Shown here piece after piece: positions 1 to 64,000 of a DNA stretch of 64,000 bases. Within the stretch, counting starts at the first letter, position 1, and each line of letters starts with the position of its first letter. Below the pieces are notes generated by a model. It saw only the letters and a list, made by a program, of their open reading frames with translations. It was not told the origin of the DNA and did not search any database. The translations under genes and the position numbers were made by a program. Origin of the DNA: Acinetobacter rathckeae (GTDB lineage Bacteria > Pseudomonadota > Gammaproteobacteria > Pseudomonadales > Moraxellaceae). Location: NCBI RefSeq assembly GCF_015627125.1, contig NZ_VTDO01000002.1, positions 186,001 through 250,000 on the forward strand, given 5' to 3'.

Positions 1-122
1 TTCAGTATTAGATTGTGGTTGCTAGGATTAATTTTTATCATGGTATGACCCTATCTTTTGAAAATTATAGGGTTATATGTATTCACTCAGTATAGGTCAT
101 TTGCAGATACTATGATTTTCAC

Positions 123-731
123 TTAGCTAAATAATCGAGTGATGGCAATACACGCAATACATATAAAAATAAGCGGTGAAATATAATGGATCCACTGACC
201 ATAATTGGTGGTTTTGCTTTTTAAATAATTCGCAGAAAGTGCTGCAAGCGTATTTACAATGAAGCCACTTAAATTAAAAATAAGCCCATAACATAAAAAG
301 TATAGCCATAGTGGTTGAGCTGTTGGTGAAATAAATTGTGGTAATAAACTAAGAAAAAACAAGCCAATTTTAGGGTTAAGTAAATTAATAAATACCCCAT
401 AAATAAAGGGTTTACGGTGTTTGTCTTGAGGTGTTGTATTTACACCGTCTATTTTTCTTGGCCAACTTAGAAAAGCCAAATAGAGTAAATATAAAATGCC
501 AAGTATTGTAATGATGTTGTAGAGGATTGGCACATGATTAAAAATAATAATCAGACCAAAAGAGGTCAGTATCACATAAAATAGTACACCAATTTCAACG
601 GCCAAAGCAGATTGAATACCTGACTTTACACCAGAATGTATACTTTGCTGAATGACAAAGAGCATTGCAGGGCCAGGTGTCAGGTTAATGACTAAAACTG
701 TGATGAGAAAAAAGCAAAAATTGAGATCCAT
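123..731 (-). CDS. LysE/RhtB family amino-acid exporter
   Basis: A 202-residue inner-membrane protein of the LysE/RhtB translocator family, which exports amino acids or related small metabolites. It has about six hydrophobic helices and the family's N-terminal signature, Pro-Gly-Pro near residue 20 (NLTPGPAML) followed by a glycine-rich helix (SGVKSGIQSALAVEIG). Length is normal for the family (about 205). It lies 63 bp downstream of the Lon-like protease on the same strand, with a strong hairpin in between, so it is probably transcribed separately. The substrate cannot be told from sequence. Confidence 0.9.
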   Translation of the reverse strand: MDLNFCFFLITVLVINLTPGPAMLFVIQQSIHSGVKSGIQSALAVEIGVLFYVILTSFGLIIIFNHVPILYNIITILGILYLLYLAFLSWPRKIDGVNTTPQDKHRKPFIYGVFINLLNPKIGLFFLSLLPQFISPTAQPLWLYFLCYGLIFNLSGFIVNTLAALSANYLKSKTTNYGQWIHYISPLIFICIACIAITRLFS

Positions 732-752
732 ATATTTTTTCTCTATTGATTG

Positions 753-786
753 ACTTCAAGGCCTGCTGGATGACAGGCCTTGAAGT
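753..786. terminator. 13-bp hairpin between the Lon-like gene and the lysE-family gene
   Basis: Perfect inverted repeat: left arm 753-765, right arm 774-786, 8-nt loop. It follows the stop of the Lon-like gene on the minus strand. No immediate U-tract follows on the minus strand, so it could be a terminator, an RNA-stability hairpin or a REP-like element. Confidence 0.5.
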
Positions 787-794
787 TATACCAC

Positions 795-3374
795 TTATTT
801 CTTTTTCATCAGTGCCGTTTCCGGTTGTTTATCTTTTGCATCGTCTTCGGTTTTTTTCGTAGACTTGGCTTTTTTCTTCTTTTTCTTTGGCTTTTCTTCC
901 TCAATTGAACCATCTTCAATTGACTGCCAATAGTTGAGCTGATCCATCACAGCAGCATAAATAGAGCCTTTGGTATATTGGCCTTTTTTATTGAGTACGC
1001 CTACAGGTCGTGCCATGAGTATTTCAAGCGCTTGATCAATGGTATCAATGGCATGCACATGAAATTGACCTGATGTAACCGCATCAATCACATCTTGGCG
1101 CAACATTAAATGCTGCATGTTTTGACGAGGAATAATTACCCCTTGCTGACCTGTTAAGCCTTGCAGTTTACATGCATCATAAAAGCCTTCAATTTTGGCG
1201 TTCACGCCACCAATTGGTTGTACTTGGCCTAATTGGTTCATAGAACCTGTAATTGCCCAAGATTGGTCAAGTGGAATTTGGCTAATTGCAGAAATGAGTG
1301 CAGAAAGTTCAGCAACAGTGGCACTGTCGCCATCAACTTGACCGTAACTTTGTTCAAAGGCAAGGGCAGCAGAGAAGTGTAAAATTTGTTCACGACCAAA
1401 GTGTGCTTTTAAGAAACTCGACATCAGTAGCACACCTTTGGCATGTAATGAGCCACCAAGCTCTACACTCCGTTCAATATCTAAAATATCGCCACCACCT
1501 TGATACACAGATGCAGTTAAACGAGAAGGCAGACCAAACTCAACATCTGCATAGTGGATCACAGACAGAGCATTAATCTGGCCTAAACGGTGACCTTGGG
1601 TTTCAATCAGTTGCGTGCCACGTGATAAATCTTGCCAGTATAGTTCACGCAAATAGCCTAAGCGATATTGGCGATGTTGTAAGGCGGTATTAATATGATC
1701 TTGTGTCACAGTTTTATCACCTGCTTGTAGGGCATGATGATGTGACTCACGAATTAAGTCGCCAAGCGTTGAGGCATGTAGTGACAATGAACTTTGATCT
1801 TCGGCTTGACGGCTTGAGTCTGTAAGTAATGCCACAAGAGCAGAGCGGTCAAATGGCAAGAGTTTGTCTACTTGTACATAGTCGGCAATGAGTTGCATGT
1901 AGGCTTGCTCATTGCTTGTATTACGTTCTAGTGTATCTGTAAAGTCAGCTCTAATTTTAAAGACACTGCCAAGCTCAGGTTCTAATTCTAAGATTTCGTA
2001 ATAGACTTCAGGTTCTGCAAGTAGTACAAGTTTTAATTCAAGTGGAATAGAGGCAGGTTCAATTGAAATACTGCCTGTAAGGGTGAGCATATGTTCAAGT
2101 GAAGACAGTTTGAGTTGTCCAGACTTAAGTGCACGTTTTAGCCCTTGCCATGCGTAGGGTTGTTCGAGTAAATGCTCGGCTTCTAAAATTAAAAAACCAC
2201 CATTGGCACGGTGTAATGCGCCTGCACGAATGAGTGTAAAGTCTGTGGTAATTGTGCCATTTTGCGTGAGTTGTTCAACATGCCCAAGTAGGTTGTAATG
2301 TGTTGGGAAGTCTTCAAAAATAACAGGTGCACCTTGGTCTTTTTCATGTGTTACGACCACATTGGCTTGGTAGCGAGAAGGTACGCGGCTAAATTGTGCA
2401 GGAATAAAGTCATCTTCTGCTTGTTCAAGCACAGATTCAATATTGTTAATAATATCGGCAGCATAACGCTCAAGATAGTTTTGTAAACCTTCAACATCTT
2501 GGAAAGACTTTAAAAGTTTTTCAATGCGAGGAATGACCACATCTTGTGCAATTTCTCGGTTTAAATCTGTCACTTGGTCTCGTGCAACATCCTCAATGTC
2601 ACCAAGTGCTAGGCCTAAACGCTCAAGCTTTTTGTTCATGCTCCGCACATTTTTAGCAACTTCAGCCCGTTCTTCTTTACTGAGTGCATCAATGTCGTCT
2701 TGGGTCATTTCTTGAATTTGACCTTCTTTGTGATGCACTGGAACAAAGCAGTTATCTTCATTTTTAGAGACTAACTTTACGCCAATGGTTTCACCTTCTT
2801 TGGTCAATTCAATAAGAGCTTCTTGTTGCTCTTGACCTGTCTTATGACGAATTTTTTCTACAGCATCACTGTATTTTTCAGCACTAAAACGACGTTCAAG
2901 TTGTTTTAATGTAGCATGCCAATTTTCATGTAGTTGTGTTTGGAATATGGCTGCTTGAGCTGTTGGAAAACGTAGAGCCAGTGGTTTACGGGCATTTTCA
3001 AAGTTATTGACATAGACCCAGTCATTTGGTGTCGGCATAGATTTAGCATGCTGTGACAGCAAGCGTTTAATCATGGTGCGTTTGCCTAAACCTGCTGTAC
3101 CGACTGCAAAAATGTTATAGCCAGAGTATGGCAATGCAATTCCTGCTTCAACAGAGGCACGTGCACGGTCTTGCCCCAAAAAATTGTTGAGCGGTTTAAT
3201 GCGTCGTGTAGATGCAGGAATATTAGAAAGTTTAGTGACATGGGTCAGTTTTTCTGGTTTGAGTGCCGTTTTTTTCAGTGTTTTTTCTATGGCAGGTTGA
3301 TCAAAAGCAGAAGTCATTGTTTGTTTTTGGGGTGTCTTTTTTGTTGCTGCATTTACTGGTAATACTGAATTCAT
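795..3374 (-). CDS. Lon-related AAA+ ATP-dependent protease (LonB/YcbZ-like)
   Basis: An 859-residue cytosolic AAA+ protease of the Lon-related group. A Walker A-like motif (GTAGLGKR) lies near residue 93. The C-terminal Lon peptidase domain carries the serine of the Ser-Lys dyad in GDSAT near residue 683 and the lysine in GGVNAKIEGF near residue 725. Unlike classical LonA there is no N-terminal LAN substrate domain. It ends in a strongly lysine-rich tail (KPKKKKKKAKSTKK) that may bind nucleic acid or acidic surfaces. It is divergent from the AmpG-type gene, with a 200-bp AT-rich gap between them. The family assignment is firm; substrates are unknown. Confidence 0.9.
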   Translation of the reverse strand: MNSVLPVNAATKKTPQKQTMTSAFDQPAIEKTLKKTALKPEKLTHVTKLSNIPASTRRIKPLNNFLGQDRARASVEAGIALPYSGYNIFAVGTAGLGKRTMIKRLLSQHAKSMPTPNDWVYVNNFENARKPLALRFPTAQAAIFQTQLHENWHATLKQLERRFSAEKYSDAVEKIRHKTGQEQQEALIELTKEGETIGVKLVSKNEDNCFVPVHHKEGQIQEMTQDDIDALSKEERAEVAKNVRSMNKKLERLGLALGDIEDVARDQVTDLNREIAQDVVIPRIEKLLKSFQDVEGLQNYLERYAADIINNIESVLEQAEDDFIPAQFSRVPSRYQANVVVTHEKDQGAPVIFEDFPTHYNLLGHVEQLTQNGTITTDFTLIRAGALHRANGGFLILEAEHLLEQPYAWQGLKRALKSGQLKLSSLEHMLTLTGSISIEPASIPLELKLVLLAEPEVYYEILELEPELGSVFKIRADFTDTLERNTSNEQAYMQLIADYVQVDKLLPFDRSALVALLTDSSRQAEDQSSLSLHASTLGDLIRESHHHALQAGDKTVTQDHINTALQHRQYRLGYLRELYWQDLSRGTQLIETQGHRLGQINALSVIHYADVEFGLPSRLTASVYQGGGDILDIERSVELGGSLHAKGVLLMSSFLKAHFGREQILHFSAALAFEQSYGQVDGDSATVAELSALISAISQIPLDQSWAITGSMNQLGQVQPIGGVNAKIEGFYDACKLQGLTGQQGVIIPRQNMQHLMLRQDVIDAVTSGQFHVHAIDTIDQALEILMARPVGVLNKKGQYTKGSIYAAVMDQLNYWQSIEDGSIEEEKPKKKKKKAKSTKKTEDDAKDKQPETALMKKK

Positions 3375-3573
3375 CTGCTATGTTCTATAAGGTCATGGTG
3401 GTGTCAAAAGTACAATACGGGGTTTAGCTGAAAAAAGGTATATTTTTTTCATTTAAACCACATTTAGAGTATCAGATTTAGATAAAAAATAATAATTTAC
3501 TCAGTGCTTATTGCAAGATATTGATTAAAGCGTTTGAATAGCATTTTACGGTTTAATTAAAATAGTAATTGAG

Positions 3574-5691
3574 ATGAATATGCCAAACCAAAATTGGGCC
3601 AATGCGTTTCGTAGTTTCTTAGATATTCGTGCGCTCATTATGTTGTTTTTAGGGTTTTCGGCAGGTATTCCTATTCTACTCATTTTTTCTAGTTTGTCTT
3701 TGTGGCTCGGTGAGGCTGGCATTAACAAGTCGGCAGTGACTTTTTTTAGTTGGGCTGCGCTTGGTTATTCTTTTAAATTTGTTTGGGCGCCATTGGTTGA
3801 TGAAATTCCGATCCCATGGTTGAGTGCGAAACTCGGTCGCAGACGAGCATGGTTACTTTTGGCCCAACTGAGTATTATTGGTTCAATTTTAATCATGGCC
3901 AATGCAGACCCTGCACAGGGACAGCATGACTTAATTCAGATGGCGATTGGTGCAGTATTACTGGGTTTTTCTGCAGCCACACAAGATATTGTTATTGATG
4001 CGTATCGGATTGAGCTTGGCGATCCAAAAATTCAAACGGTACTGGCATCTACTTATAACGCAGGTTATCGTGTAGGCATGATTGTGGCAGGTGCAGGTGC
4101 ATTATTTTTAGCAAGTTGGTTGGGTACATCGAAAGGAAATTATATTTACAGTGCGTGGCACATGACTTATATGGCAATGGCAGGGGTCATGTTGGTTGGT
4201 GTGGTGACAACGTGTGTCATTCATGAACCCAATGTACAACGTGTGCCGAAAGATTATCACGGCCGTGATTATCTACGTTTGGTCATGGTGTTCTCTTTAG
4301 CTGTAGCAACATTTGTGCTGAGCTATATTGTATTAAGCCCTGTGTTGAATTACTTAGAGCAAGCGTGGCAGATTAAAGATAATTTTTTACTATTTTTATT
4401 AGAAACCATCCGCTTTTTATCTGCTGTGGCGGTTGCACTGGGTGTGGGCACAACATTGGTGAAATGGGGTGCAGTGAAAAAGCAAATGGCTTTAGATATT
4501 TGGGTGAGTCCAATCCAAGACTTTTTTGTGCGTTATGGTGTGAAACTGGCATTGTTTTTATTGCTACTGATTGGCTTTTACCGTATCTCTGACATTATTG
4601 CAGGGGTGATTTCTAATGTGTTCTACCAAGACTTAAATTTTACCAAAGAAGAAATTGCTAAAGCTGTTAAAGTGTACGGTGTGATTTTTTCATTAATTGG
4701 TGGTTTCTTAGGTGGGCTCTTAGCACAGCGTTTTAATGTGATGAAGCTGATGTTTATTGGTGCTATTTTGGCAAGTACAACCAATTTAATGTTTATTGGT
4801 TTGGTGAAGTCTGGTCAAGGCTTAGATACTGTGCAAGTGCATATCGCAGGGCAAACCCTGAACGCACAGCCTGATGATGTCGGTTACTGGCAAATATCTG
4901 TACCAACCGCATGGCTTGGACAACAAAAAGTATTAGAAGTCACCACGCAATATAAAAATGATCCAAGCAGTGAAGTGACTGCACAGATGCCATTTTTAAT
5001 GAAAGACCAAGCCAACGCACTGAGCTTATTTCCAATTGCGGGTAATAACATCGTTACAGCATCTCAAGGGCAAGAGGTTGTGGTAAAAGGTCAAATATCA
5101 GATGTAAACATTCAAAAAGTTGAGCTTAAATTAGATGCTCAAAGTTATACGGCAAAAATAGATAAAGACGGCATTTTTTCTACTGTTATTGCTAGGAGTG
5201 AGCTTGAAACAAGCCCATCTCATGAGGTTAAAGCCATAGGCTATGGTGTAAATGATGAGCCTTTAGCACAGCAACAGTTATTGTATAAAGTAAACCCACA
5301 GGCCTCTAAGCTGTCTATAGATTTACAACCTTTAGCACCTGTAGATCATTCATCAACGCATGTGCTTCTACAAGGTAAAGTGATTAAGAGCTATAGTTCA
5401 ACATGGTTGTATTTTGCAATTATCATTGATAACCTAGCATCAGGGCTTGCAGGCGCAGCCTTTATCGCCTTTTTATCGAGTTTGACCAGTGTCTCTTTTA
5501 CTGCTGTGCAGTACGCAATCTTTAGTTCATTAATGACGTTAACCCCTAAAATTTTAGGTGGTTATTCAGGCACAATTGTCAGTCATGTTGGATATCCTCA
5601 ATTTTTTCTCATAACCACGTTGATGGGTATTCCAGTGCTCATTTTAGTGTGGTGGGTTGCTCGATTACTTAGAGCTCATCAAACGAATTAA
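3574..5691 (+). CDS. ampG: AmpG-type muropeptide MFS transporter with a large extracytoplasmic insertion
   Basis: A 705-residue major-facilitator protein. The N-terminal segment ([45 protein letters not shown]) is characteristic of AmpG, the inner-membrane permease importing anhydro-muropeptides for cell-wall recycling. E. coli AmpG is about 490 residues. Here roughly residues 417-602 are an extra, non-hydrophobic, beta-rich segment between late transmembrane helices, with two stretches resembling bacterial Ig-like repeats ([15 protein letters not shown]). The C-terminal helices ([18 protein letters not shown]) resume the AmpG pattern. The downstream glyoxalase gene starts 22 bp after the stop. 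Confidence 0.85.
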
Positions 5692-5713
5692 CCGTAAAAT
5701 AAGGACGTTATTT

Positions 5714-6118
5714 ATGCGAATGTTACATACCATGTTGCGTGTAGGCAACTTAGAGCGCTCTTTGGCTTTTTATACTGAAGTACTTGGTATGACTTTACTT
5801 CGTCGCCATGATTTTGAAGAAGGCCGTTTTACTTTGGCTTTTGTCGGCTATGGCGATGAGTCTGATCATACGGTATTAGAGCTGACTTATAACTGGGACA
5901 CCAGTAGCTACGACCTAGGCAATGCTTATGGCCATATTGCACTGGGTGTTGATAATGCGTATGAAGCATGTGAAGACATTCAACGCCGTGGTGGTGAGAT
6001 GGTGAGACCTGCAGGACCAATGAAAGGTGGTAAAACGGTCATTGCTTTTGTGAAAGACCCAGATGGTTATTTGGTTGAGTTGATTCAGCAAGACCAATAT
6101 GCCCGTAGCCAAGACTAA
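5714..6118 (+). CDS. gloA: Lactoylglutathione lyase (glyoxalase I)
   Basis: A 134-residue cytosolic metalloenzyme that isomerises the methylglyoxal-glutathione hemithioacetal to S-lactoylglutathione. The sequence [17 protein letters not shown] starts like E. coli GloA, with metal ligand His5. The later ligands fall in VLELTYNW (Glu), GHIALGV (His) and GYLVELIQ (Glu). The ATG at 5714 is preferred over an upstream in-frame ATG at 5657, because the longer form would overlap ampG, adds non-family residues, and an AAGGA-like ribosome site lies just before 5714. Possibly co-transcribed with ampG. Confidence 0.95.
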
Positions 6119-6133
6119 GTTGTAAAAATAGTA

Positions 6134-6325
6134 TTAGCCATGTTCAGCGGAATATTATATAATTTCGCCACTTGTTGTGCTTTGCCCTAGCTTTAGAGGC
6201 TTCGGTGAGCCAAAAGAATGGTCTGTTGTCGTGTTAGCCTGCCATAGGCTTTCCTTTTTACTGGTGTGAAAAGAGTGGTTAATTGCGAAAACAGCTTAAG
6301 CCTTTCTTCCTTAGGAGTATTGAAT
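6134..6325 (+). promoter_or_regulatory. rpmE promoter and structured 5' leader (candidate L31 autoregulatory leader)
   Basis: A TATAAT -10 lies at 6158-6163, with a weak -35 (TTAGCC or TAGCCA) near 6134-6140. That gives a leader of about 155 nt before the rpmE ATG. It holds small hairpins: GGCT/AGCC around 6198-6211, and AGCCT/AGGCT at 6236-6250 followed by a U-rich run (TTCCTTTTT), which looks attenuator-like. Ribosomal leaders upstream of rpmE are known in Gammaproteobacteria, so an L31-binding leader is likely. The exact fold is inference. Confidence 0.55.
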
Positions 6326-6550
6326 ATGCGTAATGGTATTCACCCAAACTATACTGCACTTGTTGCAACATGTTCTTGCGGTAACGTTATCGAAACTAAA
6401 TCTGCAAGCAATAAAGATTCTCTTTATTTAGATATTTGCTCAGCTTGCCACCCATTCTACACTGGTAAGCAAAAAAGCGTTGACACTGGCGGTCGTATTG
6501 ACAAGTTCAAACAACGTTTCTCTGGTATGTCTCGCACAATTAAGCGTTAA
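6326..6550 (+). CDS. rpmE: 50S ribosomal protein L31
   Basis: A 74-residue L31 of the zinc-binding (C+) type. Cysteines in CSCG (residues 16 and 18) and CSAC (37 and 40) form the zinc site, so this is the form used in zinc-replete cells. L31 bridges the large-subunit central protuberance to the 30S head. The start at 6326 is chosen because AGGAG lies at 6313-6317 and MRNGIHPNY is the conserved N-terminus. A long leader precedes it and a strong terminator follows. Confidence 0.98.
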
Positions 6551-6560
6551 TATCCAAAGT

Positions 6561-6588
6561 AAAAAATGGGCTTCATGCCCATTTTTTT
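6561..6588. terminator. Bidirectional rho-independent terminator (rpmE / FimX-like)
   Basis: Left arm 6561-6571 (AAAAAATGGGC), loop TTCAT, right arm 6577-6587, with T-runs on either strand. It sits between the convergent rpmE and FimX-like genes and can serve both. Confidence 0.9.
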
Positions 6589-6595
6589 ATGTCTA

Positions 6596-8719
6596 TTAAA
6601 TGTTGGTCATGTGGTCAAGTTTGTCTTGGAAGTATTGACCTTGTAAGTAGCGACAGTCTACGTTCCAAGCATCTGCAAACTCATTCATGTCATTAAGTTC
6701 AGGAATGACAAAATCTATCTGCTTAAAATGACTGAACTGCTCTTGAATGTACTGGTGCTGGGTTGTGCTAGATAAAATCTGCTCTACATTAAGAGCTAAA
6801 AAGCAAATTTTAGGTTGTAGTTGATTCAGTAGTATAATTTTGTTGTTATTAAAGTTGAAATGTCGCAACCCAATGGCAATATTCATTTGTTTCAGTGTTG
6901 CCCATGTTGGGTGTGTTTGTAAATTAAGATGAATAATGTCAAAAGCATTAAACTGTAAGATAATTTTATTTTGATTTAAATTTGGTGTTTGTTGCAATAT
7001 GCTAGACAAATACGCTGCTAAAGGACTGTCAAGACTGCTGTGATGCAAATTAATGACTATACTTGCATCGGGTGGTGTTTGGGTCATACCACAAAAATAA
7101 GATAACGTTTCGCATGCTGCTTTAATACTATTTTGATCGATTTGAATGAGTGATGCTGTATTAATCAGTGGTAACTCATGATCATAACTTAAGTTGTAAC
7201 TGATACCATTTGCATCTGTATACACAGTAGTGACTTCAAAAATGTGCTGGTTACTGTCATTTTTGTCATACACTTGTTGATATTTTACATGGGTTTGATA
7301 GTCACTGCTGGTTGTGAAAGTATCATTGTCGAAAGCGGGTCTTTCATTAAGACTTTCTTCTTGCTCAAAAGACATTTGAGGTATTTGAGGAGGAGGTGAG
7401 GCTATTATTGCGGGTTCTATATGCTCGGTTGTATCTTGTACCTGTAGCGTGATCGGCTCTTCTTTCTCAACGAGCTTCAACGTTTGTTGCTCTTTTGTTG
7501 CAGTTTCTGGTTGAGCTGGAGGCGTATCATGTTGTTGTACTGCGTTGGTTATTTTTATATGGCTTTGAGCATATAACGCATAAAACTCATCTTCAGTGTG
7601 TAAGTGACCACTGAAAACACAATAGCTGAGTTTAAATGGTAAAGAAGATGATTCAAATGATTCACATAATTGGGCAGTAATTTGCACTAGAGGTTTGTCT
7701 ATTTGTAGAACAGCAACCCATTGAAATGGACCTGCTGTAATAAAATCATCTGAAAAAAACATTTTAATCTGTTTAAGCGCATGATTTAAATGTTGACTAA
7801 TCTCATTTTGATTACTCAAGATATTGCGATCGATCTCATTTAAGTCCAGCGTTAATCGAACGAATAACTTTTCAACATGCGTGCTATTTTGATTGGAAAT
7901 AATCTGGTTAATTTGCTCATAGTAATTGAGCGGTTTGGGTTCTTGAGTTTGTACAGTTTGTGGTTGGCCAATTGAAATATGTAGGCTTTCTTGTTCTTGG
8001 TCTGAAAATATCTTTAGACTCAGATTTTTATTGTGTAGTACAGGGTTTATTGACTCTATTTCAAAGTGGTAGGTTTGTGCTGAGTTAATATTAATTAATT
8101 TGAGTTGTTGTTTAAAATGGTCTGCATCTTTAGGTTGTAATACATCTAAAAGAGGTAGGCCAAAAGCATCGTCTATGTGAAACATCTCTTTAAAGTATTG
8201 GTTGGTTTCTATCACAATACCTTCTTGAACCATCATAGATGCATCTTGCATATGCTCAGCAACGGTTTTGACTTGATGCTGGATATTTTCTACATCTCTA
8301 TCGAGTCGTTGCTTTTCTTGCCATAAATAACTTACCTCAATGGCCTTACTAAAAGTAAATAGTAAATGTTTTGGATGGTTTAAATTGACTTGATCGAAAA
8401 AATGGCTATTTAGTGCATAGCGGTTTTGAGTGTGATCTTCATGTTCTAAATGTAAACATGGCAAATAGGGTTGCTTCGAATTTTTAATTAAATCAAATAG
8501 TTCTTTTTGGTCAAAGTCATATGCTTTGCTGTAAAAAATAATATCCCATGTTTTTTTGATGTGCTTTTGCAGGCTAAACAAGTCATCTAGTAATACTGCA
8601 TTCACTGTATGACCTTGAGCTTGGAAGACTTCCATAAGGCGATTGTACTTAATTTGATTATCATCAATAACAATCACACGTATACTTTCGATTCGAACAA
8701 GATCCATCATGCTACACAT
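6596..8719 (-). CDS. FimX-like protein: degenerate receiver-PAS-GGDEF-EAL
   Basis: About 707 residues, close to FimX of Pseudomonas (about 690), a c-di-GMP effector for type IV pili. The N-terminal receiver-like fold (VIVIDDNQIKYNRLMEVF) keeps the acidic pair, but the phospho-acceptor position reads WDIIFYS, without Asp. A PAS-like segment follows (EGIVIETNQYFKEMFHID). The next block resembles GGDEF but has no GG[D/E]EF motif. After a Gln/Pro/Glu-rich linker, the C-terminal 190 residues look like an EAL fold (ASIVINLHH, IILQFNAFD, LQGQYF) without the catalytic acids. It is probably a non-enzymatic sensor or scaffold. The ATG at 8719 is 1 nt beyond the upstream TGA; an in-frame GTG at 8734 or ATG at 8710 are alternatives. 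The FimX assignment is inference from architecture. Confidence 0.65.
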   Translation of the reverse strand: MCSMMDLVRIESIRVIVIDDNQIKYNRLMEVFQAQGHTVNAVLLDDLFSLQKHIKKTWDIIFYSKAYDFDQKELFDLIKNSKQPYLPCLHLEHEDHTQNRYALNSHFFDQVNLNHPKHLLFTFSKAIEVSYLWQEKQRLDRDVENIQHQVKTVAEHMQDASMMVQEGIVIETNQYFKEMFHIDDAFGLPLLDVLQPKDADHFKQQLKLININSAQTYHFEIESINPVLHNKNLSLKIFSDQEQESLHISIGQPQTVQTQEPKPLNYYEQINQIISNQNSTHVEKLFVRLTLDLNEIDRNILSNQNEISQHLNHALKQIKMFFSDDFITAGPFQWVAVLQIDKPLVQITAQLCESFESSSLPFKLSYCVFSGHLHTEDEFYALYAQSHIKITNAVQQHDTPPAQPETATKEQQTLKLVEKEEPITLQVQDTTEHIEPAIIASPPPQIPQMSFEQEESLNERPAFDNDTFTTSSDYQTHVKYQQVYDKNDSNQHIFEVTTVYTDANGISYNLSYDHELPLINTASLIQIDQNSIKAACETLSYFCGMTQTPPDASIVINLHHSSLDSPLAAYLSSILQQTPNLNQNKIILQFNAFDIIHLNLQTHPTWATLKQMNIAIGLRHFNFNNNKIILLNQLQPKICFLALNVEQILSSTTQHQYIQEQFSHFKQIDFVIPELNDMNEFADAWNVDCRYLQGQYFQDKLDHMTNI

Positions 8720-8720
8720 C

Positions 8721-10463
8721 TCATAAATCCACACTTTTTAGTAATTTATCATACCCTGAAATAAGGTAATTAAATTTCTTTTGATCTTCAATGGTTAATA
8801 GGTCAAAGTTACAAAGAATAAAACTTGGGTTTTCTAGCTCTTTGTGACCTATATAAACAGAAATGGTTTGGTTGGTGATATAGAGTTGTAATCTCTTTTG
8901 AGTTGATAGCGTGTCTAGAATTGGCATGGCCAAAAAAAAGCATGGTTGATCTAAAATGTCTTTTTTTAATAACAGTGCAGGGTTGTAAATATATTTCTCT
9001 AGTATTGTATTGTATTGTTGTATATAGCATAAAGTGATGTTTTGAGATAAAACTTCAACTCCAAATTCTAAGTCTTTATTGGGGAGTTGTTTAACCCAAC
9101 GAATCAACCCGCATCGCCAAGGGCTTTGGCTATTTTCTTGTACTGCTAAGAACTCACCTGCATGTAAGTGTTGAGGAGGGGTGCCTTGCCAGCGTATACG
9201 GTAGCCATTTACACTCACATCTAAAATATGACAGGTATAGATATTTTCGTCAAAATCTAAGTTACTACTAGAAAGTACATCTTTGGGGGTAATATAAAGT
9301 GGTTTTGTGGTATTTTTGGTATATCTTGCCTGTTTTTTTAAGGTGTTTTGATGTTTTAAGATAGTCTGTGCAAGTCGATAGTGTACAGATTTTAAGCCAA
9401 AACAGACTTGAATACTTGAAGTAAAGTTATATCGTTTATAACGCCGTTCAGAGGACTGATTGAGGGTGTTGATGATATGGAAAACGAGAGAGCTATTGAG
9501 ATATAGCTGCTCTTTCATAGACAGATCACGCTTTGTTGGTGCATTGGCAAGTTGTACCCGTTGCAACAAGTCATTAACATTAATATAAAAACAGCCCTTA
9601 TCATCGATATTTGTGTGGTGATCTATGATTAATATAGGAGGGAGATCTGTTTGGTGGTCTATGACATAACGTGATAAATGCTCTTTTTTAGTGGTTACGT
9701 GCAGTAGATGTGCCCATTCGGAACTACATTGGTATAGTGCGTAGGTTTCGCTAGGTCTGACTTGCTGTGTATTGAGTAAATGTAGTAGTAATATTTGCTT
9801 GTATAAAATAGAAATACTATTAATTTCACTTTGGCTACAAATACAGTCTTGTAAGTGATAAACCTCTACATTTTCGTATTGATGCTGATATGCAAGCCAG
9901 TAAAGACGATGCGTATGTTGCCATTGTTCTTTAAGTGCACCTCTATAAAGCATGTGTTGGTGGCATGTGAGTAGGCTAAATTGTTCTAATGCAAGGTAGC
10001 AGGCATACCATGAAAAGGTATTTTGCTTTTTACGAATAAAATAACTTTTTACTGAGAGTGAGGTGCTTTTAACTTCATCTCGGAGTGCATAAAAAATATC
10101 TGAATATAAATACGCCATGTAACAGCGAAAAGATTCAATCAGATCTAATATGCCTTCTTTGTGAAGTGAGTTGTAAATTGATTCATCTTTAATTAAAGTC
10201 TTTAGATACTCGATCATTTGATCGATGGGGTGGTGTATGGTTTGTACAAGTGTGAATTTTAAGCAAGGCTGTACTTTAAGCTCAGAAAGTTCTATTAGGG
10301 CATTGAGTAAAGATTTTGAGCGATCACCCATTGGATCATCAGAAATAGTATAAATCCATATTTTTAAGCTACTGGTGCTTGTTTCACAGAAGCTAAGCGC
10401 AGATCTGTTATAAGATCTACACTGTGTAAAAATATTTACAGGAATAAATTGCTCTGTGGTCAT
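8721..10463 (-). CDS. PilZ-domain protein of about 580 residues, putative c-di-GMP receptor
   Basis: 580 residues with no signal peptide. The N-terminal two-thirds are unrecognised and mostly helical. The C-terminal part carries both PilZ c-di-GMP motifs: RxxxR (ERRYKRYNF, near residue 338) and DxSxxG (LDVSVNGYRIRW, near residue 416), followed by a PilZ-like strand pattern (WRCGLIRWV, LEFGVEVL). The motifs are about 75 residues apart, far more than in ordinary PilZ domains, so a helical insertion is implied. It lies 5 nt downstream of epmB and 1 nt upstream of the FimX-like start, so the three are almost certainly one operon. It probably works with its FimX-like neighbour in c-di-GMP signalling. 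Confidence 0.7.
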   Translation of the reverse strand: MTTEQFIPVNIFTQCRSYNRSALSFCETSTSSLKIWIYTISDDPMGDRSKSLLNALIELSELKVQPCLKFTLVQTIHHPIDQMIEYLKTLIKDESIYNSLHKEGILDLIESFRCYMAYLYSDIFYALRDEVKSTSLSVKSYFIRKKQNTFSWYACYLALEQFSLLTCHQHMLYRGALKEQWQHTHRLYWLAYQHQYENVEVYHLQDCICSQSEINSISILYKQILLLHLLNTQQVRPSETYALYQCSSEWAHLLHVTTKKEHLSRYVIDHQTDLPPILIIDHHTNIDDKGCFYINVNDLLQRVQLANAPTKRDLSMKEQLYLNSSLVFHIINTLNQSSERRYKRYNFTSSIQVCFGLKSVHYRLAQTILKHQNTLKKQARYTKNTTKPLYITPKDVLSSSNLDFDENIYTCHILDVSVNGYRIRWQGTPPQHLHAGEFLAVQENSQSPWRCGLIRWVKQLPNKDLEFGVEVLSQNITLCYIQQYNTILEKYIYNPALLLKKDILDQPCFFLAMPILDTLSTQKRLQLYITNQTISVYIGHKELENPSFILCNFDLLTIEDQKKFNYLISGYDKLLKSVDL

Positions 10464-10468
10464 AGAAG

Positions 10469-11491
10469 TTACCCAATATGATTAAACTGAGTCACGATAG
10501 GTGTTTTGTTTTTCTCACCTGCGATTTCTCGTACGAGTTTAGGTACTAGATAGCCTGGTAATTGGGCCAGTAGCTCGTTGTATAGGGTTGTAACATGATC
10601 TTGGCTTAAATCAAAATGCTGTGCACCTTTAACTTTATCGAGTACATGTAAATAATAGGGCATGACCCCAGACTCAAATAATCTATAGCTTAAATCTTGT
10701 AGTGTTTTTGCAGTGTCATTTACACCTTTAAGCAACACAGATTGATTCAGCAAGGTTACCTGATGTTGTTGTAGTTGTTTTAAATAGTGTTGCGTGGTGT
10801 GGTCAATTTCATTGGCATGGTTGGCATGAATCACCAAAATGATTTTTAAACGACTAGTTGCAAGCGTGTGTATTAGCTCTTCATCTAAGCGTTCTGGAAT
10901 AACAATAGGCACACGAGAGTGTATACGTAAAAATTTAATTTGTGGTAAAGATGCAATCCGTTCAAGCCACGTATGTAGTTTCTGATTAGATAGTGTGAGA
11001 GGGTCGCCACCACTTAAAATCACCTCATTGATCTGTGGTTGGCTTTCAATGTATTTCTTTATCTCTAGCCAATCTTTATTTTTGGGTAAATTTTCTTGGT
11101 ATGGAAAATGTCTGCGGAAGCAATAACGGCAATGTATAGCACATGCCCCTGTGAGGGTTAGTAAAAAACGTGATTCATACTTGTGTAATACCCCTGGTAG
11201 TTGGGTGGCTGCTTCTTCGCCTAAGGGGTCTGTGACAAAACCGTCGTGCTCATCTAGTTCTAAATGATGTGGTAAAACTTGTAACAGCAGAGGGTCTAAA
11301 GGATTTTCTTGACTCATTTTTTCTACAAAAGAGCGCGGCACACGGAGTTTAAACTGTTGAGATGCCAGTATTGCACCTGATAATAATTCATCTGGTGAGA
11401 GTGAAAGTAGGTCTAGGAGCTCATGAGGGTCTGTAATTAAGTCATTCAGTTGACTTTTCCAGTTTTGCTCACGGTACAAATAGTTTATCAT
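10469..11491 (-). CDS. epmB: EF-P (R)-beta-lysylation radical SAM aminomutase
   Basis: 340 residues of the lysine 2,3-aminomutase-like radical SAM family. The cluster motif CxxxCxxC is visible as CAIHCRYCFRRH, followed by NEVILSGGDPLTL (SAM binding). EpmB converts (S)-alpha-lysine to (R)-beta-lysine, which EpmA attaches to Lys34 of EF-P so that the ribosome can pass polyproline stretches. Its substrate protein gene, efp, lies divergently 70 bp away, which supports EpmB rather than a catabolic aminomutase. EpmA is not in this window. It is first gene of an operon with the PilZ and FimX-like genes. Confidence 0.93.
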   Translation of the reverse strand: MINYLYREQNWKSQLNDLITDPHELLDLLSLSPDELLSGAILASQQFKLRVPRSFVEKMSQENPLDPLLLQVLPHHLELDEHDGFVTDPLGEEAATQLPGVLHKYESRFLLTLTGACAIHCRYCFRRHFPYQENLPKNKDWLEIKKYIESQPQINEVILSGGDPLTLSNQKLHTWLERIASLPQIKFLRIHSRVPIVIPERLDEELIHTLATSRLKIILVIHANHANEIDHTTQHYLKQLQQHQVTLLNQSVLLKGVNDTAKTLQDLSYRLFESGVMPYYLHVLDKVKGAQHFDLSQDHVTTLYNELLAQLPGYLVPKLVREIAGEKNKTPIVTQFNHIG

Positions 11492-11506
11492 GCCATCTGT
11501 TAAAAA

Positions 11507-11525
11507 TAATGCTAGTCTAGCATTA
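11507..11525. promoter_or_regulatory. 19-bp palindrome between epmB and efp
   Basis: TAATGCTAG-T-CTAGCATTA, a perfect palindrome (9-bp arms, 1-nt centre) in the 70-bp divergent epmB/efp intergenic region. The position suits an operator acting on both promoters. No known regulator is recognised. Confidence 0.5.
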
Positions 11526-11561
11526 ATCGATTTAAGTTAGTAAGTTCGGAGCGTGCCAGTC

Positions 11562-12131
11562 ATGGCCAATTATTCTACAAATGAGTTTAAGCAAGGCCTC
11601 AAAGTCATGCTTGATGGTAATCCTTGTTCAATTACAGAAAATGAATACGTAAAACCGGGTAAGGGTCAAGCCTTTAACCGTGTGAAGTTACGTAATTTAC
11701 GTACAGGTAAAATTTTAGAGAAAACATTCAAATCGAATGAATCTTTAGAAGGTGCAGACATTGTTGAAGTAGAAATGGACTACTTATACAACGATGGTGA
11801 AATGTGGCACTTTATGGATCCTGCATCATTTGAGCAAATCGCTGCAGATAAAACTGCAATGGGCGATGCTGCGAAATGGTTAAAAGATGATTCAAACGAA
11901 AAATGTTCAATCATGTTGTTTAACGGCGTACCATTAAACGTGAGTGCACCAAACTTCGTGATTTTAAAAATCGTTGAAACTGATCCAGGTGTAAAAGGTG
12001 ATACTGCTGGTACAGGCGGTAAGCCAGCAACACTTGAAACAGGTGCAGTGGTTCGTGTTCCTTTATTTGTGCAACAAGAAGAAAGCATTCGTGTAGATAC
12101 ACGTACAGGCGATTATTTAGAGCGTGCATAA
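11562..12131 (+). CDS. efp: Elongation factor P
   Basis: A 189-residue translation factor that relieves ribosome stalling at consecutive prolines. The modified lysine is Lys34 in [11 protein letters not shown], the site acted on by EpmA/EpmB. Three-domain EF-P sequence is conserved to the end ([20 protein letters not shown]). The ATG at 11562 is chosen over an upstream GTG at 11553, because GGAG at 11548-11551 is spaced for 11562 and it puts the modified residue at position 34. A 15-bp terminator hairpin follows. Confidence 0.98.
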
Positions 12132-12172
12132 TAAAAATGATATGGTATGCACAAGCATATTGTATTTGATTT

Positions 12173-12210
12173 AAATAAAGGGTCTTATTATTTTAAGACC
12201 CTTTATTTAT
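12173..12210 (+). terminator. Rho-independent terminator of efp
   Basis: Left arm 12173-12187, right arm 12194-12208 (15 bp, perfect), containing GGGTC/GACCC and ending in a T-rich run (CTTTATTTAT). Confidence 0.85.
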
Positions 12211-12311
12211 CTATAACTGATTAAAAATATGTATGTTGTCATCAAAAAACTGCATATTTGTATGAAAATAAAGATATATCAAAAGTTGTTTAATATAAAA
12301 AAGGGTAGGCT

Positions 12312-13013
12312 ATGTCTCGTCACTCACATCACGAAGAAAATCATTATACAGAACGATCAGGTTGGTTGAGGGCTGCAGTTTTAGGGGCAAATGATGGCAT
12401 TATTTCTGTGACCAGTTTAGTGGTGGGTATGGCGGCAAGTGGTGCAGCTTCTAATACACTATTGGTGACCTGTGTGGCGGGTGTGATCGCAGGTGCTGTG
12501 TCTATGGCTGCAGGTGAGTATATTTCTGTAAAGTCACAACAGGACATTGAAGATGCTGACTTACGTATGGAAGCTGAAAGTTTACATTTAAGCCCAGATT
12601 TAGAACTACTTGAATTAACAAAAATTTATATTCATCGCGGTTTAGACCATGAGCTGGCCTTTCAAGTTGCACAGCAGCTGACAGCACATAATGCATTGGC
12701 CGCACATGCACGTGATGAAATTGGTATTAATGAGGAAACGGCAGCACAGCCACTTCTTGCAGCCGCTGCGTCGGCCATTTCCTTTATATTGGGGGGGCTT
12801 TTCCCACTCCTTGCTATTTTGTTACTGCCACACCATGTTTTAGAGTACGGCATTATTGTTGTTGGGGTACTGTCTTTAGGTTTACTGGGTGCAATTGCAA
12901 GTTATGCAGGGGGAAGCCCAATCATTAAAGGTGTGGTTCGTGTCATGCTATGGGGTGTTGTGGCTATGTTATTTACATTTTGGATTGGTAGTTTATTTAA
13001 TGTGCCAACATGA
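12312..13013 (+). CDS. VIT1/CCC1 family membrane transporter
   Basis: A 233-residue integral membrane protein of the VIT1/CCC1 family, whose eukaryotic members move Fe2+ or Mn2+ into vacuoles. Family hallmarks are WLRAAVLGANDGIISVTSLVVGMAAS at the N-terminus, the MAAGEYISVKSQQD segment closing helix 2, and a cytosolic metal-binding helical region rich in Glu and His (AESLHLSPDLELLE). About five membrane helices are visible. In bacteria the role is probably Fe/Mn export or detoxification, but this is inference. A G7 run lies in the fourth helix codons around 12791. Confidence 0.88.
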   Translation: MSRHSHHEENHYTERSGWLRAAVLGANDGIISVTSLVVGMAASGAASNTLLVTCVAGVIAGAVSMAAGEYISVKSQQDIEDADLRMEAESLHLSPDLELLELTKIYIHRGLDHELAFQVAQQLTAHNALAAHARDEIGINEETAAQPLLAAAASAISFILGGLFPLLAILLLPHHVLEYGIIVVGVLSLGLLGAIASYAGGSPIIKGVVRVMLWGVVAMLFTFWIGSLFNVPT

Positions 13014-13219
13014 GAAAAGAATACTTGTGAAATGCATTTTGTATGTTTTGAATATTTAGTCTAAATGACCTATCTAGAGGTTTTTTTAATTTTTGGTAAA
13101 ATTTATTTCATAACTTATTGTATTGATTTAAATTATGTTTTTAATAATCTAAAGTGCTTTTTTATGCTTTGTTGTATTTTTGTGTTAGAGTCCTTGCCTG
13201 CAAAGTTAGCTTAATGTTT

Positions 13220-13232
13220 ATCACAAAGTGAT
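13220..13232. promoter_or_regulatory. Palindrome in the proP leader region
   Basis: ATCAC-AAA-GTGAT lies 52 bp before the proP GTG. It is enclosed by TTGCCT (13193-13198) and AGGCAA (13235-13240), which could close a longer hairpin. It could be an operator or leader stem. ProP is usually osmotically controlled, but no specific regulator site is recognised. Confidence 0.35.
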
Positions 13233-13284
13233 TTAGGCAATGTAAAGAGCTATCGTTCTTTTTAATTTAATACAGGGGTGTTTA

Positions 13285-14757
13285 GTGCAAACAGCAACTG
13301 ATAAAAGTAATGAAGTGGGGCTTGATGATATTAATATTGTCGAAAGTGCCAAAACTAAAAAAGCAATTACAGCAGCGGCTTTAGGTAATACTATTGAATG
13401 GTTTGACTTTGGCGTATATGGCTATGTCGCATATGTATTAGGAAAAGTTTTTTTTCCTAATACATCTCCAAGCCTTCAGCTTATTGCAACGCTGGCTGCG
13501 TTTTCTATTCCTTTCGTATTCCGTCCTCTAGGCGGTATTATCTTTGGTTTCTTGGGTGATAAATACGGTCGTAAACATATCCTTGCAATTACGATTATGA
13601 TTATGACACTAAGTACCTGTGGTATTGGTCTTATTCCAAGTTATGACAGTATTGGTATCTGGGCACCTATTTTATTGCTTCTTGTAAAAATTGCACAGGG
13701 TATATCTGTGGGTGGGGAATATTCTGGTGCTGCGATTTTTGTTGCAGAGTATTCTTCAGACCGTAAGCGTGGTTTTATGGCAAGTTGGTTGGACTTTGGT
13801 TCAATTGCAGGGTTTCTGATAGGGGCAGGTACCGTTTCATTGATCAGCTCAATGGTTGGTGAAAGTAGCTTTGCGGAGTGGGGCTGGCGTATTCCATTTT
13901 TACTGTCTTTGCCATTGGGTTTAGTCGGCATGTATTTGCGTAATGCATTGGAAGAAACACCTGCATATAAAAAGGCCACTGAAAATGCAGAAAAGAAAAT
14001 TCCTTTTCGTGAGATTTTAACGACACATAAGCGTAGTCTTTGGGTGTGTGTTGGTATTGTTATGAGCACTGATGTTGTTTATTACATGCTACTGACGTAT
14101 TTGCCAAGTTACTTTACGCATAACTTACATTATCCAAGTGACCGTGGTGAGATGGTTACCATTAGTGTAATGTTTGGTATGCTATTTTTACAGCTACTTA
14201 TTGGGTGGTTAAGTGATAAAGTTGGTCGTCGCCCGTTTATCTTTGCAGGTAGTTTTTCATTAATTTTCTTGTCATACCCAGCATTTATGCTGCTGACCTC
14301 TGGTGTCGAATCTTTAATGTTTGCAGGGCTCTTTATTTTAGCACTTTCTGTGAATATGTTATTGGGGATTATGGCCGCAACTATTCCTGCATTATTTCCA
14401 ACGAATATTCGATATTCGGCACTGGCCGCTGCATTTAATATTTCAATTGTATTTGCAGGTCTAACACCAGCAATCACAGCAATGTTGGTTGAATATACGG
14501 GTAATTTGATGATTCCTGCCTATTATTTGATTGTTTTTGGTTTTGTTGGTTTGATCACGGCATTTTACTTTAAAGAAACAGCAAATAAACCACTATACGG
14601 TACAGCACCGATTGCAGAGAGCAAACAAGAAGCCAAAGAACTCTTGGATGTTTTTCATGAAAATATTGAGGAAAAAGTTCAAAAAATCGATGCAAGAATG
14701 GATGAGTTAAGTCAAAAACGTGAAACGTTAGTGGCTCAGCATCCTGAATTAAAATAG
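13285..14757 (+). CDS. proP: ProP-type proline/glycine-betaine:H+ symporter
   Basis: A 490-residue major-facilitator symporter matching E. coli ProP over its whole length: GNTIEWFDFGVYGYVAY near the start, LGGIIFGFLGDKYGRKHIL, GISVGGEYSGAAIFVAEYS, MLLTYLPSYFTHNLHY and FPTNIRYSALAAAFN. ProP imports compatible solutes under hyperosmotic stress. The C-terminal 45 residues (EAKELLDVFHENIEEK, then MDELSQKRETL) form the coiled-coil tail linked to osmosensing. It starts with GTG at 13285, preceded by AGGGG. The leader contains a palindrome at 13220-13232. Confidence 0.92.
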   Translation: MQTATDKSNEVGLDDINIVESAKTKKAITAAALGNTIEWFDFGVYGYVAYVLGKVFFPNTSPSLQLIATLAAFSIPFVFRPLGGIIFGFLGDKYGRKHILAITIMIMTLSTCGIGLIPSYDSIGIWAPILLLLVKIAQGISVGGEYSGAAIFVAEYSSDRKRGFMASWLDFGSIAGFLIGAGTVSLISSMVGESSFAEWGWRIPFLLSLPLGLVGMYLRNALEETPAYKKATENAEKKIPFREILTTHKRSLWVCVGIVMSTDVVYYMLLTYLPSYFTHNLHYPSDRGEMVTISVMFGMLFLQLLIGWLSDKVGRRPFIFAGSFSLIFLSYPAFMLLTSGVESLMFAGLFILALSVNMLLGIMAATIPALFPTNIRYSALAAAFNISIVFAGLTPAITAMLVEYTGNLMIPAYYLIVFGFVGLITAFYFKETANKPLYGTAPIAESKQEAKELLDVFHENIEEKVQKIDARMDELSQKRETLVAQHPELK

Positions 14758-14780
14758 TATATTGATGATATAAATATTTT

Positions 14781-14819
14781 AATCGATCTCATTTACAAAT
14801 AGATGAGATCGGTTTTTAT
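14781..14819 (+). terminator. Terminator of proP
   Basis: Stem CGATCTCAT/ATGAGATCG (14784-14792 with 14803-14811, extended by G-U and A-U pairs) followed by TTTTTATT. Confidence 0.8.
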
Positions 14820-14888
14820 TTGGTGGTAGGTTAGGATTATCTTTATTAATTTTAAGAATTTTTTACATATCCTTTCGATTATGCTGGT

Positions 14889-14923
14889 TTGAGCTAGCTC
14901 AATAGACGAATAAGCAGTATTAT
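14889..14923 (+). promoter_or_regulatory. purL promoter with a 14-bp palindrome over the -35 region
   Basis: A TATTAT -10 lies at 14918-14923. At the -35 position there is no good TTGACA; instead the perfect palindrome TTGAGCTAGCTCAA occupies 14889-14902. This suggests a regulated promoter. The palindrome is not the E. coli PurR box. Confidence 0.45.
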
Positions 14924-14947
14924 AACGCTCTCTCTAAGTCACATTGC

Positions 14948-14967
14948 GGTAAGTGCGAAGACTTACC
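14948..14967 (+). promoter_or_regulatory. Leader hairpin just before the purL ribosome-binding site
   Basis: GGTAAGT (14948-14954), loop GCGAAG, ACTTACC (14961-14967). The stem ends 3 nt before the GGAG ribosome site at 14971. It could modulate purL translation. No known riboswitch class is recognised. Confidence 0.45.
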
Positions 14968-14985
14968 CGTGGAGCCAAAATCAAC

Positions 14986-17900
14986 ATGTTTATCGTGGCC
15001 GGTGCGAAAGCACATTCTACTTTCAAAAAAACGCAACTATTATCACGCTTATCGTCTTTTAGTGCCGTTCAATCTATAGAAAGCCAGTGGGTTTATCTGT
15101 TCGATCAATCGCTCAACGAGCAAGAACTTCATGCAGCACAACGCTTGCTTAACGATGGTGTGAGTTTTACGCTATCACAAGCCGTAAGTGATGAAGTTCA
15201 AATTCTCGTTACACCTCGGGTGGGTACAATTTCACCGTGGTCTTCAAAAGCTACCGATATTTTTAAAAACTGTAATACACCAATCCATCGTATAGAACGT
15301 GGTGTGCTATATACACTTAAAGGTATTTCATCGGTTAGCCAAGAACTTAAATTGGCATTACATGACCGCATGACCGAAAATGTTTTTGATCAAATTGATG
15401 ATGCAAAAGCACTTTTCACTGAAACACAACCAAAACCACTCAATACCATTGATATTTTAAACCAAGGTAAATCTGCTTTGGTGGAAGCAAACCAAAGCTT
15501 TGGTTTTGCATTGTCAGACGAAGAAATTGACTACTTGGTTGAGGCGTTCACTAAGCTACAACGTAATCCAAATGACATTGAATTGATGATGTTTGCTCAA
15601 GCTAACTCTGAGCATTGCCGTCATAAAATCTTTAATGCGGAATGGACGATTGATGGTGAAAAACAACCATTGTCATTGTTCAAAATGATTAAAAATACTT
15701 ACAAAGAATCACCAGATCATGTTTTGTCTGCATATAAAGACAATGCATCAGTGATTGTAGGACATGACACAGTTCGTTTTTATCCGAAACAAGATGAACA
15801 AGGCCACTATAGCTATAAGTATAAAAGCCAAGCTGCTCATATCTTAATGAAAGTGGAAACACATAACCACCCAACGGCCATTTCACCATTTGCAGGTGCT
15901 GCGACAGGGTCAGGTGGTGAAATTCGTGATGAAGGTGCAACAGGTCGTGGTGGTAAGCCCAAAGCTGGCTTAACAGGCTTTACGGTATCTAACTTGAATA
16001 TTCCTGGTTTTGAACAGCCATGGGAAGTGAAGTATGGTAAGCCATCACGTATGGCATCGCCACTACAAATTATGATTGAAGGCCCACTTGGTGGTGCTGC
16101 GTTTAATAACGAATTTGGTCGTCCAAACTTAAATGGTTATTTCCGTACTTTTGAGCAAGAAGTACATGGCGACGTTAAAGGTTTCCATAAACCAATTATG
16201 CTTGCAGGTGGTTACGGTAATATTCGCCCAGACCATGTAGAAAAAGATCCAATCCAACCGGGTGATTTACTTATTGTGCTCGGTGGCCCTGCCATGTTAA
16301 TTGGTTTGGGCGGTGGTGCGGCTTCATCTGTAGATAGCGGTACAATGGGTGAAAGCCTAGATTTTGCTTCAGTACAACGTGAAAACCCAGAAATGGAACG
16401 CCGTTGCCAAGAAGTGATTGATACCTGCTGGCGTTTAGAAAATGAGAACCCAATTGTATCGATACATGATGTTGGTGCAGGCGGTGTATCAAATGCCATG
16501 CCTGAATTAGTCAATGATCATGAGCTTGGTGCAGTACTGAACTTACGTAAAATTCCATCGTTAGAGCCAGGTATGTCTCCGATGGAAATTTGGTCAAATG
16601 AGGCACAAGAGCGTTATGTGTTGGCCATTCACCCAGAAAGTCTGGCACAGTTTGAAGCCATTTGTGAGCGTGAGCGTTGTCCGTTTGCTGTATTGGGTGA
16701 AGCAACTGAAGCACGTCACTTAACGGTAGAAGATCCATTATTTGAAAATAATGCAGTAGATATGCCAATGCAAGTGTTGCTTGGTGGTACGCCACGTATG
16801 CAACGCTCGTATGAGACTAAACCACGTCAGGGTACAACATTTGATACCACAAAAATTGATCTAAAAGATGCTATTTTCCGTGTATTGAAAAATCCAACAG
16901 TGGCATCTAAGTCATTCTTAATCACCATTGGTGACCGTTCAATTACGGGGATGGTGGCACGAGATCAAATGGTGGGTCGTTGGCAAGTGCCTGTTGCAGA
17001 TGCTGCAGTGACCACAACAAGCTTACAAGGTTATGTTGGTGAAGCCATGGCTTTGGGTGAACGTCCACCTGTTGCCTTATTAAACCCTGCAGCATCAGCA
17101 CGTTTGGCAGTAGCTGAGGCACTGACCAATATTGCATCTGCAGATATTGCAAAACTAGGTGATGTGAAACTTTCTGCTAACTGGATGGCTGCTGCAGGTC
17201 AAGCAGGTGAAGATCAGGCCCTGTTTGAAGCGGTAAAAACCATTGGTATGGACATTTGCCCTGCGTTAGGTATTGCAATTCCTGTGGGTAAAGACTCACT
17301 GTCTATGCGTACCACGTGGCAAGATGAGGGTGTAGATAAATCTGTCACTTCTCCAATGTCTTTAGTGATTACTGCATTTGCTCCTGTATCTGACGTGCGT
17401 AAAACACTAACACCTGAGTTAAAAGCACTTGAAGAAAGTGTGTTGGTTCGTATAGATCTTTCTAAAGGTCAACACCGTATTGGTGCGTCTATTTTGACGC
17501 AAGTGTATAAAGCACTCGGTACAACCGCACCAGATGTAGATAGCTTTGACGATGTAAAAGCATTCTTTGCACTTATTCAAGACTGGAACCAACGTGGCTT
17601 AATTCATGCTTACCATGATATTGGTGATGGTGGTTTGTTGGCAACGGTGAGTGAAATGATGTTTGCTTCACGCCTTGGGGTGAAGTTAGAGCAGCAAAGC
17701 ATTGAAAGCTTATTTGCTGAAGAAATTGGTGCTGTGGTGCAATTAACGCAAGCAAATTGGAATATTTTGAGTCACGAACTTGCAGATAGCGTATTGAAAG
17801 ATGCAGTATCTGTGGTAGGTACAGTGAATAATACCGACCAATTGGTTGTAAATGGCTTAACGCTTACACGTACTGAATTACAACAGGCATGGTCAGAAGT

Positions 17901-18819
17901 GTCTCACCAAATTCAACGTTTACGTGATAACTCTGAAACAGCAGATCAAGAGTATGCATTAATTGCAGATCAAGCGCATAAAGGTTTAATTGCCGAGCCA
18001 ACGTTTGATCTAAACGAAGACATTGAAGCACCATATTTAAACTTACGCCGTCCAAATATGGCCATCTTGCGTGAGCAAGGGGTGAATGGTCATGTAGAAA
18101 TGGCTGCTGCCTTTGATAAAGTTGGCTTCAATAGTATTGATGTTCACATGAGTGATTTACTCGCAGGTCGAGTGAGCCTAGAAGACTTTGAAGGCTTAGT
18201 GGCATGTGGTGGCTTCTCGTATGGTGACGTACTTGGTGCAGGTGGCGGTTGGGCAAAATCTGTATTATTTAATGACAAGTTACGTGACCAGTTCGAGCGA
18301 TTCTTTACTCGTAAAGAAACATTCAGCTTAGGTATTTGTAATGGTTGTCAAATGTTGTCACAACTTGCACCTCTTATTCCGGGTGCTGAGGCATGGCCAC
18401 GTTTCCACCGTAACACCAGTGAAGTGTTTGAAGCACGTAGTGTGAATGTGGCGATTGAAAAGTCAAACTCTGTATTGCTACAAGATATGCAAGGTTCAAT
18501 TTTACCAATTGCTGTCGCACATGGTGAAGGGCGTGTAGTAACGACTGATGCACATCTGGCCCAGTTAAATAGCAATGACCAAGTGATTTTACGTTATGTA
18601 GACAGTCATGGGCAGGCAACACAGCACTATCCAATGAACCCGAATGGTTCACCGCAAGCGATTGCTGGGGTAACGTCTGAAGATGGTCGTGCAACAATTA
18701 TGATGCCACACCCTGAGCGTAACTTCCGTGCGATCCAACACTCTTGGTCACCAGAGTCTTGGGATAATGATGGTGCATGGTTACGTATGTTCCGTAATGC
18801 ACGTAAATTTGTAAACTAA
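14986..18819 (+). CDS. purL: Phosphoribosylformylglycinamidine synthase (FGAM synthase, large single-chain form)
   Basis: A 1277-residue fused enzyme of step 4 of purine synthesis, converting FGAR, glutamine and ATP to FGAM. Order: N-terminal PurS-like domain, two AIRS-type ATP-binding halves ([29 protein letters not shown]), and a C-terminal class I glutamine amidotransferase with nucleophile Cys in [10 protein letters not shown] and the His-Glu of [11 protein letters not shown]. The length matches the proteobacterial single-chain form (about 1290). The ATG at 14986 ([11 protein letters not shown]) is used; GGAG at 14971 precedes it. It stands alone, with its own promoter region and terminator, away from purM/purN. 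Confidence 0.98.
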
Positions 18820-18834
18820 GTTTTGTTGTAAGAT

Positions 18835-18866
18835 AAAAAAAGCACGTTGAATACGTGCTTTTTTTA
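18835..18866. terminator. Bidirectional terminator (purL / rhomboid gene)
   Basis: Stem AGCACGT/ACGTGCT (18841-18847, 18853-18859) flanked by A7 and T7, so it works in either direction between convergent genes. Confidence 0.9.
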
Positions 18867-18880
18867 TGGATTATTTTAGC

Positions 18881-19513
18881 TTACAAAAATGGCACTTGGC
18901 TAAGCTGTGCTACAAAGTGTGGCACAATTTGTGGTTCAACTAAAATCGTCACAACAACGCCATAAGCAGCCCCCCAAAGATGGGCACTATGATTGGTATT
19001 GCCTCTATTTTTCTTATCTGCCCAAATACTATAGCCGACATACAATAATGCAAAAATAATGGCAGGTACAGGTACAAAAAACACAAAAATTAAGCTCCAT
19101 GGCTTAAATAAAATATAAGAAAATAACACCGCAGATACTGCACCTGATGCACCAAGAGATGCCCATTGAAAATCATTTTTATGCTTTAAATAGCTTGGTA
19201 AAATAGAAAAAATTAACGCTCCCATATAAAATAGGACAAAACCCATATTAAATAAATATTGGCGGTAAAAACTTTCAATCACACTGCCAAAAAAGAATAG
19301 GGTAATCATATTAAATAGTAGGTACATACCATCTGCATGCACAAAACCATAGCTGATAAAACGGTCAAATTGCCCTTTTTGTATCGCAGGTGGCCAAAAA
19401 ATAAGTCGATTCATGGCTTTTTGGTTAGAAAAAGCAATCAATGAAATCACCACAGTGATAATGATGATGGTAATACTATGATTAAAGGGTAAATTTAGCA
19501 TAATATAATTCAT
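18881..19513 (-). CDS. Rhomboid family intramembrane serine protease
   Basis: A 210-residue inner-membrane protein with about six helices. The rhomboid serine is in GASGAVSAVL and the histidine in SAHLWGAAYG of the last helix; FVHADGMYLLFNMITLFFFG is the His-xxx-Asn containing second helix. Rhomboids cleave transmembrane segments of partner proteins. It is convergent with purL and divergent from nfuA. A second rhomboid gene lies 7 kb away and is not a close duplicate. Substrate unknown. Confidence 0.9.
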   Translation of the reverse strand: MNYIMLNLPFNHSITIIIITVVISLIAFSNQKAMNRLIFWPPAIQKGQFDRFISYGFVHADGMYLLFNMITLFFFGSVIESFYRQYLFNMGFVLFYMGALIFSILPSYLKHKNDFQWASLGASGAVSAVLFSYILFKPWSLIFVFFVPVPAIIFALLYVGYSIWADKKNRGNTNHSAHLWGAAYGVVVTILVEPQIVPHFVAQLSQVPFL

Positions 19514-19650
19514 GATTTTGATGGACGTTTATGATGACATAAAATCATCTCGATGGAAAAAGATATAAAACATAAAAAATGACGGCTTGAATTTTATCTA
19601 TTACACACGATTTAAGTTAAGATAGCGTATTGATGTTGAGGAAAATGGAT

Positions 19651-20295
19651 ATGTCTACACAAAATGTCAGCACTGCCGATGCAGAAACTCAAGAACTCCC
19701 AAACTTACTCATTACGCCATCGGCACAAGAGTATTTGGCTGAGTTATTGGCAAAACAAGGTACACCGGGTATTGGTGTGAGAGTATTTGTTGAACATGCA
19801 GGAACACCACGTGCTGAGTGCTGTATGGCATATAGTGCACCAGATGAAGTGGTTGCATCAGACTATAAACAAGATTATGCCGATTTCCCTGCATATATCG
19901 ATGCACCATCCATCCCTTATTTAAAAGATGCGGTGATTGATTACAATAAAGACCGTTTTGGTGGTCAGCTGACTTTTAGAGCTCCAAACTCTAAAGTTCC
20001 TCGTGTGGGTGCAGATGCATCTATGGAAGAACGTATTACCTATATATTGCAAGCAGAAATCAACCCGGGGCTTGCAAGTCACGGCGGTAACTGTAGTTTA
20101 GTCGCAGTTGTAGAGGATGAAACACATGGTCTTACCGCAGTACTTAAATTCGGTGGTGGTTGCCAAGGGTGTTCGGCAATTGATGTGACGCTTAAGCAAG
20201 GCGTAGAAACGACATTGCAAGAACATATTCCTGAGCTAAAGCGTGTTATTGATGAAACTGACCACAGCCAATCTGAAGGTGCTTATTATAAATAA
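19651..20295 (+). CDS. nfuA: Fe-S cluster carrier protein NfuA
   Basis: 214 residues with an N-terminal degenerate A-type carrier domain ([18 protein letters not shown]) and a C-terminal Nfu domain with the cluster-binding CxxC ([17 protein letters not shown]). NfuA receives 4Fe-4S clusters and passes them to enzymes such as aconitase and LipA, especially under stress. The ATG at 19651 is selected because GAGGA at 19638-19642 is 8 nt upstream; ATG 19645 and TTG 19630 are too close to it or unsupported. Confidence 0.96.
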
Positions 20296-20313
20296 GTTTC
20301 GAAGGTGATGATG

Positions 20314-20339
20314 AGCGTGCTTGATGGCACGCTTTTTTT
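20314..20339 (+). terminator. Terminator of nfuA
   Basis: Stem AGCGTGC/GCACGCT (20314-20320, 20327-20333) followed by a T-run. It touches the stop codon of the convergent unknown gene. Confidence 0.85.
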
Positions 20340-21381
20340 ATAGCTTTTGAAGTAGCTCTAATGTACTCGGGCTGTAGTAAAAAGCTTGCAATTGTGGTTG
20401 TAAACGTTTCTTTAATTCACCATCAGCAATAAATTTCTCTAAAAGGCTTGATGCATGTTGTTGTAACTGCGTTACCAGTTGATTTTTTGATGTACCTATA
20501 GCATCTAATAAGTCTAAAACACCTTGATGTTTTTGCTTGGCGTACCAAATTTCAAGGTTGTATTGCAGTTGCTGTGCAAAAAACTCACTGCGTCTAAAAT
20601 GATCCCAAAACTGATGCAATAGTGGTATGGTCTGTGTGAGGTCGTTTGGGTCAATATAGTGCTGTACATTGGACAGTGGGGTATTTTTTCGCTCATGCCA
20701 AAGCTGTACATGAAGTTGATAGACATTGTCGTCACTGAGTTGTTGATTGAGAAGTTTTTCAGCAAGCACTGCCAATTTAGAGACATTTTTTTCTAAATAT
20801 TGTTGTATGGCTTGAGATAAGTTGAGATCAGTCACATTTTCTAGCATAGATTTGCCGATTTTCATAAAACGACTGACATGGCCATTTTTTTCTGTGACAT
20901 GGCTTTGAAAATAATCATTGAGCACGTCTTGAATGAGTTGTGTTGAAATATGGGCAAATGCAGGGTGTTTGGTCATTTGAGCAATGAAATACTGACGCTG
21001 TGTGGTTTTACTGGCAGTGTATTGTGCAAGGGCATCGACATGTAGCGGGTTAATCACCTGCGCAATCGTGGTGTTTTGATTGATGGGGTGGGTGAGTGCT
21101 TGACTTAAATGCATGCCAACTTGTGTGAGTGTATTGTGTGGTATGTCTCTATGAATGAGTAAATCACCAAAAAATAGCTGTACTTGTTCCAAGCTTACAA
21201 AGTCTGCCAGTGATTTATTTTCTAGCCAATCGCACAGTAATGCACTTTCTTGTTGTAGGTATTTTGTATCTAATAACTGCTGTTCTATAAAGGCAATATG
21301 TTGTTCTATGAGTTGCTCAATAAGAGGGTGCTTCTGTGTATGACTTGTCATTTTTGCCTTGATTCTAGTCAGTATTTTCAC
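20338..21381 (-). CDS. Conserved-looking hypothetical protein, function not recognised
   Basis: 347 residues (or 337 if the second ATG at 21351 is used). It is soluble, Gln- and Leu-rich and predicted almost wholly helical, with no signal peptide or membrane segment and no motif I recognise. The coding frame is open throughout and typical of the surrounding genes in composition, so it is a real gene. Neighbours (nfuA convergent, carbonic anhydrase divergent) give no functional clue. Confidence 0.75.
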   Translation of the reverse strand: MKILTRIKAKMTSHTQKHPLIEQLIEQHIAFIEQQLLDTKYLQQESALLCDWLENKSLADFVSLEQVQLFFGDLLIHRDIPHNTLTQVGMHLSQALTHPINQNTTIAQVINPLHVDALAQYTASKTTQRQYFIAQMTKHPAFAHISTQLIQDVLNDYFQSHVTEKNGHVSRFMKIGKSMLENVTDLNLSQAIQQYLEKNVSKLAVLAEKLLNQQLSDDNVYQLHVQLWHERKNTPLSNVQHYIDPNDLTQTIPLLHQFWDHFRRSEFFAQQLQYNLEIWYAKQKHQGVLDLLDAIGTSKNQLVTQLQQHASSLLEKFIADGELKKRLQPQLQAFYYSPSTLELLQKL

Positions 21382-21502
21382 GAAATTATAACGTTCTTTT
21401 TGATACTTGCACCAGTTATGATATCGCTTTCATGCTAAAAAATACTGTGTTTGTTTAGGCTTTCATGAGCCTAGATCATTTTTGTCAATGACAAGAGATG
21501 TT

Positions 21503-21530
21503 TTGAATCATAAAATGCCTAGCATACATT
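21503..21530 (+). promoter_or_regulatory. Predicted promoter of the carbonic anhydrase gene
   Basis: -35 TTGAAT at 21503-21508, 16-nt spacer, -10 TACATT at 21525-21530. A short palindrome TTGTC-AAT-GACAA lies just upstream at 21482-21494. Confidence 0.45.
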
Positions 21531-21547
21531 ATACATAGGGTAGGATT

Positions 21548-22162
21548 ATGTTGACTTCACAAGAAGCTTTAGATCGTTTAAAACAAGGAAATCAACGCTT
21601 TGTAAATGGTGAATCATCGATTCCTCATCTTATCTCACAAGAGCAGCGCTCATCACTCACCGCAGACCAAAACCCATTTGCGATTGTACTTGGCTGTTCT
21701 GACTCTCGTGTGCCTGCTGAAATTGTATTTGACCAAGGCTTAGGTGATTTATTTGTGATTCGTGTGGCAGGTAATATTGTTGCACCTTCTCAAGTGGGTA
21801 GCGTTGAGTTTGCAGCGGCAAGCTATGACTGTGCTGTGGTGGTGGTTTTAGGTCATAGTCACTGTGGTGCTGTGAAAGCCACCATTGAAACATTGCGTAA
21901 CCCAGATCATGGCACATCAAATAACTTAATGTCGATTGTGAGTCGTGTGCGCCCATCGGTGGAAATTTTAATGCAAACCGAGCTGAAAGATGACCTGAAT
22001 AAATTATGTGAACATGCTGTACGTTCAAATGTATTTGCATCTGTAAATCAGTTGCGTCATGGTTCTGCTGTACTTGAGCAATTGATTGAACAAGGTAAGC
22101 TTAAAATTGTGGGTGCAGAGTATTCATTAGAAACAGGTGAAGTTGAGTTTTTTGATTTCTAA
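21548..22162 (+). CDS. can: Beta-class carbonic anhydrase
   Basis: A 204-residue cytosolic zinc enzyme interconverting CO2 and bicarbonate. The zinc and active-site motifs are in order: VLGCSDSRVPAE (Cys and the Asp-Arg dyad) and LGHSHCGAVKA (His and Cys). Length is normal for the family. The ATG follows a GTAGGATT ribosome site; a promoter is visible at 21503-21530. It is monocistronic, convergent with tesA, sharing a terminator. Confidence 0.95.
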   Translation: MLTSQEALDRLKQGNQRFVNGESSIPHLISQEQRSSLTADQNPFAIVLGCSDSRVPAEIVFDQGLGDLFVIRVAGNIVAPSQVGSVEFAAASYDCAVVVVLGHSHCGAVKATIETLRNPDHGTSNNLMSIVSRVRPSVEILMQTELKDDLNKLCEHAVRSNVFASVNQLRHGSAVLEQLIEQGKLKIVGAEYSLETGEVEFFDF

Positions 22163-22182
22163 AATCGAATTGAATATTGAAC

Positions 22183-22207
22183 TAAAGGCGCTTATAAAGC
22201 GCCTTTA
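22183..22207. terminator. Terminator between can and tesA
   Basis: Perfect 10-bp stem TAAAGGCGCT/AGCGCCTTTA with a 5-nt loop. It overlaps the last codons of tesA, and the T-tract is short, so efficiency is uncertain. Confidence 0.6.
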
Positions 22208-22827
22208 ATGTATGGTAATGCGTTATTGAGTAATAGTTTTTGTGCTTTTTCATTGGGGTGAATGAGGTCTGCTTGCATGAGCCCATTATTTCCGGCAACG
22301 CCTTGTAAAAAGAAAGGCACAAGAGGTAGATTATATTTTTGGCTCATCACTGTATAATTTTGCTCAAATGCTTTGGTGTATGCACCACCATAATTTGGTG
22401 GGATTTTCATGCCAAATAGTACAACTTTACTGCCATTTTGTTGGGCAAGTTGAATCATTTTTTCTAAGTTGCGTTGAATGCTGAGCGGTGGTTGTCCTCT
22501 TAAACCGTCGTTACCACCGAGTTCGAGTAGCATAACATTCGGTTTATACTGTTGTAATAGTTTTGGTAGTCGTGCCAAAGCTCCTGCTGTGGTTTCACCA
22601 CTGACACTGGCATTAATCACTTGATGTTGTTTCGGTGATTTTTGCTCAAGATGTTGTTGCAATAAATTGACCCAACCCTTTTGTACATCAATACCGTAAC
22701 CTGCACTTAAACTGTCGCCGAGTACTAAAATTTTAGCGGCCATTGCATGTTGTAATGGCAATAAAACAACAAAACTGATGAAACTGCTTGCAGCAAGTTG
22801 TTTAATATAGTTTTTTGCCTTCAGCAT
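22192..22827 (-). CDS. tesA: Periplasmic GDSL esterase / lysophospholipase L1 (thioesterase I)
   Basis: 211 residues from the ATG at 22827. A signal peptide with a long hydrophobic core ends around HAMA-AK. The mature protein is an SGNH hydrolase: block I GDSLSAGYG (catalytic Ser), block III GGNDGLRG (Asn), block V DLIHPNEKA (Asp-x-x-His). It hydrolyses acyl-CoA, lyso-phospholipids and aryl esters in the periplasm. AAAAGGACG lies upstream of this ATG, which is why it is preferred to the 18-codon longer form. Divergent from ybbA by 37 bp, the classic tesA/ybbA arrangement. Confidence 0.93.
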   Translation of the reverse strand: MLKAKNYIKQLAASSFISFVVLLPLQHAMAAKILVLGDSLSAGYGIDVQKGWVNLLQQHLEQKSPKQHQVINASVSGETTAGALARLPKLLQQYKPNVMLLELGGNDGLRGQPPLSIQRNLEKMIQLAQQNGSKVVLFGMKIPPNYGGAYTKAFEQNYTVMSQKYNLPLVPFFLQGVAGNNGLMQADLIHPNEKAQKLLLNNALPYIKGAL

Positions 22828-22864
22828 GTGTAGGTCGTCCTTTTTAGTCAGTCGGTGGTGAATC

Positions 22865-23566
22865 ATGGCACAAGTTATCATTTCAGCGAAGCATCTCTCA
22901 CATAAAATTAAACGAGATCATCAAGATGTTACATTATTGCAATCTATTCATGTAGATATTTTACAAGGTGAACAAGTTGCGATTACGGGGCGTTCAGGCT
23001 CGGGAAAATCAACTTTACTGGGTATTTTAGCAACACTAGATCAGGCCAGTGAAGGAGAGCTTTGGGTGTGTGGAGAGGCAGCACATACATTGAATGAAGA
23101 GCAACGTGCTTATTTAAGACAACAGTCAATTGGTTTTGTTTTTCAGTCATTTCAGTTGTTACCACATTTAACAGCCCTTGAAAATGTCATGCTTCCACTG
23201 CGTTTAAGTCCAAATTTTAATTATGCAAAGGCAGAAGAAAAAGCGGTGCAATTACTTGAACAAGTAGGCTTGCTTAAACAAAAGGATCAAACCCCTAAAG
23301 TACTTTCAGGGGGGGAGCAGCAACGTGTTGCCATTGCTCGTGCCCTGATTACATCACCTAAAATTATTTTTGCAGATGAACCAACAGGTAATTTAGATGA
23401 ACACACTGCTCAAGATATTGAAAAATTATTATTTGATTTAAATAAAGATCTAGGTGTGACGCTTATTTTAGTGACCCATCATTTAGAGTTAGCAAAACGT
23501 TGTCAAACGCATTATGTCTTGCATGAAGGCGTGCTTAAGCCCTTTCAAAGTGAGGTGGCTGAATGA
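22865..23566 (+). CDS. ybbA: ABC transporter ATPase of the YbbA/LolD type
   Basis: A 233-residue ABC ATPase with Walker [11 protein letters not shown]-loop in FQSFQLLP, signature [15 protein letters not shown], Walker [14 protein letters not shown] and His switch VTHHLE. It overlaps the permease gene by 4 nt (ATGA), so they form one unit. Together with YbbP and the divergent tesA this matches the enterobacterial tesA-ybbAP locus. A role in extracting hydrophobic compounds or lipids from the inner membrane has been suggested, but the substrate is not established. Confidence 0.92.
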
Positions 23567-26028
23567 ATCATTTGATTAAACCATTATTGCAACAAAGCTT
23601 TCGTAGTCAAAGCAGTTGGCTGTTAATGGTGGCATTAAGTTTGGCGATTTGTGCCACCACTGCATTAAACCTTGCTAGCGATCAAGTTAAACGTGCCATT
23701 CATTTACAAGCAGCAGACTTATTGGCGGCAGATATTGTCCTGACCAGTAATCAGCCACTCGATAAAAAGTACATTGAACAAGCCACAGCACAAGGATTAA
23801 TGCAGTCACAAGTGACTGTATTTAGTACCATGGCCAGTACAGATCAGCAGTTTGTTATGGTATTGGTTAAAGCAGTGGCCGAAAACTTTCCTTTGCGAGG
23901 GCAATTGGTGGCAAACCCAGCAACACATAAAACCGTGCCACAAGGTGAGGTATGGCTCAGCCCACGAGCAAAAGATTTACTGGGCGTAAAATTAGGTGCC
24001 ATGGTCAATATTGCCGATGCAAAATTACGTTTTAGCGCAGTGATTGAAAAAGATACCAACCAAGAAACCGGCTTTAGCGCATTTTCACCTTTGGTATTGA
24101 TTAATCAACACGATATTGCACAGACCAAAGCCATTCAACCAGGTAGCCGAATAGATTACCGCTTGTTACTGTCTTCTGCACAAGCTATGCCCTTAGATCA
24201 TTATCAACAATGGTTTAATAGTCAGCAAAAAGCAGTCACAGCACTGCGTCCTGATGACATTGGTGCAGTCAAATTAAGAGATGCTAAAAATAGTAATTCA
24301 CGACTGCTTAAACCCATTGAAAATTTAGAGAAGTTTTTACAACTGAGTAACTTGCTGACAGTGTTACTGTGTGGTCTTGCGATTGCTTTAAGTGCCCAGC
24401 GTTATGTACAGCAAAATCAAGATTACATTGCCTTAATGCGTTGCATGGGTGCGAGTAAAAAAAACCTCTTCATGGCTTTTTGTGAATTAATGGGCTTAGT
24501 GATGTTTGGCTCGGCATGTATTGGCAGTGCCTTAGGGATAAGTTTAGGCTATGCGTTATTACAGTTGATGCTTCAGTTTATTCCACAAGTCAGTGTAGAT
24601 ATTGCGTGGGGTAGTGTACTAATAGAGGCAATCCCGATCGCTTTTTTAACCAGTGGTCTAGTGCTCATTGGTTTTGTTTTCCCTAAAATTTATCAGCTTT
24701 TAACCACACCCCCTATACGGGTATTACGTGCTATACCATCATTGAGTCTGTATTCAGTGGTCACAGCCTGTACGGGTTTTTTAAGTCTTGCTATTTTAGG
24801 CATTGTTTTAACACGAGGCATTGCACTGACCTTACAAGTGCTCGTGGCGATAAGTGTACTCGCTGTAGTGATGTATGCTGTGCTATGGCTACTTTTTAAA
24901 GGCATTAAACAGCTAAAGAATACGTGGTCAATGTATGTGAGGACAGCTCAGTACAGTGCTTTGCAAGTCACGGCATTGTCTTTGGGGCTGAGTTTGATTG
25001 CGGTTTTGATTGTACTACGTGCCGATGTATTGTCTCGTTGGCAGGCGGAGTTACCAGCCAATACACCAAACCAGTTTGTATATGGTTTACCACCTACAGA
25101 CCAGCCCGATTTTGTACAAGATTTACAGCGTAAAGTCTGGTCACACACGGCTTTATATCCAAACATTCGTGGCCGACTGATTGCAAAAAATGGCCAAGAT
25201 TTTTCTGAGCAAGACATACGCCGTAATGAAAGCTTACAACGAGAACTGAACCTTACACAGGCACAGCAGTATCCTGCAGATAATAAAATCCTTCAGGGTG
25301 ATGCGATATTTAAACAAGCCAATGAAGTGTCTGTAGAACAAGATGTTGCCAAAAAGCTAAATATTCAAGTGGGCGATGCACTGACATTTAGTTTACCTGA
25401 AGGACAAGTGACAGCTAAAGTGACTAATATTCGTTCAGTGCAATGGCAAAGTTTTAGCCCAAACTTTTATTTCATTTTTTCACCCAAGAGTTTTGATAGC
25501 AATGCAGGCAGTTATTTAGGTAGTTTTTTTGTACCCGATGCAGATAAGTCACAGTTGTTATCGCTGATTCAGCACTATAGCACCACGGTTTTTGTAGATA
25601 TTAGTCTGATTTTAGATCAGGTAAAACAACTCATGAATGTGATGGTAAAAATCATGACAGTTTTGGCATTTTTGGTGGCTTTATCTGGCTTTTTAGTGTT
25701 GATGGCATGTATTAATATTTTACTTGAAGAACGTAAAAAAGAGGTGGCACTATGGCGTGCGTTTGGCAGTACGAAGGCCAATATTCGCCGTATGATGACG
25801 TTTGAGTTTGCATTGATTGGTTTAAGCTCGGGGGTTACAGCGTGTGTCTTTGCTGAGCTGATTGGTTTTATTGCCAGTCGACAAATGGGTTTAACGCCAC
25901 AGCTACATATAGCATTATGGCTCACTTTACCGATTGCCATGACGCTATTATGTGCGGTCATTGGGCGTTATCGGTTAAGTTATTTATCAGACATTGCACC
26001 ACTGCAAAGTTTAAGACATATTGATTAA
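23563..26028 (+). CDS. ybbP: FtsX/MacB-type ABC permease (YbbP-like)
   Basis: An 821-residue membrane protein with two FtsX-like permease units: an N-terminal helix, a large periplasmic domain (about residues 45-255), three to four helices starting near residue 258 (FLQLSNLLTVLLCGLAIALS), more helices in the middle, a second periplasmic domain (about 505-675), and a final FtsX block (MACINILLEERKKEVALWRAFGSTK). This ten-helix arrangement with two periplasmic domains fits YbbP. It works with the ATPase it overlaps. Confidence 0.9.
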   Translation: MNHLIKPLLQQSFRSQSSWLLMVALSLAICATTALNLASDQVKRAIHLQAADLLAADIVLTSNQPLDKKYIEQATAQGLMQSQVTVFSTMASTDQQFVMVLVKAVAENFPLRGQLVANPATHKTVPQGEVWLSPRAKDLLGVKLGAMVNIADAKLRFSAVIEKDTNQETGFSAFSPLVLINQHDIAQTKAIQPGSRIDYRLLLSSAQAMPLDHYQQWFNSQQKAVTALRPDDIGAVKLRDAKNSNSRLLKPIENLEKFLQLSNLLTVLLCGLAIALSAQRYVQQNQDYIALMRCMGASKKNLFMAFCELMGLVMFGSACIGSALGISLGYALLQLMLQFIPQVSVDIAWGSVLIEAIPIAFLTSGLVLIGFVFPKIYQLLTTPPIRVLRAIPSLSLYSVVTACTGFLSLAILGIVLTRGIALTLQVLVAISVLAVVMYAVLWLLFKGIKQLKNTWSMYVRTAQYSALQVTALSLGLSLIAVLIVLRADVLSRWQAELPANTPNQFVYGLPPTDQPDFVQDLQRKVWSHTALYPNIRGRLIAKNGQDFSEQDIRRNESLQRELNLTQAQQYPADNKILQGDAIFKQANEVSVEQDVAKKLNIQVGDALTFSLPEGQVTAKVTNIRSVQWQSFSPNFYFIFSPKSFDSNAGSYLGSFFVPDADKSQLLSLIQHYSTTVFVDISLILDQVKQLMNVMVKIMTVLAFLVALSGFLVLMACINILLEERKKEVALWRAFGSTKANIRRMMTFEFALIGLSSGVTACVFAELIGFIASRQMGLTPQLHIALWLTLPIAMTLLCAVIGRYRLSYLSDIAPLQSLRHID

Positions 26029-26135
26029 CATTCAGTGGCATGGTGTATATTTCATCATGCCACTAAAATAGCCTAAGTTGTTTTTATTTAATAAAATGAT
26101 ATTCAGTTGGTTCTATTTTTTTCTAAAACTGTAAC

Positions 26136-26939
26136 CTAATGAAAGCCATTGGCAGACAACAACGCTTGCCACAGGTCAATCACAGAGTGACTGTAATATA
26201 CGCAATAAAAATACAGACTTGTACATACGGCTAAAGCGATGACAAAAGCAAGACATTGTGCAGTAACAAGATTCCATTTTTGTTTGCTCATATACCAAAT
26301 AACAGTAAGCAATGCTCCCATAGCAAAGCCAGCCATGTGTGCTGTGTTGTTAATATTGGGTGTTAAAATACCTATGGCTAAATTTAAAAGCATGATACTG
26401 ATTAAAGATTTTTTACTTAAAATAAATGGGTAAGAGGCATGCTGTGGTAAATAAGCCAATACGGTTAGTGCACCGCCTAAACCCATTACCGCACCAGATG
26501 CACCTGCACCAACATGCGGTAAAAGTTCACTTGAAAAATGTTGTGTAGCAATGGCAATCCCACTGTCATGAATACTCAGTATATCTGTGAGCAGATTGCC
26601 AAAAATGCCAGAAAAAAAATAAATGATGCAAAAATACACACGACCATAAATCTGCTCAGCCACTTGTCCAAAAATATACAGTGACCACATATTTAAAGCC
26701 AAGTGTATAAAGCCAAAATGAAAAAACATGGCAGTCACAAGCCTTTGGGGATGTAACAGCACAGTTAAAGGCGGGTAGTCTGCACCCCACTTTATGGCAT
26801 CAAGTAAGCTTGGGTCTGCACTGTCTACACCGTGACTAATTTGGTACAAATACAGCAATACATTCACAATAATAATGACAGCACTTAGCCACCATAAATG
26901 AATATTAAGCTTGCTTTGATAAAATAAAGGCTGTTGCAT
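26136..26939 (-). CDS. Rhomboid family intramembrane serine protease
   Basis: 267 residues with six or more helices. The catalytic serine is in VGAGASGAVMGLGGAL and the histidine in NNTAHMAGFAMGA; the family HxxxN pattern is in GFIHLALNMWSLYIFG. It is larger than the rhomboid at 18.9 kb and only motif-level similar to it. Convergent with ybbP (107-bp gap holding a 9-bp hairpin AGTGGCATG/CATGCCACT without a T-run) and divergent from mtgA. Substrate unknown. Confidence 0.9.
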   Translation of the reverse strand: MQQPLFYQSKLNIHLWWLSAVIIIVNVLLYLYQISHGVDSADPSLLDAIKWGADYPPLTVLLHPQRLVTAMFFHFGFIHLALNMWSLYIFGQVAEQIYGRVYFCIIYFFSGIFGNLLTDILSIHDSGIAIATQHFSSELLPHVGAGASGAVMGLGGALTVLAYLPQHASYPFILSKKSLISIMLLNLAIGILTPNINNTAHMAGFAMGALLTVIWYMSKQKWNLVTAQCLAFVIALAVCTSLYFYCVYYSHSVIDLWQALLSANGFH

Positions 26940-27013
26940 GTTTAAGTACTGTATTTTGCTAAGACCGAATATGATCAGCTTAGCAGAAGTGGGGGTACTA
27001 GGAGAAATTGGGA

Positions 27014-27691
27014 TTGATTAGAGTAATATTTGCACGTTTTGTTTTTATTGTATTGGCTTTATTGTTATTAGTGCAAATATGGGTGATCTCGAGTTTGTAT
27101 TGGTGGAAAAGCCACCCTGTAGAAACCACCATGTTTATGCGTATTGCATTGTTGCAAGATGATGATTTAGAGATTCAGCATCAGTGGGTGAGCTATGACC
27201 ACATGGGTACAGCCATTAAAAAAGCAGTGATTGCTTCAGAAGATGGCAAGTTTACTCAACATCATGGTTTTGATTGGAATGGTTTACAAGGTGCTTTGGC
27301 TAGAAATGAAAAGAATGGTGAAGTGGTGGCAGGTGGTTCGACCATTACTCAGCAACTGGCAAAGAACTTATTTTTATATAATCAGCGCAGTTATATTCGT
27401 AAAGCACAAGAGGCAGTGATTACCGTTGCAATGGAAAGTATGTGGTCTAAACAACGTATTTTAGAAGTGTATTTAAACTCAGTAGAATTTGGTCGAGGCA
27501 TCTATGGTATTGAAGCAGCATCAAGGCATTATTTTCACTGTAGTAGTCGACATTTAAGCACACAACAAGCGATGTTTTTGGCGGCATTATTACCAAATCC
27601 AAAGTACTATCAAACTCATAAAAAAGATGCTAAATTTTTGTTTAGACAACGATTTATTGCAAAATATATGACTTATAGTCAAATCCCATAA
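27014..27691 (+). CDS. mtgA: Monofunctional biosynthetic peptidoglycan transglycosylase
   Basis: 225 residues. An N-terminal membrane anchor (FARFVFIVLALLLLVQIWV) is followed by a family 51 glycosyltransferase domain: catalytic Glu in ASEDGKFTQHHGFDW, then GGSTITQQLAKNLFL and KRQRI-type region YLNSVEFGRGIYGIEAASRHYF. It polymerises lipid II into glycan strands and lacks a transpeptidase domain. No ATG is available: TTG at 27014 is 8 nt after AGGAGA (27000-27005); the TTG at 27008 is too close to it. Confidence 0.93.
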   Translation: MIRVIFARFVFIVLALLLLVQIWVISSLYWWKSHPVETTMFMRIALLQDDDLEIQHQWVSYDHMGTAIKKAVIASEDGKFTQHHGFDWNGLQGALARNEKNGEVVAGGSTITQQLAKNLFLYNQRSYIRKAQEAVITVAMESMWSKQRILEVYLNSVEFGRGIYGIEAASRHYFHCSSRHLSTQQAMFLAALLPNPKYYQTHKKDAKFLFRQRFIAKYMTYSQIP

Positions 27692-27785
27692 AATAAATAT
27701 AGAGTTTGAATGTCTTTTAAGCATTATTTTATCAAAATGCCATAAATATCATTCATACTGTGGGATAAATTAAAAAAGGCTTAAG

Positions 27786-29900
27786 ATGGAAGGCTGTATG
27801 AGTACTGAAGAAAATGTATTAACCACAGGTCAGCAGATTAATTCAATTGCACCCGATTATGCATATAACGCACGTTATATTAATCGTGAGTTGTCTATTT
27901 TAGACTTTCATTTACGTGTACTAGAGCAGGCAGTTGACCCATCTCACCCGTTATTAGAACGTTTAAACTTTTTACTTATTTTTTCACGCAACTTAGATGA
28001 ATTTTTCGAGATTCGTGTTGCAGGGGTCATGGAAGAGCTGACCCTAGGTAATGAAAGCCATACGCCTGATGGTTTAACCCCTAAACAAGTCCTCGAACAA
28101 ATTTCTAAAACAGCACATGAAGCGGTTGAACGTCAGTACCGTATTTTAAACCAAGAAATCTTACCAAAATTGGCACATGAAGACATTTGCTTTTTACGCC
28201 GTGGTGAACTTACCCCTGCACAGTCAGTTTGGATAAAAAAATACTTCCAAGAGCAAGTCGCACCGGTACTCACACCAATCAGCCTAGACCCTGCACATCC
28301 ATTCCCTCGTTTAGTCAATAAAAGTTTAAACTTTATTGTGACCTTAGATGGTAAAGATGCTTTTGGTCGTCAAATTGACTTAGCCGTTGTACCTGCACCA
28401 CGTTCACTGCCTCGCGTTGTTCGTCTGCCGGATGAACTTACAGATGGTAAAGAGCATCATGTCATGCTCTCGGCAATTATTCATGAGCATGTGTCTGATT
28501 TATTCCCAGGTATGACAGCCACAGGCTCATATCAATTTAGGGTGACACGTAATGCAGATTTAGAGCTCAATGAAGATGTTGAAGATCTTGCGATTGCCTT
28601 AAAAGGCGAGTTAAGCTCAAGACGTTTTGGCCGTGCAGTACGTTTAGAAGTCACTCAAGGTTGCCCGAAACATATCTATGAATACTTACTCAATGAGTTT
28701 GAGTTATCGGCTGAGCAGTTATATAAAGTAGATGGCCCTGTCAATTTGGCACGTTTAGTTTCTAGCTTTAAACGCCCACATTTGAAATATGATTCATTCA
28801 CACCTGCGATTCCAAAAGTACTGAAAAAGTCAGAAAGTATTTTTGCAGCTATGAAAAAGCAAGATATTTTACTGCACCACCCATTTGAATCTTTTGCTCC
28901 TGTGATTACTTTATTACGTGAAGCGGCAAGAGACCCTCAAGTCCTTGCCATTAAACAAACGCTGTACCGTAGTGGTCCAGACTCAGAAATTGTACAGGTG
29001 CTTGCCGAAGCTGCCCGAAATGGTAAAGAAGTCACTGCTGTGATTGAGCTACGTGCACGTTTTGATGAAGAGTCAAATATTGCCGTTGCCAATGTGTTGC
29101 AAGAAGCAGGGGCTGTGGTGGTGTATGGTATTGTGGGCTATAAAACGCATGCCAAAATGATTTTGGTGGTACGCCGTGAAAATAATAAATTGGTACGTTA
29201 CGCCCATTTAGGTACAGGTAACTATCATGCGGGTAACGCCCGTATGTATACAGACTACGGTTTACTCACCACAGGCAAAGAGTTATGTGAAGATGTTCAC
29301 CGTATTTTCCAAGAGCTTACGGGTATGGGAAAAATGGCGAAACTGAAAAAGCTTTACCATGCACCATTTACTTTGCATAGTCATTTACTCACGTGTATAG
29401 ATGATGAAATTGCCCATGCTAAGGCAGGAAAAGAAGCACATATTATTATTAAAGTGAATGCTTTAACAGAAGTACAACTTATTAATAAGCTCTATGAAGC
29501 ATCTACGGCTGGCGTGAAAATTGATTTAATTATCCGTTCTATTTGTTGTTTACGCCCAGGGTTACCAGGCTTGTCTGAAAACATTAAAGTTCGCTCTATT
29601 GTTGGGCGTTTCTTAGAACATACTCGTGTCTTTTATTTTAGCAATGATGGTCAATCACGTATTTATTGTTCAAGTGCAGACTGGATGAACCGTAACTTAT
29701 TTAATCGTGTTGAAGCATGCTTCCCAATAGAAGACTCTGCATTACGTAAAGTGATTTATCAACAAGGTTTTATCAATTACTTAAAAGACAACCAACGTGC
29801 TTGGGAGTTGAACAGTGATGGTTCTTGGGTGCGTGTCAAACCACAAGAGGGTGAGGTGATACACAACTCACAAGAAACGTTGCTTGAATATTACCGCTAA
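27786..29900 (+). CDS. ppk: Polyphosphate kinase 1
   Basis: 704 residues, cytosolic or membrane-associated, polymerising ATP gamma-phosphate into polyphosphate. The N-terminal domain starts with [19 protein letters not shown] and [16 protein letters not shown]; the autophosphorylated His is in [11 protein letters not shown]; the C-terminal lobe includes [15 protein letters not shown] and [11 protein letters not shown]. Start is uncertain: ATG 27786 (AAGG upstream) or ATG 27798 (GGAAGG upstream); the first four residues are the only difference. A 14-bp hairpin (29926-29939 with 29961-29974, T-rich tail) follows and may terminate it. Confidence 0.96.
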
Positions 29901-30062
29901 TTTAGCAGATTTTTGTTGATGTAATAAGCGACCATTGTTCGTTCATTAAGATGATGATGAAACAATGGTTGCTTGTTGATTTTTATTACTGCACGTTGTT
30001 TTAATCTATGATTAAATGCAGGCTGTAGTTTTCTCATTGATGCCTAAATTAAAGGAAATATG

Positions 30063-31142
30063 ATGCGCGCATATAATTTCTGTGCAGGACCTGCTGCACT
30101 GCCTACTGCTGTATTAGAAAAAGCACAGCGTGAACTTTTAGATTGGCAGGGTACAGGTGTTTCCATTATGGAAATGAGCCATCGTAGTAAAGCATATGTG
30201 GCTGTTGCAGACAAAGCAGAAGCAGATTTACGTCAATTATTAAATATTCCTGCAAATTACAAAGTTTTATTTTTACAAGGTGGTGCAACTTTACAGTTTT
30301 CAGCCATTCCTTTAAATTTTTTTGGTAAAAATGCCAAAGCAGATTATATAAAAACAGGTATTTGGTCGGACAAAGCCATTAAGGAAGCCAAACGTTATGG
30401 CGAAGTGAACGTGATTGATGCCACAGTTCAAGTAGATGGTAAAACAGGTATTTCTTCAAGCCAAGATTGGAATTTTTCAGAAGATGCAAGCTATGTGCAT
30501 TACTGTGAAAATGAAACCATCGGTGGTTTACAGTTTAAAGATATTCCACAAACCAAAGCACCATTGGTTGCAGATTTATCATCAAGTATTTTATCAGCAC
30601 CGATTGATGTGTCTAAGTTTGGTTTAATTTATGCGGGAGCACAAAAAAATATTGGCCCTGCAGGTTTAACCATTGTGATTGTTCGTGATGATTTACTCGA
30701 TCAAGCAAAACCTGAAATACCATCTTTACTTAAATATGCCAATCAAGCAGACAATCAGTCTATGCTCAATACGCCTGCGACGTACTCTTGGTATTTGGCA
30801 GGTTTAGTCTTTGAGTGGTTGTTAGAGCAAGGTGGTGTTGCTGCAATTCATGAGAAAAATTTAGCCAAAGCAAAATGCTTGTATGACTATATAGATCAAA
30901 GTGACTTTTATGATAACCCAATTGCTAAAGAAAACCGCTCACTCATGAACGTACCGTTTACTTTAGTGAATGACAGTCTAGATAAGCTATTTTTACAACA
31001 AGCTGAAGAAAACCATCTGTTAAATTTGGCAGGGCATCGTTCAGTCGGTGGTATGCGTGCAAGTATTTACAATGCTGTGCCTTTAGAGGCAGTAGAAGCA
31101 CTGGTACAATTTATGGAAAAATTTGCTCAGGCACATCGTTAA
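30063..31142 (+). CDS. serC: Phosphoserine aminotransferase
   Basis: A 359-residue PLP-dependent aminotransferase of serine synthesis (3-phosphohydroxypyruvate to phosphoserine), also used in pyridoxal phosphate synthesis. It begins with RAYNFCAGPAALP; the PLP lysine is in YAGAQKNIGPAG, and the C-terminal VGGMRASIYNAV binds substrate. ATG 30063 is preferred to 30060 because the AAAGGA at 30051-30056 is better spaced. Downstream, an 11-bp hairpin (31160-31170 with 31179-31189) overlaps the end of the small convergent gene. Confidence 0.97.
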   Translation: MRAYNFCAGPAALPTAVLEKAQRELLDWQGTGVSIMEMSHRSKAYVAVADKAEADLRQLLNIPANYKVLFLQGGATLQFSAIPLNFFGKNAKADYIKTGIWSDKAIKEAKRYGEVNVIDATVQVDGKTGISSSQDWNFSEDASYVHYCENETIGGLQFKDIPQTKAPLVADLSSSILSAPIDVSKFGLIYAGAQKNIGPAGLTIVIVRDDLLDQAKPEIPSLLKYANQADNQSMLNTPATYSWYLAGLVFEWLLEQGGVAAIHEKNLAKAKCLYDYIDQSDFYDNPIAKENRSLMNVPFTLVNDSLDKLFLQQAEENHLLNLAGHRSVGGMRASIYNAVPLEAVEALVQFMEKFAQAHR

Positions 31143-31168
31143 GCAATAGAGTATTGCAACACCACATT

Positions 31169-31312
31169 TTAAACAGTAAAAATGTGGTGTAATGCAAAGG
31201 CTGCAATAAATATACCGAGTAAAAAGAAGCAAACCGCCCCAGCATCTATTTTAAGTTTTGTTGGGGTTTGTTGTTCTGTGAGAGTTGTCATTTGTTCGGG
31301 CATCATTTTCAT
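31169..31312 (-). CDS. Small single-span membrane protein (47 residues), uncharacterised
   Basis: Reading the minus strand from the ATG at 31312 gives 47 residues: a polar N-terminus (MKMMPEQMTTLTEQ, then TPTKLKIDAG) followed by one clear membrane helix (AVCFFLLGIFIAAFALHHIF) and a stop at 31169. It is 45 bp downstream of the 314-residue unknown gene on the same strand and fills most of the serC-to-unknown gap. Methionines at 31306 and 31303 are alternative starts. The ribosome site is weak. Supported by the hydrophobicity pattern and position only. Confidence 0.5.
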   Translation of the reverse strand: MKMMPEQMTTLTEQQTPTKLKIDAGAVCFFLLGIFIAAFALHHIFTV

Positions 31313-31357
31313 TCAGCAGTTCCAAGCCATACAATAATTATTATATGTCCATGATTT

Positions 31358-32302
31358 TTACTTTATTGTAGAGTAAATATTCGCCATAATCCACACGTTA
31401 CCACGAATATATTGCCCAATTTGATAGTTTTGGTCATTTAAATGTTGCGTTGCGACACGAATGAGCGTTGCCTCAGCATTATCTTCGAGCAAAATAGTCA
31501 CATCGTATAGGGTATAGCTTTGTTCTTTAAACGTTGTGGTACTTTTTCCCACAATTTTTCCTTGAAACCATGCTTCATCTTCTTGGCCGAGTGTTTCGCC
31601 ATGCAAATAGGCCACCATTTTAGAAAAATCGACTTTGAGTGGTGCTTTATCTTCCTCACTTTGAGGTTGCCACGCATCAATTTGCTCTTGCAAGTTATCA
31701 GGTGCAACACCATCGTTGGCTGCTAAAATGGCATTTAGTGCTCTGTGGTGTTTAATTGATGCAGGATCATCGACCACAATATGCTCATTTGCATCGACTA
31801 CTTCTAGCGCATATGCCCATGCAGACAGTGCTACCGCATATTTTTGTTGTGCTTGGTATTGGTTTTTGTTGACACTATATAAGCTATCAAATGCATACAG
31901 CGTAGAGTGATTAATATTTAGAGATAAAACAGCTTGGCTACCTGAACGTGAGCAGATGATACGGTCAATCGTTGCTGTCGTTTTGTAGGGGCTAGACAGG
32001 GTAGGAAAGGCAGTTTTTACGGCACGGGGCTGATTGTTTTCTACAGCAATCACTTGTGCTGACTGAATCATGCTATTTTTAGGGCCAAGAATCAGCCAGC
32101 TTGTAGGATCAATCTCTGACTCTTGTTGGCATAAACCCATAGGCATATCTGGCTGGTCCAGTGCTTGTCCTAGCCACTGTGGTACAGTTTGAGTTGGATT
32201 TTCAGTAAGAAGACTCCAGTGTTCGACATGACTACCAAATTGCTGGTCTTCGATGGCAATAATTTCTGGTTTATTGTTTTGCATATTTAAGACTTCATAC
32301 AT
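31358..32302 (-). CDS. Conserved-looking hypothetical protein, function not recognised
   Basis: 314 residues (308 if the ATG at 32284 is used). It is acidic and soluble, with no signal peptide. The C-terminal third (QSYTLYDVTILLEDNAEATL, then IGQYIRGNVWIMANIYS) has a beta-rich, OB-like feel, and the central part is helical. I recognise no catalytic motif. The gene is isolated between the small membrane protein and the divergent YaiI-type gene. Confidence 0.75.
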   Translation of the reverse strand: MYEVLNMQNNKPEIIAIEDQQFGSHVEHWSLLTENPTQTVPQWLGQALDQPDMPMGLCQQESEIDPTSWLILGPKNSMIQSAQVIAVENNQPRAVKTAFPTLSSPYKTTATIDRIICSRSGSQAVLSLNINHSTLYAFDSLYSVNKNQYQAQQKYAVALSAWAYALEVVDANEHIVVDDPASIKHHRALNAILAANDGVAPDNLQEQIDAWQPQSEEDKAPLKVDFSKMVAYLHGETLGQEDEAWFQGKIVGKSTTTFKEQSYTLYDVTILLEDNAEATLIRVATQHLNDQNYQIGQYIRGNVWIMANIYSTIK

Positions 32303-32507
32303 TGATTCTATGTTCTTTTATCGTGTAGATCAGGGGCTTTTTCAAGTCTATTTTGCGATTATTTATATGTGGTTGGCATGTTTAGTTGATTGTATGGTGT
32401 TTTTTTATACACTTTGTGGGTATTGAAGTCTCAAATATTAAAGCAAAGCCATGAAGTCTAGTGTTGTTTGCTACAATAGATTTTATTTGTACTCAAGATG
32501 GTTGTCT

Positions 32508-32981
32508 GTGCTAAATTTTAAATTGTGGGTTGATGCAGATGCATTACCTAGAATATACCGTGATATTATTTTTAGAGCGTCTGATCGCTATCAACTTGAA
32601 GTGATTTTTGTCGCAAATCAACCCTTGGGTATTACACCTTCTGTACGTATAAAATCACTGCAAGTGATGAGTGGTGCAGATCAAGCCGACAAAGAAATTG
32701 TGGCTCAAATGACCGCAGATGATATTGTAATTACACAAGATATTCCACTGGCATCAGAAGTGATTGAAAAAGGCGGTGTTGCAATTCACCCACGTGGTGA
32801 AATTTATACCATTGCTAATATTAAAGCACGCTTACATTTAAGAGATTACATGGACACTTTACGTGGGGCAGGAGTGCAAACAGGTGGTCCGAAACCACTG
32901 AGTGAAAAAGATAAACGTGAGTTTTCAAGTGCCTTAGATCAAACGATTTTACGTCAGAAACGTAAAGTGAGGCCAATCTAG
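32508..32981 (+). CDS. YaiI/YqxD family protein (DUF188, NYN/PIN-like)
   Basis: About 157 residues matching E. coli YaiI along its length: [20 protein letters not shown] at the start (acidic VDAD typical of NYN/PIN-like nuclease folds), VFVANQPLG-type strand, [18 protein letters not shown], and the family-diagnostic [17 protein letters not shown]. The function is unproven; a nuclease-like activity is only inferred from fold. The family starts close to the GTG at 32508; the longer form from ATG 32451 adds residues absent from relatives. Confidence 0.85.
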
Positions 32982-33115
32982 TTTTTTTACTCACTTATGC
33001 GATACAGTTGTTTACCATTTGTCTTTGTTTTACGGTTTAAATTGAAGCGAAATCAATATAATATCGCTGCTGCTATACACGTATATCATGTTATAAAAAT
33101 TGGAATAAAAAGCTT

Positions 33116-34351
33116 ATGTTCAAACCCATCTCATTGTATATCGGTCTAAGATATACCCGTGCTAGACGCAGTAATCATTTTATTTCGTTTATTGCATTGG
33201 CTTCTATGATTGGTTTAACGCTTGGCGTTGCGGTGCTAATTACAGTGTTGTCTGTAATGAATGGATTTGACCGTGAGTTGAAAACACGTGTGTTGGGTAT
33301 GGTGCCACAAGCCACCATTTCATCGGGGCAAATTATTACCGATTGGCCAAAACTGGCTGAAGATATTGCAAAACATGAGCATGTGACAGGCGTTGCACCA
33401 TTTACACAGTTACAAGGGATGCTTACTGCTCAAGGGCAAGTTTCAGGCCTTATGGTGTCTGGTATTGAGCCTAAATATGAGAAAAATGTATCTATTATTC
33501 AAAATCATATGGTTGCAGGGAGCATAGATGCATTACAAAAAGGTGACTTTGGTATTGTGCTTGGTAAGCAACTGACTGATGCCTTAGGGTTGGGTTTAAA
33601 TGATAGTGTGACCTTGGTTTTACCCGAAGCAACGCCATCACCTGCAGGTGTTGTACCACGTTTTAAGCGATTTAAAATTGTGGGTATTTTTAGTATTGGT
33701 GCAGAAGTTGACTCTAGCATGGGCTATATCAATCTATATGATGCATCGACCTTGTTACGTTTGCCTGATGGTGCACAAGGGATTCGTTTAAAGCTAGATA
33801 ATTTATTTTTAGCACCACAAGTCAGCCAAGATATTTTGCATGATTTACCTGTGGGTTTTTATGCTTCTGATTGGACGTACACACATGGTAATTTATTTAG
33901 TGCCATACAAATGGAAAAAGCAATGGTCAGTTTATTGCTGTTTTTAATTGTTTTGGTGGCGGCTTTTAATATTGTGTCTTCATTGGTGATGGTTGTTACG
34001 GATAAAAAATCAGACATTGCAATTTTACGTACGCTCGGTGCTTCGCCTGCGACCATTACGCGTATTTTTATGGTACAGGGCACAATTATTGGTGTGGTTG
34101 GTACTTTAGCAGGTGCAATTATTGGTGTGATTTTGGCAACCAGTGTCAGTCAAATTGTTGACTTTTTGAATACACGTTTGGGTTGGCATTTATTTGATGC
34201 ATATTTTATTAATTATTTACCTTCATATTTGAAATGGCAAGATGTAGTGCTTATTGTATCTGTTTCATTTATCTTAAGTTTCCTTGCAACAATTTACCCT
34301 GCTTTACGTGCAGCAAAAGTACAGCCTGCGGAGGCATTACGTTATGAGTAG
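33116..34351 (+). CDS. Lipoprotein-releasing ABC permease (LolC/LolE family, probably LolF type)
   Basis: 411 residues: an N-terminal helix (FISFIALASMIGLTLGVAVLITVLSVMNGFD, of LolC/E type), a periplasmic domain (about residues 50-265) and three C-terminal helices starting at FLIVLVAAFNIVSSLVMVV, with the KKSDIAILRTLGASPATI coupling segment. It releases mature outer-membrane lipoproteins from the inner membrane to LolA. Only one permease gene accompanies lolD, as in the LolDF systems reported for Acinetobacter and Francisella, so a homodimer is likely. A TATAAT -10 lies at 33057-33062. Confidence 0.92.
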   Translation: MFKPISLYIGLRYTRARRSNHFISFIALASMIGLTLGVAVLITVLSVMNGFDRELKTRVLGMVPQATISSGQIITDWPKLAEDIAKHEHVTGVAPFTQLQGMLTAQGQVSGLMVSGIEPKYEKNVSIIQNHMVAGSIDALQKGDFGIVLGKQLTDALGLGLNDSVTLVLPEATPSPAGVVPRFKRFKIVGIFSIGAEVDSSMGYINLYDASTLLRLPDGAQGIRLKLDNLFLAPQVSQDILHDLPVGFYASDWTYTHGNLFSAIQMEKAMVSLLLFLIVLVAAFNIVSSLVMVVTDKKSDIAILRTLGASPATITRIFMVQGTIIGVVGTLAGAIIGVILATSVSQIVDFLNTRLGWHLFDAYFINYLPSYLKWQDVVLIVSVSFILSFLATIYPALRAAKVQPAEALRYE

Positions 34352-35030
34352 TGTAGTTTTAGAAGCAAAAAATGTCATTAAAACATTTAATGAAGGCAAA
34401 AATAGCGTTCAAGTATTAAAAGATTTATCTTTGCAAGTACATGCCGGTGAGTTTGTTGCAATTGTCGGGGCGAGTGGTTCTGGTAAAAGTACATTATTAC
34501 ACGTGTTGGGTGGGTTAGATTTACCGACCTCTGGTGAGGTGGAGTTGAATGGCTCACGTTTTGATGCACTCAATGAAACACAGCGTGGGTACTTACGTAA
34601 CCAACATTTGGGCTTTGTGTATCAATTTCATCATTTATTGCCTGAGTTTACAGCATTGGAAAATGTAGCAATGCCTTTAATGCTTAGACAGGGTACAAGC
34701 TTTGCCCAAGTGAAATCTGATGCAACTTTTTTACTTGAGCGTGTCGGATTGTCACATCGTTTAACCCATAAACCAGGTGAGTTGTCGGGAGGGGAACGTC
34801 AGCGTGTGGCATTGGCTCGTGCATTGGTTACAAAGCCTAAAGTGATGCTAGCAGATGAACCGACAGGAAACTTAGATCGTAAAACAGCAACGGGTATTTT
34901 TGAGCTACTCAATGCGTTACGTCATGAATTTAATATGGCGATGTTAATTGTGACTCATGATGAGGCATTGGCACAGTCTGCAGATCGTGTGTTGCATATG
35001 GAAGATGGCCTTTGGGTAAATCATCCTTAA
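34344..35030 (+). CDS. lolD: Lipoprotein-releasing ABC transporter ATPase
   Basis: A 228-residue ABC ATPase with Walker A GASGSGKST, the LolD-specific region LGFVYQFHHLLPEFTALENV, signature LSGGERQRVALARAL, Walker [14 protein letters not shown] and His switch VTHDE. It powers transfer of outer-membrane lipoproteins to LolA. The ATG at 34344 overlaps the end of the permease gene by 8 nt, and GGAGG lies about 9 nt upstream, so translation is coupled. Confidence 0.96.
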   Translation: MSSVVLEAKNVIKTFNEGKNSVQVLKDLSLQVHAGEFVAIVGASGSGKSTLLHVLGGLDLPTSGEVELNGSRFDALNETQRGYLRNQHLGFVYQFHHLLPEFTALENVAMPLMLRQGTSFAQVKSDATFLLERVGLSHRLTHKPGELSGGERQRVALARALVTKPKVMLADEPTGNLDRKTATGIFELLNALRHEFNMAMLIVTHDEALAQSADRVLHMEDGLWVNHP

Positions 35031-35108
35031 GTCAGACAGGTTAAGCATCGTGAACATATTCTAAAGACAGTCATGGCATGAGATACTGTATGGGTTAATC
35101 ATAATAAT

Positions 35109-37526
35109 ATGTTCTATGTGGCATTTTTGGCATGGGTTTTAGGGCATGCATGTATTGGTATACATGCGATTGCATTTGTAAGCATAGCATGGCCGATATG
35201 TATGTTTGCCATGACATTTTTTTTGTATTGGCTTGGTCTGTATGTTCCTAAGTCACGTGTTTTAAAGCGTTGGCCTACATGGTGTGCTTTATCTATTGCG
35301 GTATTTTTGGGAGCAGTGTGGCATGCTCAATCATCTTTAGCAAAGCAGTTGGCTCAACGTGTTTTAGTGCCCCAAGACGTGCATGCTTTGGTTTATATTC
35401 AGCAAATAGATGAGTTACAGCCTGAAAGTATACAGCAACGTATTGTTGTTTTTAACCCATCATCACAAGCCACAACAGTATGGCAAGTGTCTTTATCTAA
35501 AAAGAAGTTTCCACAAAACCCTTTTCAGCTTGGTCATTATTATTGGGTTACAGGTACAGTTTATCCGATACATGGTTATGCTGTGCCACATGCTTTTGAT
35601 CAGGAACAGTGGTCATTACAGCAAGGGGTGATGGGGCGGTTGCAGATTCAATCTTTTGAAGCGGTGAGTCCCACGGTATTAGGCTCGCAAATTCAATATC
35701 AGCCATTTGTACTCAAACAGCAACATGTATGGCAACGTCTACAGCTATTTTTACAACAAAAGCGTTTAGATTATCGGCAGTTTATTTTACAACAATACTT
35801 TTCACAATCGGGCTTAATTTTAGCATTATTAAGTGCTGATGAAAGCTTGATTTCACCAGACATACAGCAGTTGTTTCAAGACTTGGGTATTCGGCATTTA
35901 TTGGCAATCTCTGGCCCACATGTTTTAGTATTTGCCATGCTTTTGTCTATTCTTTGTCATTACGTTATTGTGTGGTTGTTCCCTCATTTATATTTAAAAT
36001 ATCCTAAAAGATATGTCTTATCTCTGCCCTTATTAAGTGGAGTATTGCTATATAGCGGTTTTGTTGGCTTTGAAATACCTGCTCTTCGTACATTGATCAC
36101 CGTGATATTAATGACCGTATTTTTATTTTTAAAATACCGTATTTCTGCTGCAAGGCTAATCCTTTTAAGTGCAAGCATATTATTACTTATAGAGCCATTA
36201 AGCGTTTTATCGGCTGCTTTTTGGTTGTCTTACGGGGCATGTTTTGTACTTCTTTTGATTTATGAAAAAGTGGGTAATACCGAAACAATATCGATTCTAG
36301 AAAAAATAAAACAGACCTTGTATCAGTTTTTATATTCGCAGATTTATATTTTTATTGCATTAACGCCAATCACCTTATGGTTTTTTCATCAGGTGTCGTG
36401 GTTAGCACCACTAAGTAATTGGATTGCGATTCCATTGATTGGTATTTTGGTGGTTCCATTAAATATATTTTCAGCCTGTGTGTATGGCTTGAGTCCTACA
36501 CTTAGCACATGGCTTTTTGGCATCGTTGACCATATTTTATCTGTATTGGTTTTTATGTTGTCTTACTTACAATCATTTGGTTTGCAACCGCAGTATTATG
36601 CATTAACAGGTTGGAAGGTTTTAATTCTGGCTGTGATTGCTTTGTTACTTTTATTGCCAAGAGGTGTAATACCACGTTTATATCTAATTCCATGTATTGT
36701 GATACTGTTTTTGCCAACGCAGCAAAAGAATGCTTTTTCGTTGAGCGTGTTAGATGTAGGGCAAGGGCAAGCCATTTTTATGCAAACAGCAGATCAGCGT
36801 ATGTTGATTGATACAGGTGGTCATTTTAATGAAAAGCGTTTTAGTTTAGCAAAAGCATTATTACTGCCATTTTTAATGAAAAAAGGGGTATCAGCATTAG
36901 ACCAAGTGCTATTAACACATTTAGATATAGATCATAGTGGTGCATTTGAGCAACTACAAAAGAATATTCAAATTCAATCGGTGAGCAGTAATCAACGTCC
37001 TGATGTTTTAAATCCAAACATTCCATTTTCTTATTGTCATCGTGGACAACGTTATGTAGTCAATGGTCTAAGTGTAGAGATTTTATGGCCAAATGAACAA
37101 GACTTGGCTCAAGTTGAAACGTCATCAAATGAGTATTCTTGTGTGGTGTATGTTACTTATCAGCCTAAGCAAGGTTTGCCACAGCATATTTTAATCATGG
37201 GAGATGCAGGAGATTTGGCTGAACGTCAACTCATGGCACTTTACCCAAGTTTAAAGGTTGATGTGTTGGTACTTGGGCATCATGGCAGTAAATATAGTTC
37301 CTCTTTAGACTTTTTACAGCATTACCGCCCCAAACTTGCTATTGCCTCAGCAGGTTATATGAACCGTTATGGTCATCCACATAATCAAGTTCAAGAGCGC
37401 TTAAAGCAACTCAATATTCCGCTGCTTGTGACCAGTAAAATGGGTACAATTGAGATGACTGTGCAAGATAATGGCGTTGTAAATACTGAATTTTACCGAA
37501 ACAATCAGCCGTGGTTATTGTGGTGA
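35109..37526 (+). CDS. comEC: DNA uptake channel protein ComEC/Rec2
   Basis: 805 residues: N-terminal helices, a DUF4131-like soluble region, the ComEC membrane core (IRHLLAISGPHVLVFAMLLS is the family signature), and a C-terminal metallo-beta-lactamase domain (LDVGQGQAIFMQ, LIDTGG, LTHLDIDHSGAF, LGHHGSKYSSS). It carries single-stranded DNA across the inner membrane in natural transformation, a hallmark of Acinetobacter. No strong ribosome site precedes the ATG. Its 3' end overlaps the convergent acyltransferase gene by 12 bp, so no terminator fits between them. Confidence 0.95.
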   Translation: MFYVAFLAWVLGHACIGIHAIAFVSIAWPICMFAMTFFLYWLGLYVPKSRVLKRWPTWCALSIAVFLGAVWHAQSSLAKQLAQRVLVPQDVHALVYIQQIDELQPESIQQRIVVFNPSSQATTVWQVSLSKKKFPQNPFQLGHYYWVTGTVYPIHGYAVPHAFDQEQWSLQQGVMGRLQIQSFEAVSPTVLGSQIQYQPFVLKQQHVWQRLQLFLQQKRLDYRQFILQQYFSQSGLILALLSADESLISPDIQQLFQDLGIRHLLAISGPHVLVFAMLLSILCHYVIVWLFPHLYLKYPKRYVLSLPLLSGVLLYSGFVGFEIPALRTLITVILMTVFLFLKYRISAARLILLSASILLLIEPLSVLSAAFWLSYGACFVLLLIYEKVGNTETISILEKIKQTLYQFLYSQIYIFIALTPITLWFFHQVSWLAPLSNWIAIPLIGILVVPLNIFSACVYGLSPTLSTWLFGIVDHILSVLVFMLSYLQSFGLQPQYYALTGWKVLILAVIALLLLLPRGVIPRLYLIPCIVILFLPTQQKNAFSLSVLDVGQGQAIFMQTADQRMLIDTGGHFNEKRFSLAKALLLPFLMKKGVSALDQVLLTHLDIDHSGAFEQLQKNIQIQSVSSNQRPDVLNPNIPFSYCHRGQRYVVNGLSVEILWPNEQDLAQVETSSNEYSCVVYVTYQPKQGLPQHILIMGDAGDLAERQLMALYPSLKVDVLVLGHHGSKYSSSLDFLQHYRPKLAIASAGYMNRYGHPHNQVQERLKQLNIPLLVTSKMGTIEMTVQDNGVVNTEFYRNNQPWLLW

Positions 37527-38471
37527 TTGGTTCTCTAAGCGAACTTGTTCTACTTTTGATAAAGCATCATGTGGTGCAATATCATAAATATTATGTAACC
37601 TTGGATGTGCTTTAAAGCGTTTATAGCTCCAGTGGTAGTGTTCAGGGTACTTTTGAATGAGGGCTTCAATTTGCTGATGAATAATTTTTGTACCTTGGCT
37701 GTCATTACACGCATAGATTTCATCTGGCATGGCTTGAATGTATAAGTCAAACCCTGCATTGCTACTGCGAATGGCATACAAGAAAAGAGCTGTTGCTTTG
37801 GTTTTTTGAATCAGTTTTGCTGTTAAATGACTCGATGCCAATGGCACACCAAAGTAATCGACCATTTCACCGCCTGTATGTGGTGTGTGGTCGGGAAAAA
37901 TCACGGTTGTTCCACCGCCTTTGAGTGCTTTAAAAATTTGCCGAATACCACGTTCATCTGTAGGCACAAGCGTTGCATTTTCACGACTGCGGGCACGACG
38001 TACAAAAATATCGGCATCTTTATTTTTAATTGGCTTATACATAATGGTCATATTGGTGTATTGGCTACACCATGCATTCATGATTTCCCAAGTGCCAAAA
38101 TGAGGCACAATTAAAATCACGCCTTTTTGTGTGGCTAAAGCATCTTTAAATAAATGCTGTCCTTCAATATGATGAATACGCTGTAGATTTTTTTCATTAC
38201 TTGCCCCCCAAACGTTGAAAAATTCAAAGTATGAGGTCAGTTCATGTTGAATGGCTTTTTTAATAATATCCTGTTTTTCTTGAGCTGTACGTTCTGACAG
38301 TGCAATATGAATATTTAAACTCACCACTTGAGCTACTTTGGCAAGTGATGTTCGGTAGGTGATGAGTGCAAGCAGACGTGCAAAAACACGGGTTAATCGT
38401 AGCGGTTGTTTACTAATGAAATTTAGCATACGATACATTATAGATTGCGTGTTTAAGCGAAAATTAGGCAT
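37515..38471 (-). CDS. Lipid A biosynthesis acyltransferase (LpxL/LpxM/HtrB family)
   Basis: A 318-residue membrane-associated acyltransferase with an N-terminal anchor and the catalytic HX4E motif HFGTWE, followed by MYKPIKN and FPDHTPHTGGEMVDYFG typical of the family. It adds a secondary acyl chain to lipid A at the inner membrane. LpxL and LpxM cannot be separated by eye. The start at 38471 is the longest; an ATG at 38438 (MYRMLNF) is an alternative. Confidence 0.9.
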   Translation of the reverse strand: MPNFRLNTQSIMYRMLNFISKQPLRLTRVFARLLALITYRTSLAKVAQVVSLNIHIALSERTAQEKQDIIKKAIQHELTSYFEFFNVWGASNEKNLQRIHHIEGQHLFKDALATQKGVILIVPHFGTWEIMNAWCSQYTNMTIMYKPIKNKDADIFVRRARSRENATLVPTDERGIRQIFKALKGGGTTVIFPDHTPHTGGEMVDYFGVPLASSHLTAKLIQKTKATALFLYAIRSSNAGFDLYIQAMPDEIYACNDSQGTKIIHQQIEALIQKYPEHYHWSYKRFKAHPRLHNIYDIAPHDALSKVEQVRLENQSPQ

Positions 38472-38599
38472 GTAATGTTGTGGGCACTATGTTATGTTTT
38501 TAAAGTGTTGTGGATTATAGTGGAAAAGATTGAATTTACACAATATTGGTACGCTAAGCGTATATAATAAAATAATTTTTAATGATTTGGATACAATGT

Positions 38600-39619
38600 A
38601 TGTCTGATTGGCCACCAAAACCAAATAATTCAGGACCTCAAGAGTCAAACCCAAACAAGAGTAATGAGTGGAAGTTGTTAGAAGAAGTGGTACTTTTTTC
38701 GATACAAGAACAACGCCGTGCGAGACGTTGGTCAATCTTTTTTAAATGCCTTTCCTTTGCAGTGACTTTACTGGTGTTGTTTGGTCTATTTAAAGGGTGT
38801 TCTGTCAGTAGTAGTCATACTGAAAAAGCATCTAGTGTAAGTCATTTGGCTGTTGTTGATATAAACGGTACGATTAGTGCATCTAGCAAAGATGTAAACA
38901 GTCACGATACCATTAAAGCATTAAGACAAGCCTTTGAAGCAAAAAATAGTAAAGCCATTGCACTCAATATTAATTCACCTGGTGGCTCACCTGTAGAGTC
39001 AGATAATATTTGGCAAGAAATTAGATACCTAGAACAAAAGTACCCGAATAAGAAAGTATATGCTGTGATTGGTGATATGGGTGCTTCGGGTGCATATTAT
39101 ATTGCATCGGCAGCCAATGAAATTTGGGTTAATCCATCTAGTTTAGTCGGGTCGATTGGTGTGATTATGCCGAATTATGGTGTCAGTGGTTTAGCACAAA
39201 AACTGGGTGTTGAAGACCGAACCATGACCTCTGGTGAAAATAAAGATATTTTAAGCATGACTAAACCAATTAATGCATTTCAAAAAGAGCATATTCAGTC
39301 GGTGTTAGATAATGTACATGCACACTTTATTGATGCGGTGAAACAAGGTCGAGGCGATCGTTTGAAAAATGCAGATCCAAAGATTTTTTCTGGATTATTT
39401 TGGACGGGTGAGCAAGCAATTCATCTTGGTCTAGCAGATCAGGCAGGTAATATGACCACCCTTAGGCGTAAGCTGGATTTAGATAAAGCAGTGAACTACA
39501 CCGTAGAATATAGCCCATTAGAGTCTGTATTAGGTAAAATGGGTGCTGAGGTTGGGCAAGGCTTTAGCGAATCTGTGCAGCAAAAACTAGCTGCTCAGCA
39601 AAACATTGAACTAAAATAA
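38600..39619 (+). CDS. sppA: S49 family signal peptide peptidase (SppA-like)
   Basis: 339 residues of the half-length S49 type. A membrane anchor (FFKCLSFAVTLLVLFGLFKG) near residue 55 precedes the protease domain: VVDINGTI strand, NSPGGSPVES, and the serine nucleophile in GDMGASGAYYIASAA; the lysine base is expected later. It degrades leftover signal peptides in the membrane. ATG 38600 (MSDWPPKP) is chosen over 38582 because a GGATACAA ribosome-like sequence lies upstream. Confidence 0.9.
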   Translation: MSDWPPKPNNSGPQESNPNKSNEWKLLEEVVLFSIQEQRRARRWSIFFKCLSFAVTLLVLFGLFKGCSVSSSHTEKASSVSHLAVVDINGTISASSKDVNSHDTIKALRQAFEAKNSKAIALNINSPGGSPVESDNIWQEIRYLEQKYPNKKVYAVIGDMGASGAYYIASAANEIWVNPSSLVGSIGVIMPNYGVSGLAQKLGVEDRTMTSGENKDILSMTKPINAFQKEHIQSVLDNVHAHFIDAVKQGRGDRLKNADPKIFSGLFWTGEQAIHLGLADQAGNMTTLRRKLDLDKAVNYTVEYSPLESVLGKMGAEVGQGFSESVQQKLAAQQNIELK

Positions 39620-39633
39620 ATTTAATAGATCAT

Positions 39634-39663
39634 AAAAAACGCATCTCAAGGATGCGTTTTTTA
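39634..39663. terminator. Bidirectional terminator (sppA / purN)
   Basis: Perfect 12-bp stem AAAAAACGCATC/GATGCGTTTTTT with loop TCAAG (39634-39645, 39651-39662); functional in both directions. Confidence 0.92.
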
Positions 39664-40293
39664 TTACTCTTCAAAAATTTGTACGGGGTCATGTAATTTT
39701 TGTTCGTGAAGTAAAACTTCACCATTGGCTTGATAGACCAACGTTTTATTACATAACCATTCTACAACTAAGGGGTAGATCTTGTGTTCAAGCTTGTGTA
39801 CACGTTGAGCTAAACTGTCTTGGTCATCATCTGTGTGTACTGTTAAAACACCTTGTGCCAAAGACTGGCCTGAGTCAAGTTGCGCTGTCACAAAGTGTAC
39901 AGTGCAACCGTGTTGCATGTCACCCGCTTCAAGTACTTTAGCGTGGGTGTGCATGCCTTTGTGTTTTGGCAGTAGAGAAGGGTGAATGTTTAACATTCTT
40001 CCTTCCCACTGTGCAACAAAAGCTGGGCTTAAAATACGCATAAACCCTGCAAGGACAACTAAGTCAACATGCCAAGCAAGCAGTTGAGCATGAACAGCTT
40101 GATCAAATGCATCACGATTTGCATAGTTTTGATGTTCAATGGTTTGAGTTGCAATCCCCGCTACATGTGCTCGTTGTAGTGCATATGCAGTCGGTTTATT
40201 TGACAGTACACCTACAATTTGACCTGATAGGTTAGCATCAAGTAGTGCTTGTAGGTTACTGCCATGCCCTGAAACCAGTACAGCAATTCTCAT
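39664..40293 (-). CDS. purN: Phosphoribosylglycinamide formyltransferase (GART)
   Basis: A 209-residue folate-dependent enzyme of purine synthesis step 3 (GAR to FGAR). The N-terminal IAVLVSGHGSNLQALLDA binds phosphoribosyl substrate; the catalytic Asn-His-Asp set lies in MLNIHPSLLPKHKGMH and the QSLAQG-type region near HFVTAQLDSGQSL. It starts inside the purM stop (TAATG overlap), so the two are translationally coupled. Confidence 0.97.
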   Translation of the reverse strand: MRIAVLVSGHGSNLQALLDANLSGQIVGVLSNKPTAYALQRAHVAGIATQTIEHQNYANRDAFDQAVHAQLLAWHVDLVVLAGFMRILSPAFVAQWEGRMLNIHPSLLPKHKGMHTHAKVLEAGDMQHGCTVHFVTAQLDSGQSLAQGVLTVHTDDDQDSLAQRVHKLEHKIYPLVVEWLCNKTLVYQANGEVLLHEQKLHDPVQIFEE

Positions 40294-41363
40294 TAGTTGA
40301 AAATCACGCGAACTTTTTCGTCTGCACCTTCAACAGATGCTGCATCTTCTTGAATATAACCAAGAGCCCATGCTTTTTCGCCTTGAGCGGTTAAAACTTC
40401 AATGGTTTTGTCTGCATCATTTTGGTCAACAACAATCACCATGCCTACGCCACAGTTAAATGTGCGGTACATTTCAAATTGCTCAACGTTCCCTTCTTTT
40501 TGTAACAGTTGGAACAGTGCAGGCCATTGCCAAGATGCTTCATTGACTACAGCTTGAGCACCATTTGGTAAAACGCGAGGTAAGTTACCCGGTAAACCAC
40601 CACCTGTAATGTGAGCCATAGCATGTACTTGCACTTGTTTGCACAGTTCTAGTACTGGCTTAACATAAATGCGAGTAGGTTCCATCACAACATCAGACAG
40701 CGTACGGCCATCTATTTCTTGTGTGAGGTCAACATTTTTCACATCTAAAATTTTACGCAGTAGTGAGTAGCCATTTGAATGTGCACCAGATGATGCAACA
40801 GCAATAAGGACATCGCCTGATTTTACTTGGCTACCATCAATAATTTTGCTTTCTTCAACTACACCTACTGAAAAACCAGCAAGGTCATAGTCTTCGCCTT
40901 CATACATGCCAGGCATTTCAGCAGTTTCACCACCGACCAATGCACAGCCTGCTAACTCACAGCCTTTTCCAATGCCAGTCACTACATCGGCAGCAACATC
41001 AACATTTAAGTGACCTGTTGCATAATAGTCTAAGAAAAATAAAGGTTCAGCACCACAGACCAACAAGTCGTTTACACACATTGCGACAAGGTCTTGACCA
41101 ATGGTGTCGTGTTTATTGAGATTAAGGGCAAGACGTAGTTTTGTGCCTACGCCATCTGTACCTGAAACCAATACAGGTGATTCATAACCTTTTGGAATTT
41201 TGCATAGTGCACCAAAACCACCAAGGCCACCCATGACTTCTGGGCGAGTAGTGCGTTTTGCGACTGATTTAATACGGCTGACAAGGGCATCACCTGCCTC
41301 AATGTCTACGCCTGCATCTTTGTAACTTAAACTGGTATTTGGATTAGAAGTCGAGTTGCTCAT
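40293..41363 (-). CDS. purM: Phosphoribosylformylglycinamidine cyclo-ligase (AIR synthetase)
   Basis: A 356-residue ATP-dependent enzyme closing the imidazole ring (FGAM to AIR, step 5). Visible motifs: [16 protein letters not shown] at the N-terminus, [14 protein letters not shown] (nucleotide-binding), [11 protein letters not shown] and [13 protein letters not shown]. First gene of purMN; divergent from perM-hda by about 130 bp, the usual gammaproteobacterial order. Confidence 0.98.
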
Positions 41364-41495
41364 GTATAGAAGTCTCCGCTTTGCCGTGGCGATTATAACC
41401 TATATACGAAACTGTTATGTTATTTATCCAACAAAATGTTATCTTTAAATGAATTATCCTTATAAATCGTGAATAATTTTAATAGGCGAAGGGTC

Positions 41496-42686
41496 ATGAT
41501 AGATCGTACATTAGGTAGAATCTTTATTCTGATTGGTTTAGCACTACTGGCTTGGTTGCTTTTTATACTTAAACCTGTTGTCATTCCTTTTGTTGCTGCA
41601 TTTTTTATTGCTTACTTTTTTAGTGGTATCGTCAATAAGTTAGCTAGGATTGGCTTGCCTCGTTGGTTATCTACGACGCTGGTTTTTGTGGGCATTGGTA
41701 TTGGTCTCGTCTTGGCCGTTTGGTACATCATTCCATTGGCATGGAAGCAAATTGTTTATGCTCGAGACAGTATCCCGGGTGTGATTTATTGGGTAAATCA
41801 TACAGCATTGCCTTGGATTACCCATACATTCAAGCTCGAACCGATGGCCATTAACGCCAATCAAATTTCTGATACTTTAATGCAATATATTCAAACCAAT
41901 TATAGTGTAGATAGTATTCAGTCACTCTTACTACGTTTAGCACAGTCGGGTTTAAACTTTATTCAGCTTGGTGGCACGGTTGTCCTTATTCCGATTATCT
42001 CATTTTACTTTTTATTGGATTGGAATCGTATGCTGAAACAGATGCATCGTTTGATTCCACGGCCATATGAAAAGTTAACATTGCAAATTGTGTCGGAGTG
42101 TCATGTGGTACTTCGTGCATTTGTTAAAGGTCAGTTTTTAGTGATGATTTTGTTAGGTACAGTATATGCAGTAGGCCTACAATTGATTGGTTTAGAGGTT
42201 GGGCTAATTATTGGTATGGTTGCAGGGTTGGCAAGTATTATTCCGTATCTTGGTTTTGCAGTGGGTATTATTTCTGCAGTGGCCGCAACATTTTTTCAAT
42301 TTGGTTTAGATTGGATGCAACTACTTTTAGTGGGCGTGGTATTTATGATTGGTCAAGCCATAGAGGGATATATCTTACAGCCCTTTCTATTAGGCGATAA
42401 AATAGGCTTATCGCCCGTTGCTGTGGTGTTTGCAGTATTGGCAGGTGCGCAACTTGGTGGTATTTTAGGAATGTTAATTGCATTGCCTGTTGCCGCAGTT
42501 ATTGTTGTTTTACTCAAACATATTCGTGATTTTTATGAAAATTCTAATCTGTATGGTGAGCAGTATGAATTGAATGAGTCAGACGACAGTCAAACTGTGA
42601 CAGTACAGTCAGAGCATTTAGATGTAGATATTCATGTTAAAACGTCTGAGAAACCTAAGCAATCTGCTGACCAAGATGAAAAATAG
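41496..42686 (+). CDS. perM: AI-2E/PerM family transporter
   Basis: A 396-residue membrane protein with about eight helices and the family C-terminal signature around LGDKIGLSPVAVVFAVLAGAQLGGILGMLIALP. Members are proposed exporters of small molecules or Na+(Li+)/H+ antiporters; autoinducer-2 export is only one suggestion. A hydrophilic acidic tail of about 50 residues follows the last helix. ATG 41496 is preferred to GTG 41469, with AGG spaced 9 nt upstream. The hda gene follows after 2 nt, so they are co-transcribed. Confidence 0.9.
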   Translation: MIDRTLGRIFILIGLALLAWLLFILKPVVIPFVAAFFIAYFFSGIVNKLARIGLPRWLSTTLVFVGIGIGLVLAVWYIIPLAWKQIVYARDSIPGVIYWVNHTALPWITHTFKLEPMAINANQISDTLMQYIQTNYSVDSIQSLLLRLAQSGLNFIQLGGTVVLIPIISFYFLLDWNRMLKQMHRLIPRPYEKLTLQIVSECHVVLRAFVKGQFLVMILLGTVYAVGLQLIGLEVGLIIGMVAGLASIIPYLGFAVGIISAVAATFFQFGLDWMQLLLVGVVFMIGQAIEGYILQPFLLGDKIGLSPVAVVFAVLAGAQLGGILGMLIALPVAAVIVVLLKHIRDFYENSNLYGEQYELNESDDSQTVTVQSEHLDVDIHVKTSEKPKQSADQDEK

Positions 42687-42688
42687 TT

Positions 42689-43399
42689 ATGCGACAATTA
42701 CAATTACAGATTGAGCCTCAACTTGACGCGTGTATTAGTGACTTTTCTGGCCCAAGTTGGGCTGGTGTGGTTGATGTCATTCGTCAGCTTCATAGTGGTT
42801 TGATTGATCGTTTATATGTATATGGCGAGGCAGGTACAGGAAAAAGCCATTTGTTATCTGCGATCTGTGACTTATATTTAGAAACGGGCAGAACCGCAAT
42901 ACAAGTTTCATTGTTAGAACTATTAGATGCACCTATAGAAGCATTGAGTGCTTTAGAGCATTATGACTTGGTGGCTTTAGATGATATTGAAATGATTAGT
43001 GGGGTAATTGGTTGGCAAAAAGCAATTTTTCATTTAATTAATCATCATCATCAGTTTAGCGGTCAACTGATTTTTTCTTCAAGAGAAGCCCCAATCTCGC
43101 TGAAATTACAGTTACCTGATTTACAGTCACGTTTAACGCAAGCGGTGAGTGTACGATTACCTAATGGTAGTTTGCATGCAGACCGTGTTGCTTTGGTTGA
43201 CTCAGTACTTTCTCGTCGTGGTGTGGTGCTAGACCCACAAATTATTGACTACTTATTAGAAAGTGGCCCACACCAAACATCGTTATTGCTACAAATGTTA
43301 GATCGTTTAGAAAACGTATTGCATGGTGAAAAAACCAAGCTCTCGGCAGCGACATTAAAACAAATATATGCACTGATTGATGAGTATAAGCAAGTATAG
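42689..43399 (+). CDS. hda: DnaA regulatory inactivator Hda
   Basis: A 236-residue AAA+ protein that, bound to the DNA-loaded beta clamp, triggers DnaA-ATP hydrolysis and prevents re-initiation. The N-terminal RQLQLQIEP holds a clamp-binding QL-x-L motif. Walker A GEAGTGKSH, Walker B LVALDDIEM, sensor FSSREAP and the Arg finger region LPDLQSRL are present. It begins 2 nt after perM. Confidence 0.95.
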   Translation: MRQLQLQIEPQLDACISDFSGPSWAGVVDVIRQLHSGLIDRLYVYGEAGTGKSHLLSAICDLYLETGRTAIQVSLLELLDAPIEALSALEHYDLVALDDIEMISGVIGWQKAIFHLINHHHQFSGQLIFSSREAPISLKLQLPDLQSRLTQAVSVRLPNGSLHADRVALVDSVLSRRGVVLDPQIIDYLLESGPHQTSLLLQMLDRLENVLHGEKTKLSAATLKQIYALIDEYKQV

Positions 43400-43406
43400 T
43401 AATGAT

Positions 43407-43808
43407 TTAAGATGTTGCAGGGGTATATTTTTCAATATATTGCTGGCGAATTTGGTCACGTTCTTCTTTGGTCTTGGCCTGTTCAATCTCTTTTCGTAAC
43501 TGTTTACGTTGCTGTGTATTCATGTGTTGCCATGCCACGCGTAAGCGCTGTTGTTCCTCTTCTGATAGCTGGGTAAACCACTCCATTTTTTGCTGTAAAT
43601 CTGTGCGTTGTTGTTCAGGAATATCCTTTAAACTCTGATAATGTTGTAGTAAAACTTGTTGTTGGGATGTACTGAGCTCGTTCCAATTGTCATCGTTATT
43701 CATGACATTAGATGGCGTGGCATGTAGTGAAAATGGCCATAAACTTGCAAAACTGGTTTGCAAAAAAGCCACACTAATAATGGCAAGCGTAAGTTTTTTA
43801 ACTTCCAT
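43407..43808 (-). CDS. DUF3106-type exported protein
   Basis: 133 residues with a signal peptide (MEVKKLTLAIISVAFLQTSFA) and a helical, Gln/Glu-rich mature part (WNELSTSQQQVLLQHY, LSEEEQQRLRVAWQHM) matching the DUF3106 pattern of repeated short helices. Function unknown, presumably periplasmic. It overlaps the preceding anti-sigma-like gene by 11 bp. A longer TTG start at 43829 exists but ATG 43808 gives the clean signal peptide. Third gene of a sigma-factor operon. Confidence 0.8.
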   Translation of the reverse strand: MEVKKLTLAIISVAFLQTSFASLWPFSLHATPSNVMNNDDNWNELSTSQQQVLLQHYQSLKDIPEQQRTDLQQKMEWFTQLSEEEQQRLRVAWQHMNTQQRKQLRKEIEQAKTKEERDQIRQQYIEKYTPATS

Positions 43809-44130
43809 GACGAGGGTTATTCTCTCCAAAAACCATAACCATTTCTAGGTCTTCTACCATTTGTGGGGAAAGCTTTTCTGTGGCTGCCATGGCTGTTTGC
43901 GAAGCATCATCATTTTTATTCATAAAATGAAAAATATTGGGTGCAATAGCAATACTGGCGAGTACTGCCGCAAAAGCAAGACTGGTCACTTTCCACATAT
44001 GCCGTTTATTTGCTTTTTTGTCTTGGATATGTCCAAGTACATGTGTAATGACCTGTGATTTATTGGGGTGTTGCTGTGCTAGAGTATCTAATTTTTTTGT
44101 AATATTTTGCTCAAATTGATTTTTATTCAT
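43798..44130 (-). CDS. Single-span membrane protein, likely anti-sigma factor (DUF3619-like)
   Basis: 110 residues: a cytosolic N-terminal part of about 45 residues (NITKKLDTLAQQHPNKSQV), one transmembrane helix (SLAFAAVLASIAIAPNIFHF) and a short periplasmic tail. It overlaps the sigma gene by 8 nt upstream and the DUF3106 gene downstream. By position and topology it probably holds the sigma factor at the membrane. It has no ZAS-type His-x3-Cys-x2-Cys motif, so the anti-sigma role is inference. Confidence 0.7.
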   Translation of the reverse strand: MNKNQFEQNITKKLDTLAQQHPNKSQVITHVLGHIQDKKANKRHMWKVTSLAFAAVLASIAIAPNIFHFMNKNDDASQTAMAATEKLSPQMVEDLEMVMVFGENNPRHGS

Positions 44131-44767
44131 CTGTCATACCTTTGTTTTGATGATATGGATTCAAATGACTTAACATCTGCTGTAAAGCTTGTGTTGCACG
44201 GTGATAATGAGTTTTTACACTTCCTTCACTACATTGCATAATCTCTGCAGTTGTCTTCGTACTAAAACCTTCCCATGCACGAAGCATAAACGCCTGTTGT
44301 TGTCGTGTTGGGAGTGTTTCAATGGCTTTTTTAATGTCATTTATAGTCGTGTATTGATTAATCATCTCTGCAGGATCGATGTTATATTCATCTGCAAACT
44401 GCTCCTCAGGAAAATCATCGTCAAATTCTAAATTTTTCTTTTTAAAAAATGAAAAGGGAATCGCTGAACGTTGTTCTTTTCTTTTCCAGTCATAGAGCTT
44501 GTGATTTAAGATGGTATAAAACAGGGCATACCACTCATCTGTTGGTTTGAGTGGGTAAGATTTGTAGAGGGAAATAAAAGCTTCTTGTACTAAATCCATG
44601 GCAATATCTGAACTTTTCGTTGCAGATTCCATCATGATTAAAGCCCGACCACTGACTTCTTGCATAAACGCCTGTAAACGTTGTTCGCTATGTGTCACTG
44701 ATGCATGCCTGAGATTTGCTTGCGTATTTTTGGGTACAAGATCCATGGATATTGATAATCCTGCCAT
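44123..44767 (-). CDS. ECF-like RNA polymerase sigma factor
   Basis: 214 residues with sigma region 2 (DIAMDLVQEAFISLYKSYPL, then YTILNHKLYDWKRKEQ) and region 4 (ALETLPTRQQQAF-like IETLPTRQQQAFMLRAWEGF; CSEGSVKTHYHRATQALQQ). No region 3, so it is group IV (ECF). An acidic linker (FDDDFPEEQFADEY) separates the regions. ATG 44767 is preferred because AGGTAGG lies just upstream. It leads a three-gene overlapping operon with a membrane protein and a DUF3106 protein. Its regulon is unknown. Confidence 0.88.
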   Translation of the reverse strand: MAGLSISMDLVPKNTQANLRHASVTHSEQRLQAFMQEVSGRALIMMESATKSSDIAMDLVQEAFISLYKSYPLKPTDEWYALFYTILNHKLYDWKRKEQRSAIPFSFFKKKNLEFDDDFPEEQFADEYNIDPAEMINQYTTINDIKKAIETLPTRQQQAFMLRAWEGFSTKTTAEIMQCSEGSVKTHYHRATQALQQMLSHLNPYHQNKGMTDE

Positions 44768-44780
44768 CAAATACCTACCT

Positions 44781-44835
44781 TTAACCATTGCTTGTCTAAT
44801 ATAACGTGCAATGGTTAAGTTCGGTTGACATTATA
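44781..44835 (-). promoter_or_regulatory. Promoter and leader inverted repeat of the sigma operon
   Basis: On the minus strand TATAAT lies at 44835-44830. An 11-bp perfect inverted repeat (44781-44791 with 44808-44818) sits between it and the AGGTAGG ribosome site. GAACTT, an RpoE-like -35 element, lies at the repeat, so autoregulation is possible. Confidence 0.45.
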
Positions 44836-44873
44836 AAAAATTTATTTATCTAATGTCTTTGGTATGTAGGGCA

Positions 44874-45650
44874 TTATATACGTTGTCTGACCATTTCAAA
44901 GAAACAAATTGAACCTGCAATGGCAACATTGAGAGACTCTTGGCCACCAGGTTGTGGAATAGTCACTGCTTTTGCATGGGCTAATGCAAATTCAGATACA
45001 CCTTGACCTTCATTGCCAAGTACCCAAACACAAGGGTTTTTAAGATCTTGCTCGTACACAGTATTGGCTTGATGAGAGCTTGTCGCAAATACAGGAATTT
45101 TAAACTGTGGTAACACTGTTGTTAAGTCCACACGCTCAAAGCAACACAAAGAAAAGTGAGCCCCCATGCCTGCACGAAGTACGCGAGGTGACCATAGTGA
45201 AGCGACAGCAGGTGTACATAGAATTTGCTTAATGTTGGCTGCTGCTGCTGAGCGTAATAATGTACCTACATTACCAGGGTCTTGTACGTCATCTAAAATT
45301 AAGGTGTCAACATTGTAATTGATCGTTTGAGTATGTCTTGGAATATCAATCACAGCCAAGCAGGCAATGGTTGTGCCAAGTGTACTTAAACTCTTATACA
45401 GTGCTTCACTAATAATAAAGATATGGCCTGTGTGTAGCGCTTGAATGTCTTGTAAGTCAGGATGTTTTAGTGCGATTTCAGTGGTAAAAAACGCATGAAT
45501 TTTTTGGCCGCTTTCTAGCCAAGCAATACATGCATGTGTGCTTTCTAAAACAGTTTGTTGCTGTTTCTTTCGATAATTGTTTTGCTCGATTAATGCACGT
45601 AGGTGTTTAATCTTAGGATTGTCTTTCGACTCTAGGTAAATGATAGACAT
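44874..45650 (-). CDS. TrmH/SpoU family RNA 2'-O-methyltransferase
   Basis: 258 residues: an N-terminal RNA-substrate-binding domain (NPKIKHLRALIEQNNYRKKQ) and a C-terminal SPOUT domain with the knot motifs VDTLILDDVQDPGNVGTLLRSAAAA, WVLGNEGQGVS and VTIPQPGGQESLNVAIAGSI. It methylates a ribose in rRNA or tRNA using SAM; which nucleotide cannot be told. The ATG at 45650 is used (a TTG at 45662 gives four extra residues). Confidence 0.92.
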   Translation of the reverse strand: MSIIYLESKDNPKIKHLRALIEQNNYRKKQQQTVLESTHACIAWLESGQKIHAFFTTEIALKHPDLQDIQALHTGHIFIISEALYKSLSTLGTTIACLAVIDIPRHTQTINYNVDTLILDDVQDPGNVGTLLRSAAAANIKQILCTPAVASLWSPRVLRAGMGAHFSLCCFERVDLTTVLPQFKIPVFATSSHQANTVYEQDLKNPCVWVLGNEGQGVSEFALAHAKAVTIPQPGGQESLNVAIAGSICFFEMVRQRI

Positions 45651-45714
45651 CTTTTTCGCCAAAAAAAGTACAAAACATCATGTTTTGTACTAGGGGTAAA
45701 GTAATTAGGGCAGA

Positions 45715-46686
45715 TTAGTGATAGCTTTTTAAAAGCTCAATCTCATCTTTTGCACCTAAAATGACAGGAACGCGTTGGTGTAATCCAGTCGGTTGAATAT
45801 CCATAATACGCTCACGGCCTGTAGTTGAGTCACCACCTGCTTGTTCAATGAGCATACTCATCGGGTTTGCTTCATACATTAGGCGTAAACGACCTGGCTT
45901 ACCTGTATTTTTAAGGTCGAAAGGGTACATGAAAATTCCGCCACGACTTAAAATACGATGTATATCGCCTACCATACATGCGATCCAACGCATGTTGAAG
46001 TCTTTACCTCGAACGCCTGTTTTGCCATCGAGTAATTCTGAAATATAGCGTTGAACAGGTTTTTCCCAATGTCTATGGTTTGATGAGTTAATCGCAAACT
46101 CTTGGGTTGTATGTGGAATGGTTACATTTTCTTGAGTTAAGACAAAATCTTTTAAATCAATGTCATAAGTAAATAAAATAACACCTGTGCCAAAGGTCAA
46201 AGCCAGCATGGTAGATGGCCCATACATGACATAACCTGCTGCAACTTGGCTTGTACCTGGTTGCATAAAGTCTTCGGCTTGAGTGATTTTATTCTTTGCA
46301 GGAAGTACAGAGAAAATACTACCCACACACATATTAATGTCGATGTTACTTGAACCATCAAGTGGATCAAACAACACTAAATATTCACCATTTTCTTGTG
46401 CAGGTAGAAACTCTTCAAGTTCTTCAGAGGCAAATCCACCTACATGAGGGTGTTTTTGGAGTGCATTGATAAATTGTTCGTTAGAGAAAATATCTAGATT
46501 CTTTTGTGTTTCACCTTGTACATTTTCATGTTCTGCACTGCCTAAAATGCCAGCAATTGCACCTTGTTGTAAGTTGTAGTCAATAATATTACAGCATGTG
46601 GCAATTGCATTGATAACCTCAGCAAGTTCAGTTGGTATTTTTCCCGTTTGTTGTTTTAAGTATTGGGACAAGGTGGTGTTCGACAT
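45715..46686 (-). CDS. fbp: Fructose-1,6-bisphosphatase class 1
   Basis: A 323-residue Mg-dependent gluconeogenic enzyme. The metal-binding signature LFDPLDGSSNIDINMCVGS is intact, as are the substrate-binding GGIFMYPFD and GKPGRLRLMYEANPM. Acinetobacter does not ferment sugars and relies on gluconeogenesis, which fits. Monocistronic; divergent from a small gene at 46872. Confidence 0.97.
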   Translation of the reverse strand: MSNTTLSQYLKQQTGKIPTELAEVINAIATCCNIIDYNLQQGAIAGILGSAEHENVQGETQKNLDIFSNEQFINALQKHPHVGGFASEELEEFLPAQENGEYLVLFDPLDGSSNIDINMCVGSIFSVLPAKNKITQAEDFMQPGTSQVAAGYVMYGPSTMLALTFGTGVILFTYDIDLKDFVLTQENVTIPHTTQEFAINSSNHRHWEKPVQRYISELLDGKTGVRGKDFNMRWIACMVGDIHRILSRGGIFMYPFDLKNTGKPGRLRLMYEANPMSMLIEQAGGDSTTGRERIMDIQPTGLHQRVPVILGAKDEIELLKSYH

Positions 46687-46871
46687 AACGAGAGGCTCCG
46701 AAAAGTACAGTTTTTTCTTAGCAAAATAGTGAGCTGATGTATTATAGATGAAACTTGATTGTGTAAAGTTTTTCTAACGATGACCATGCATGTTTATTCT
46801 ATGAGTGCTTACAATTTGCTAAGAACGTGCTATGTTTATTATATAACAAGTTTGCCTTGAAGGTGGCACAG

Positions 46872-47084
46872 ATGACAACAAAAAGTTTTGATGAAATGCC
46901 AATAGCCACAGAGTCTTTAGATATAAATGAGATATCTGAGGAATCCAGCAAGCAAGCTTGGGCTGATTATGAAGTCAAGCCTGAATACAAGCAATATAAT
47001 AAACATGATTTAATTGAATCATTTCAATCTTGCGAAAATGTGACTTTCACAAAATTAGACACAAAAAAAGTGCTCTATAAATAA
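46872..47084 (+). CDS. Small hypothetical protein, 70 residues
   Basis: A 70-residue acidic soluble protein (MTTKSFDEMPIATESLD, ISEESSKQAWADYEVK) with no recognised domain. GAAGGTGG lies 9 nt before this ATG, which favours it over the upstream ATG 46827. A plausible promoter (TTGCTA near 46817, TATTAT near 46838) precedes it, and a strong hairpin overlaps its stop. These signals make it a probable real gene of unknown function. Confidence 0.65.
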   Translation: MTTKSFDEMPIATESLDINEISEESSKQAWADYEVKPEYKQYNKHDLIESFQSCENVTFTKLDTKKVLYK

Positions 47085-47096
47085 GAGCACTTTATG
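47067..47096. terminator. Terminator (small gene / pal)
   Basis: Stem AAAGTGCTCT/AGAGCACTTT with 7-nt loop (47067-47076, 47084-47093), overlapping the TAA of the small gene. A-rich upstream side gives a U-tract for the minus-strand pal transcript. Confidence 0.8.
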
Positions 47097-47103
47097 GTGT
47101 TTG

Positions 47104-47676
47104 TTATGGGAGTAACAGCGGTGGTACGGCTTCGTAGTTAAGTTCCACACGGCGGTTTTCAGCCCATGCTTCTGGTGTATGTGCTGGGTTTACAGGCATT
47201 TCTTTACCATAACTAATGGCTTCAAGCTGACTTGCATTGACACCAATTGAAATTAAATAGCTTTGTACTGCTTTTGCACGTCGTTCACCTAAAGCCATGT
47301 TGTACTCACGTGTGCCACGTTCATCTGTATGACCTGTCAGTGCGACATGTGATGTTGGGTTGGCTTGTAAGAACTGTGCATGTGCTTGTAGTGTTTGGTA
47401 ATCCGTTTGAGAAATTGCACTACTGTCAAAATCGAAATGTACAACATGATTTGCTAAGAAGGCTTTATTTTCTGCTGTTACACCTTTAGATGAGGCACCT
47501 TTAAGGTTTTTAGCATCTAAAGCTGCATCATCGCTGAGTCCATTGGTATTTACAGCCATGGGCGTTGGTGCTTCTGTCATGGGCGTTGTTGTTTGAGTGG
47601 CAGGTTTACGTGTTGCACACCCTGTAAACATGAGTGCGGACATAATGCACGGTAAAATGAGATACTTTTTATTCAT
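47104..47676 (-). CDS. pal: Peptidoglycan-associated lipoprotein
   Basis: 190 residues with a lipoprotein signal (LMFTGC lipobox, lipidated Cys near residue 20), a disordered Thr/Pro linker, and an OmpA-like domain (HFDFDSSAIS, LTGHTDERGTREYNMALGERRA, NRRVEL) that binds peptidoglycan. It anchors the outer membrane to the wall and interacts with TolB. It is the last gene of tolQRAB-pal here; the usual cpoB/ybgF does not follow. Confidence 0.97.
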   Translation of the reverse strand: MNKKYLILPCIMSALMFTGCATRKPATQTTTPMTEAPTPMAVNTNGLSDDAALDAKNLKGASSKGVTAENKAFLANHVVHFDFDSSAISQTDYQTLQAHAQFLQANPTSHVALTGHTDERGTREYNMALGERRAKAVQSYLISIGVNASQLEAISYGKEMPVNPAHTPEAWAENRRVELNYEAVPPLLLP

Positions 47677-47693
47677 TGTAGACTCCAGTCATT

Positions 47694-48980
47694 TTATTTA
47701 GGGGCCCAAGCAGGTTCTCGTACTTCACCTTGTTCGCTTGGTAGGTTCATTCTAAACTGCCCATTGAGTGATACGATGGATAACAGGCCACGATTTCCTT
47801 CTTGTGTGGCATATACAACCATCTGCCCATTTGGAGAAAAACTTGGAGATTCATCGAGGGTTGTTGGGGTGAGCACACTATACACACCAGAGTTTAGATC
47901 TTGTATTGCAATTTTGAAGCTGTTACCACTTTGACGACTGACCATCGCAAGTTTTCGGCCATCTGCACTTAATGTGCTACGTGCATTAAACGTACCTCTA
48001 AAGGTAAGGCGTTGAATTGAGGCATTGTCAAAGCTGTAGCGGTAAATTTGTGGTGAACCACCACGGTCAGATGTGAAAATAAATGATTTACCATCAGGGG
48101 CATATCTTGCTTCTGTATCTATGGCTGAATCTTTAGTAAGGCGTTCAATTTGGCGTGTTTCTAGGTTCATTTGGTAAATGTCTGGGTTACCGTCCATAGA
48201 ACCTGTAAATAGCATAGATTTACCATCAGGGGAAAAGCTAGGTGCACCATTTAAACCTGGATAATTGGTGAGAACTTGTCTTTGACCTGTAGATAGGTCT
48301 TGTAAATAAATACGTGGTCTTTTGGTTTCGAATGATACATAACCAATAGACTTACCATCTGGTGTCCATGTAGGTGACAAAATAGGGTAGTGTGATGCCA
48401 ATACTGTGATTGGTCTTTCACCATCTGTATCTGCAACTTGTAGTGTATAGCGTTGGTCAGGTAAGTTTGGATTACGTAGTACGTAAGCGATTCTACCACT
48501 AAAGCTACCTTGTATACCTGTAAGTGCTTGATAAATAGCATCACTAATGGCATGACCTGCTTGACGTACTCTAGAGACTGGTGCTGTGAGTACTTCATTC
48601 AGTAAAAACTGCTTTTTTTCAACATCAAACAGTTGGTAGTGAATTTGGTAACTATTTGGATCGGGTTGGCTGACTTTGCCGACAACAACGTAAGGCACAC
48701 CTGCATTTGCCCAACTACTTGCATCTATGCTATTGAGTGAAGACGTTGAGGGTAAGTTTTTAGATGCACTGGTGAATTTTCCAGAATGATTAAGGTCATT
48801 CTCTACAATGGTATATATTTTTTGGTCACTGTCGAACGGTACAATGGCAATTTTGGGTGCGGTTGCATCTGGTGATTTAGCAATTTCCAGCTGTAATTGA
48901 GCCTGTGCAGAGGTTGTGATGACTGCACCACATGACAGTGCTAGCATAATTGCCAGTAAATGTTTACGGTTCATTTCCAT
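47694..48980 (-). CDS. tolB: Tol-Pal system beta-propeller protein TolB
   Basis: About 428 residues: a signal peptide (LLAIMLALSCGAVITTSAQAQ), an N-terminal domain (PKIAIVPFDSDQ) and a C-terminal six-bladed propeller with repeats such as SPTWTPDGKSIGYVSFE, APSFSPDGKSMLFTG and ARYAPDGKSFIFTSDRGG. The periplasmic protein links Pal to TolA. Starts at 48980 or 48974 are equally possible. Confidence 0.96.
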   Translation of the reverse strand: MEMNRKHLLAIMLALSCGAVITTSAQAQLQLEIAKSPDATAPKIAIVPFDSDQKIYTIVENDLNHSGKFTSASKNLPSTSSLNSIDASSWANAGVPYVVVGKVSQPDPNSYQIHYQLFDVEKKQFLLNEVLTAPVSRVRQAGHAISDAIYQALTGIQGSFSGRIAYVLRNPNLPDQRYTLQVADTDGERPITVLASHYPILSPTWTPDGKSIGYVSFETKRPRIYLQDLSTGQRQVLTNYPGLNGAPSFSPDGKSMLFTGSMDGNPDIYQMNLETRQIERLTKDSAIDTEARYAPDGKSFIFTSDRGGSPQIYRYSFDNASIQRLTFRGTFNARSTLSADGRKLAMVSRQSGNSFKIAIQDLNSGVYSVLTPTTLDESPSFSPNGQMVVYATQEGNRGLLSIVSLNGQFRMNLPSEQGEVREPAWAPK

Positions 48981-49066
48981 AATTATTTTCACGTATAACA
49001 AAGGTTAAACTTAAGTCAAACTAGCATGATGCATACTAATTTAACCCAAATAGATTAAGTAAAGTG

Positions 49067-50524
49067 TTACTGTGCTGTAAATGTTGCATTAACAGTTTGT
49101 GCTTCACGTCTTGCATCTGGGTCAGATGGCATTGGGTAAGGTGCTGCTTGTCTAATCGCGGCTTCAACACTCGCTTTAACATCTGGATCGCTTGCCGTCA
49201 CGAGTACAGATGCGACTTGGCCTGAAGCGGTAAGCATGAGGCGCACTGTTGCTTTTTTACCGCTGGTACCTGGTGGTACATCCCAAGTTCTTTCAATCTT
49301 TTTGGTAAATTGATTTTTTGCATCAGATGCAATTCGTTTTGCTTCGGCTTTTTTATTTGCTGCTGCATCAGCTTCAGCTTGTTGCTTTGCTTCGGCCTCC
49401 GCTTTTTGTTTAGCAAGGTTCGCCTGTTTTTTAGCCTCTAAATCAGCTTTATGTTTTGCGTCTGCTTCAGCTTTTTGCTTAGCTAAGTTTGCTTGTTTTT
49501 TAGCCTCTAAATCAGCTTTATGTTTTGCGTCTGCTTCAGCTTTTTGCTTAGCTAAGTTTGCTTGTTTTTTAGCCTCTAAATCAGCTTTATGTTTTGCGTC
49601 CGCCTCGGCTTTTTGTTTAGCAAGATTGGCTTGTTTTTTAGCATCTGCCTCAGCTTGGCGTTTTTCTTCCGCTTCGGCTTTTTGCTTAGCAAGGTTAGCT
49701 TGTTTTTTAGCTTCTACATCAGCTTTATGTTTTGCGTCCGCCTCGGCTTTTTGCTTGGCAATGTTTGCTTGTTTTTTAGCATCTGCCTCAGCTTGACGTT
49801 TTTCTTCCACCTCTGCTTTTTGCTTAGCAAGATTGGCCTGTTTTTTAGCTTCTAAATCGGCTTGACGTTTTTCCTCAGCTTCAGCTTTTTGCTTAGCTAA
49901 GTTGGCTTGTTTTTTAGCATCTGCCTCAGCTTGACGTTTTTCTTCCGCCTCGGCTTTTTGCTTGGCAAGGTTCGCCTGTTTTTTAGCTTCTAAATCGGCT
50001 TGACGTTTTTCCTCAGCTTCAGCTTTTTGCTTAGCTAAGTTGGCTTGTTTTTTAGCATCTGCCTCAGCTTGACGTTTTTCTTCAGCTTCTGATTTTTGTT
50101 TAGCAAGGTTTGCTTGCTTTTGAGCTTCTAAATCAGCTTCACGCTTTGCATCTGCTTCGGATTGTTCTTTAGCCTTGGTTTCTTCCTGACGTTTTTTTTC
50201 TGCATCTGCCTTTTGTTTACTCAGGAGTGTTTGTTGAGCCGCTGTGGCTAATGCAAGCGTCTCTGCAACGTTTTGATGATCACTTGGTGCTTCAGAAGCT
50301 TGGGTCGTTGTAGGCGTTTCTTGTTGTGTATCTTCACTCTTGTTTTGAAAAGGTGTGAGCTGATCTGCACTGACTAAAAATGTTTTAATTTCTTTGGGTG
50401 GTTTTGGGGGAGGTGTTGTACCTAAATAGAGCAGGCCTGTTAAGGCAACAGCATGTACACCCACCGTAAAACCAAGGGCTTTAATATTATCTTTTTGAGC
50501 ATACTTTTGTTGAAATTTTTTCAT
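49067..50524 (-). CDS. tolA: Tol-Pal system spanning protein TolA with an expanded 23-residue repeat array
   Basis: 485 residues: an N-terminal membrane helix (GFTVGVHAVALTGLLYLG), a long charged helical domain II and a C-terminal TonB-like domain III (QFTKKIERTWDVPPG, VRLMLTASGQVASVLVT). Domain II contains ten full 23-residue repeats, alternating variants of KAEAEEKRQAEADAKKQANL and KAEADAKHKADLEAKKQANL, which span the periplasm as a long helix. TolA uses the TolQR proton motor to act on TolB/Pal during division. E. coli TolA has 421 residues. Confidence 0.95.
   Translation of the reverse strand: MKKFQQKYAQKDNIKALGFTVGVHAVALTGLLYLGTTPPPKPPKEIKTFLVSADQLTPFQNKSEDTQQETPTTTQASEAPSDHQNVAETLALATAAQQTLLSKQKADAEKKRQEETKAKEQSEADAKREADLEAQKQANLAKQKSEAEEKRQAEADAKKQANLAKQKAEAEEKRQADLEAKKQANLAKQKAEAEEKRQAEADAKKQANLAKQKAEAEEKRQADLEAKKQANLAKQKAEVEEKRQAEADAKKQANIAKQKAEADAKHKADVEAKKQANLAKQKAEAEEKRQAEADAKKQANLAKQKAEADAKHKADLEAKKQANLAKQKAEADAKHKADLEAKKQANLAKQKAEADAKHKADLEAKKQANLAKQKAEAEAKQQAEADAAANKKAEAKRIASDAKNQFTKKIERTWDVPPGTSGKKATVRLMLTASGQVASVLVTASDPDVKASVEAAIRQAAPYPMPSDPDARREAQTVNATFTAQ
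49408..50100 (-). repeat. 69-bp in-frame tandem repeats within tolA (about ten copies)
   Basis: Exact 69-bp spacing is visible: the same AAATCAGCTTTATG string begins at 49440, 49509 and 49578. The remaining copies are slightly diverged, partly as alternating two-unit (138-bp) blocks. Each copy encodes 23 residues of the TolA helical domain. Likely to vary in copy number between strains. Confidence 0.9.
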
Positions 50525-50527
50525 ACA

Positions 50528-50977
50528 TTATTTGGTGGTGTCGGTGAGTAAACCCACTTGGGTCAGGCCAGCATCTTGTAATGATGCCATGAGAGCAACA
50601 ACTTCACCATAAGGTCTAGATTTTGCACCATTAATAAGTACAGTCAGTTGTTTTTGCTGACTTTGTGCTTGATTTTGCTCATCGGTTAACGCAGTTTTTA
50701 GTGTGTCGAGTGACATTTTTTGGTCTTTATATTGACCATACTGCAATAAGTACTCTCCCTGTTCATTTAAACTCACAATCGCAGGGGGAGATTTTGCTTC
50801 AAAGGGTTGTGAATTGGCTTTTGGTAGGTCTACTTTTAGACTACTGGTAATCATGGGTGCTGTGACCATAAAAATAACCAAAAGTACCAGCATGACATCG
50901 ATATACGGAACGACATTCATATCGCTTTTAAGCGGTTTTTTGATGCGTGCAAAACGTCCTGAGCGCTGTATTGCCAT
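50528..50977 (-). CDS. tolR: Tol-Pal system protein TolR
   Basis: A 149-residue inner-membrane protein of the ExbD/TolR family. The single helix NVVPYIDVMLVLLVIFMVTAPM contains the proton-path Asp; a periplasmic domain follows (TVLINGAKSRPYGEVVALMA). It forms the proton motor with TolQ. Its ATG overlaps the tolQ stop by 1 nt (TAATG), and tolA starts 3 nt after its stop. Confidence 0.96.
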   Translation of the reverse strand: MAIQRSGRFARIKKPLKSDMNVVPYIDVMLVLLVIFMVTAPMITSSLKVDLPKANSQPFEAKSPPAIVSLNEQGEYLLQYGQYKDQKMSLDTLKTALTDEQNQAQSQQKQLTVLINGAKSRPYGEVVALMASLQDAGLTQVGLLTDTTK

Positions 50978-51675
50978 TATGCACGATCCTTCGTCGCTTC
51001 AATTGATTGACGTTGTAGTACGGTAATCATTTCTTCTGCAAAAAGTGCTCGGTCTGAATAAATGGCTTCACTTTTTGAGGTGAATCTGTTAAATGCCAAG
51101 ACCGATGGAATCGCTGCAAAAAGACCAATTGCAGTTGCAATAAGTGCTTCTGCAATACCCGGTGCAACTGTAGCAAGGGTTACTTGTTCTACCGCAGAAA
51201 GTCCAATAAATGCATTCATAATGCCCCAGACTGTGCCAAATAGACCAATATAAGGCGCAACTGAGCCAATGCTTGCTAAGCCACTTAACCCTTGCTCTAG
51301 ACGGCTTTGATCTCTTGAGAGCCCAACATGCAGTATGCGTTCAGTACCATCCATTTTTTGGCTAATGGTACTTTCACTTTTTTGTAATCTGGTAAACTCA
51401 AGGTAGGCATCATAGAAAATATCTTCAAGGCCACGGCGTTGTGAGTTAAGTTGTGCATTGTTAAATAGGGTGTTCAGTTCAGCACCAGACCAAAAGATTT
51501 TTTGAAAGTGTTCATCTTCTTTGCCGGCCTTGTTGAACCCCATGGAAAGTTTTGCAATCACATACCAGCTGTAGAACGATGCAAATAAAAGAATGAGCAT
51601 GACCGCTTGAACAACAGGGCTTGCTTGTAAAACGAGATCACTGATGTGTAGTGATGTAGCATTTGGAGTGGTCAT
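50977..51675 (-). CDS. tolQ: Tol-Pal system protein TolQ
   Basis: A 232-residue MotA/TolQ/ExbB family inner-membrane protein with three helices. The signature VAPYIGLFGTVWGIMNAFIGL and PGIAEALIATAIGLFAAIPSV contain the channel residues. It pairs with TolR to couple proton flow to TolA. It begins 9 nt after ybgC. Confidence 0.97.
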   Translation of the reverse strand: MTTPNATSLHISDLVLQASPVVQAVMLILLFASFYSWYVIAKLSMGFNKAGKEDEHFQKIFWSGAELNTLFNNAQLNSQRRGLEDIFYDAYLEFTRLQKSESTISQKMDGTERILHVGLSRDQSRLEQGLSGLASIGSVAPYIGLFGTVWGIMNAFIGLSAVEQVTLATVAPGIAEALIATAIGLFAAIPSVLAFNRFTSKSEAIYSDRALFAEEMITVLQRQSIEATKDRA

Positions 51676-51684
51676 AATATACGT

Positions 51685-52119
51685 TTAGTTCTGTTTTACT
51701 GGTGGCTGAGATATTGCTTTTATTTCTTGGGGTAATCTGCAAGGGGCCATATTCGCATTTAAGCATGCCAATTCGACCTTGCCTGTAACAAGCAGGATTT
51801 CACCACGATAAATATTTTGTTGCAATACTAAAGATGCACTTTTACAACAAATAACCTCTACACCCACATGTACGAGGTCATCCATCAGAATTGGCTTAAG
51901 GTATTTTAGGTCGACATGTCGTACCACAAAGCTGTAGTCTGTTTGATGCCAGTAATGTGCAACACCTGAAGCACGTAACCATTCTGTGCGGGCACGTTCC
52001 ATGAAAGACAGATGGTTAGCATGGTAAACAATACCACCTGCATCGGTGTCTTCTATATAAACACGAACTGGAAACCAAAATGTATTGTTATTGTCTGGAT
52101 GTTGACTAAGTTGTGACAT
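51685..52119 (-). CDS. ybgC: Tol-Pal associated acyl-CoA thioesterase YbgC
   Basis: A 144-residue hot-dog-fold thioesterase. The catalytic Asp lies in YIEDTDAGGIVYHANHLSFMERART, the 4-hydroxybenzoyl-CoA thioesterase type signature. The gene sits between ruvB and tolQ as in most gammaproteobacteria. Its physiological link to Tol-Pal is still unclear; phospholipid or acyl-CoA turnover is suggested for the family. Confidence 0.95.
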   Translation of the reverse strand: MSQLSQHPDNNNTFWFPVRVYIEDTDAGGIVYHANHLSFMERARTEWLRASGVAHYWHQTDYSFVVRHVDLKYLKPILMDDLVHVGVEVICCKSASLVLQQNIYRGEILLVTGKVELACLNANMAPCRLPQEIKAISQPPVKQN

Positions 52120-52132
52120 ATCAAACCTATAT

Positions 52133-53140
52133 TTATTGTGTTGTTTTTTCTGGTGGTGTTAGGCCAAATTGTAAATAAGCCATATTGGTTGCAATACGCC
52201 CTCTAGCGGTACGCATGACATAGCCTTGTTGTATAAGGTATGGCTCGATGACATCTTCAATTGTACCACTGTCTTCGGCCATTGCTGCAGCCAGTGCTTC
52301 TACACCTGCAGGGCCACCATCGAAGCGTTCTATGAGCATACTGAGGTAGCGACGATCTAGCGTATCTAACCCTGAACGATCTACATTTAGCATATCTAAT
52401 GCCAGTTGGGCAATCTCTTGGGTGATTTCGCCTGTGCCTTTCACTTGTGCGTAATCTCTTGCTCTACGTAATAGACGGTTAGCAATACGTGGTGTACCTC
52501 TAGAGCGTTGAGCAATTTCTTTTGCCCCTGCTTGTGTTGTAGGTACATCCATGAGTCGTGCTGAACGTTCAACAATAAATGTTAAATCTTCGACAGAATA
52601 GAACTCTAGTCGTTGCACAATACCAAAACGATCACGTAGTGGGGAGGTGAGTAAGCCTGCTCGTGTCGTAGCAGCAACAAGTGTGAACTGGGGTAAATCG
52701 AGTTTAATTGAGCGAGCGGCAGGGCCTTCACCAATCATGATATCTAGCTGGTAGTCTTCCATGGCTGGATATAAAATTTCTTCAATGACTGGAGAAAGTC
52801 GATGAATTTCATCAATAAATAAAACATCACCTTCTTCTAGGTTGGTGAGCAAGGCGGCCAAGTCACCTGCACGTTCGAGTACTGGGCCTGAGGTTGACTT
52901 TAAGCTACCGCCCATCTCTCTTGCAATAATATTGGCCAGTGTGGTTTTACCCAAACCTGGAGGGCCAAAAATGAGGGTGTGGTCGAGTGCTTCACCACGT
53001 CCTCTGGCTGCCCCAATAAAGATTTCCATTTGCTCTCTCACCACAGGCTGACCAATATAGTCACTGAGTGTTGTTGGGCGAATGGCTCGATCAATTTGGT
53101 CTTCTGGCTTTTCAAAGCCACTTATCATTCTATCTTGCAT
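52133..53140 (-). CDS. ruvB: Holliday junction branch migration ATPase RuvB
   Basis: A 335-residue AAA+ motor with Walker [12 protein letters not shown], Walker [10 protein letters not shown], sensor 1 [19 protein letters not shown], Arg finger/sensor 2 region [18 protein letters not shown], and a C-terminal winged helix ([12 protein letters not shown]). With RuvA it moves Holliday junctions during repair. It starts 7 nt after ruvA. Confidence 0.98.
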
Positions 53141-53147
53141 GGCTATG

Positions 53148-53765
53148 TTATTTCATCATCGATTTAAGTGCAGCACGAATCATATCGGCCACTTCGGTGT
53201 GTTGGTCTTTGACTGATGCAATGACTTTTTTGGCTTCAAGTGGTTTGTAGCCAAGTGATTGCAGTGCCGCTTCTGCTTCTGCAACTGCAGTATGTGCTGA
53301 AAAGGTTGCTATATTATCTGTTGTGCTTTGTAATGTAGATGCTGTTGTCGTGCTGTGGTGTTGTAATGCTTTAATTCGATCTCTTAAATCAATCATTAAG
53401 CGTTCAGCTGTTTTTTTACCAACGCCAGGCACTTTGGTTAGGGTATTAATATCATCATGTTCGATGGTTTGTATCAGTAGATCTACACTAAGGGTGGATA
53501 AAATACCCAGTGCCATTTTAGGTCCAACGCCAGTGACTTTGAGCAAGGTGCGAAAGATGGTTTTTTCACGTGCTTCTGCAAAACCATATAGTAATTGTGC
53601 ATCTTCTCGCACAGAGAGATGTGTCCATAGTGTGATCGTTTGGCCTTTTTGTAGCTGACAGAAGGTAGATAAAGGTGTATCTATTTCATAACCCACACCA
53701 TGTACTTGAAGTAGTACTGTCGGTGCTTCAAGTGCAACCACCTCGCCAGTTAAGCAACCAATCAT
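53148..53765 (-). CDS. ruvA: Holliday junction branch migration protein RuvA
   Basis: 205 residues in three domains: an N-terminal OB fold ([20 protein letters not shown]), tandem helix-hairpin-helix motifs ([36 protein letters not shown]) and a C-terminal RuvB-binding domain ([21 protein letters not shown]). The domain II-III linker is Thr/Ser-rich and somewhat long. Forms the tetramer that holds the four-way junction. 12 nt downstream of dgt. Confidence 0.97.
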
Positions 53766-53777
53766 GTCGTGTCCTTT

Positions 53778-55118
53778 TTATCTGTATGTAGGTCGTTGAC
53801 CTTGTAAAATTTGTGCAATATCGTAAGCTTGATGGTCTGAAAATTTACCGACAATATCTAAGACTTGCATAATATTTTCGTAATGACTTGCACCAAAATG
53901 AATGCCATATTGTTGTAAAATGGTCATGAGTTTTTGGTCTTTAAAACTGAGTTGACGTGCAGGGTCGGCGAGTGGAACAAATGCATCTAAGATGTGCTGT
54001 AGGCTCATATGTGCCACAATTTCTAAGTCCATTTTTTGTCTATGTGCAAAAATTTTGTCTCTTGCTAAGGTTTTTGCAGCATCAATGCCCTGAGCAATGT
54101 CAGGTGAACAATATTGGAGAAGTGTACCCTTAAATTGGCCTCTTAAAATATCTGTTTGATATTTTGCAAATGTACTTGCCACTTCTTCTACGAGTCTTTT
54201 CATGGCACGGCCACGTAGGGCAGAAATTTTTTGTTGCCATGTTACCCATGTGAGTGAAAGTTCATGGGGTATGCCATAGTCTGCAATCAGTTGTATAAAA
54301 ATAGGTTCAACTTCTTCATAGCTGAGCATGTCTAAACTGATGCCATCTTCTAGGTCGATGAGAGCATAGCAAATGTCATCTGCAGCTTCTAATAAATAAG
54401 TGAGGGGATGGCGACAGTAGTGGTAGGGGCCGAGTTCAATCAGTCCTAATTTGTTGGCAATATTTTCTAGGATATGTTTTTCACTTTGATAGCAACCAAA
54501 TTTACTGCGTTGATACGCTTGCTTAGTGTCATCATTGCTAATGATATGAGATAGCCACGGGTATTTAAGGTATGTACCAAGTGTTGCAAACGTCAGGCGC
54601 ATGCCACCATCTTCTGGGTGGTCATCTATGCGTGTAATCAGGCGTAGGCCTTGAGCATTGCCTTCAAACTGTCTGACATCTGCTTGTTCTTCGGGGCTCA
54701 GTTGGTCAAGTTTCCCTTGTTTTGCGGCATGGTCAAACCACTCTCTAATGGCATATTCACCTGCATGGCCAAAAGGTGGGTTGCCAATATCATGTGCAAG
54801 ACAAGCGGCTTGAATAATGGCACCAACATCTGTGGGGTCTATCCATGATGGTAAATCATCTTTAATTTTTTCGGCAGCTAACATCCCTAATGAACGACCA
54901 ATACAAGACACTTCTAATGAGTGAGTCAAGCGAGTATGTACACCATCGTTTTGGGTCAGTGGGTGCACTTGTGTTTTTCTGTTGAGCTGTCTAAAACTTT
55001 GTGAAAATACAATGCGGTCATAGTCCTTATGAAAAGGGCTTCTGCCCAGTTCACTATGACTTTTTTTGCTTCCTAGCCGAATGGCGGAAAGTAGTTCTAG
55101 CCAACGCATTTCTTTCAT
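53778..55118 (-). CDS. dgt: Deoxyguanosinetriphosphate triphosphohydrolase-like protein
   Basis: A 446-residue HD-domain dNTPase. The HD residues are in TRLTHSLEVS and AACLAHDIGNPPFGHAGE; YCRHPLTYLLEAADDICYALIDLEDG holds the later Asp. It hydrolyses dNTPs (dGTP in E. coli) to the nucleoside and triphosphate. N-terminal RSPFHKDYDRIVFSQSFRQL matches the family. First gene of the minus-strand series leading to ruvAB; ATG 55109 is an alternative start. Confidence 0.92.
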   Translation of the reverse strand: MKEMRWLELLSAIRLGSKKSHSELGRSPFHKDYDRIVFSQSFRQLNRKTQVHPLTQNDGVHTRLTHSLEVSCIGRSLGMLAAEKIKDDLPSWIDPTDVGAIIQAACLAHDIGNPPFGHAGEYAIREWFDHAAKQGKLDQLSPEEQADVRQFEGNAQGLRLITRIDDHPEDGGMRLTFATLGTYLKYPWLSHIISNDDTKQAYQRSKFGCYQSEKHILENIANKLGLIELGPYHYCRHPLTYLLEAADDICYALIDLEDGISLDMLSYEEVEPIFIQLIADYGIPHELSLTWVTWQQKISALRGRAMKRLVEEVASTFAKYQTDILRGQFKGTLLQYCSPDIAQGIDAAKTLARDKIFAHRQKMDLEIVAHMSLQHILDAFVPLADPARQLSFKDQKLMTILQQYGIHFGASHYENIMQVLDIVGKFSDHQAYDIAQILQGQRPTYR

Positions 55119-55455
55119 TAATTTTAATAAGTTCCTTGTAGTGGTTGTTTACATCATGCCAAAAAATTGCAGGATTCTCTAGTCACTTGCGTCAAAATTT
55201 GTCGCAGTATTTGGATATTTGTTTGGAATTTTAACGATATCTGATAGGCATATAAAATATTGGCTTTTATGATTGGTATTCATTTGAATTAAGTTTTATT
55301 TAAGCTTCGGTTTTTATTATACAAAACATAGGAATTCTGCTGTAATTTCCTATTTTTGGGCCATACTCCTACTGACAGAGTATGGCTTTTTTTTATCTGT
55401 AAAATATGCCTTTTAAGTGAAAACGCAATATTTAAGAGGTTAGATTTTGCTGTAA
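55119..55455. other. 337-bp gap between dgt and htpX, containing a candidate small RNA
   Basis: No ORF of useful length on either strand. The left two-thirds are AT-rich, holding the dgt promoter. The right part carries a plus-strand -10, two hairpins and a strong T8 terminator that serve no annotated gene. Confidence 0.7.
55328..55394 (+). ncRNA. Candidate small RNA with its own -10 and rho-independent terminator
   Basis: TATTAT at 55315-55320 predicts a start near 55327. Stem-loop 1 is ATAGGAA/TTCCTAT (55328-55334, 55347-55353). Stem-loop 2 is GCCATACTC/GAGTATGGC (55360-55368, 55378-55386), followed by eight Ts, a typical Hfq-sRNA terminator. Both flanking genes are on the minus strand, so this plus-strand terminator belongs to neither. 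The -35 is weak. The transcript would be about 67 nt. Confidence 0.5.
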
Positions 55456-56364
55456 TTACGGGCAGTTTAAGCGTTGTAATGCAGCAACACGTTGTTCAAT
55501 GGTTGGGTGCGTTTGAAATAAAGCACTTAAACTGAAGCCACCTTGCTCTTTACCTTCGGTAATCGCTAGTGCTTTCATTTCTTTTGGCATTTGATCAGGT
55601 AATTCAGTTTCTGCTTGTAAACGCAGTAAGGCTGAAATCATGGCTTGCTTACCTGCGAGCTGTGCACCTGCTTCATCTGCACGGTACTCACGGTAGCGCG
55701 AGAACCACATCACGACAGCACTTGCTAAAATACCAAATACAATGTCTAACACCATCGTAATAATAAAGTAGGCAATACCAGGGGCTTCACCGTCTTCACG
55801 ACCAAAAACATTGCGGTCAATAAAGTCACCGACGACGCGAGCAAAGAACATCACAAATGTGTTCACGACACCTTGAACTAAAGACAGTGTGACCATATCA
55901 CCATTGGCAACGTGACCAATTTCGTGTGCAAGCACTGCACGCAATTCGTTTTGATTCATGCGTTCAAGTAAACCGCTAGACACGGCAACTAAGGCATCAT
56001 TTTTATTCCAACCTGTTGCAAAAGCGTTTGATTGGTAAGAATGAAAGATACCGACTTCTGGCATTTTAATACCAGCACGTTGTGATAAATCAGCAACCAT
56101 TTGCAGTAAAACAACTTCTGCTTGGCTACGTGGTGCATTCGGGTTAATAAGTTCTGTACCCGTGGTTTTTTTCGCCATCCACTTTGACATGAATAACGAT
56201 ACAAAAGAGCCAACCATACCAAACACAAAACAGACAACCAGTAAGTTACCTAACTTTAGACCGCCTGCGCCGTGATAACTCCCGACACCTAAAACTGACA
56301 AAATAAGACCAGCGACAACTAGTACCGCGAGGTTGGTTAGCAAAAACAAACCAATCCGCATCAT
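55456..56364 (-). CDS. htpX: Membrane zinc protease HtpX
   Basis: A 302-residue M48 metalloprotease of the inner membrane. Two N-terminal helices precede the zinc motif [13 protein letters not shown] and the third ligand Glu in [11 protein letters not shown]; two further helices lie between. It degrades misfolded membrane proteins in envelope stress, alongside FtsH. GAGG lies 9 nt before the ATG at 56364. Confidence 0.97.
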
Positions 56365-56508
56365 TGAGTAGATCCTCTATAATAGAAAAAAGAAGTTATT
56401 GTTTATTTATAAACAATAAACCTTAGTATTTACTATGTGGCTTGGTTTTTTAAATTTCAAGCACTATTTGTTAGATTTTTGAATATTATCTGCCAAGAGA
56501 GCATCATA

Positions 56509-57285
56509 TTATTTTTGTACGAGTACTTCAGTAAATGTACCATCTGCAGTTTGAATAATTTTTTTACGATACTTTGAGCTATCTACATTTGTTTGTGTTG
56601 TTTTTTTTGTACTTGGCACTGTGTTTGACGTACTGGTATTTAGACCTAACTGTGTTTGATATAGGTTGTGGTAGCGACTGAGTACACGTTCTACATAGTT
56701 CTGTGTTTCTTTAAAGGGGGGGATACCCCCATATTTGTTGACGTTACCTACACCTGCATTATATGCCGCGAGTGCTAAAGGCGTATTGCCATTAAATTGC
56801 TTTAATAATAACGCAATATATTTTGCTCCACCATGAATATTGGCCTCAGGATTAAAGCTGTCAGATACATTTAAATGCTTTGCTGTTGCTGGCATGAGTT
56901 GCATCAGCCCCTGAGCTCCTACAGGTGATTTTGCATAAATATTAAAACTAGACTCTGTGTGCATAATGGCTTTAATAAGCCCTTCAGGTACGCCGTGCTT
57001 TTGTGCGGCACTACTAATAATTGTATCGAAGGCATTTTTGTTTTTACTAAAACTAGGTAGTACTGCAGACTCATTTTTTCCCCAGTTTTTATAGCGATGA
57101 ATATTACTGTCTGGGTAATAAGTGACAGTCACTTTTTTTAACTGTTTATTGGATTGGGCTTGGTTGGTAAGCAGTATATCACCATTGGCATCTTGGTAAG
57201 TATAAATATTGCCTGCATGGCTTGTAGAGGATGTATAAATACCATGTGTTGCAAGTAAAAGCATGAGCACGTGATGTTGTTTCAA
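56509..57285 (-). CDS. Periplasmic lytic transglycosylase (SLT domain) with DUF4124-like N-terminus
   Basis: 258 residues: a signal peptide (MKQHHVLMLLLATHGIYTSS), a short DUF4124-like strand region (NIYTYQDANGDILLTN) and a family 1 SLT domain with catalytic Glu in IMHTESSFN near residue 110, then VGAQGLMQLMPATA, GGAKYIALLL and LAAYNAGVGNVNKYGGIP. It cleaves glycan strands to 1,6-anhydro products, the type of product AmpG imports. Followed by an extra Thr/Lys-rich tail of about 50 residues. Confidence 0.92.
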   Translation of the reverse strand: MKQHHVLMLLLATHGIYTSSTSHAGNIYTYQDANGDILLTNQAQSNKQLKKVTVTYYPDSNIHRYKNWGKNESAVLPSFSKNKNAFDTIISSAAQKHGVPEGLIKAIMHTESSFNIYAKSPVGAQGLMQLMPATAKHLNVSDSFNPEANIHGGAKYIALLLKQFNGNTPLALAAYNAGVGNVNKYGGIPPFKETQNYVERVLSRYHNLYQTQLGLNTSTSNTVPSTKKTTQTNVDSSKYRKKIIQTADGTFTEVLVQK

Positions 57286-57372
57286 TATGAGTGATATTCG
57301 ATGAAGAGATTGACTAATGCTTTTATCAATTTAGAAAATGAAAAGCAAGTAGAAATATGGTAAAGCAATAGT

Positions 57373-57419
57373 TTGATGATGAGTAAGACCTAATATGGCG
57401 TGGTCTTACTCGTCATCAA
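57373..57419. repeat. 18-bp stem hairpin downstream of the SemiSWEET gene
   Basis: Arms 57373-57390 and 57402-57419 pair over 18 bp with one G-U. It lies 17 bp past the SemiSWEET stop on the minus strand. No U-tract follows, so termination is uncertain; mRNA 3'-end protection is possible. Confidence 0.5.
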
Positions 57420-57435
57420 CACGATCGTGTGAGTA

Positions 57436-57846
57436 TTAGCTGATTTGCTGTTGGCGTACAGCAGTTGGTGTTTTAGCTTGAATCTTTGCTTTTAACTTTT
57501 TTTGCATAGGCCTTTCGTTATATAACTTGAGTATGATCACAATAATTGCAAGTATGGCTGTGAGTCCATTGGCAGTCATGACTGGAATATCATTCATTTT
57601 ATAACCATAAAATGTCCAACTGGTAACGCCAAAAAATAATGCAGCATACATGCCTAAAGACACACCTTTTGTGTCTTTTTGGCGAATCATGTGAATTACT
57701 TGTAACGAAAAAGATCCTGTAGTGACCCATGCTGCTAAGGTGCCGAGTGCAACAGGCCAACGATAGAGCACAGCAACTGAAATAAATACTGCAACAACCG
57801 TTGCGATCACGCAGTAAACACTCCTCCGATACTGTTTAGTCATCAT
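57436..57846 (-). CDS. SemiSWEET-like PQ-loop sugar transporter
   Basis: 136 residues. The C-terminal 85 residues match a SemiSWEET three-helix unit: LGTLAAWVTTGSFSLQVIHM, IRQKDTKGVSLGMYAALFFGV, WTFYGYKMNDIPVMTANGLT. An additional hydrophobic helix (YCVIATVVAVFISVAVLY) precedes it, unusual for this 85-100-residue family, and a basic tail follows. SemiSWEETs dimerise to let sugars through. ATG 57846 is preceded by AAGGAAAAG; the longer form would overlap the upstream dehydrogenase. It follows the polyol dehydrogenase by 26 nt, so a shared pathway is likely. Confidence 0.75.
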   Translation of the reverse strand: MMTKQYRRSVYCVIATVVAVFISVAVLYRWPVALGTLAAWVTTGSFSLQVIHMIRQKDTKGVSLGMYAALFFGVTSWTFYGYKMNDIPVMTANGLTAILAIIVIILKLYNERPMQKKLKAKIQAKTPTAVRQQQIS

Positions 57847-57872
57847 CTTTTCCTTATTGTTTGTGTTTATCT

Positions 57873-59270
57873 TCACTCGGTGATGTTAAACGAGTGAATT
57901 GTTTTGATGAGCTCTGTATAAAAAGTTTTTTGCTCAGCCAGTGAGCCAAACAGGCCTGTATGTGTTGCAAACGCAGATACAGGGTCTGAGTGTTCAAAAA
58001 CTTTATCAATGGCTACATCATTTAACGCACTATCTAGGTATTTAAAAGACAGTTGACCTTGGTGGTACTGTTGTAAAAAATAAAAATATAAAGCGACAAG
58101 TTGAAGTGCGTACTGTGGAGTTTTACCGAGCTCTAAGCAGTCTTTAATGGTCGGTAAAATAAAGCCACGTAGTTTGGAGATACTGTCTGAAGCCACTCGA
58201 GCAACCGTATCTTTGACGTATGGACTACTAAAGCGGTCTAAGATGGTTTGACATTCAACATCGGTATTGATGCTGATGTGATGGCTTTCTAAAGCATCTT
58301 TAACATCATATTTAGCATAATTTGTCAGTATGTTGCAAATTGATGGCGCTAAAGTTTCATGAATAAAAGTATGTTTTTGTAGTGCACCAAACCAAGAAAG
58401 TCCGCTATGACTGGCATTAAGCAGTCTAATTTTAGCTTCCTCATAGGGCATAACATCTTCTACAAATTCAACACCGACTTTAGAGAGTTGAGGGTAGTCA
58501 GTAACAAAATCTTTTTCCAAAACCCATCGAGTGTAATGTTCACATGTAATTGGGACGGCATCAGATTGCTCTAGTTGCGCTTGAACACGCTTAATACTTT
58601 GTGTATTGACTTGAGGGGTAATGCGGTCAACCATACTGTTTGGTGTTGAAGTGAACTGTTCGATCCATGCTAAGAGTTCTATATTTCCTTTGGCTTGGAC
58701 AAAATCATATAACCCTTTGGCAAAGCTGTCGCCATTACTGCGTAAATTATCACAACATAATAATGTCACTGCACCACTATGCTGTTGCATGCGTAAATTA
58801 AGTATGTCGTAAAGTACCCCATACAGGGTTTGAATTTCACCACTACCTAAAAGGTCATGCTGAATTGCAGGGTGGTCTAAGTCAAGCTGGTTATTCTCTT
58901 TGAGAAAGTAACCGCCCTCAGTTACTGTAAAAGAAATGATTTTAGTGTTTGGGTTCGCACCAACTTTTACAGTTGATTGAAGCCGATGGTCCCATAATAA
59001 AATTTGGTCAAGACATTCGATGGTTTGATAATTGAACTCTCCTGAAGGAGAAATCATTTCGAGTGTGTAGTCTCCATTTTGTTGTTGCAGTTGTTTAAGC
59101 GTTTCTTGAGATGAACTGTTGCGAATATTTGCTAAGCTCACTTGCCACGCTTGTTTTCCTTCTTGATTGAGTTGATTTAAATAATATGCTTGGTGTGCTC
59201 TGAAAAAGGCACTTGCGCCTAAATGTAGCCAAATATTTTCAGAGTTGGGTTCCATACTCTGCCTACTCAA
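57873..59270 (-). CDS. Mannitol-dehydrogenase family NAD(P)-dependent polyol/hexuronate dehydrogenase
   Basis: About 465 residues of the long-chain MDH family: N-terminal Rossmann region (WLHLGASAFFRAHQAYYLN), ISFTVTEGGYFLK, the cofactor/metal region CCDNLRSNGDSF, FTSTPNSMVDRITP, and the catalytic KIRLLNASHSGLSW. Mannitol 2-dehydrogenase, arabinitol dehydrogenase and fructuronate/tagaturonate reductases share these motifs, so the substrate is open. Start: TTG 59270 has AAGGAG 5 nt upstream; ATG 59255 is the alternative. Pairs with the SemiSWEET gene. Confidence 0.85.
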   Translation of the reverse strand: MSRQSMEPNSENIWLHLGASAFFRAHQAYYLNQLNQEGKQAWQVSLANIRNSSSQETLKQLQQQNGDYTLEMISPSGEFNYQTIECLDQILLWDHRLQSTVKVGANPNTKIISFTVTEGGYFLKENNQLDLDHPAIQHDLLGSGEIQTLYGVLYDILNLRMQQHSGAVTLLCCDNLRSNGDSFAKGLYDFVQAKGNIELLAWIEQFTSTPNSMVDRITPQVNTQSIKRVQAQLEQSDAVPITCEHYTRWVLEKDFVTDYPQLSKVGVEFVEDVMPYEEAKIRLLNASHSGLSWFGALQKHTFIHETLAPSICNILTNYAKYDVKDALESHHISINTDVECQTILDRFSSPYVKDTVARVASDSISKLRGFILPTIKDCLELGKTPQYALQLVALYFYFLQQYHQGQLSFKYLDSALNDVAIDKVFEHSDPVSAFATHTGLFGSLAEQKTFYTELIKTIHSFNITE

Positions 59271-59651
59271 ACTAGCTCCTTCCTCTGTAGAGGTTTTTTT
59301 GATCACTTTTAGCTTAGCATTAACTGAGACAAAATAAAAAACAACTTGGCATAGATTAAGGGGTTTTAGCCTCAAATCTATGGGGGTTATGTATAAATAG
59401 ACTCTCTTTTTTTTTGTTTTTATGAATGTTTTTTAAGTTGTAAAATATTGTTTTTAATGTATATAAAATTTATATTTTCTTTTTTTAGTTGTTTTTTATA
59501 CAACGTATTAGATTTTGTAACAATTTAGACATATTTATTTTTATCTTTTGATATTTTATACCACATGATTTGTTACACATTGTAAATTGTTGATCTTTTC
59601 AGCATTTTTGTTTTATGAAAAAAAATTAAAAATATTTTTAATTTTTTTGTC

Positions 59652-59679
59652 TTGACTTAATTAAGTTGTTGTTTATAAA
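59652..59679 (+). promoter_or_regulatory. Predicted sigma-70 promoter with palindrome over the -35
   Basis: TTGACT at 59652-59657, 16-nt spacer, TATAAA at 59674-59679. The palindrome ACTTAATTAAGT (59655-59666) overlaps the -35, suggesting repression. It would give a leader of about 350 nt to ttcA or a separate short transcript. Confidence 0.5.
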
Positions 59680-59761
59680 TAATTTTATTTAGAGGTTAAA
59701 AAATAACCAAACCAATGCAAAGCCTTATGCTACGTGTGCTTAGTTTTGTCAAGATGGTGAC

Positions 59762-59795
59762 AATCCACAGGTTTATCCACAGTTTTTGTGGAAAA
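59762..59795. promoter_or_regulatory. Cluster of DnaA-box-like sequences
   Basis: TTATCCACA at 59773-59781 is a perfect DnaA box. TGTGGAAAA at 59787-59795 is an inverted TTTTCCACA, and AATCCACA at 59762-59769 is a weaker match. The inverted pair can also form a small hairpin. Confidence 0.5.
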
Positions 59796-60039
59796 CTGAG
59801 TTGAGGAAAATGATTTATTTCGATTGTTGCTGAAATTGCTTAATAATTGATAGATTTTGCTTGCTAGGTTTATTTTTTACCTTAAAAAATGACTTTATAT
59901 ATGAAAATGCTACATGATAAAACAGATGTGTTTGACGTTTAAATTGAAATATCTTATGTAATTGATTGATAAGATAGATGCGAATAAGGAAAGAATCATA
60001 TAAAATTGCCATCTATTTTTTTTAATGGTTTGCATCGTC

Positions 60040-60942
60040 ATGTACTCTCCAATTGAGTCCCAACAAGGATTTAATTTTAAGCCTGAATTGCCAACAAGTT
60101 CATCGTATTATCGGTTGTTAAAGAAACTGCGTAGGCAGGTAGGTCATGCTATTCGTGATTTTAAAATGATCGAAGAGGGTGATAAAGTGATGGTGTGTAT
60201 TTCTGGTGGGAAAGACAGTTATACCTTGCTTGACATTTTATTGCAGTTTAAGCGTATTGCACCAATTCATTTTGATGTAGTTGCTGTGAACTTGGATCAA
60301 AAACAGCCAGGTTTCCCAGAAGATGTTTTGCCAAAGTATTTAGAAGAAAATAATATTCCGTATTATATTTTAGAAAAAGATACGTATAGCATTACAAAAA
60401 AACTGACACCAGAAGGTAAGACCTATTGTGCTGTGTGCTCACGTTTACGCCGTGGCTCGCTATATGGCTTTGCACAAGAAATTGGGGCAACTAAGGTAGC
60501 TTTAGGGCATCACCGTGATGATATTATTGCGACCTTCTTTTTAAACTTGTTTCATGGCGGTAGCTTAAAAGCGATGCCACCGAAACTTTTGTCTTCAGAT
60601 AAGAAAAATATTTTGATTCGTCCACTGGCGTATGTGGAAGAAAAAGATATTATTAAATATGCCCAAATGCGTAAGTTCCCGATTATTCCATGTAATTTAT
60701 GTGGTTCGCAGGAGAATTTACAGCGTGCAATGCTCAACGATATGTTGCGTGAGTGGGATAAAGCACATCCTAAGCGTTTACACAGCATTTTTGGTGCATT
60801 ACAAAATGTTGCACCATCGCAATTAGCAGATCGTGAGTTATTTGACTTTGAAAAGTTAGATGAGCAACGTGAGACTGAGGCAAAAAGCCCTGAATCAGAT
60901 AAAAACAAACTAGACGTTGTTAATTTAGGTTATATGGCATAA
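60040..60942 (+). CDS. ttcA: tRNA 2-thiocytidine biosynthesis protein TtcA
   Basis: About 300 residues of the PP-loop ATPase family. The PP-loop [11 protein letters not shown] adenylates C32 of certain tRNAs. Cysteines in [12 protein letters not shown] and IPCNLCGSQ provide the Fe-S cluster and catalytic sulfur carriers. [26 protein letters not shown] is the TtcA signature. ATG 60040 (MYSPIES) is preferred by similarity to relatives; ATG 60025 is also possible and no clear ribosome site distinguishes them. Confidence 0.95.
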
Positions 60943-60955
60943 TGAGCACAGAAAG

Positions 60956-60983
60956 AGGAGCGATATACATATATCGCTCCTTT
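60956..60983 (+). terminator. Terminator of ttcA
   Basis: 11-bp stem AGGAGCGATAT/ATATCGCTCCT (60956-60966, 60971-60981) with a 4-nt loop, followed by a short T-run. Confidence 0.7.
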
Positions 60984-61109
60984 AAATCGTGTTGTACCAT
61001 TTATAACAATTTTTAGATGATATATACGCCACCACATGTTAACGGTAGATGTAATCATCATTTTGACGATGTTTGTCGTTTAAAATTTAAATAAGTTAAA
61101 GGAAGTAGT

Positions 61110-61499
61110 ATGCCTGTATTTTTAACCGAAGAATGGTTTTCTCAAGTTGAAACACTCACAGCTCAAGCAGGAGATTTAAACTTATCACCTGCGTTGCAGA
61201 ACTTAATCATTAATTTGATTGTGTCTGACTCAGAAACAGGCGTAAAAGAGCTTTCTTTAGCAGCGGGGAAGTTACAAAAAGGGCTTGCTGAACATGCGAA
61301 AACGACATTAACAATGAATGCACAAACCTTGAGAAAAGTATTTCTAGAGTTTGATATGACTGCAGCCATGCAAGCATTTATGACTGGTAAAATTAAAGTA
61401 CAAGGTGATATGTCGCAGCTGATGGCATTACAGACAGCAAAACCAAGCCCAGTGCAAAAAGAGTTATTCCGTAATATTTTGGCACATACTCAGTTATGA
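61110..61499 (+). CDS. SCP2 sterol-binding domain protein
   Basis: A 129-residue single-domain SCP2-type lipid-binding protein: FLTEEWFSQVETL, then the beta strands with TTLTMNAQTLRKVF and the typical ending MTAAMQAFMTGKIKVQGDMSQLMAL. Such proteins bind fatty acyl chains or quinone-like lipids in a hydrophobic tunnel; no catalytic site. The exact ligand is unknown. AAAGGAAG lies upstream of the ATG; a 20-bp terminator hairpin follows. Confidence 0.85.
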   Translation: MPVFLTEEWFSQVETLTAQAGDLNLSPALQNLIINLIVSDSETGVKELSLAAGKLQKGLAEHAKTTLTMNAQTLRKVFLEFDMTAAMQAFMTGKIKVQGDMSQLMALQTAKPSPVQKELFRNILAHTQL

Positions 61500-61556
61500 T
61501 CATGTGGTAGTGGTTATGTAAGAGGGGGGGCATTTATATATGCTGTTAGAACCTTC

Positions 61557-61601
61557 TTAGCTATAAAAAAATGAGCGTTATGCTCATTTTTTTATAGCTA
61601 A
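61557..61601. terminator. Bidirectional terminator (SCP2 gene / mltF)
   Basis: A 20-bp perfect stem, arms 61557-61576 and 61582-61601, loop GTTAT, with core AAAAAAATGAGC/GCTCATTTTTTT giving T-runs in both directions. Confidence 0.92.
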
Positions 61602-61604
61602 ATT

Positions 61605-62738
61605 TTATACTTCAACCGTAGAAGTATAATTGCTTTGAATATGTTCGAGATACGCACGTATACGCGTCACATATTGTACAGCTTGTCTATATTTACCATT
61701 TGAGGCTTGATTTGCCTTTAGGTAGCTGTAAATGTTAATCCATTCATTAGGGTTTTTGCCCTGTTTAGATACTTTAGATTGTATCGCTGATAAAGCACCA
61801 GGTCCCATGTTGTAAGCAACCAAGGCATACCATCCACGATCAGGATAGGCAATTTCATCATATTGCTCTAGCAGTTGATCTAAGTACTTCGCACCACCTT
61901 GTATGCTTTGCTGCGGGTTGTCTCTGTCTGTAACACCCATGGCTTTTGCTGTGTTGTTGGTGAGCATCATTAAGCCACGAACGCCTGTGGCAGATACTGA
62001 ATTAGGCTTAAGGTATGACTCTTGATACCCCATGGCAGCTAAAAATTGCCAATCAAGATTATACTTTTGTGCTTCTCGTTTAAAGCTTGCCTTGTAAATT
62101 GGCATACGCTTTTTAAGGTCTTGTTCAATGGTTTCCCAAGCGTCTTCATCTACTGTATTGTGGTTGTAGAAAGAGGCCAGCTGGTCAATGTATCCATTGT
62201 CATTGGCTTTACAGGTAAAACCTGTGGCTGTTTGTGCCAATGGATCAGCTGCATTATTAACGACTAAGTTAATGTTGCTTGATAGACCATGTTTTTCAAG
62301 TGAGTTTAGGTTGCCACATGTTGCTGAAAAAAAGTTTAATTTCTTTTTTTCTATGGTTTGCATCGGTGCATTGGTTAAAGCCATGTTTGCTTTACCATCT
62401 GCAACCAATTGAAGTGCAGTTGCATCGTCAGCAACAATTTTAAAGTCAAGCTGAACATTTAAACTTTTTGCGTAGTTACGCATGAGGTCATAGCCAAAGC
62501 CATGTAAGCTTTGGCCATTATTAAATACTGTATTCGGGCTTTTCACCGAGACTACAGTTAGGCGATTGTTGTTCATTACGTCTACATATTGGTTGGTTTC
62601 TTTTTTAGAACCAATGGCATGTAGCTGTAATAAAGGTAGCATGGCAAGTGCTGTGATAACAGATAAGCGAACGGGCAGTTTTTGGGTTTGACATGTAAGA
62701 CGCAAACGCCTCGCTACATCCGATAAGTTTTTTTGCAT
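61605..62738 (-). CDS. mltF: MltF-like membrane-bound lytic transglycosylase
   Basis: 377 residues: an N-terminal hydrophobic export segment (SVITALAMLPLLQLHAIG), a periplasmic solute-binding-like domain (NRLTVVSVKSPNTVF, GFGYDLMRNYAKSLNVQLDF, then ADGKANMAL) and a C-terminal SLT domain with catalytic Glu near residue 239 (GYQESYLKPNSVSATGVRGL) and YNMGPGALSAIQ. This is the MltF layout, but E. coli MltF is 518 residues; the binding-protein domain here is clearly shortened. ATG 62738 is used. Confidence 0.82.
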   Translation of the reverse strand: MQKNLSDVARRLRLTCQTQKLPVRLSVITALAMLPLLQLHAIGSKKETNQYVDVMNNNRLTVVSVKSPNTVFNNGQSLHGFGYDLMRNYAKSLNVQLDFKIVADDATALQLVADGKANMALTNAPMQTIEKKKLNFFSATCGNLNSLEKHGLSSNINLVVNNAADPLAQTATGFTCKANDNGYIDQLASFYNHNTVDEDAWETIEQDLKKRMPIYKASFKREAQKYNLDWQFLAAMGYQESYLKPNSVSATGVRGLMMLTNNTAKAMGVTDRDNPQQSIQGGAKYLDQLLEQYDEIAYPDRGWYALVAYNMGPGALSAIQSKVSKQGKNPNEWINIYSYLKANQASNGKYRQAVQYVTRIRAYLEHIQSNYTSTVEV

Positions 62739-62765
62739 AGTGACTCCACGACAGAGAATAACCAC

Positions 62766-63291
62766 CCAATGAGGCTAAAAAAAGACAGATGTCTAATGCC
62801 TACGTAAGTTGCTAAAGTGTTGAGGGGGTAGTCATGTTTGCTATGTTGATAGCAAGAATTAAAGTTGGATTTATATCGTATGGAAGTAATTAAATTACTT
62901 TACTTACAATATAGGTGAAAAAATAGCCATGTTGTGAGATTGGGTGAATAATAATGTGCTGAATATCAAAAGTCAAACTTGACTTTTTTAAATAAATGAA
63001 ATTTAAAATCTAAAATTTAAATTGTTACAAATTTTTATGATTAAACTCAATCATTTAATTTGATTCTTCTATCATAAAAATAATGCAAATTTTTTTGATC
63101 ATCCTTGCAAAAATTTATGTGTGTCTGCTTAGAAAATAGACTTTTTTAGGGGGGGTGGGGTGAAATGTACTTCCAATGAAAAGCAATGGAAATATTTTGA
63201 TATGCTGTTGGTTTTTTTTTGTGCTTTTAGACGAGTCCTAGACATAAAACATTTGCAATGTAATCATTTTGTTTATATTATTACGCACATT
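62766..63291. other. 525-bp intergenic region between mltF and tRNA-Ser
   Basis: No convincing gene. It contains a 7-bp hairpin TTGCTAT/ATAGCAA (62838-62855), a 17-bp palindrome AAGTAATT-A-AATTACTT (62884-62900), a terminator-like AAAAGTCA/TGACTTTT hairpin with T-run (62968-62989), and a G-rich run (G7TG4) near 63151-63162. The mltF promoter must lie here on the minus strand. Confidence 0.65.
63253..63281 (+). promoter_or_regulatory. Promoter of tRNA-Ser
   Basis: TTGCAA at 63253-63258, 17-nt spacer, TATTAT at 63276-63281, predicting a start about 3 nt before the tRNA. Confidence 0.65.
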
Positions 63292-63381
63292 GGAAGCGTG
63301 GCAGAGCGGTTTAATGCACCGGTCTTGAAAACCGACGAGGGTTTACCCCCTCCGTGAGTTCGAATCTCACCGCTTCCGCCA
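63292..63381 (+). tRNA. tRNA-Ser (anticodon UGA)
   Basis: A 90-nt type II tRNA. Acceptor arm GGAAGCG pairs with CGCTTCC; the 3' CCA is encoded (GCCA). The anticodon loop CTTGAAA gives TGA at 63326-63328, decoding UCA-type serine codons. A long variable arm (ACGAGGGTTTACCCCCTCC) and the T-loop GTTCGAATC are visible. It has its own promoter and a terminator at 63407-63436. Confidence 0.97.
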
Positions 63382-63406
63382 AATATACTGTTCTACACAG
63401 TGCAAG

Positions 63407-63436
63407 AAGCCACCCTAGTTTAGGGTGGCTTTTTTG
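63407..63436. terminator. Terminator (tRNA-Ser / pirin gene)
   Basis: 10-bp stem AAGCCACCCT/AGGGTGGCTT (63407-63416, 63422-63431) with loop AGTTT and a following T-run. Confidence 0.9.
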
Positions 63437-63438
63437 TT

Positions 63439-64000
63439 TTATTCGGGTAGGTCAAACCAAAGCACATGACTGTCTTTGGAAAGTGCAGTAATACGGTCTT
63501 CATTTGTAAAAGCCAAAGCATCGCCTGGATTCAAGACATGTTGCCCAATTTTCACTTGGCCTGAAATGACATGGATATAGTTAATGTCATGCTGGCGTGT
63601 GATAGGAAGTTCTTGGCTTTCATTAATAAAAGCTGTTTTTACTTCTGCAGACTGGCGAATGTACATTAATGCATTATTCTCTTGCCCTGCAATCGTATGC
63701 CATTGGTCTGGTTGCTGTTTGGGGTCGAGTGCAACTTGTTGATAGCTTGGTGTTGCGTTTCTTACATTTGGATGAATCCAAATTTGAAAAAGATGCACAG
63801 GTGTAGCATGTTGATTGACTTCACTGTGCTCGACACCTGTTCCTGCACTCATTAATTGCCATTCACCTGCATGAATTTCACCATGATTACCCATACTGTC
63901 TTTATGGGTAATGGTACCTGAAATGACGTAGGTTAATATCTCCATATTGTCATGTGGATGTGTACCAAAACCGCGGTGTGCTGCAATGGTGTCATCGTTA
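63439..64000 (-). CDS. Pirin family protein (YhhW-like), 5' end outside the window
   Basis: 187 codons are visible and the frame stays open to the right edge; the upstream residues DDTIAAHRGFGTHPHDNMEIL show that the gene starts further right (the family is about 230 residues). The bicupin has metal-binding HPH and the later HGEIHAGEWQLMSAGTGVEHSE, matching YhhW-type pirins, some of which act as quercetin 2,3-dioxygenases. The biological substrate is unknown. Confidence 0.9.
   Translation of the reverse strand, partial: NDDTIAAHRGFGTHPHDNMEILTYVISGTITHKDSMGNHGEIHAGEWQLMSAGTGVEHSEVNQHATPVHLFQIWIHPNVRNATPSYQQVALDPKQQPDQWHTIAGQENNALMYIRQSAEVKTAFINESQELPITRQHDINYIHVISGQVKIGQHVLNPGDALAFTNEDRITALSKDSHVLWFDLPE

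Follow-up and report, generated by a model that had tools for sequence, protein, structure and literature searches.

A conserved, very probable small-RNA gene with a predicted PmrA-type promoter between dgt and htpX of Acinetobacter rathckeae

Results

A small transcription unit between two minus-strand genes

The window, the whole 64,000-nucleotide stretch of Acinetobacter rathckeae DNA that was analysed, carries between dgt and htpX a short plus-strand unit composed of a direct repeat, a −10 element, two hairpins and a T-run (Table 1). A preliminary description had proposed a small plus-strand transcription unit at this location, and its sequence elements were found where it had placed them. 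The plus-strand T8 terminator with its 9-bp stem was confirmed by reading the sequence, as was the minus-strand orientation of both dgt and htpX. The terminator belongs to neither gene, as had been argued, because both are encoded on the minus strand and no T-run follows the hairpin on that strand. Two figures were approximate: TATTAT, placed 12 nt before the first stem, begins 13 nt and ends 7 nt before it, and the transcript, given as ∼67 nt, is expected here to be ∼69 nt long. The box upstream of the −10 element and the link to groEL and dgkA described below are additions to that account.

Table 1. Features of the dgt-htpX region, in positions of the window
Feature	Position	Strand	Remarks
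dgt	53778-55118	−	Upstream neighbour, divergent; HD domain
PmrA-type box ATTAAG-TTTTA-TTTAAG	55288-55304	+	Direct repeat; matches HTTAAD-N5-HTTAAD
10-nt spacer	55305-55314	+	Length fixed, sequence variable; TANNNT at exactly 10 nt in 30/30
−10 element TATTAT	55315-55320	+	Read from sequence and from spacing to the box
Putative small RNA, ∼69 nt	55326-55394	+	Start inferred from the −10 element; end at the T-run
Hairpin 1	55328-55353	+	7 bp; arms 55328-55334 and 55347-55353; 12-nt loop 55335-55346 with GCUGUA
Terminator stem-loop	55360-55386	+	9 Watson-Crick pairs; arms GCCATACTC 55360-55368 and GAGTATGGC 55378-55386; 9-nt loop
T8 tract	55387-55394	+	Next base is A
htpX	55456-56364	−	Downstream neighbour, convergent; M48 peptidase domain

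A promoter-like element and a terminator with no neighbouring gene on the same strand are the hallmarks of an intergenic small-RNA gene, and the T8 tract provides, in sequence, the poly-U end behind a hairpin by which Hfq-dependent sRNAs are recognised. In the computed fold, two G-U pairs are added at the base of the terminator stem, and the 72-nt piece 55325-55396 folded at −20.8 kcal/mol, compared with −10.8±2.4 kcal/mol in 200 shuffled sequences, none of which was as low (0/200; z −4.22). Both the terminator and a sigma-70 promoter at TATTAT were absent from the output of a generic promoter and terminator scan, the former because the loop limit of the scan was 8 and the loop here is 9, and the latter because there is no good −35 element; the position where a −35 would stand is taken by the conserved PmrA-type box. 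Separately, GCTGTAATT recurs at 55449-55457 across the htpX stop codon, so that 9 nt at the end of the htpX mRNA would be able to pair with the loop region of the RNA.

Distribution of the unit in the genus

When the whole intergenic region was compared by BLAST with 58 genomes, two genomes besides its own (G020 and G015) matched only inside 55281-55406, and a third (G027) matched through a 51-base piece outside the unit. A query of 55285-55400, which contained the box, gave 12 strong matches among 175 genus genomes, own included, with E-values of 1.1e-24 or better. A covariance model restricted to the RNA (R1) was built from these 12 close copies; over the 175 genomes it scored its sources at 87-102 bits, as it must by construction, and the next match at 41, and it found neither a close copy lacking the box nor any further close copy with it. 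The weaker R1 matches (E 1e-5 to 0.01) were considered as orthologues and, for the most part, rejected: most of those read form a separate group with GCTGTA[AG]TTT, other terminators and no box, and one, L130 (= L164), is an orthologue.

A second model, R2, comprising the RNA plus the box and the −10 element, added 11 orthologues with E-values of 3e-15 to 4e-6 (G165, G082, G179, G035, G063, G123, G008, G177, G104, G105 and G169). Since groEL precedes many copies (see below) and was found in at least 174 of the 175 genus genomes, the 450 bases downstream of it were searched for the box in 80 genomes without a previously known unit, and five of these (G092, G110, G109, G062 and G068) contained the unit. 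In the other 75 regions the box scan, which a copy without a box would escape, found none, and the RNA therefore looks clade-patchy. Together, the RNA unit occurs in at least 28 of the 175 genomes (12 close copies, 11 from R2 and five from the groEL scan). The covariance search for the two stems that the preliminary description had suggested thus did find copies in the genus; lack of hairpin conservation, which it had named as evidence against a small RNA, was not what we observed, with near-identical copies in 12 of 175 genomes and both hairpins kept in distant orthologues.

With one of the five groEL-scan units as BLAST query, four A. baumannii records of PLSDB matched. Annotation was opened for two of the four; in one of them groL and diacylglycerol kinase are annotated on either side of the unit, and no feature is given for the RNA itself, in a table that leaves out RNA genes and is therefore uninformative on this point. 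Three PLSDB records of A. baumannii (NZ_CP104448.1, NZ_CP077849.1 and NZ_CP064203.1) are 3.7-4.1 Mb in length, that is, chromosome-sized, and are filed as plasmids. The window unit itself gave no BLAST match among PLSDB plasmids and none among phages. Of 80 Dgt-related loci, 11 were from Acinetobacter, and a motif scan that tolerated at most 4 substitutions detected no close copy in these; when R2 was run on thirteen genomes (11 Acinetobacter, 2 Psychrobacter), none of the 20 fetched loci showed the window RNA; 24 weaker places stand outside these 20. In contig C14 of G000 (399,635 bases), matches pair at mirror positions on opposite strands (53339/346297 and 135561/264075, each pair summing to 399,636), which suggests that this contig consists of a sequence joined to its own inverted copy, probably through an error of assembly that may account for the contamination value of 8.49%.

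The analyses below use a set of 30 sequences: the 12 close copies, 5+6 from R2, five from the groEL scan and two A. baumannii records. Left out of the counts were L178, which lies at a contig end, L175-L177 and L179-L181, which are different RNAs, and weaker R2 matches without loci.

Genomic setting of the copies

Of 23 loci, 15 have groEL upstream on the same strand (L089, L090, L092-L096 and L167-L174), with a 166-aa ORF between groEL and the unit in L089. On the other side, dgkA is convergent with the unit in all 18 distant copies, that is, in 11/11 R2 orthologues (L164-L174), 5/5 groEL-scan units and 2/2 A. baumannii records; no dgkA was seen in the flank fetched around the 12 close copies. 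The convergent neighbour of the close copies is htpX in L085-L091 and a tRNA-Ser gene followed by greB in L092 and L093, while L094-L096 show only unnamed ORFs on this side; only the window, L086 and L087 have dgt on the upstream side. Because the neighbours differ across copies, the unit moves as a unit and is tied to neither dgt nor htpX. From these arrangements we infer that groEL-RNA-dgkA is the older gene order.

Conservation of the two hairpins

The terminator stem was present in all 30 minimum free energy folds and hairpin 1 in 28 of them, the exceptions being L096 and L165. Of 17 pairs compared in the 12 close copies, 1 is changed on both sides. In the distant copies paired changes were seen by eye in hairpin 1 (AGGAA/UUCCU versus AGAAA/UUUCU) and in the terminator (CCAUAC/GUAUGG versus CCAUGC/GCAUGG); hairpin 1 was read from individual folds and not from pair counts on alignments because the automatic alignments (A5 and A6) misalign its short 5′ arm. 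The loop hexamer GCUGUA occurs in 20 of 30 copies and is missing in L165 and in nine copies of the A. baumannii type. A small ORF was considered and dropped, as only the L094/L095 type has an ATG opening a five-codon frame. Such conservation of structure across species is expected of a small-RNA gene, and we consider it very probable, from comparison of sequences, that the unit is a real and conserved one.

Two other RNA-like units were met in these searches. One, a two-hairpin unit of the form GAAATC..GCTGTAG.TTTC with a terminator, was found in L128, L129, L132, L133, L135, L139 and L141-L143 (∼1440-1565) and in the PLSDB matches H1-H25. It directly follows a sequence that we take to be a pdif (XerC-XerD) site and is followed by repeats resembling iterons. 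A query from L132 that included the pdif-like site matched 800 PLSDB records, 799 of them from Acinetobacter, and among the 25 matches listed no annotated feature underlies the unit, in a table that leaves out RNA genes. GCTGTA is common to this unit and the window RNA, and the unit has no PmrA box. The other, ..GCCACAT..CCAGATGTGGC followed by a T-run, was found in L176, L177, L179, L180, L203 (A. dispersus), L204 (A. colistiniresistens), L221 and L202/L215 (an A. lwoffii MAG), in species that gave no copy of the window RNA, and is convergent with queH in L176, L177, L179 and L180. A PmrA-like repeat stands 10 nt before its TANNNT, a box that is not independent evidence, being part of the model that retrieved the unit; this may be a second PmrA-box RNA.

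A conserved direct repeat at fixed distance from the −10 element

The direct repeat NTTAAN-N5-NTTAAN was present in 30 of 30 copies, and the strict form HTTAAD-N5-HTTAAD in 18, the window and the other 11 close copies included; in the remaining 12 boxes, among them those of both A. baumannii records, a half-site begins with G. In all 12 close copies the repeat reads WTTAAG-N5-TTTAAG, and upstream identity falls off except at this repeat and the −10 element. A TANNNT lies exactly 10 nt past the repeat in 30 of 30 copies (23/23 distinct promoters), compared with 0-5 of 30 at 13 other offsets, and this constant distance from a conserved activator-type box backs the earlier proposal of TATTAT as the −10 element.

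The presence of the box is not fully independent of how the copies were found. The 12 close copies came from a BLAST query containing it, yet R1 gave no close copy without a box; the five groEL-scan loci were selected by the box, spacing not being used; the two A. baumannii records came from BLAST with a groEL-scan unit; and for the 11 R2 loci both box and −10 element were part of the model. The box alone is a weak predictor, with HTTAAD-N5-HTTAAD occurring 120 times in the window genome versus 53 in a reversed control, and HTTAAGN6TTAAG occurring 12 times in the A. baumannii chromosome and 12 times in its reversed control. The spacing rule of box, 10 nt and TANNNT may sharpen the prediction of PmrA targets, and for dgkA it is in line with a published transcriptome (see below).

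Relation of the promoter to PmrA, pmrC and dgkA

PmrAB controls resistance to polymyxins, which are last-line drugs against A. baumannii, and PmrA turns on the cell-surface changes behind this resistance. The window box equals the A. baumannii PmrA box given in published work as HTTAAD-N5-HTTAAD (PMC12654582), and as TTTAAGN5TTTAAG at pmrC and naxD, with EMSA and ITC for PmrA binding (PMC10927774); the likeness is one of sequence. The calorimetry probe of that study (PMC10927774) contains the site TTTAAGTCATTTTTAAG, which in NZ_CP104448.1, an A. baumannii chromosome, is followed after 10 nt by TACATT; the ORF downstream has EptA_B_N and Sulfatase domains and is taken as pmrC. Three of the 12 HTTAAGN6TTAAG sites of this chromosome have TANNNT at 10 nt, namely those of pmrC, the window-type RNA and an unnamed 116-aa ORF (L342).

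The same layout of box, 10 nt and TANNNT precedes dgkA in half of the 12 loci scanned (L302, from A. baumannii, with L173, L174 and L166-L168) and is absent in the other six (L164, L165 and L169-L172). The A. baumannii dgkA promoter (L302 ∼2178, minus strand) reads TTTAAT-N5-TTTAAG, 10 nt, TATAAT. In two colistin-resistant clinical A. baumannii, only seven transcripts were reported as over-expressed in both, including those of diacylglycerol kinase and PmrC (PMC6330354), and a PmrA-type promoter of dgkA would explain this joint over-expression. DgkA has also been tied to lipid A phosphoethanolamine transferases (PMC10285318, citing Purcell 2022).

The window genome encodes PmrA, the first two PDB matches being 8imw ('Transcriptional regulator') and 7m0s ('response regulator PmrA'), with E ∼1e-64; 7m0s is named as A. 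baumannii PmrA in PMC12654582. A histidine kinase gene follows pmrA, so that a PmrA/PmrB pair is present, and the genome has a second BasR-like regulator (L151). A relaxed pattern of box, 10 nt and TANNNT matched 10 times in this genome versus 4 in the control, and G ends both half-sites in only 2 of the 10, the site 292 nt before pmrA and that of the window RNA. No dgkA was recognised behind the 10 relaxed sites of this genome, in which dgkA itself was not located. The ∼290 nt from the PmrA-type promoter to the pmrA start (L150:732-1057) may be a long leader or hold an unread small gene.

Tests for targets

Target tests covered one seed and five leaders. The 10-nt loop complement TACAGCAGAA occurred at 27 places, versus 3 in the control, and none of the 27 was assigned to a ribosome binding site. 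Predicted duplexes with leaders were no better than those of shuffled RNA, as 115 (pmrC), 141 (dgkA), 145 (pmrA), 142 (htpX) and 48 (dgt) of 200 shuffles were as low. The loop change in the A. baumannii type speaks against one seed for all copies.

Discussion

Our best reading is that the unit is probably an independent small-RNA gene that yields an RNA of ∼69 nt and is most likely activated by PmrA, a degree of confidence that rests on the promoter evidence. A phosphorylated OmpR-family regulator, most likely PmrA, would bind the direct repeat at 55288-55304, which takes the place of a −35 element, and drive sigma-70 RNA polymerase at TATTAT, and transcription would end at the T8 terminator. 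The resulting RNA would presumably be expressed and use Hfq, and may pair through the loop of hairpin 1, the anti-Shine-Dalgarno-like UUUCCU or both, tuning envelope mRNAs while the lipid A modification genes are on, by analogy with MgrR. We are less sure that it acts in trans by base pairing, a function suggested by the conservation of hairpin 1, by the T8 end and by the regulated type of promoter.

One alternative is that the small RNA is real and is driven by another OmpR-family regulator, for example the second BasR-like protein, which could use the same site, or is constitutive. In favour of this alternative, the AT-rich box departs from the strict consensus in 12 of 30 copies, but the layout is that of A. 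baumannii pmrC, of dgkA in 6 of 12 loci and of pmrA in the window genome, and the TTAAG core is kept while its surroundings drift; we therefore consider it unlikely. Slightly less probable still is a cis-antisense RNA, in which the 3′ end of the convergent mRNA (dgkA or, in the window, htpX) would extend across the unit and pair with its RNA. Convergence is indeed the rule for dgkA in the distant copies and is found with htpX in the window. Moreover, the dgkA strand of A. baumannii lacks a T-run behind the hairpin and continues to the groEL terminator, so the dgkA 3′ UTR would hold the full complement of the RNA. Against this, the close copies have no dgkA in the fetched flank, and their convergent neighbours differ while the RNA is near-identical in 12 of 12. 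A cis-antisense role against the dgkA 3′ UTR is thus possible in A. baumannii, and would leave copies away from dgkA unexplained.

We see little chance that the unit is a terminator or insulator only, with an RNA that has no function of its own; it would then either end a long antisense transcript coming from around dgt or shield convergent genes from each other. Its terminator is strong and conserved, and many copies do have convergent neighbours, but conservation extends beyond it to hairpin 1, the box and the −10 spacing, and at different loci the unit is found with a promoter of its own.

The PmrA regulon has been described through enzymes such as PmrC and NaxD (PMC12654582 and PMC10927774, as far as their available text goes), and a conserved RNA under a PmrA-type layout would add a directly testable post-transcriptional layer to it. 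Belief and doubt are evenly balanced, in our view, for the broader proposal that the RNA is an undescribed sRNA arm of the PmrAB lipid A/polymyxin regulon, in which PmrA switches on pmrC, dgkA and the RNA together and the RNA re-tunes envelope mRNAs. A. baumannii and its distant relatives encode the RNA tail-to-tail with dgkA, which itself recycles the lipid by-product of PmrC-type transferases.

The window RNA and its A. baumannii copy scored below gathering in Rfam release 15, with permissive matches far under the cut-off, and the only hit at gathering in the window was a tRNA away from the unit. Literature on Acinetobacter sRNAs, PmrA, dgkA and the box motif, a body from which subscription papers were mostly missing, named neither the window RNA nor a PmrA-regulated Acinetobacter sRNA. 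Kroger et al. 2018 may list the window-type transcript. The RNA may also already stand in published A. baumannii sRNA catalogues, for example among the AB5075 coordinates of Weiss et al. 2016. That catalogue (PMC5320573) comes from the same genus and contains multi-copy families, of which Group 1 is C4-phage-like, whereas the window RNA has no C4 match in Rfam. Aar is likewise a conserved sRNA of the genus, but its description as 103 nt long, with CUCC in its seed and not induced by polymyxin B, sets it apart (PMC11472050).

The kind of gene proposed here, a two-component-regulated small RNA, is already known, and this member of it is absent from Rfam 15. In E. coli, the sRNA MgrR targets eptB. 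MgrR is regulated by PhoP (PMC6239178) and resembles what is proposed for the window RNA in being an sRNA under a lipid A-modification two-component system; the likeness drawn is one of regulation. The regulators differ, and while eptB is a known target of MgrR, the tests above found none for the window RNA. In its promoter, the unit has in common with the A. baumannii pmrC and naxD promoters (PMC12654582, PMC10927774) the TTAAG direct repeat with N5, and with pmrC, where spacing was compared, the 10-nt distance to a TANNNT −10 element. It differs from both in that some boxes of the window-type RNA start a half-site with G, and in that those promoters drive lipid A modification enzymes, whereas the predicted product here is a short RNA.
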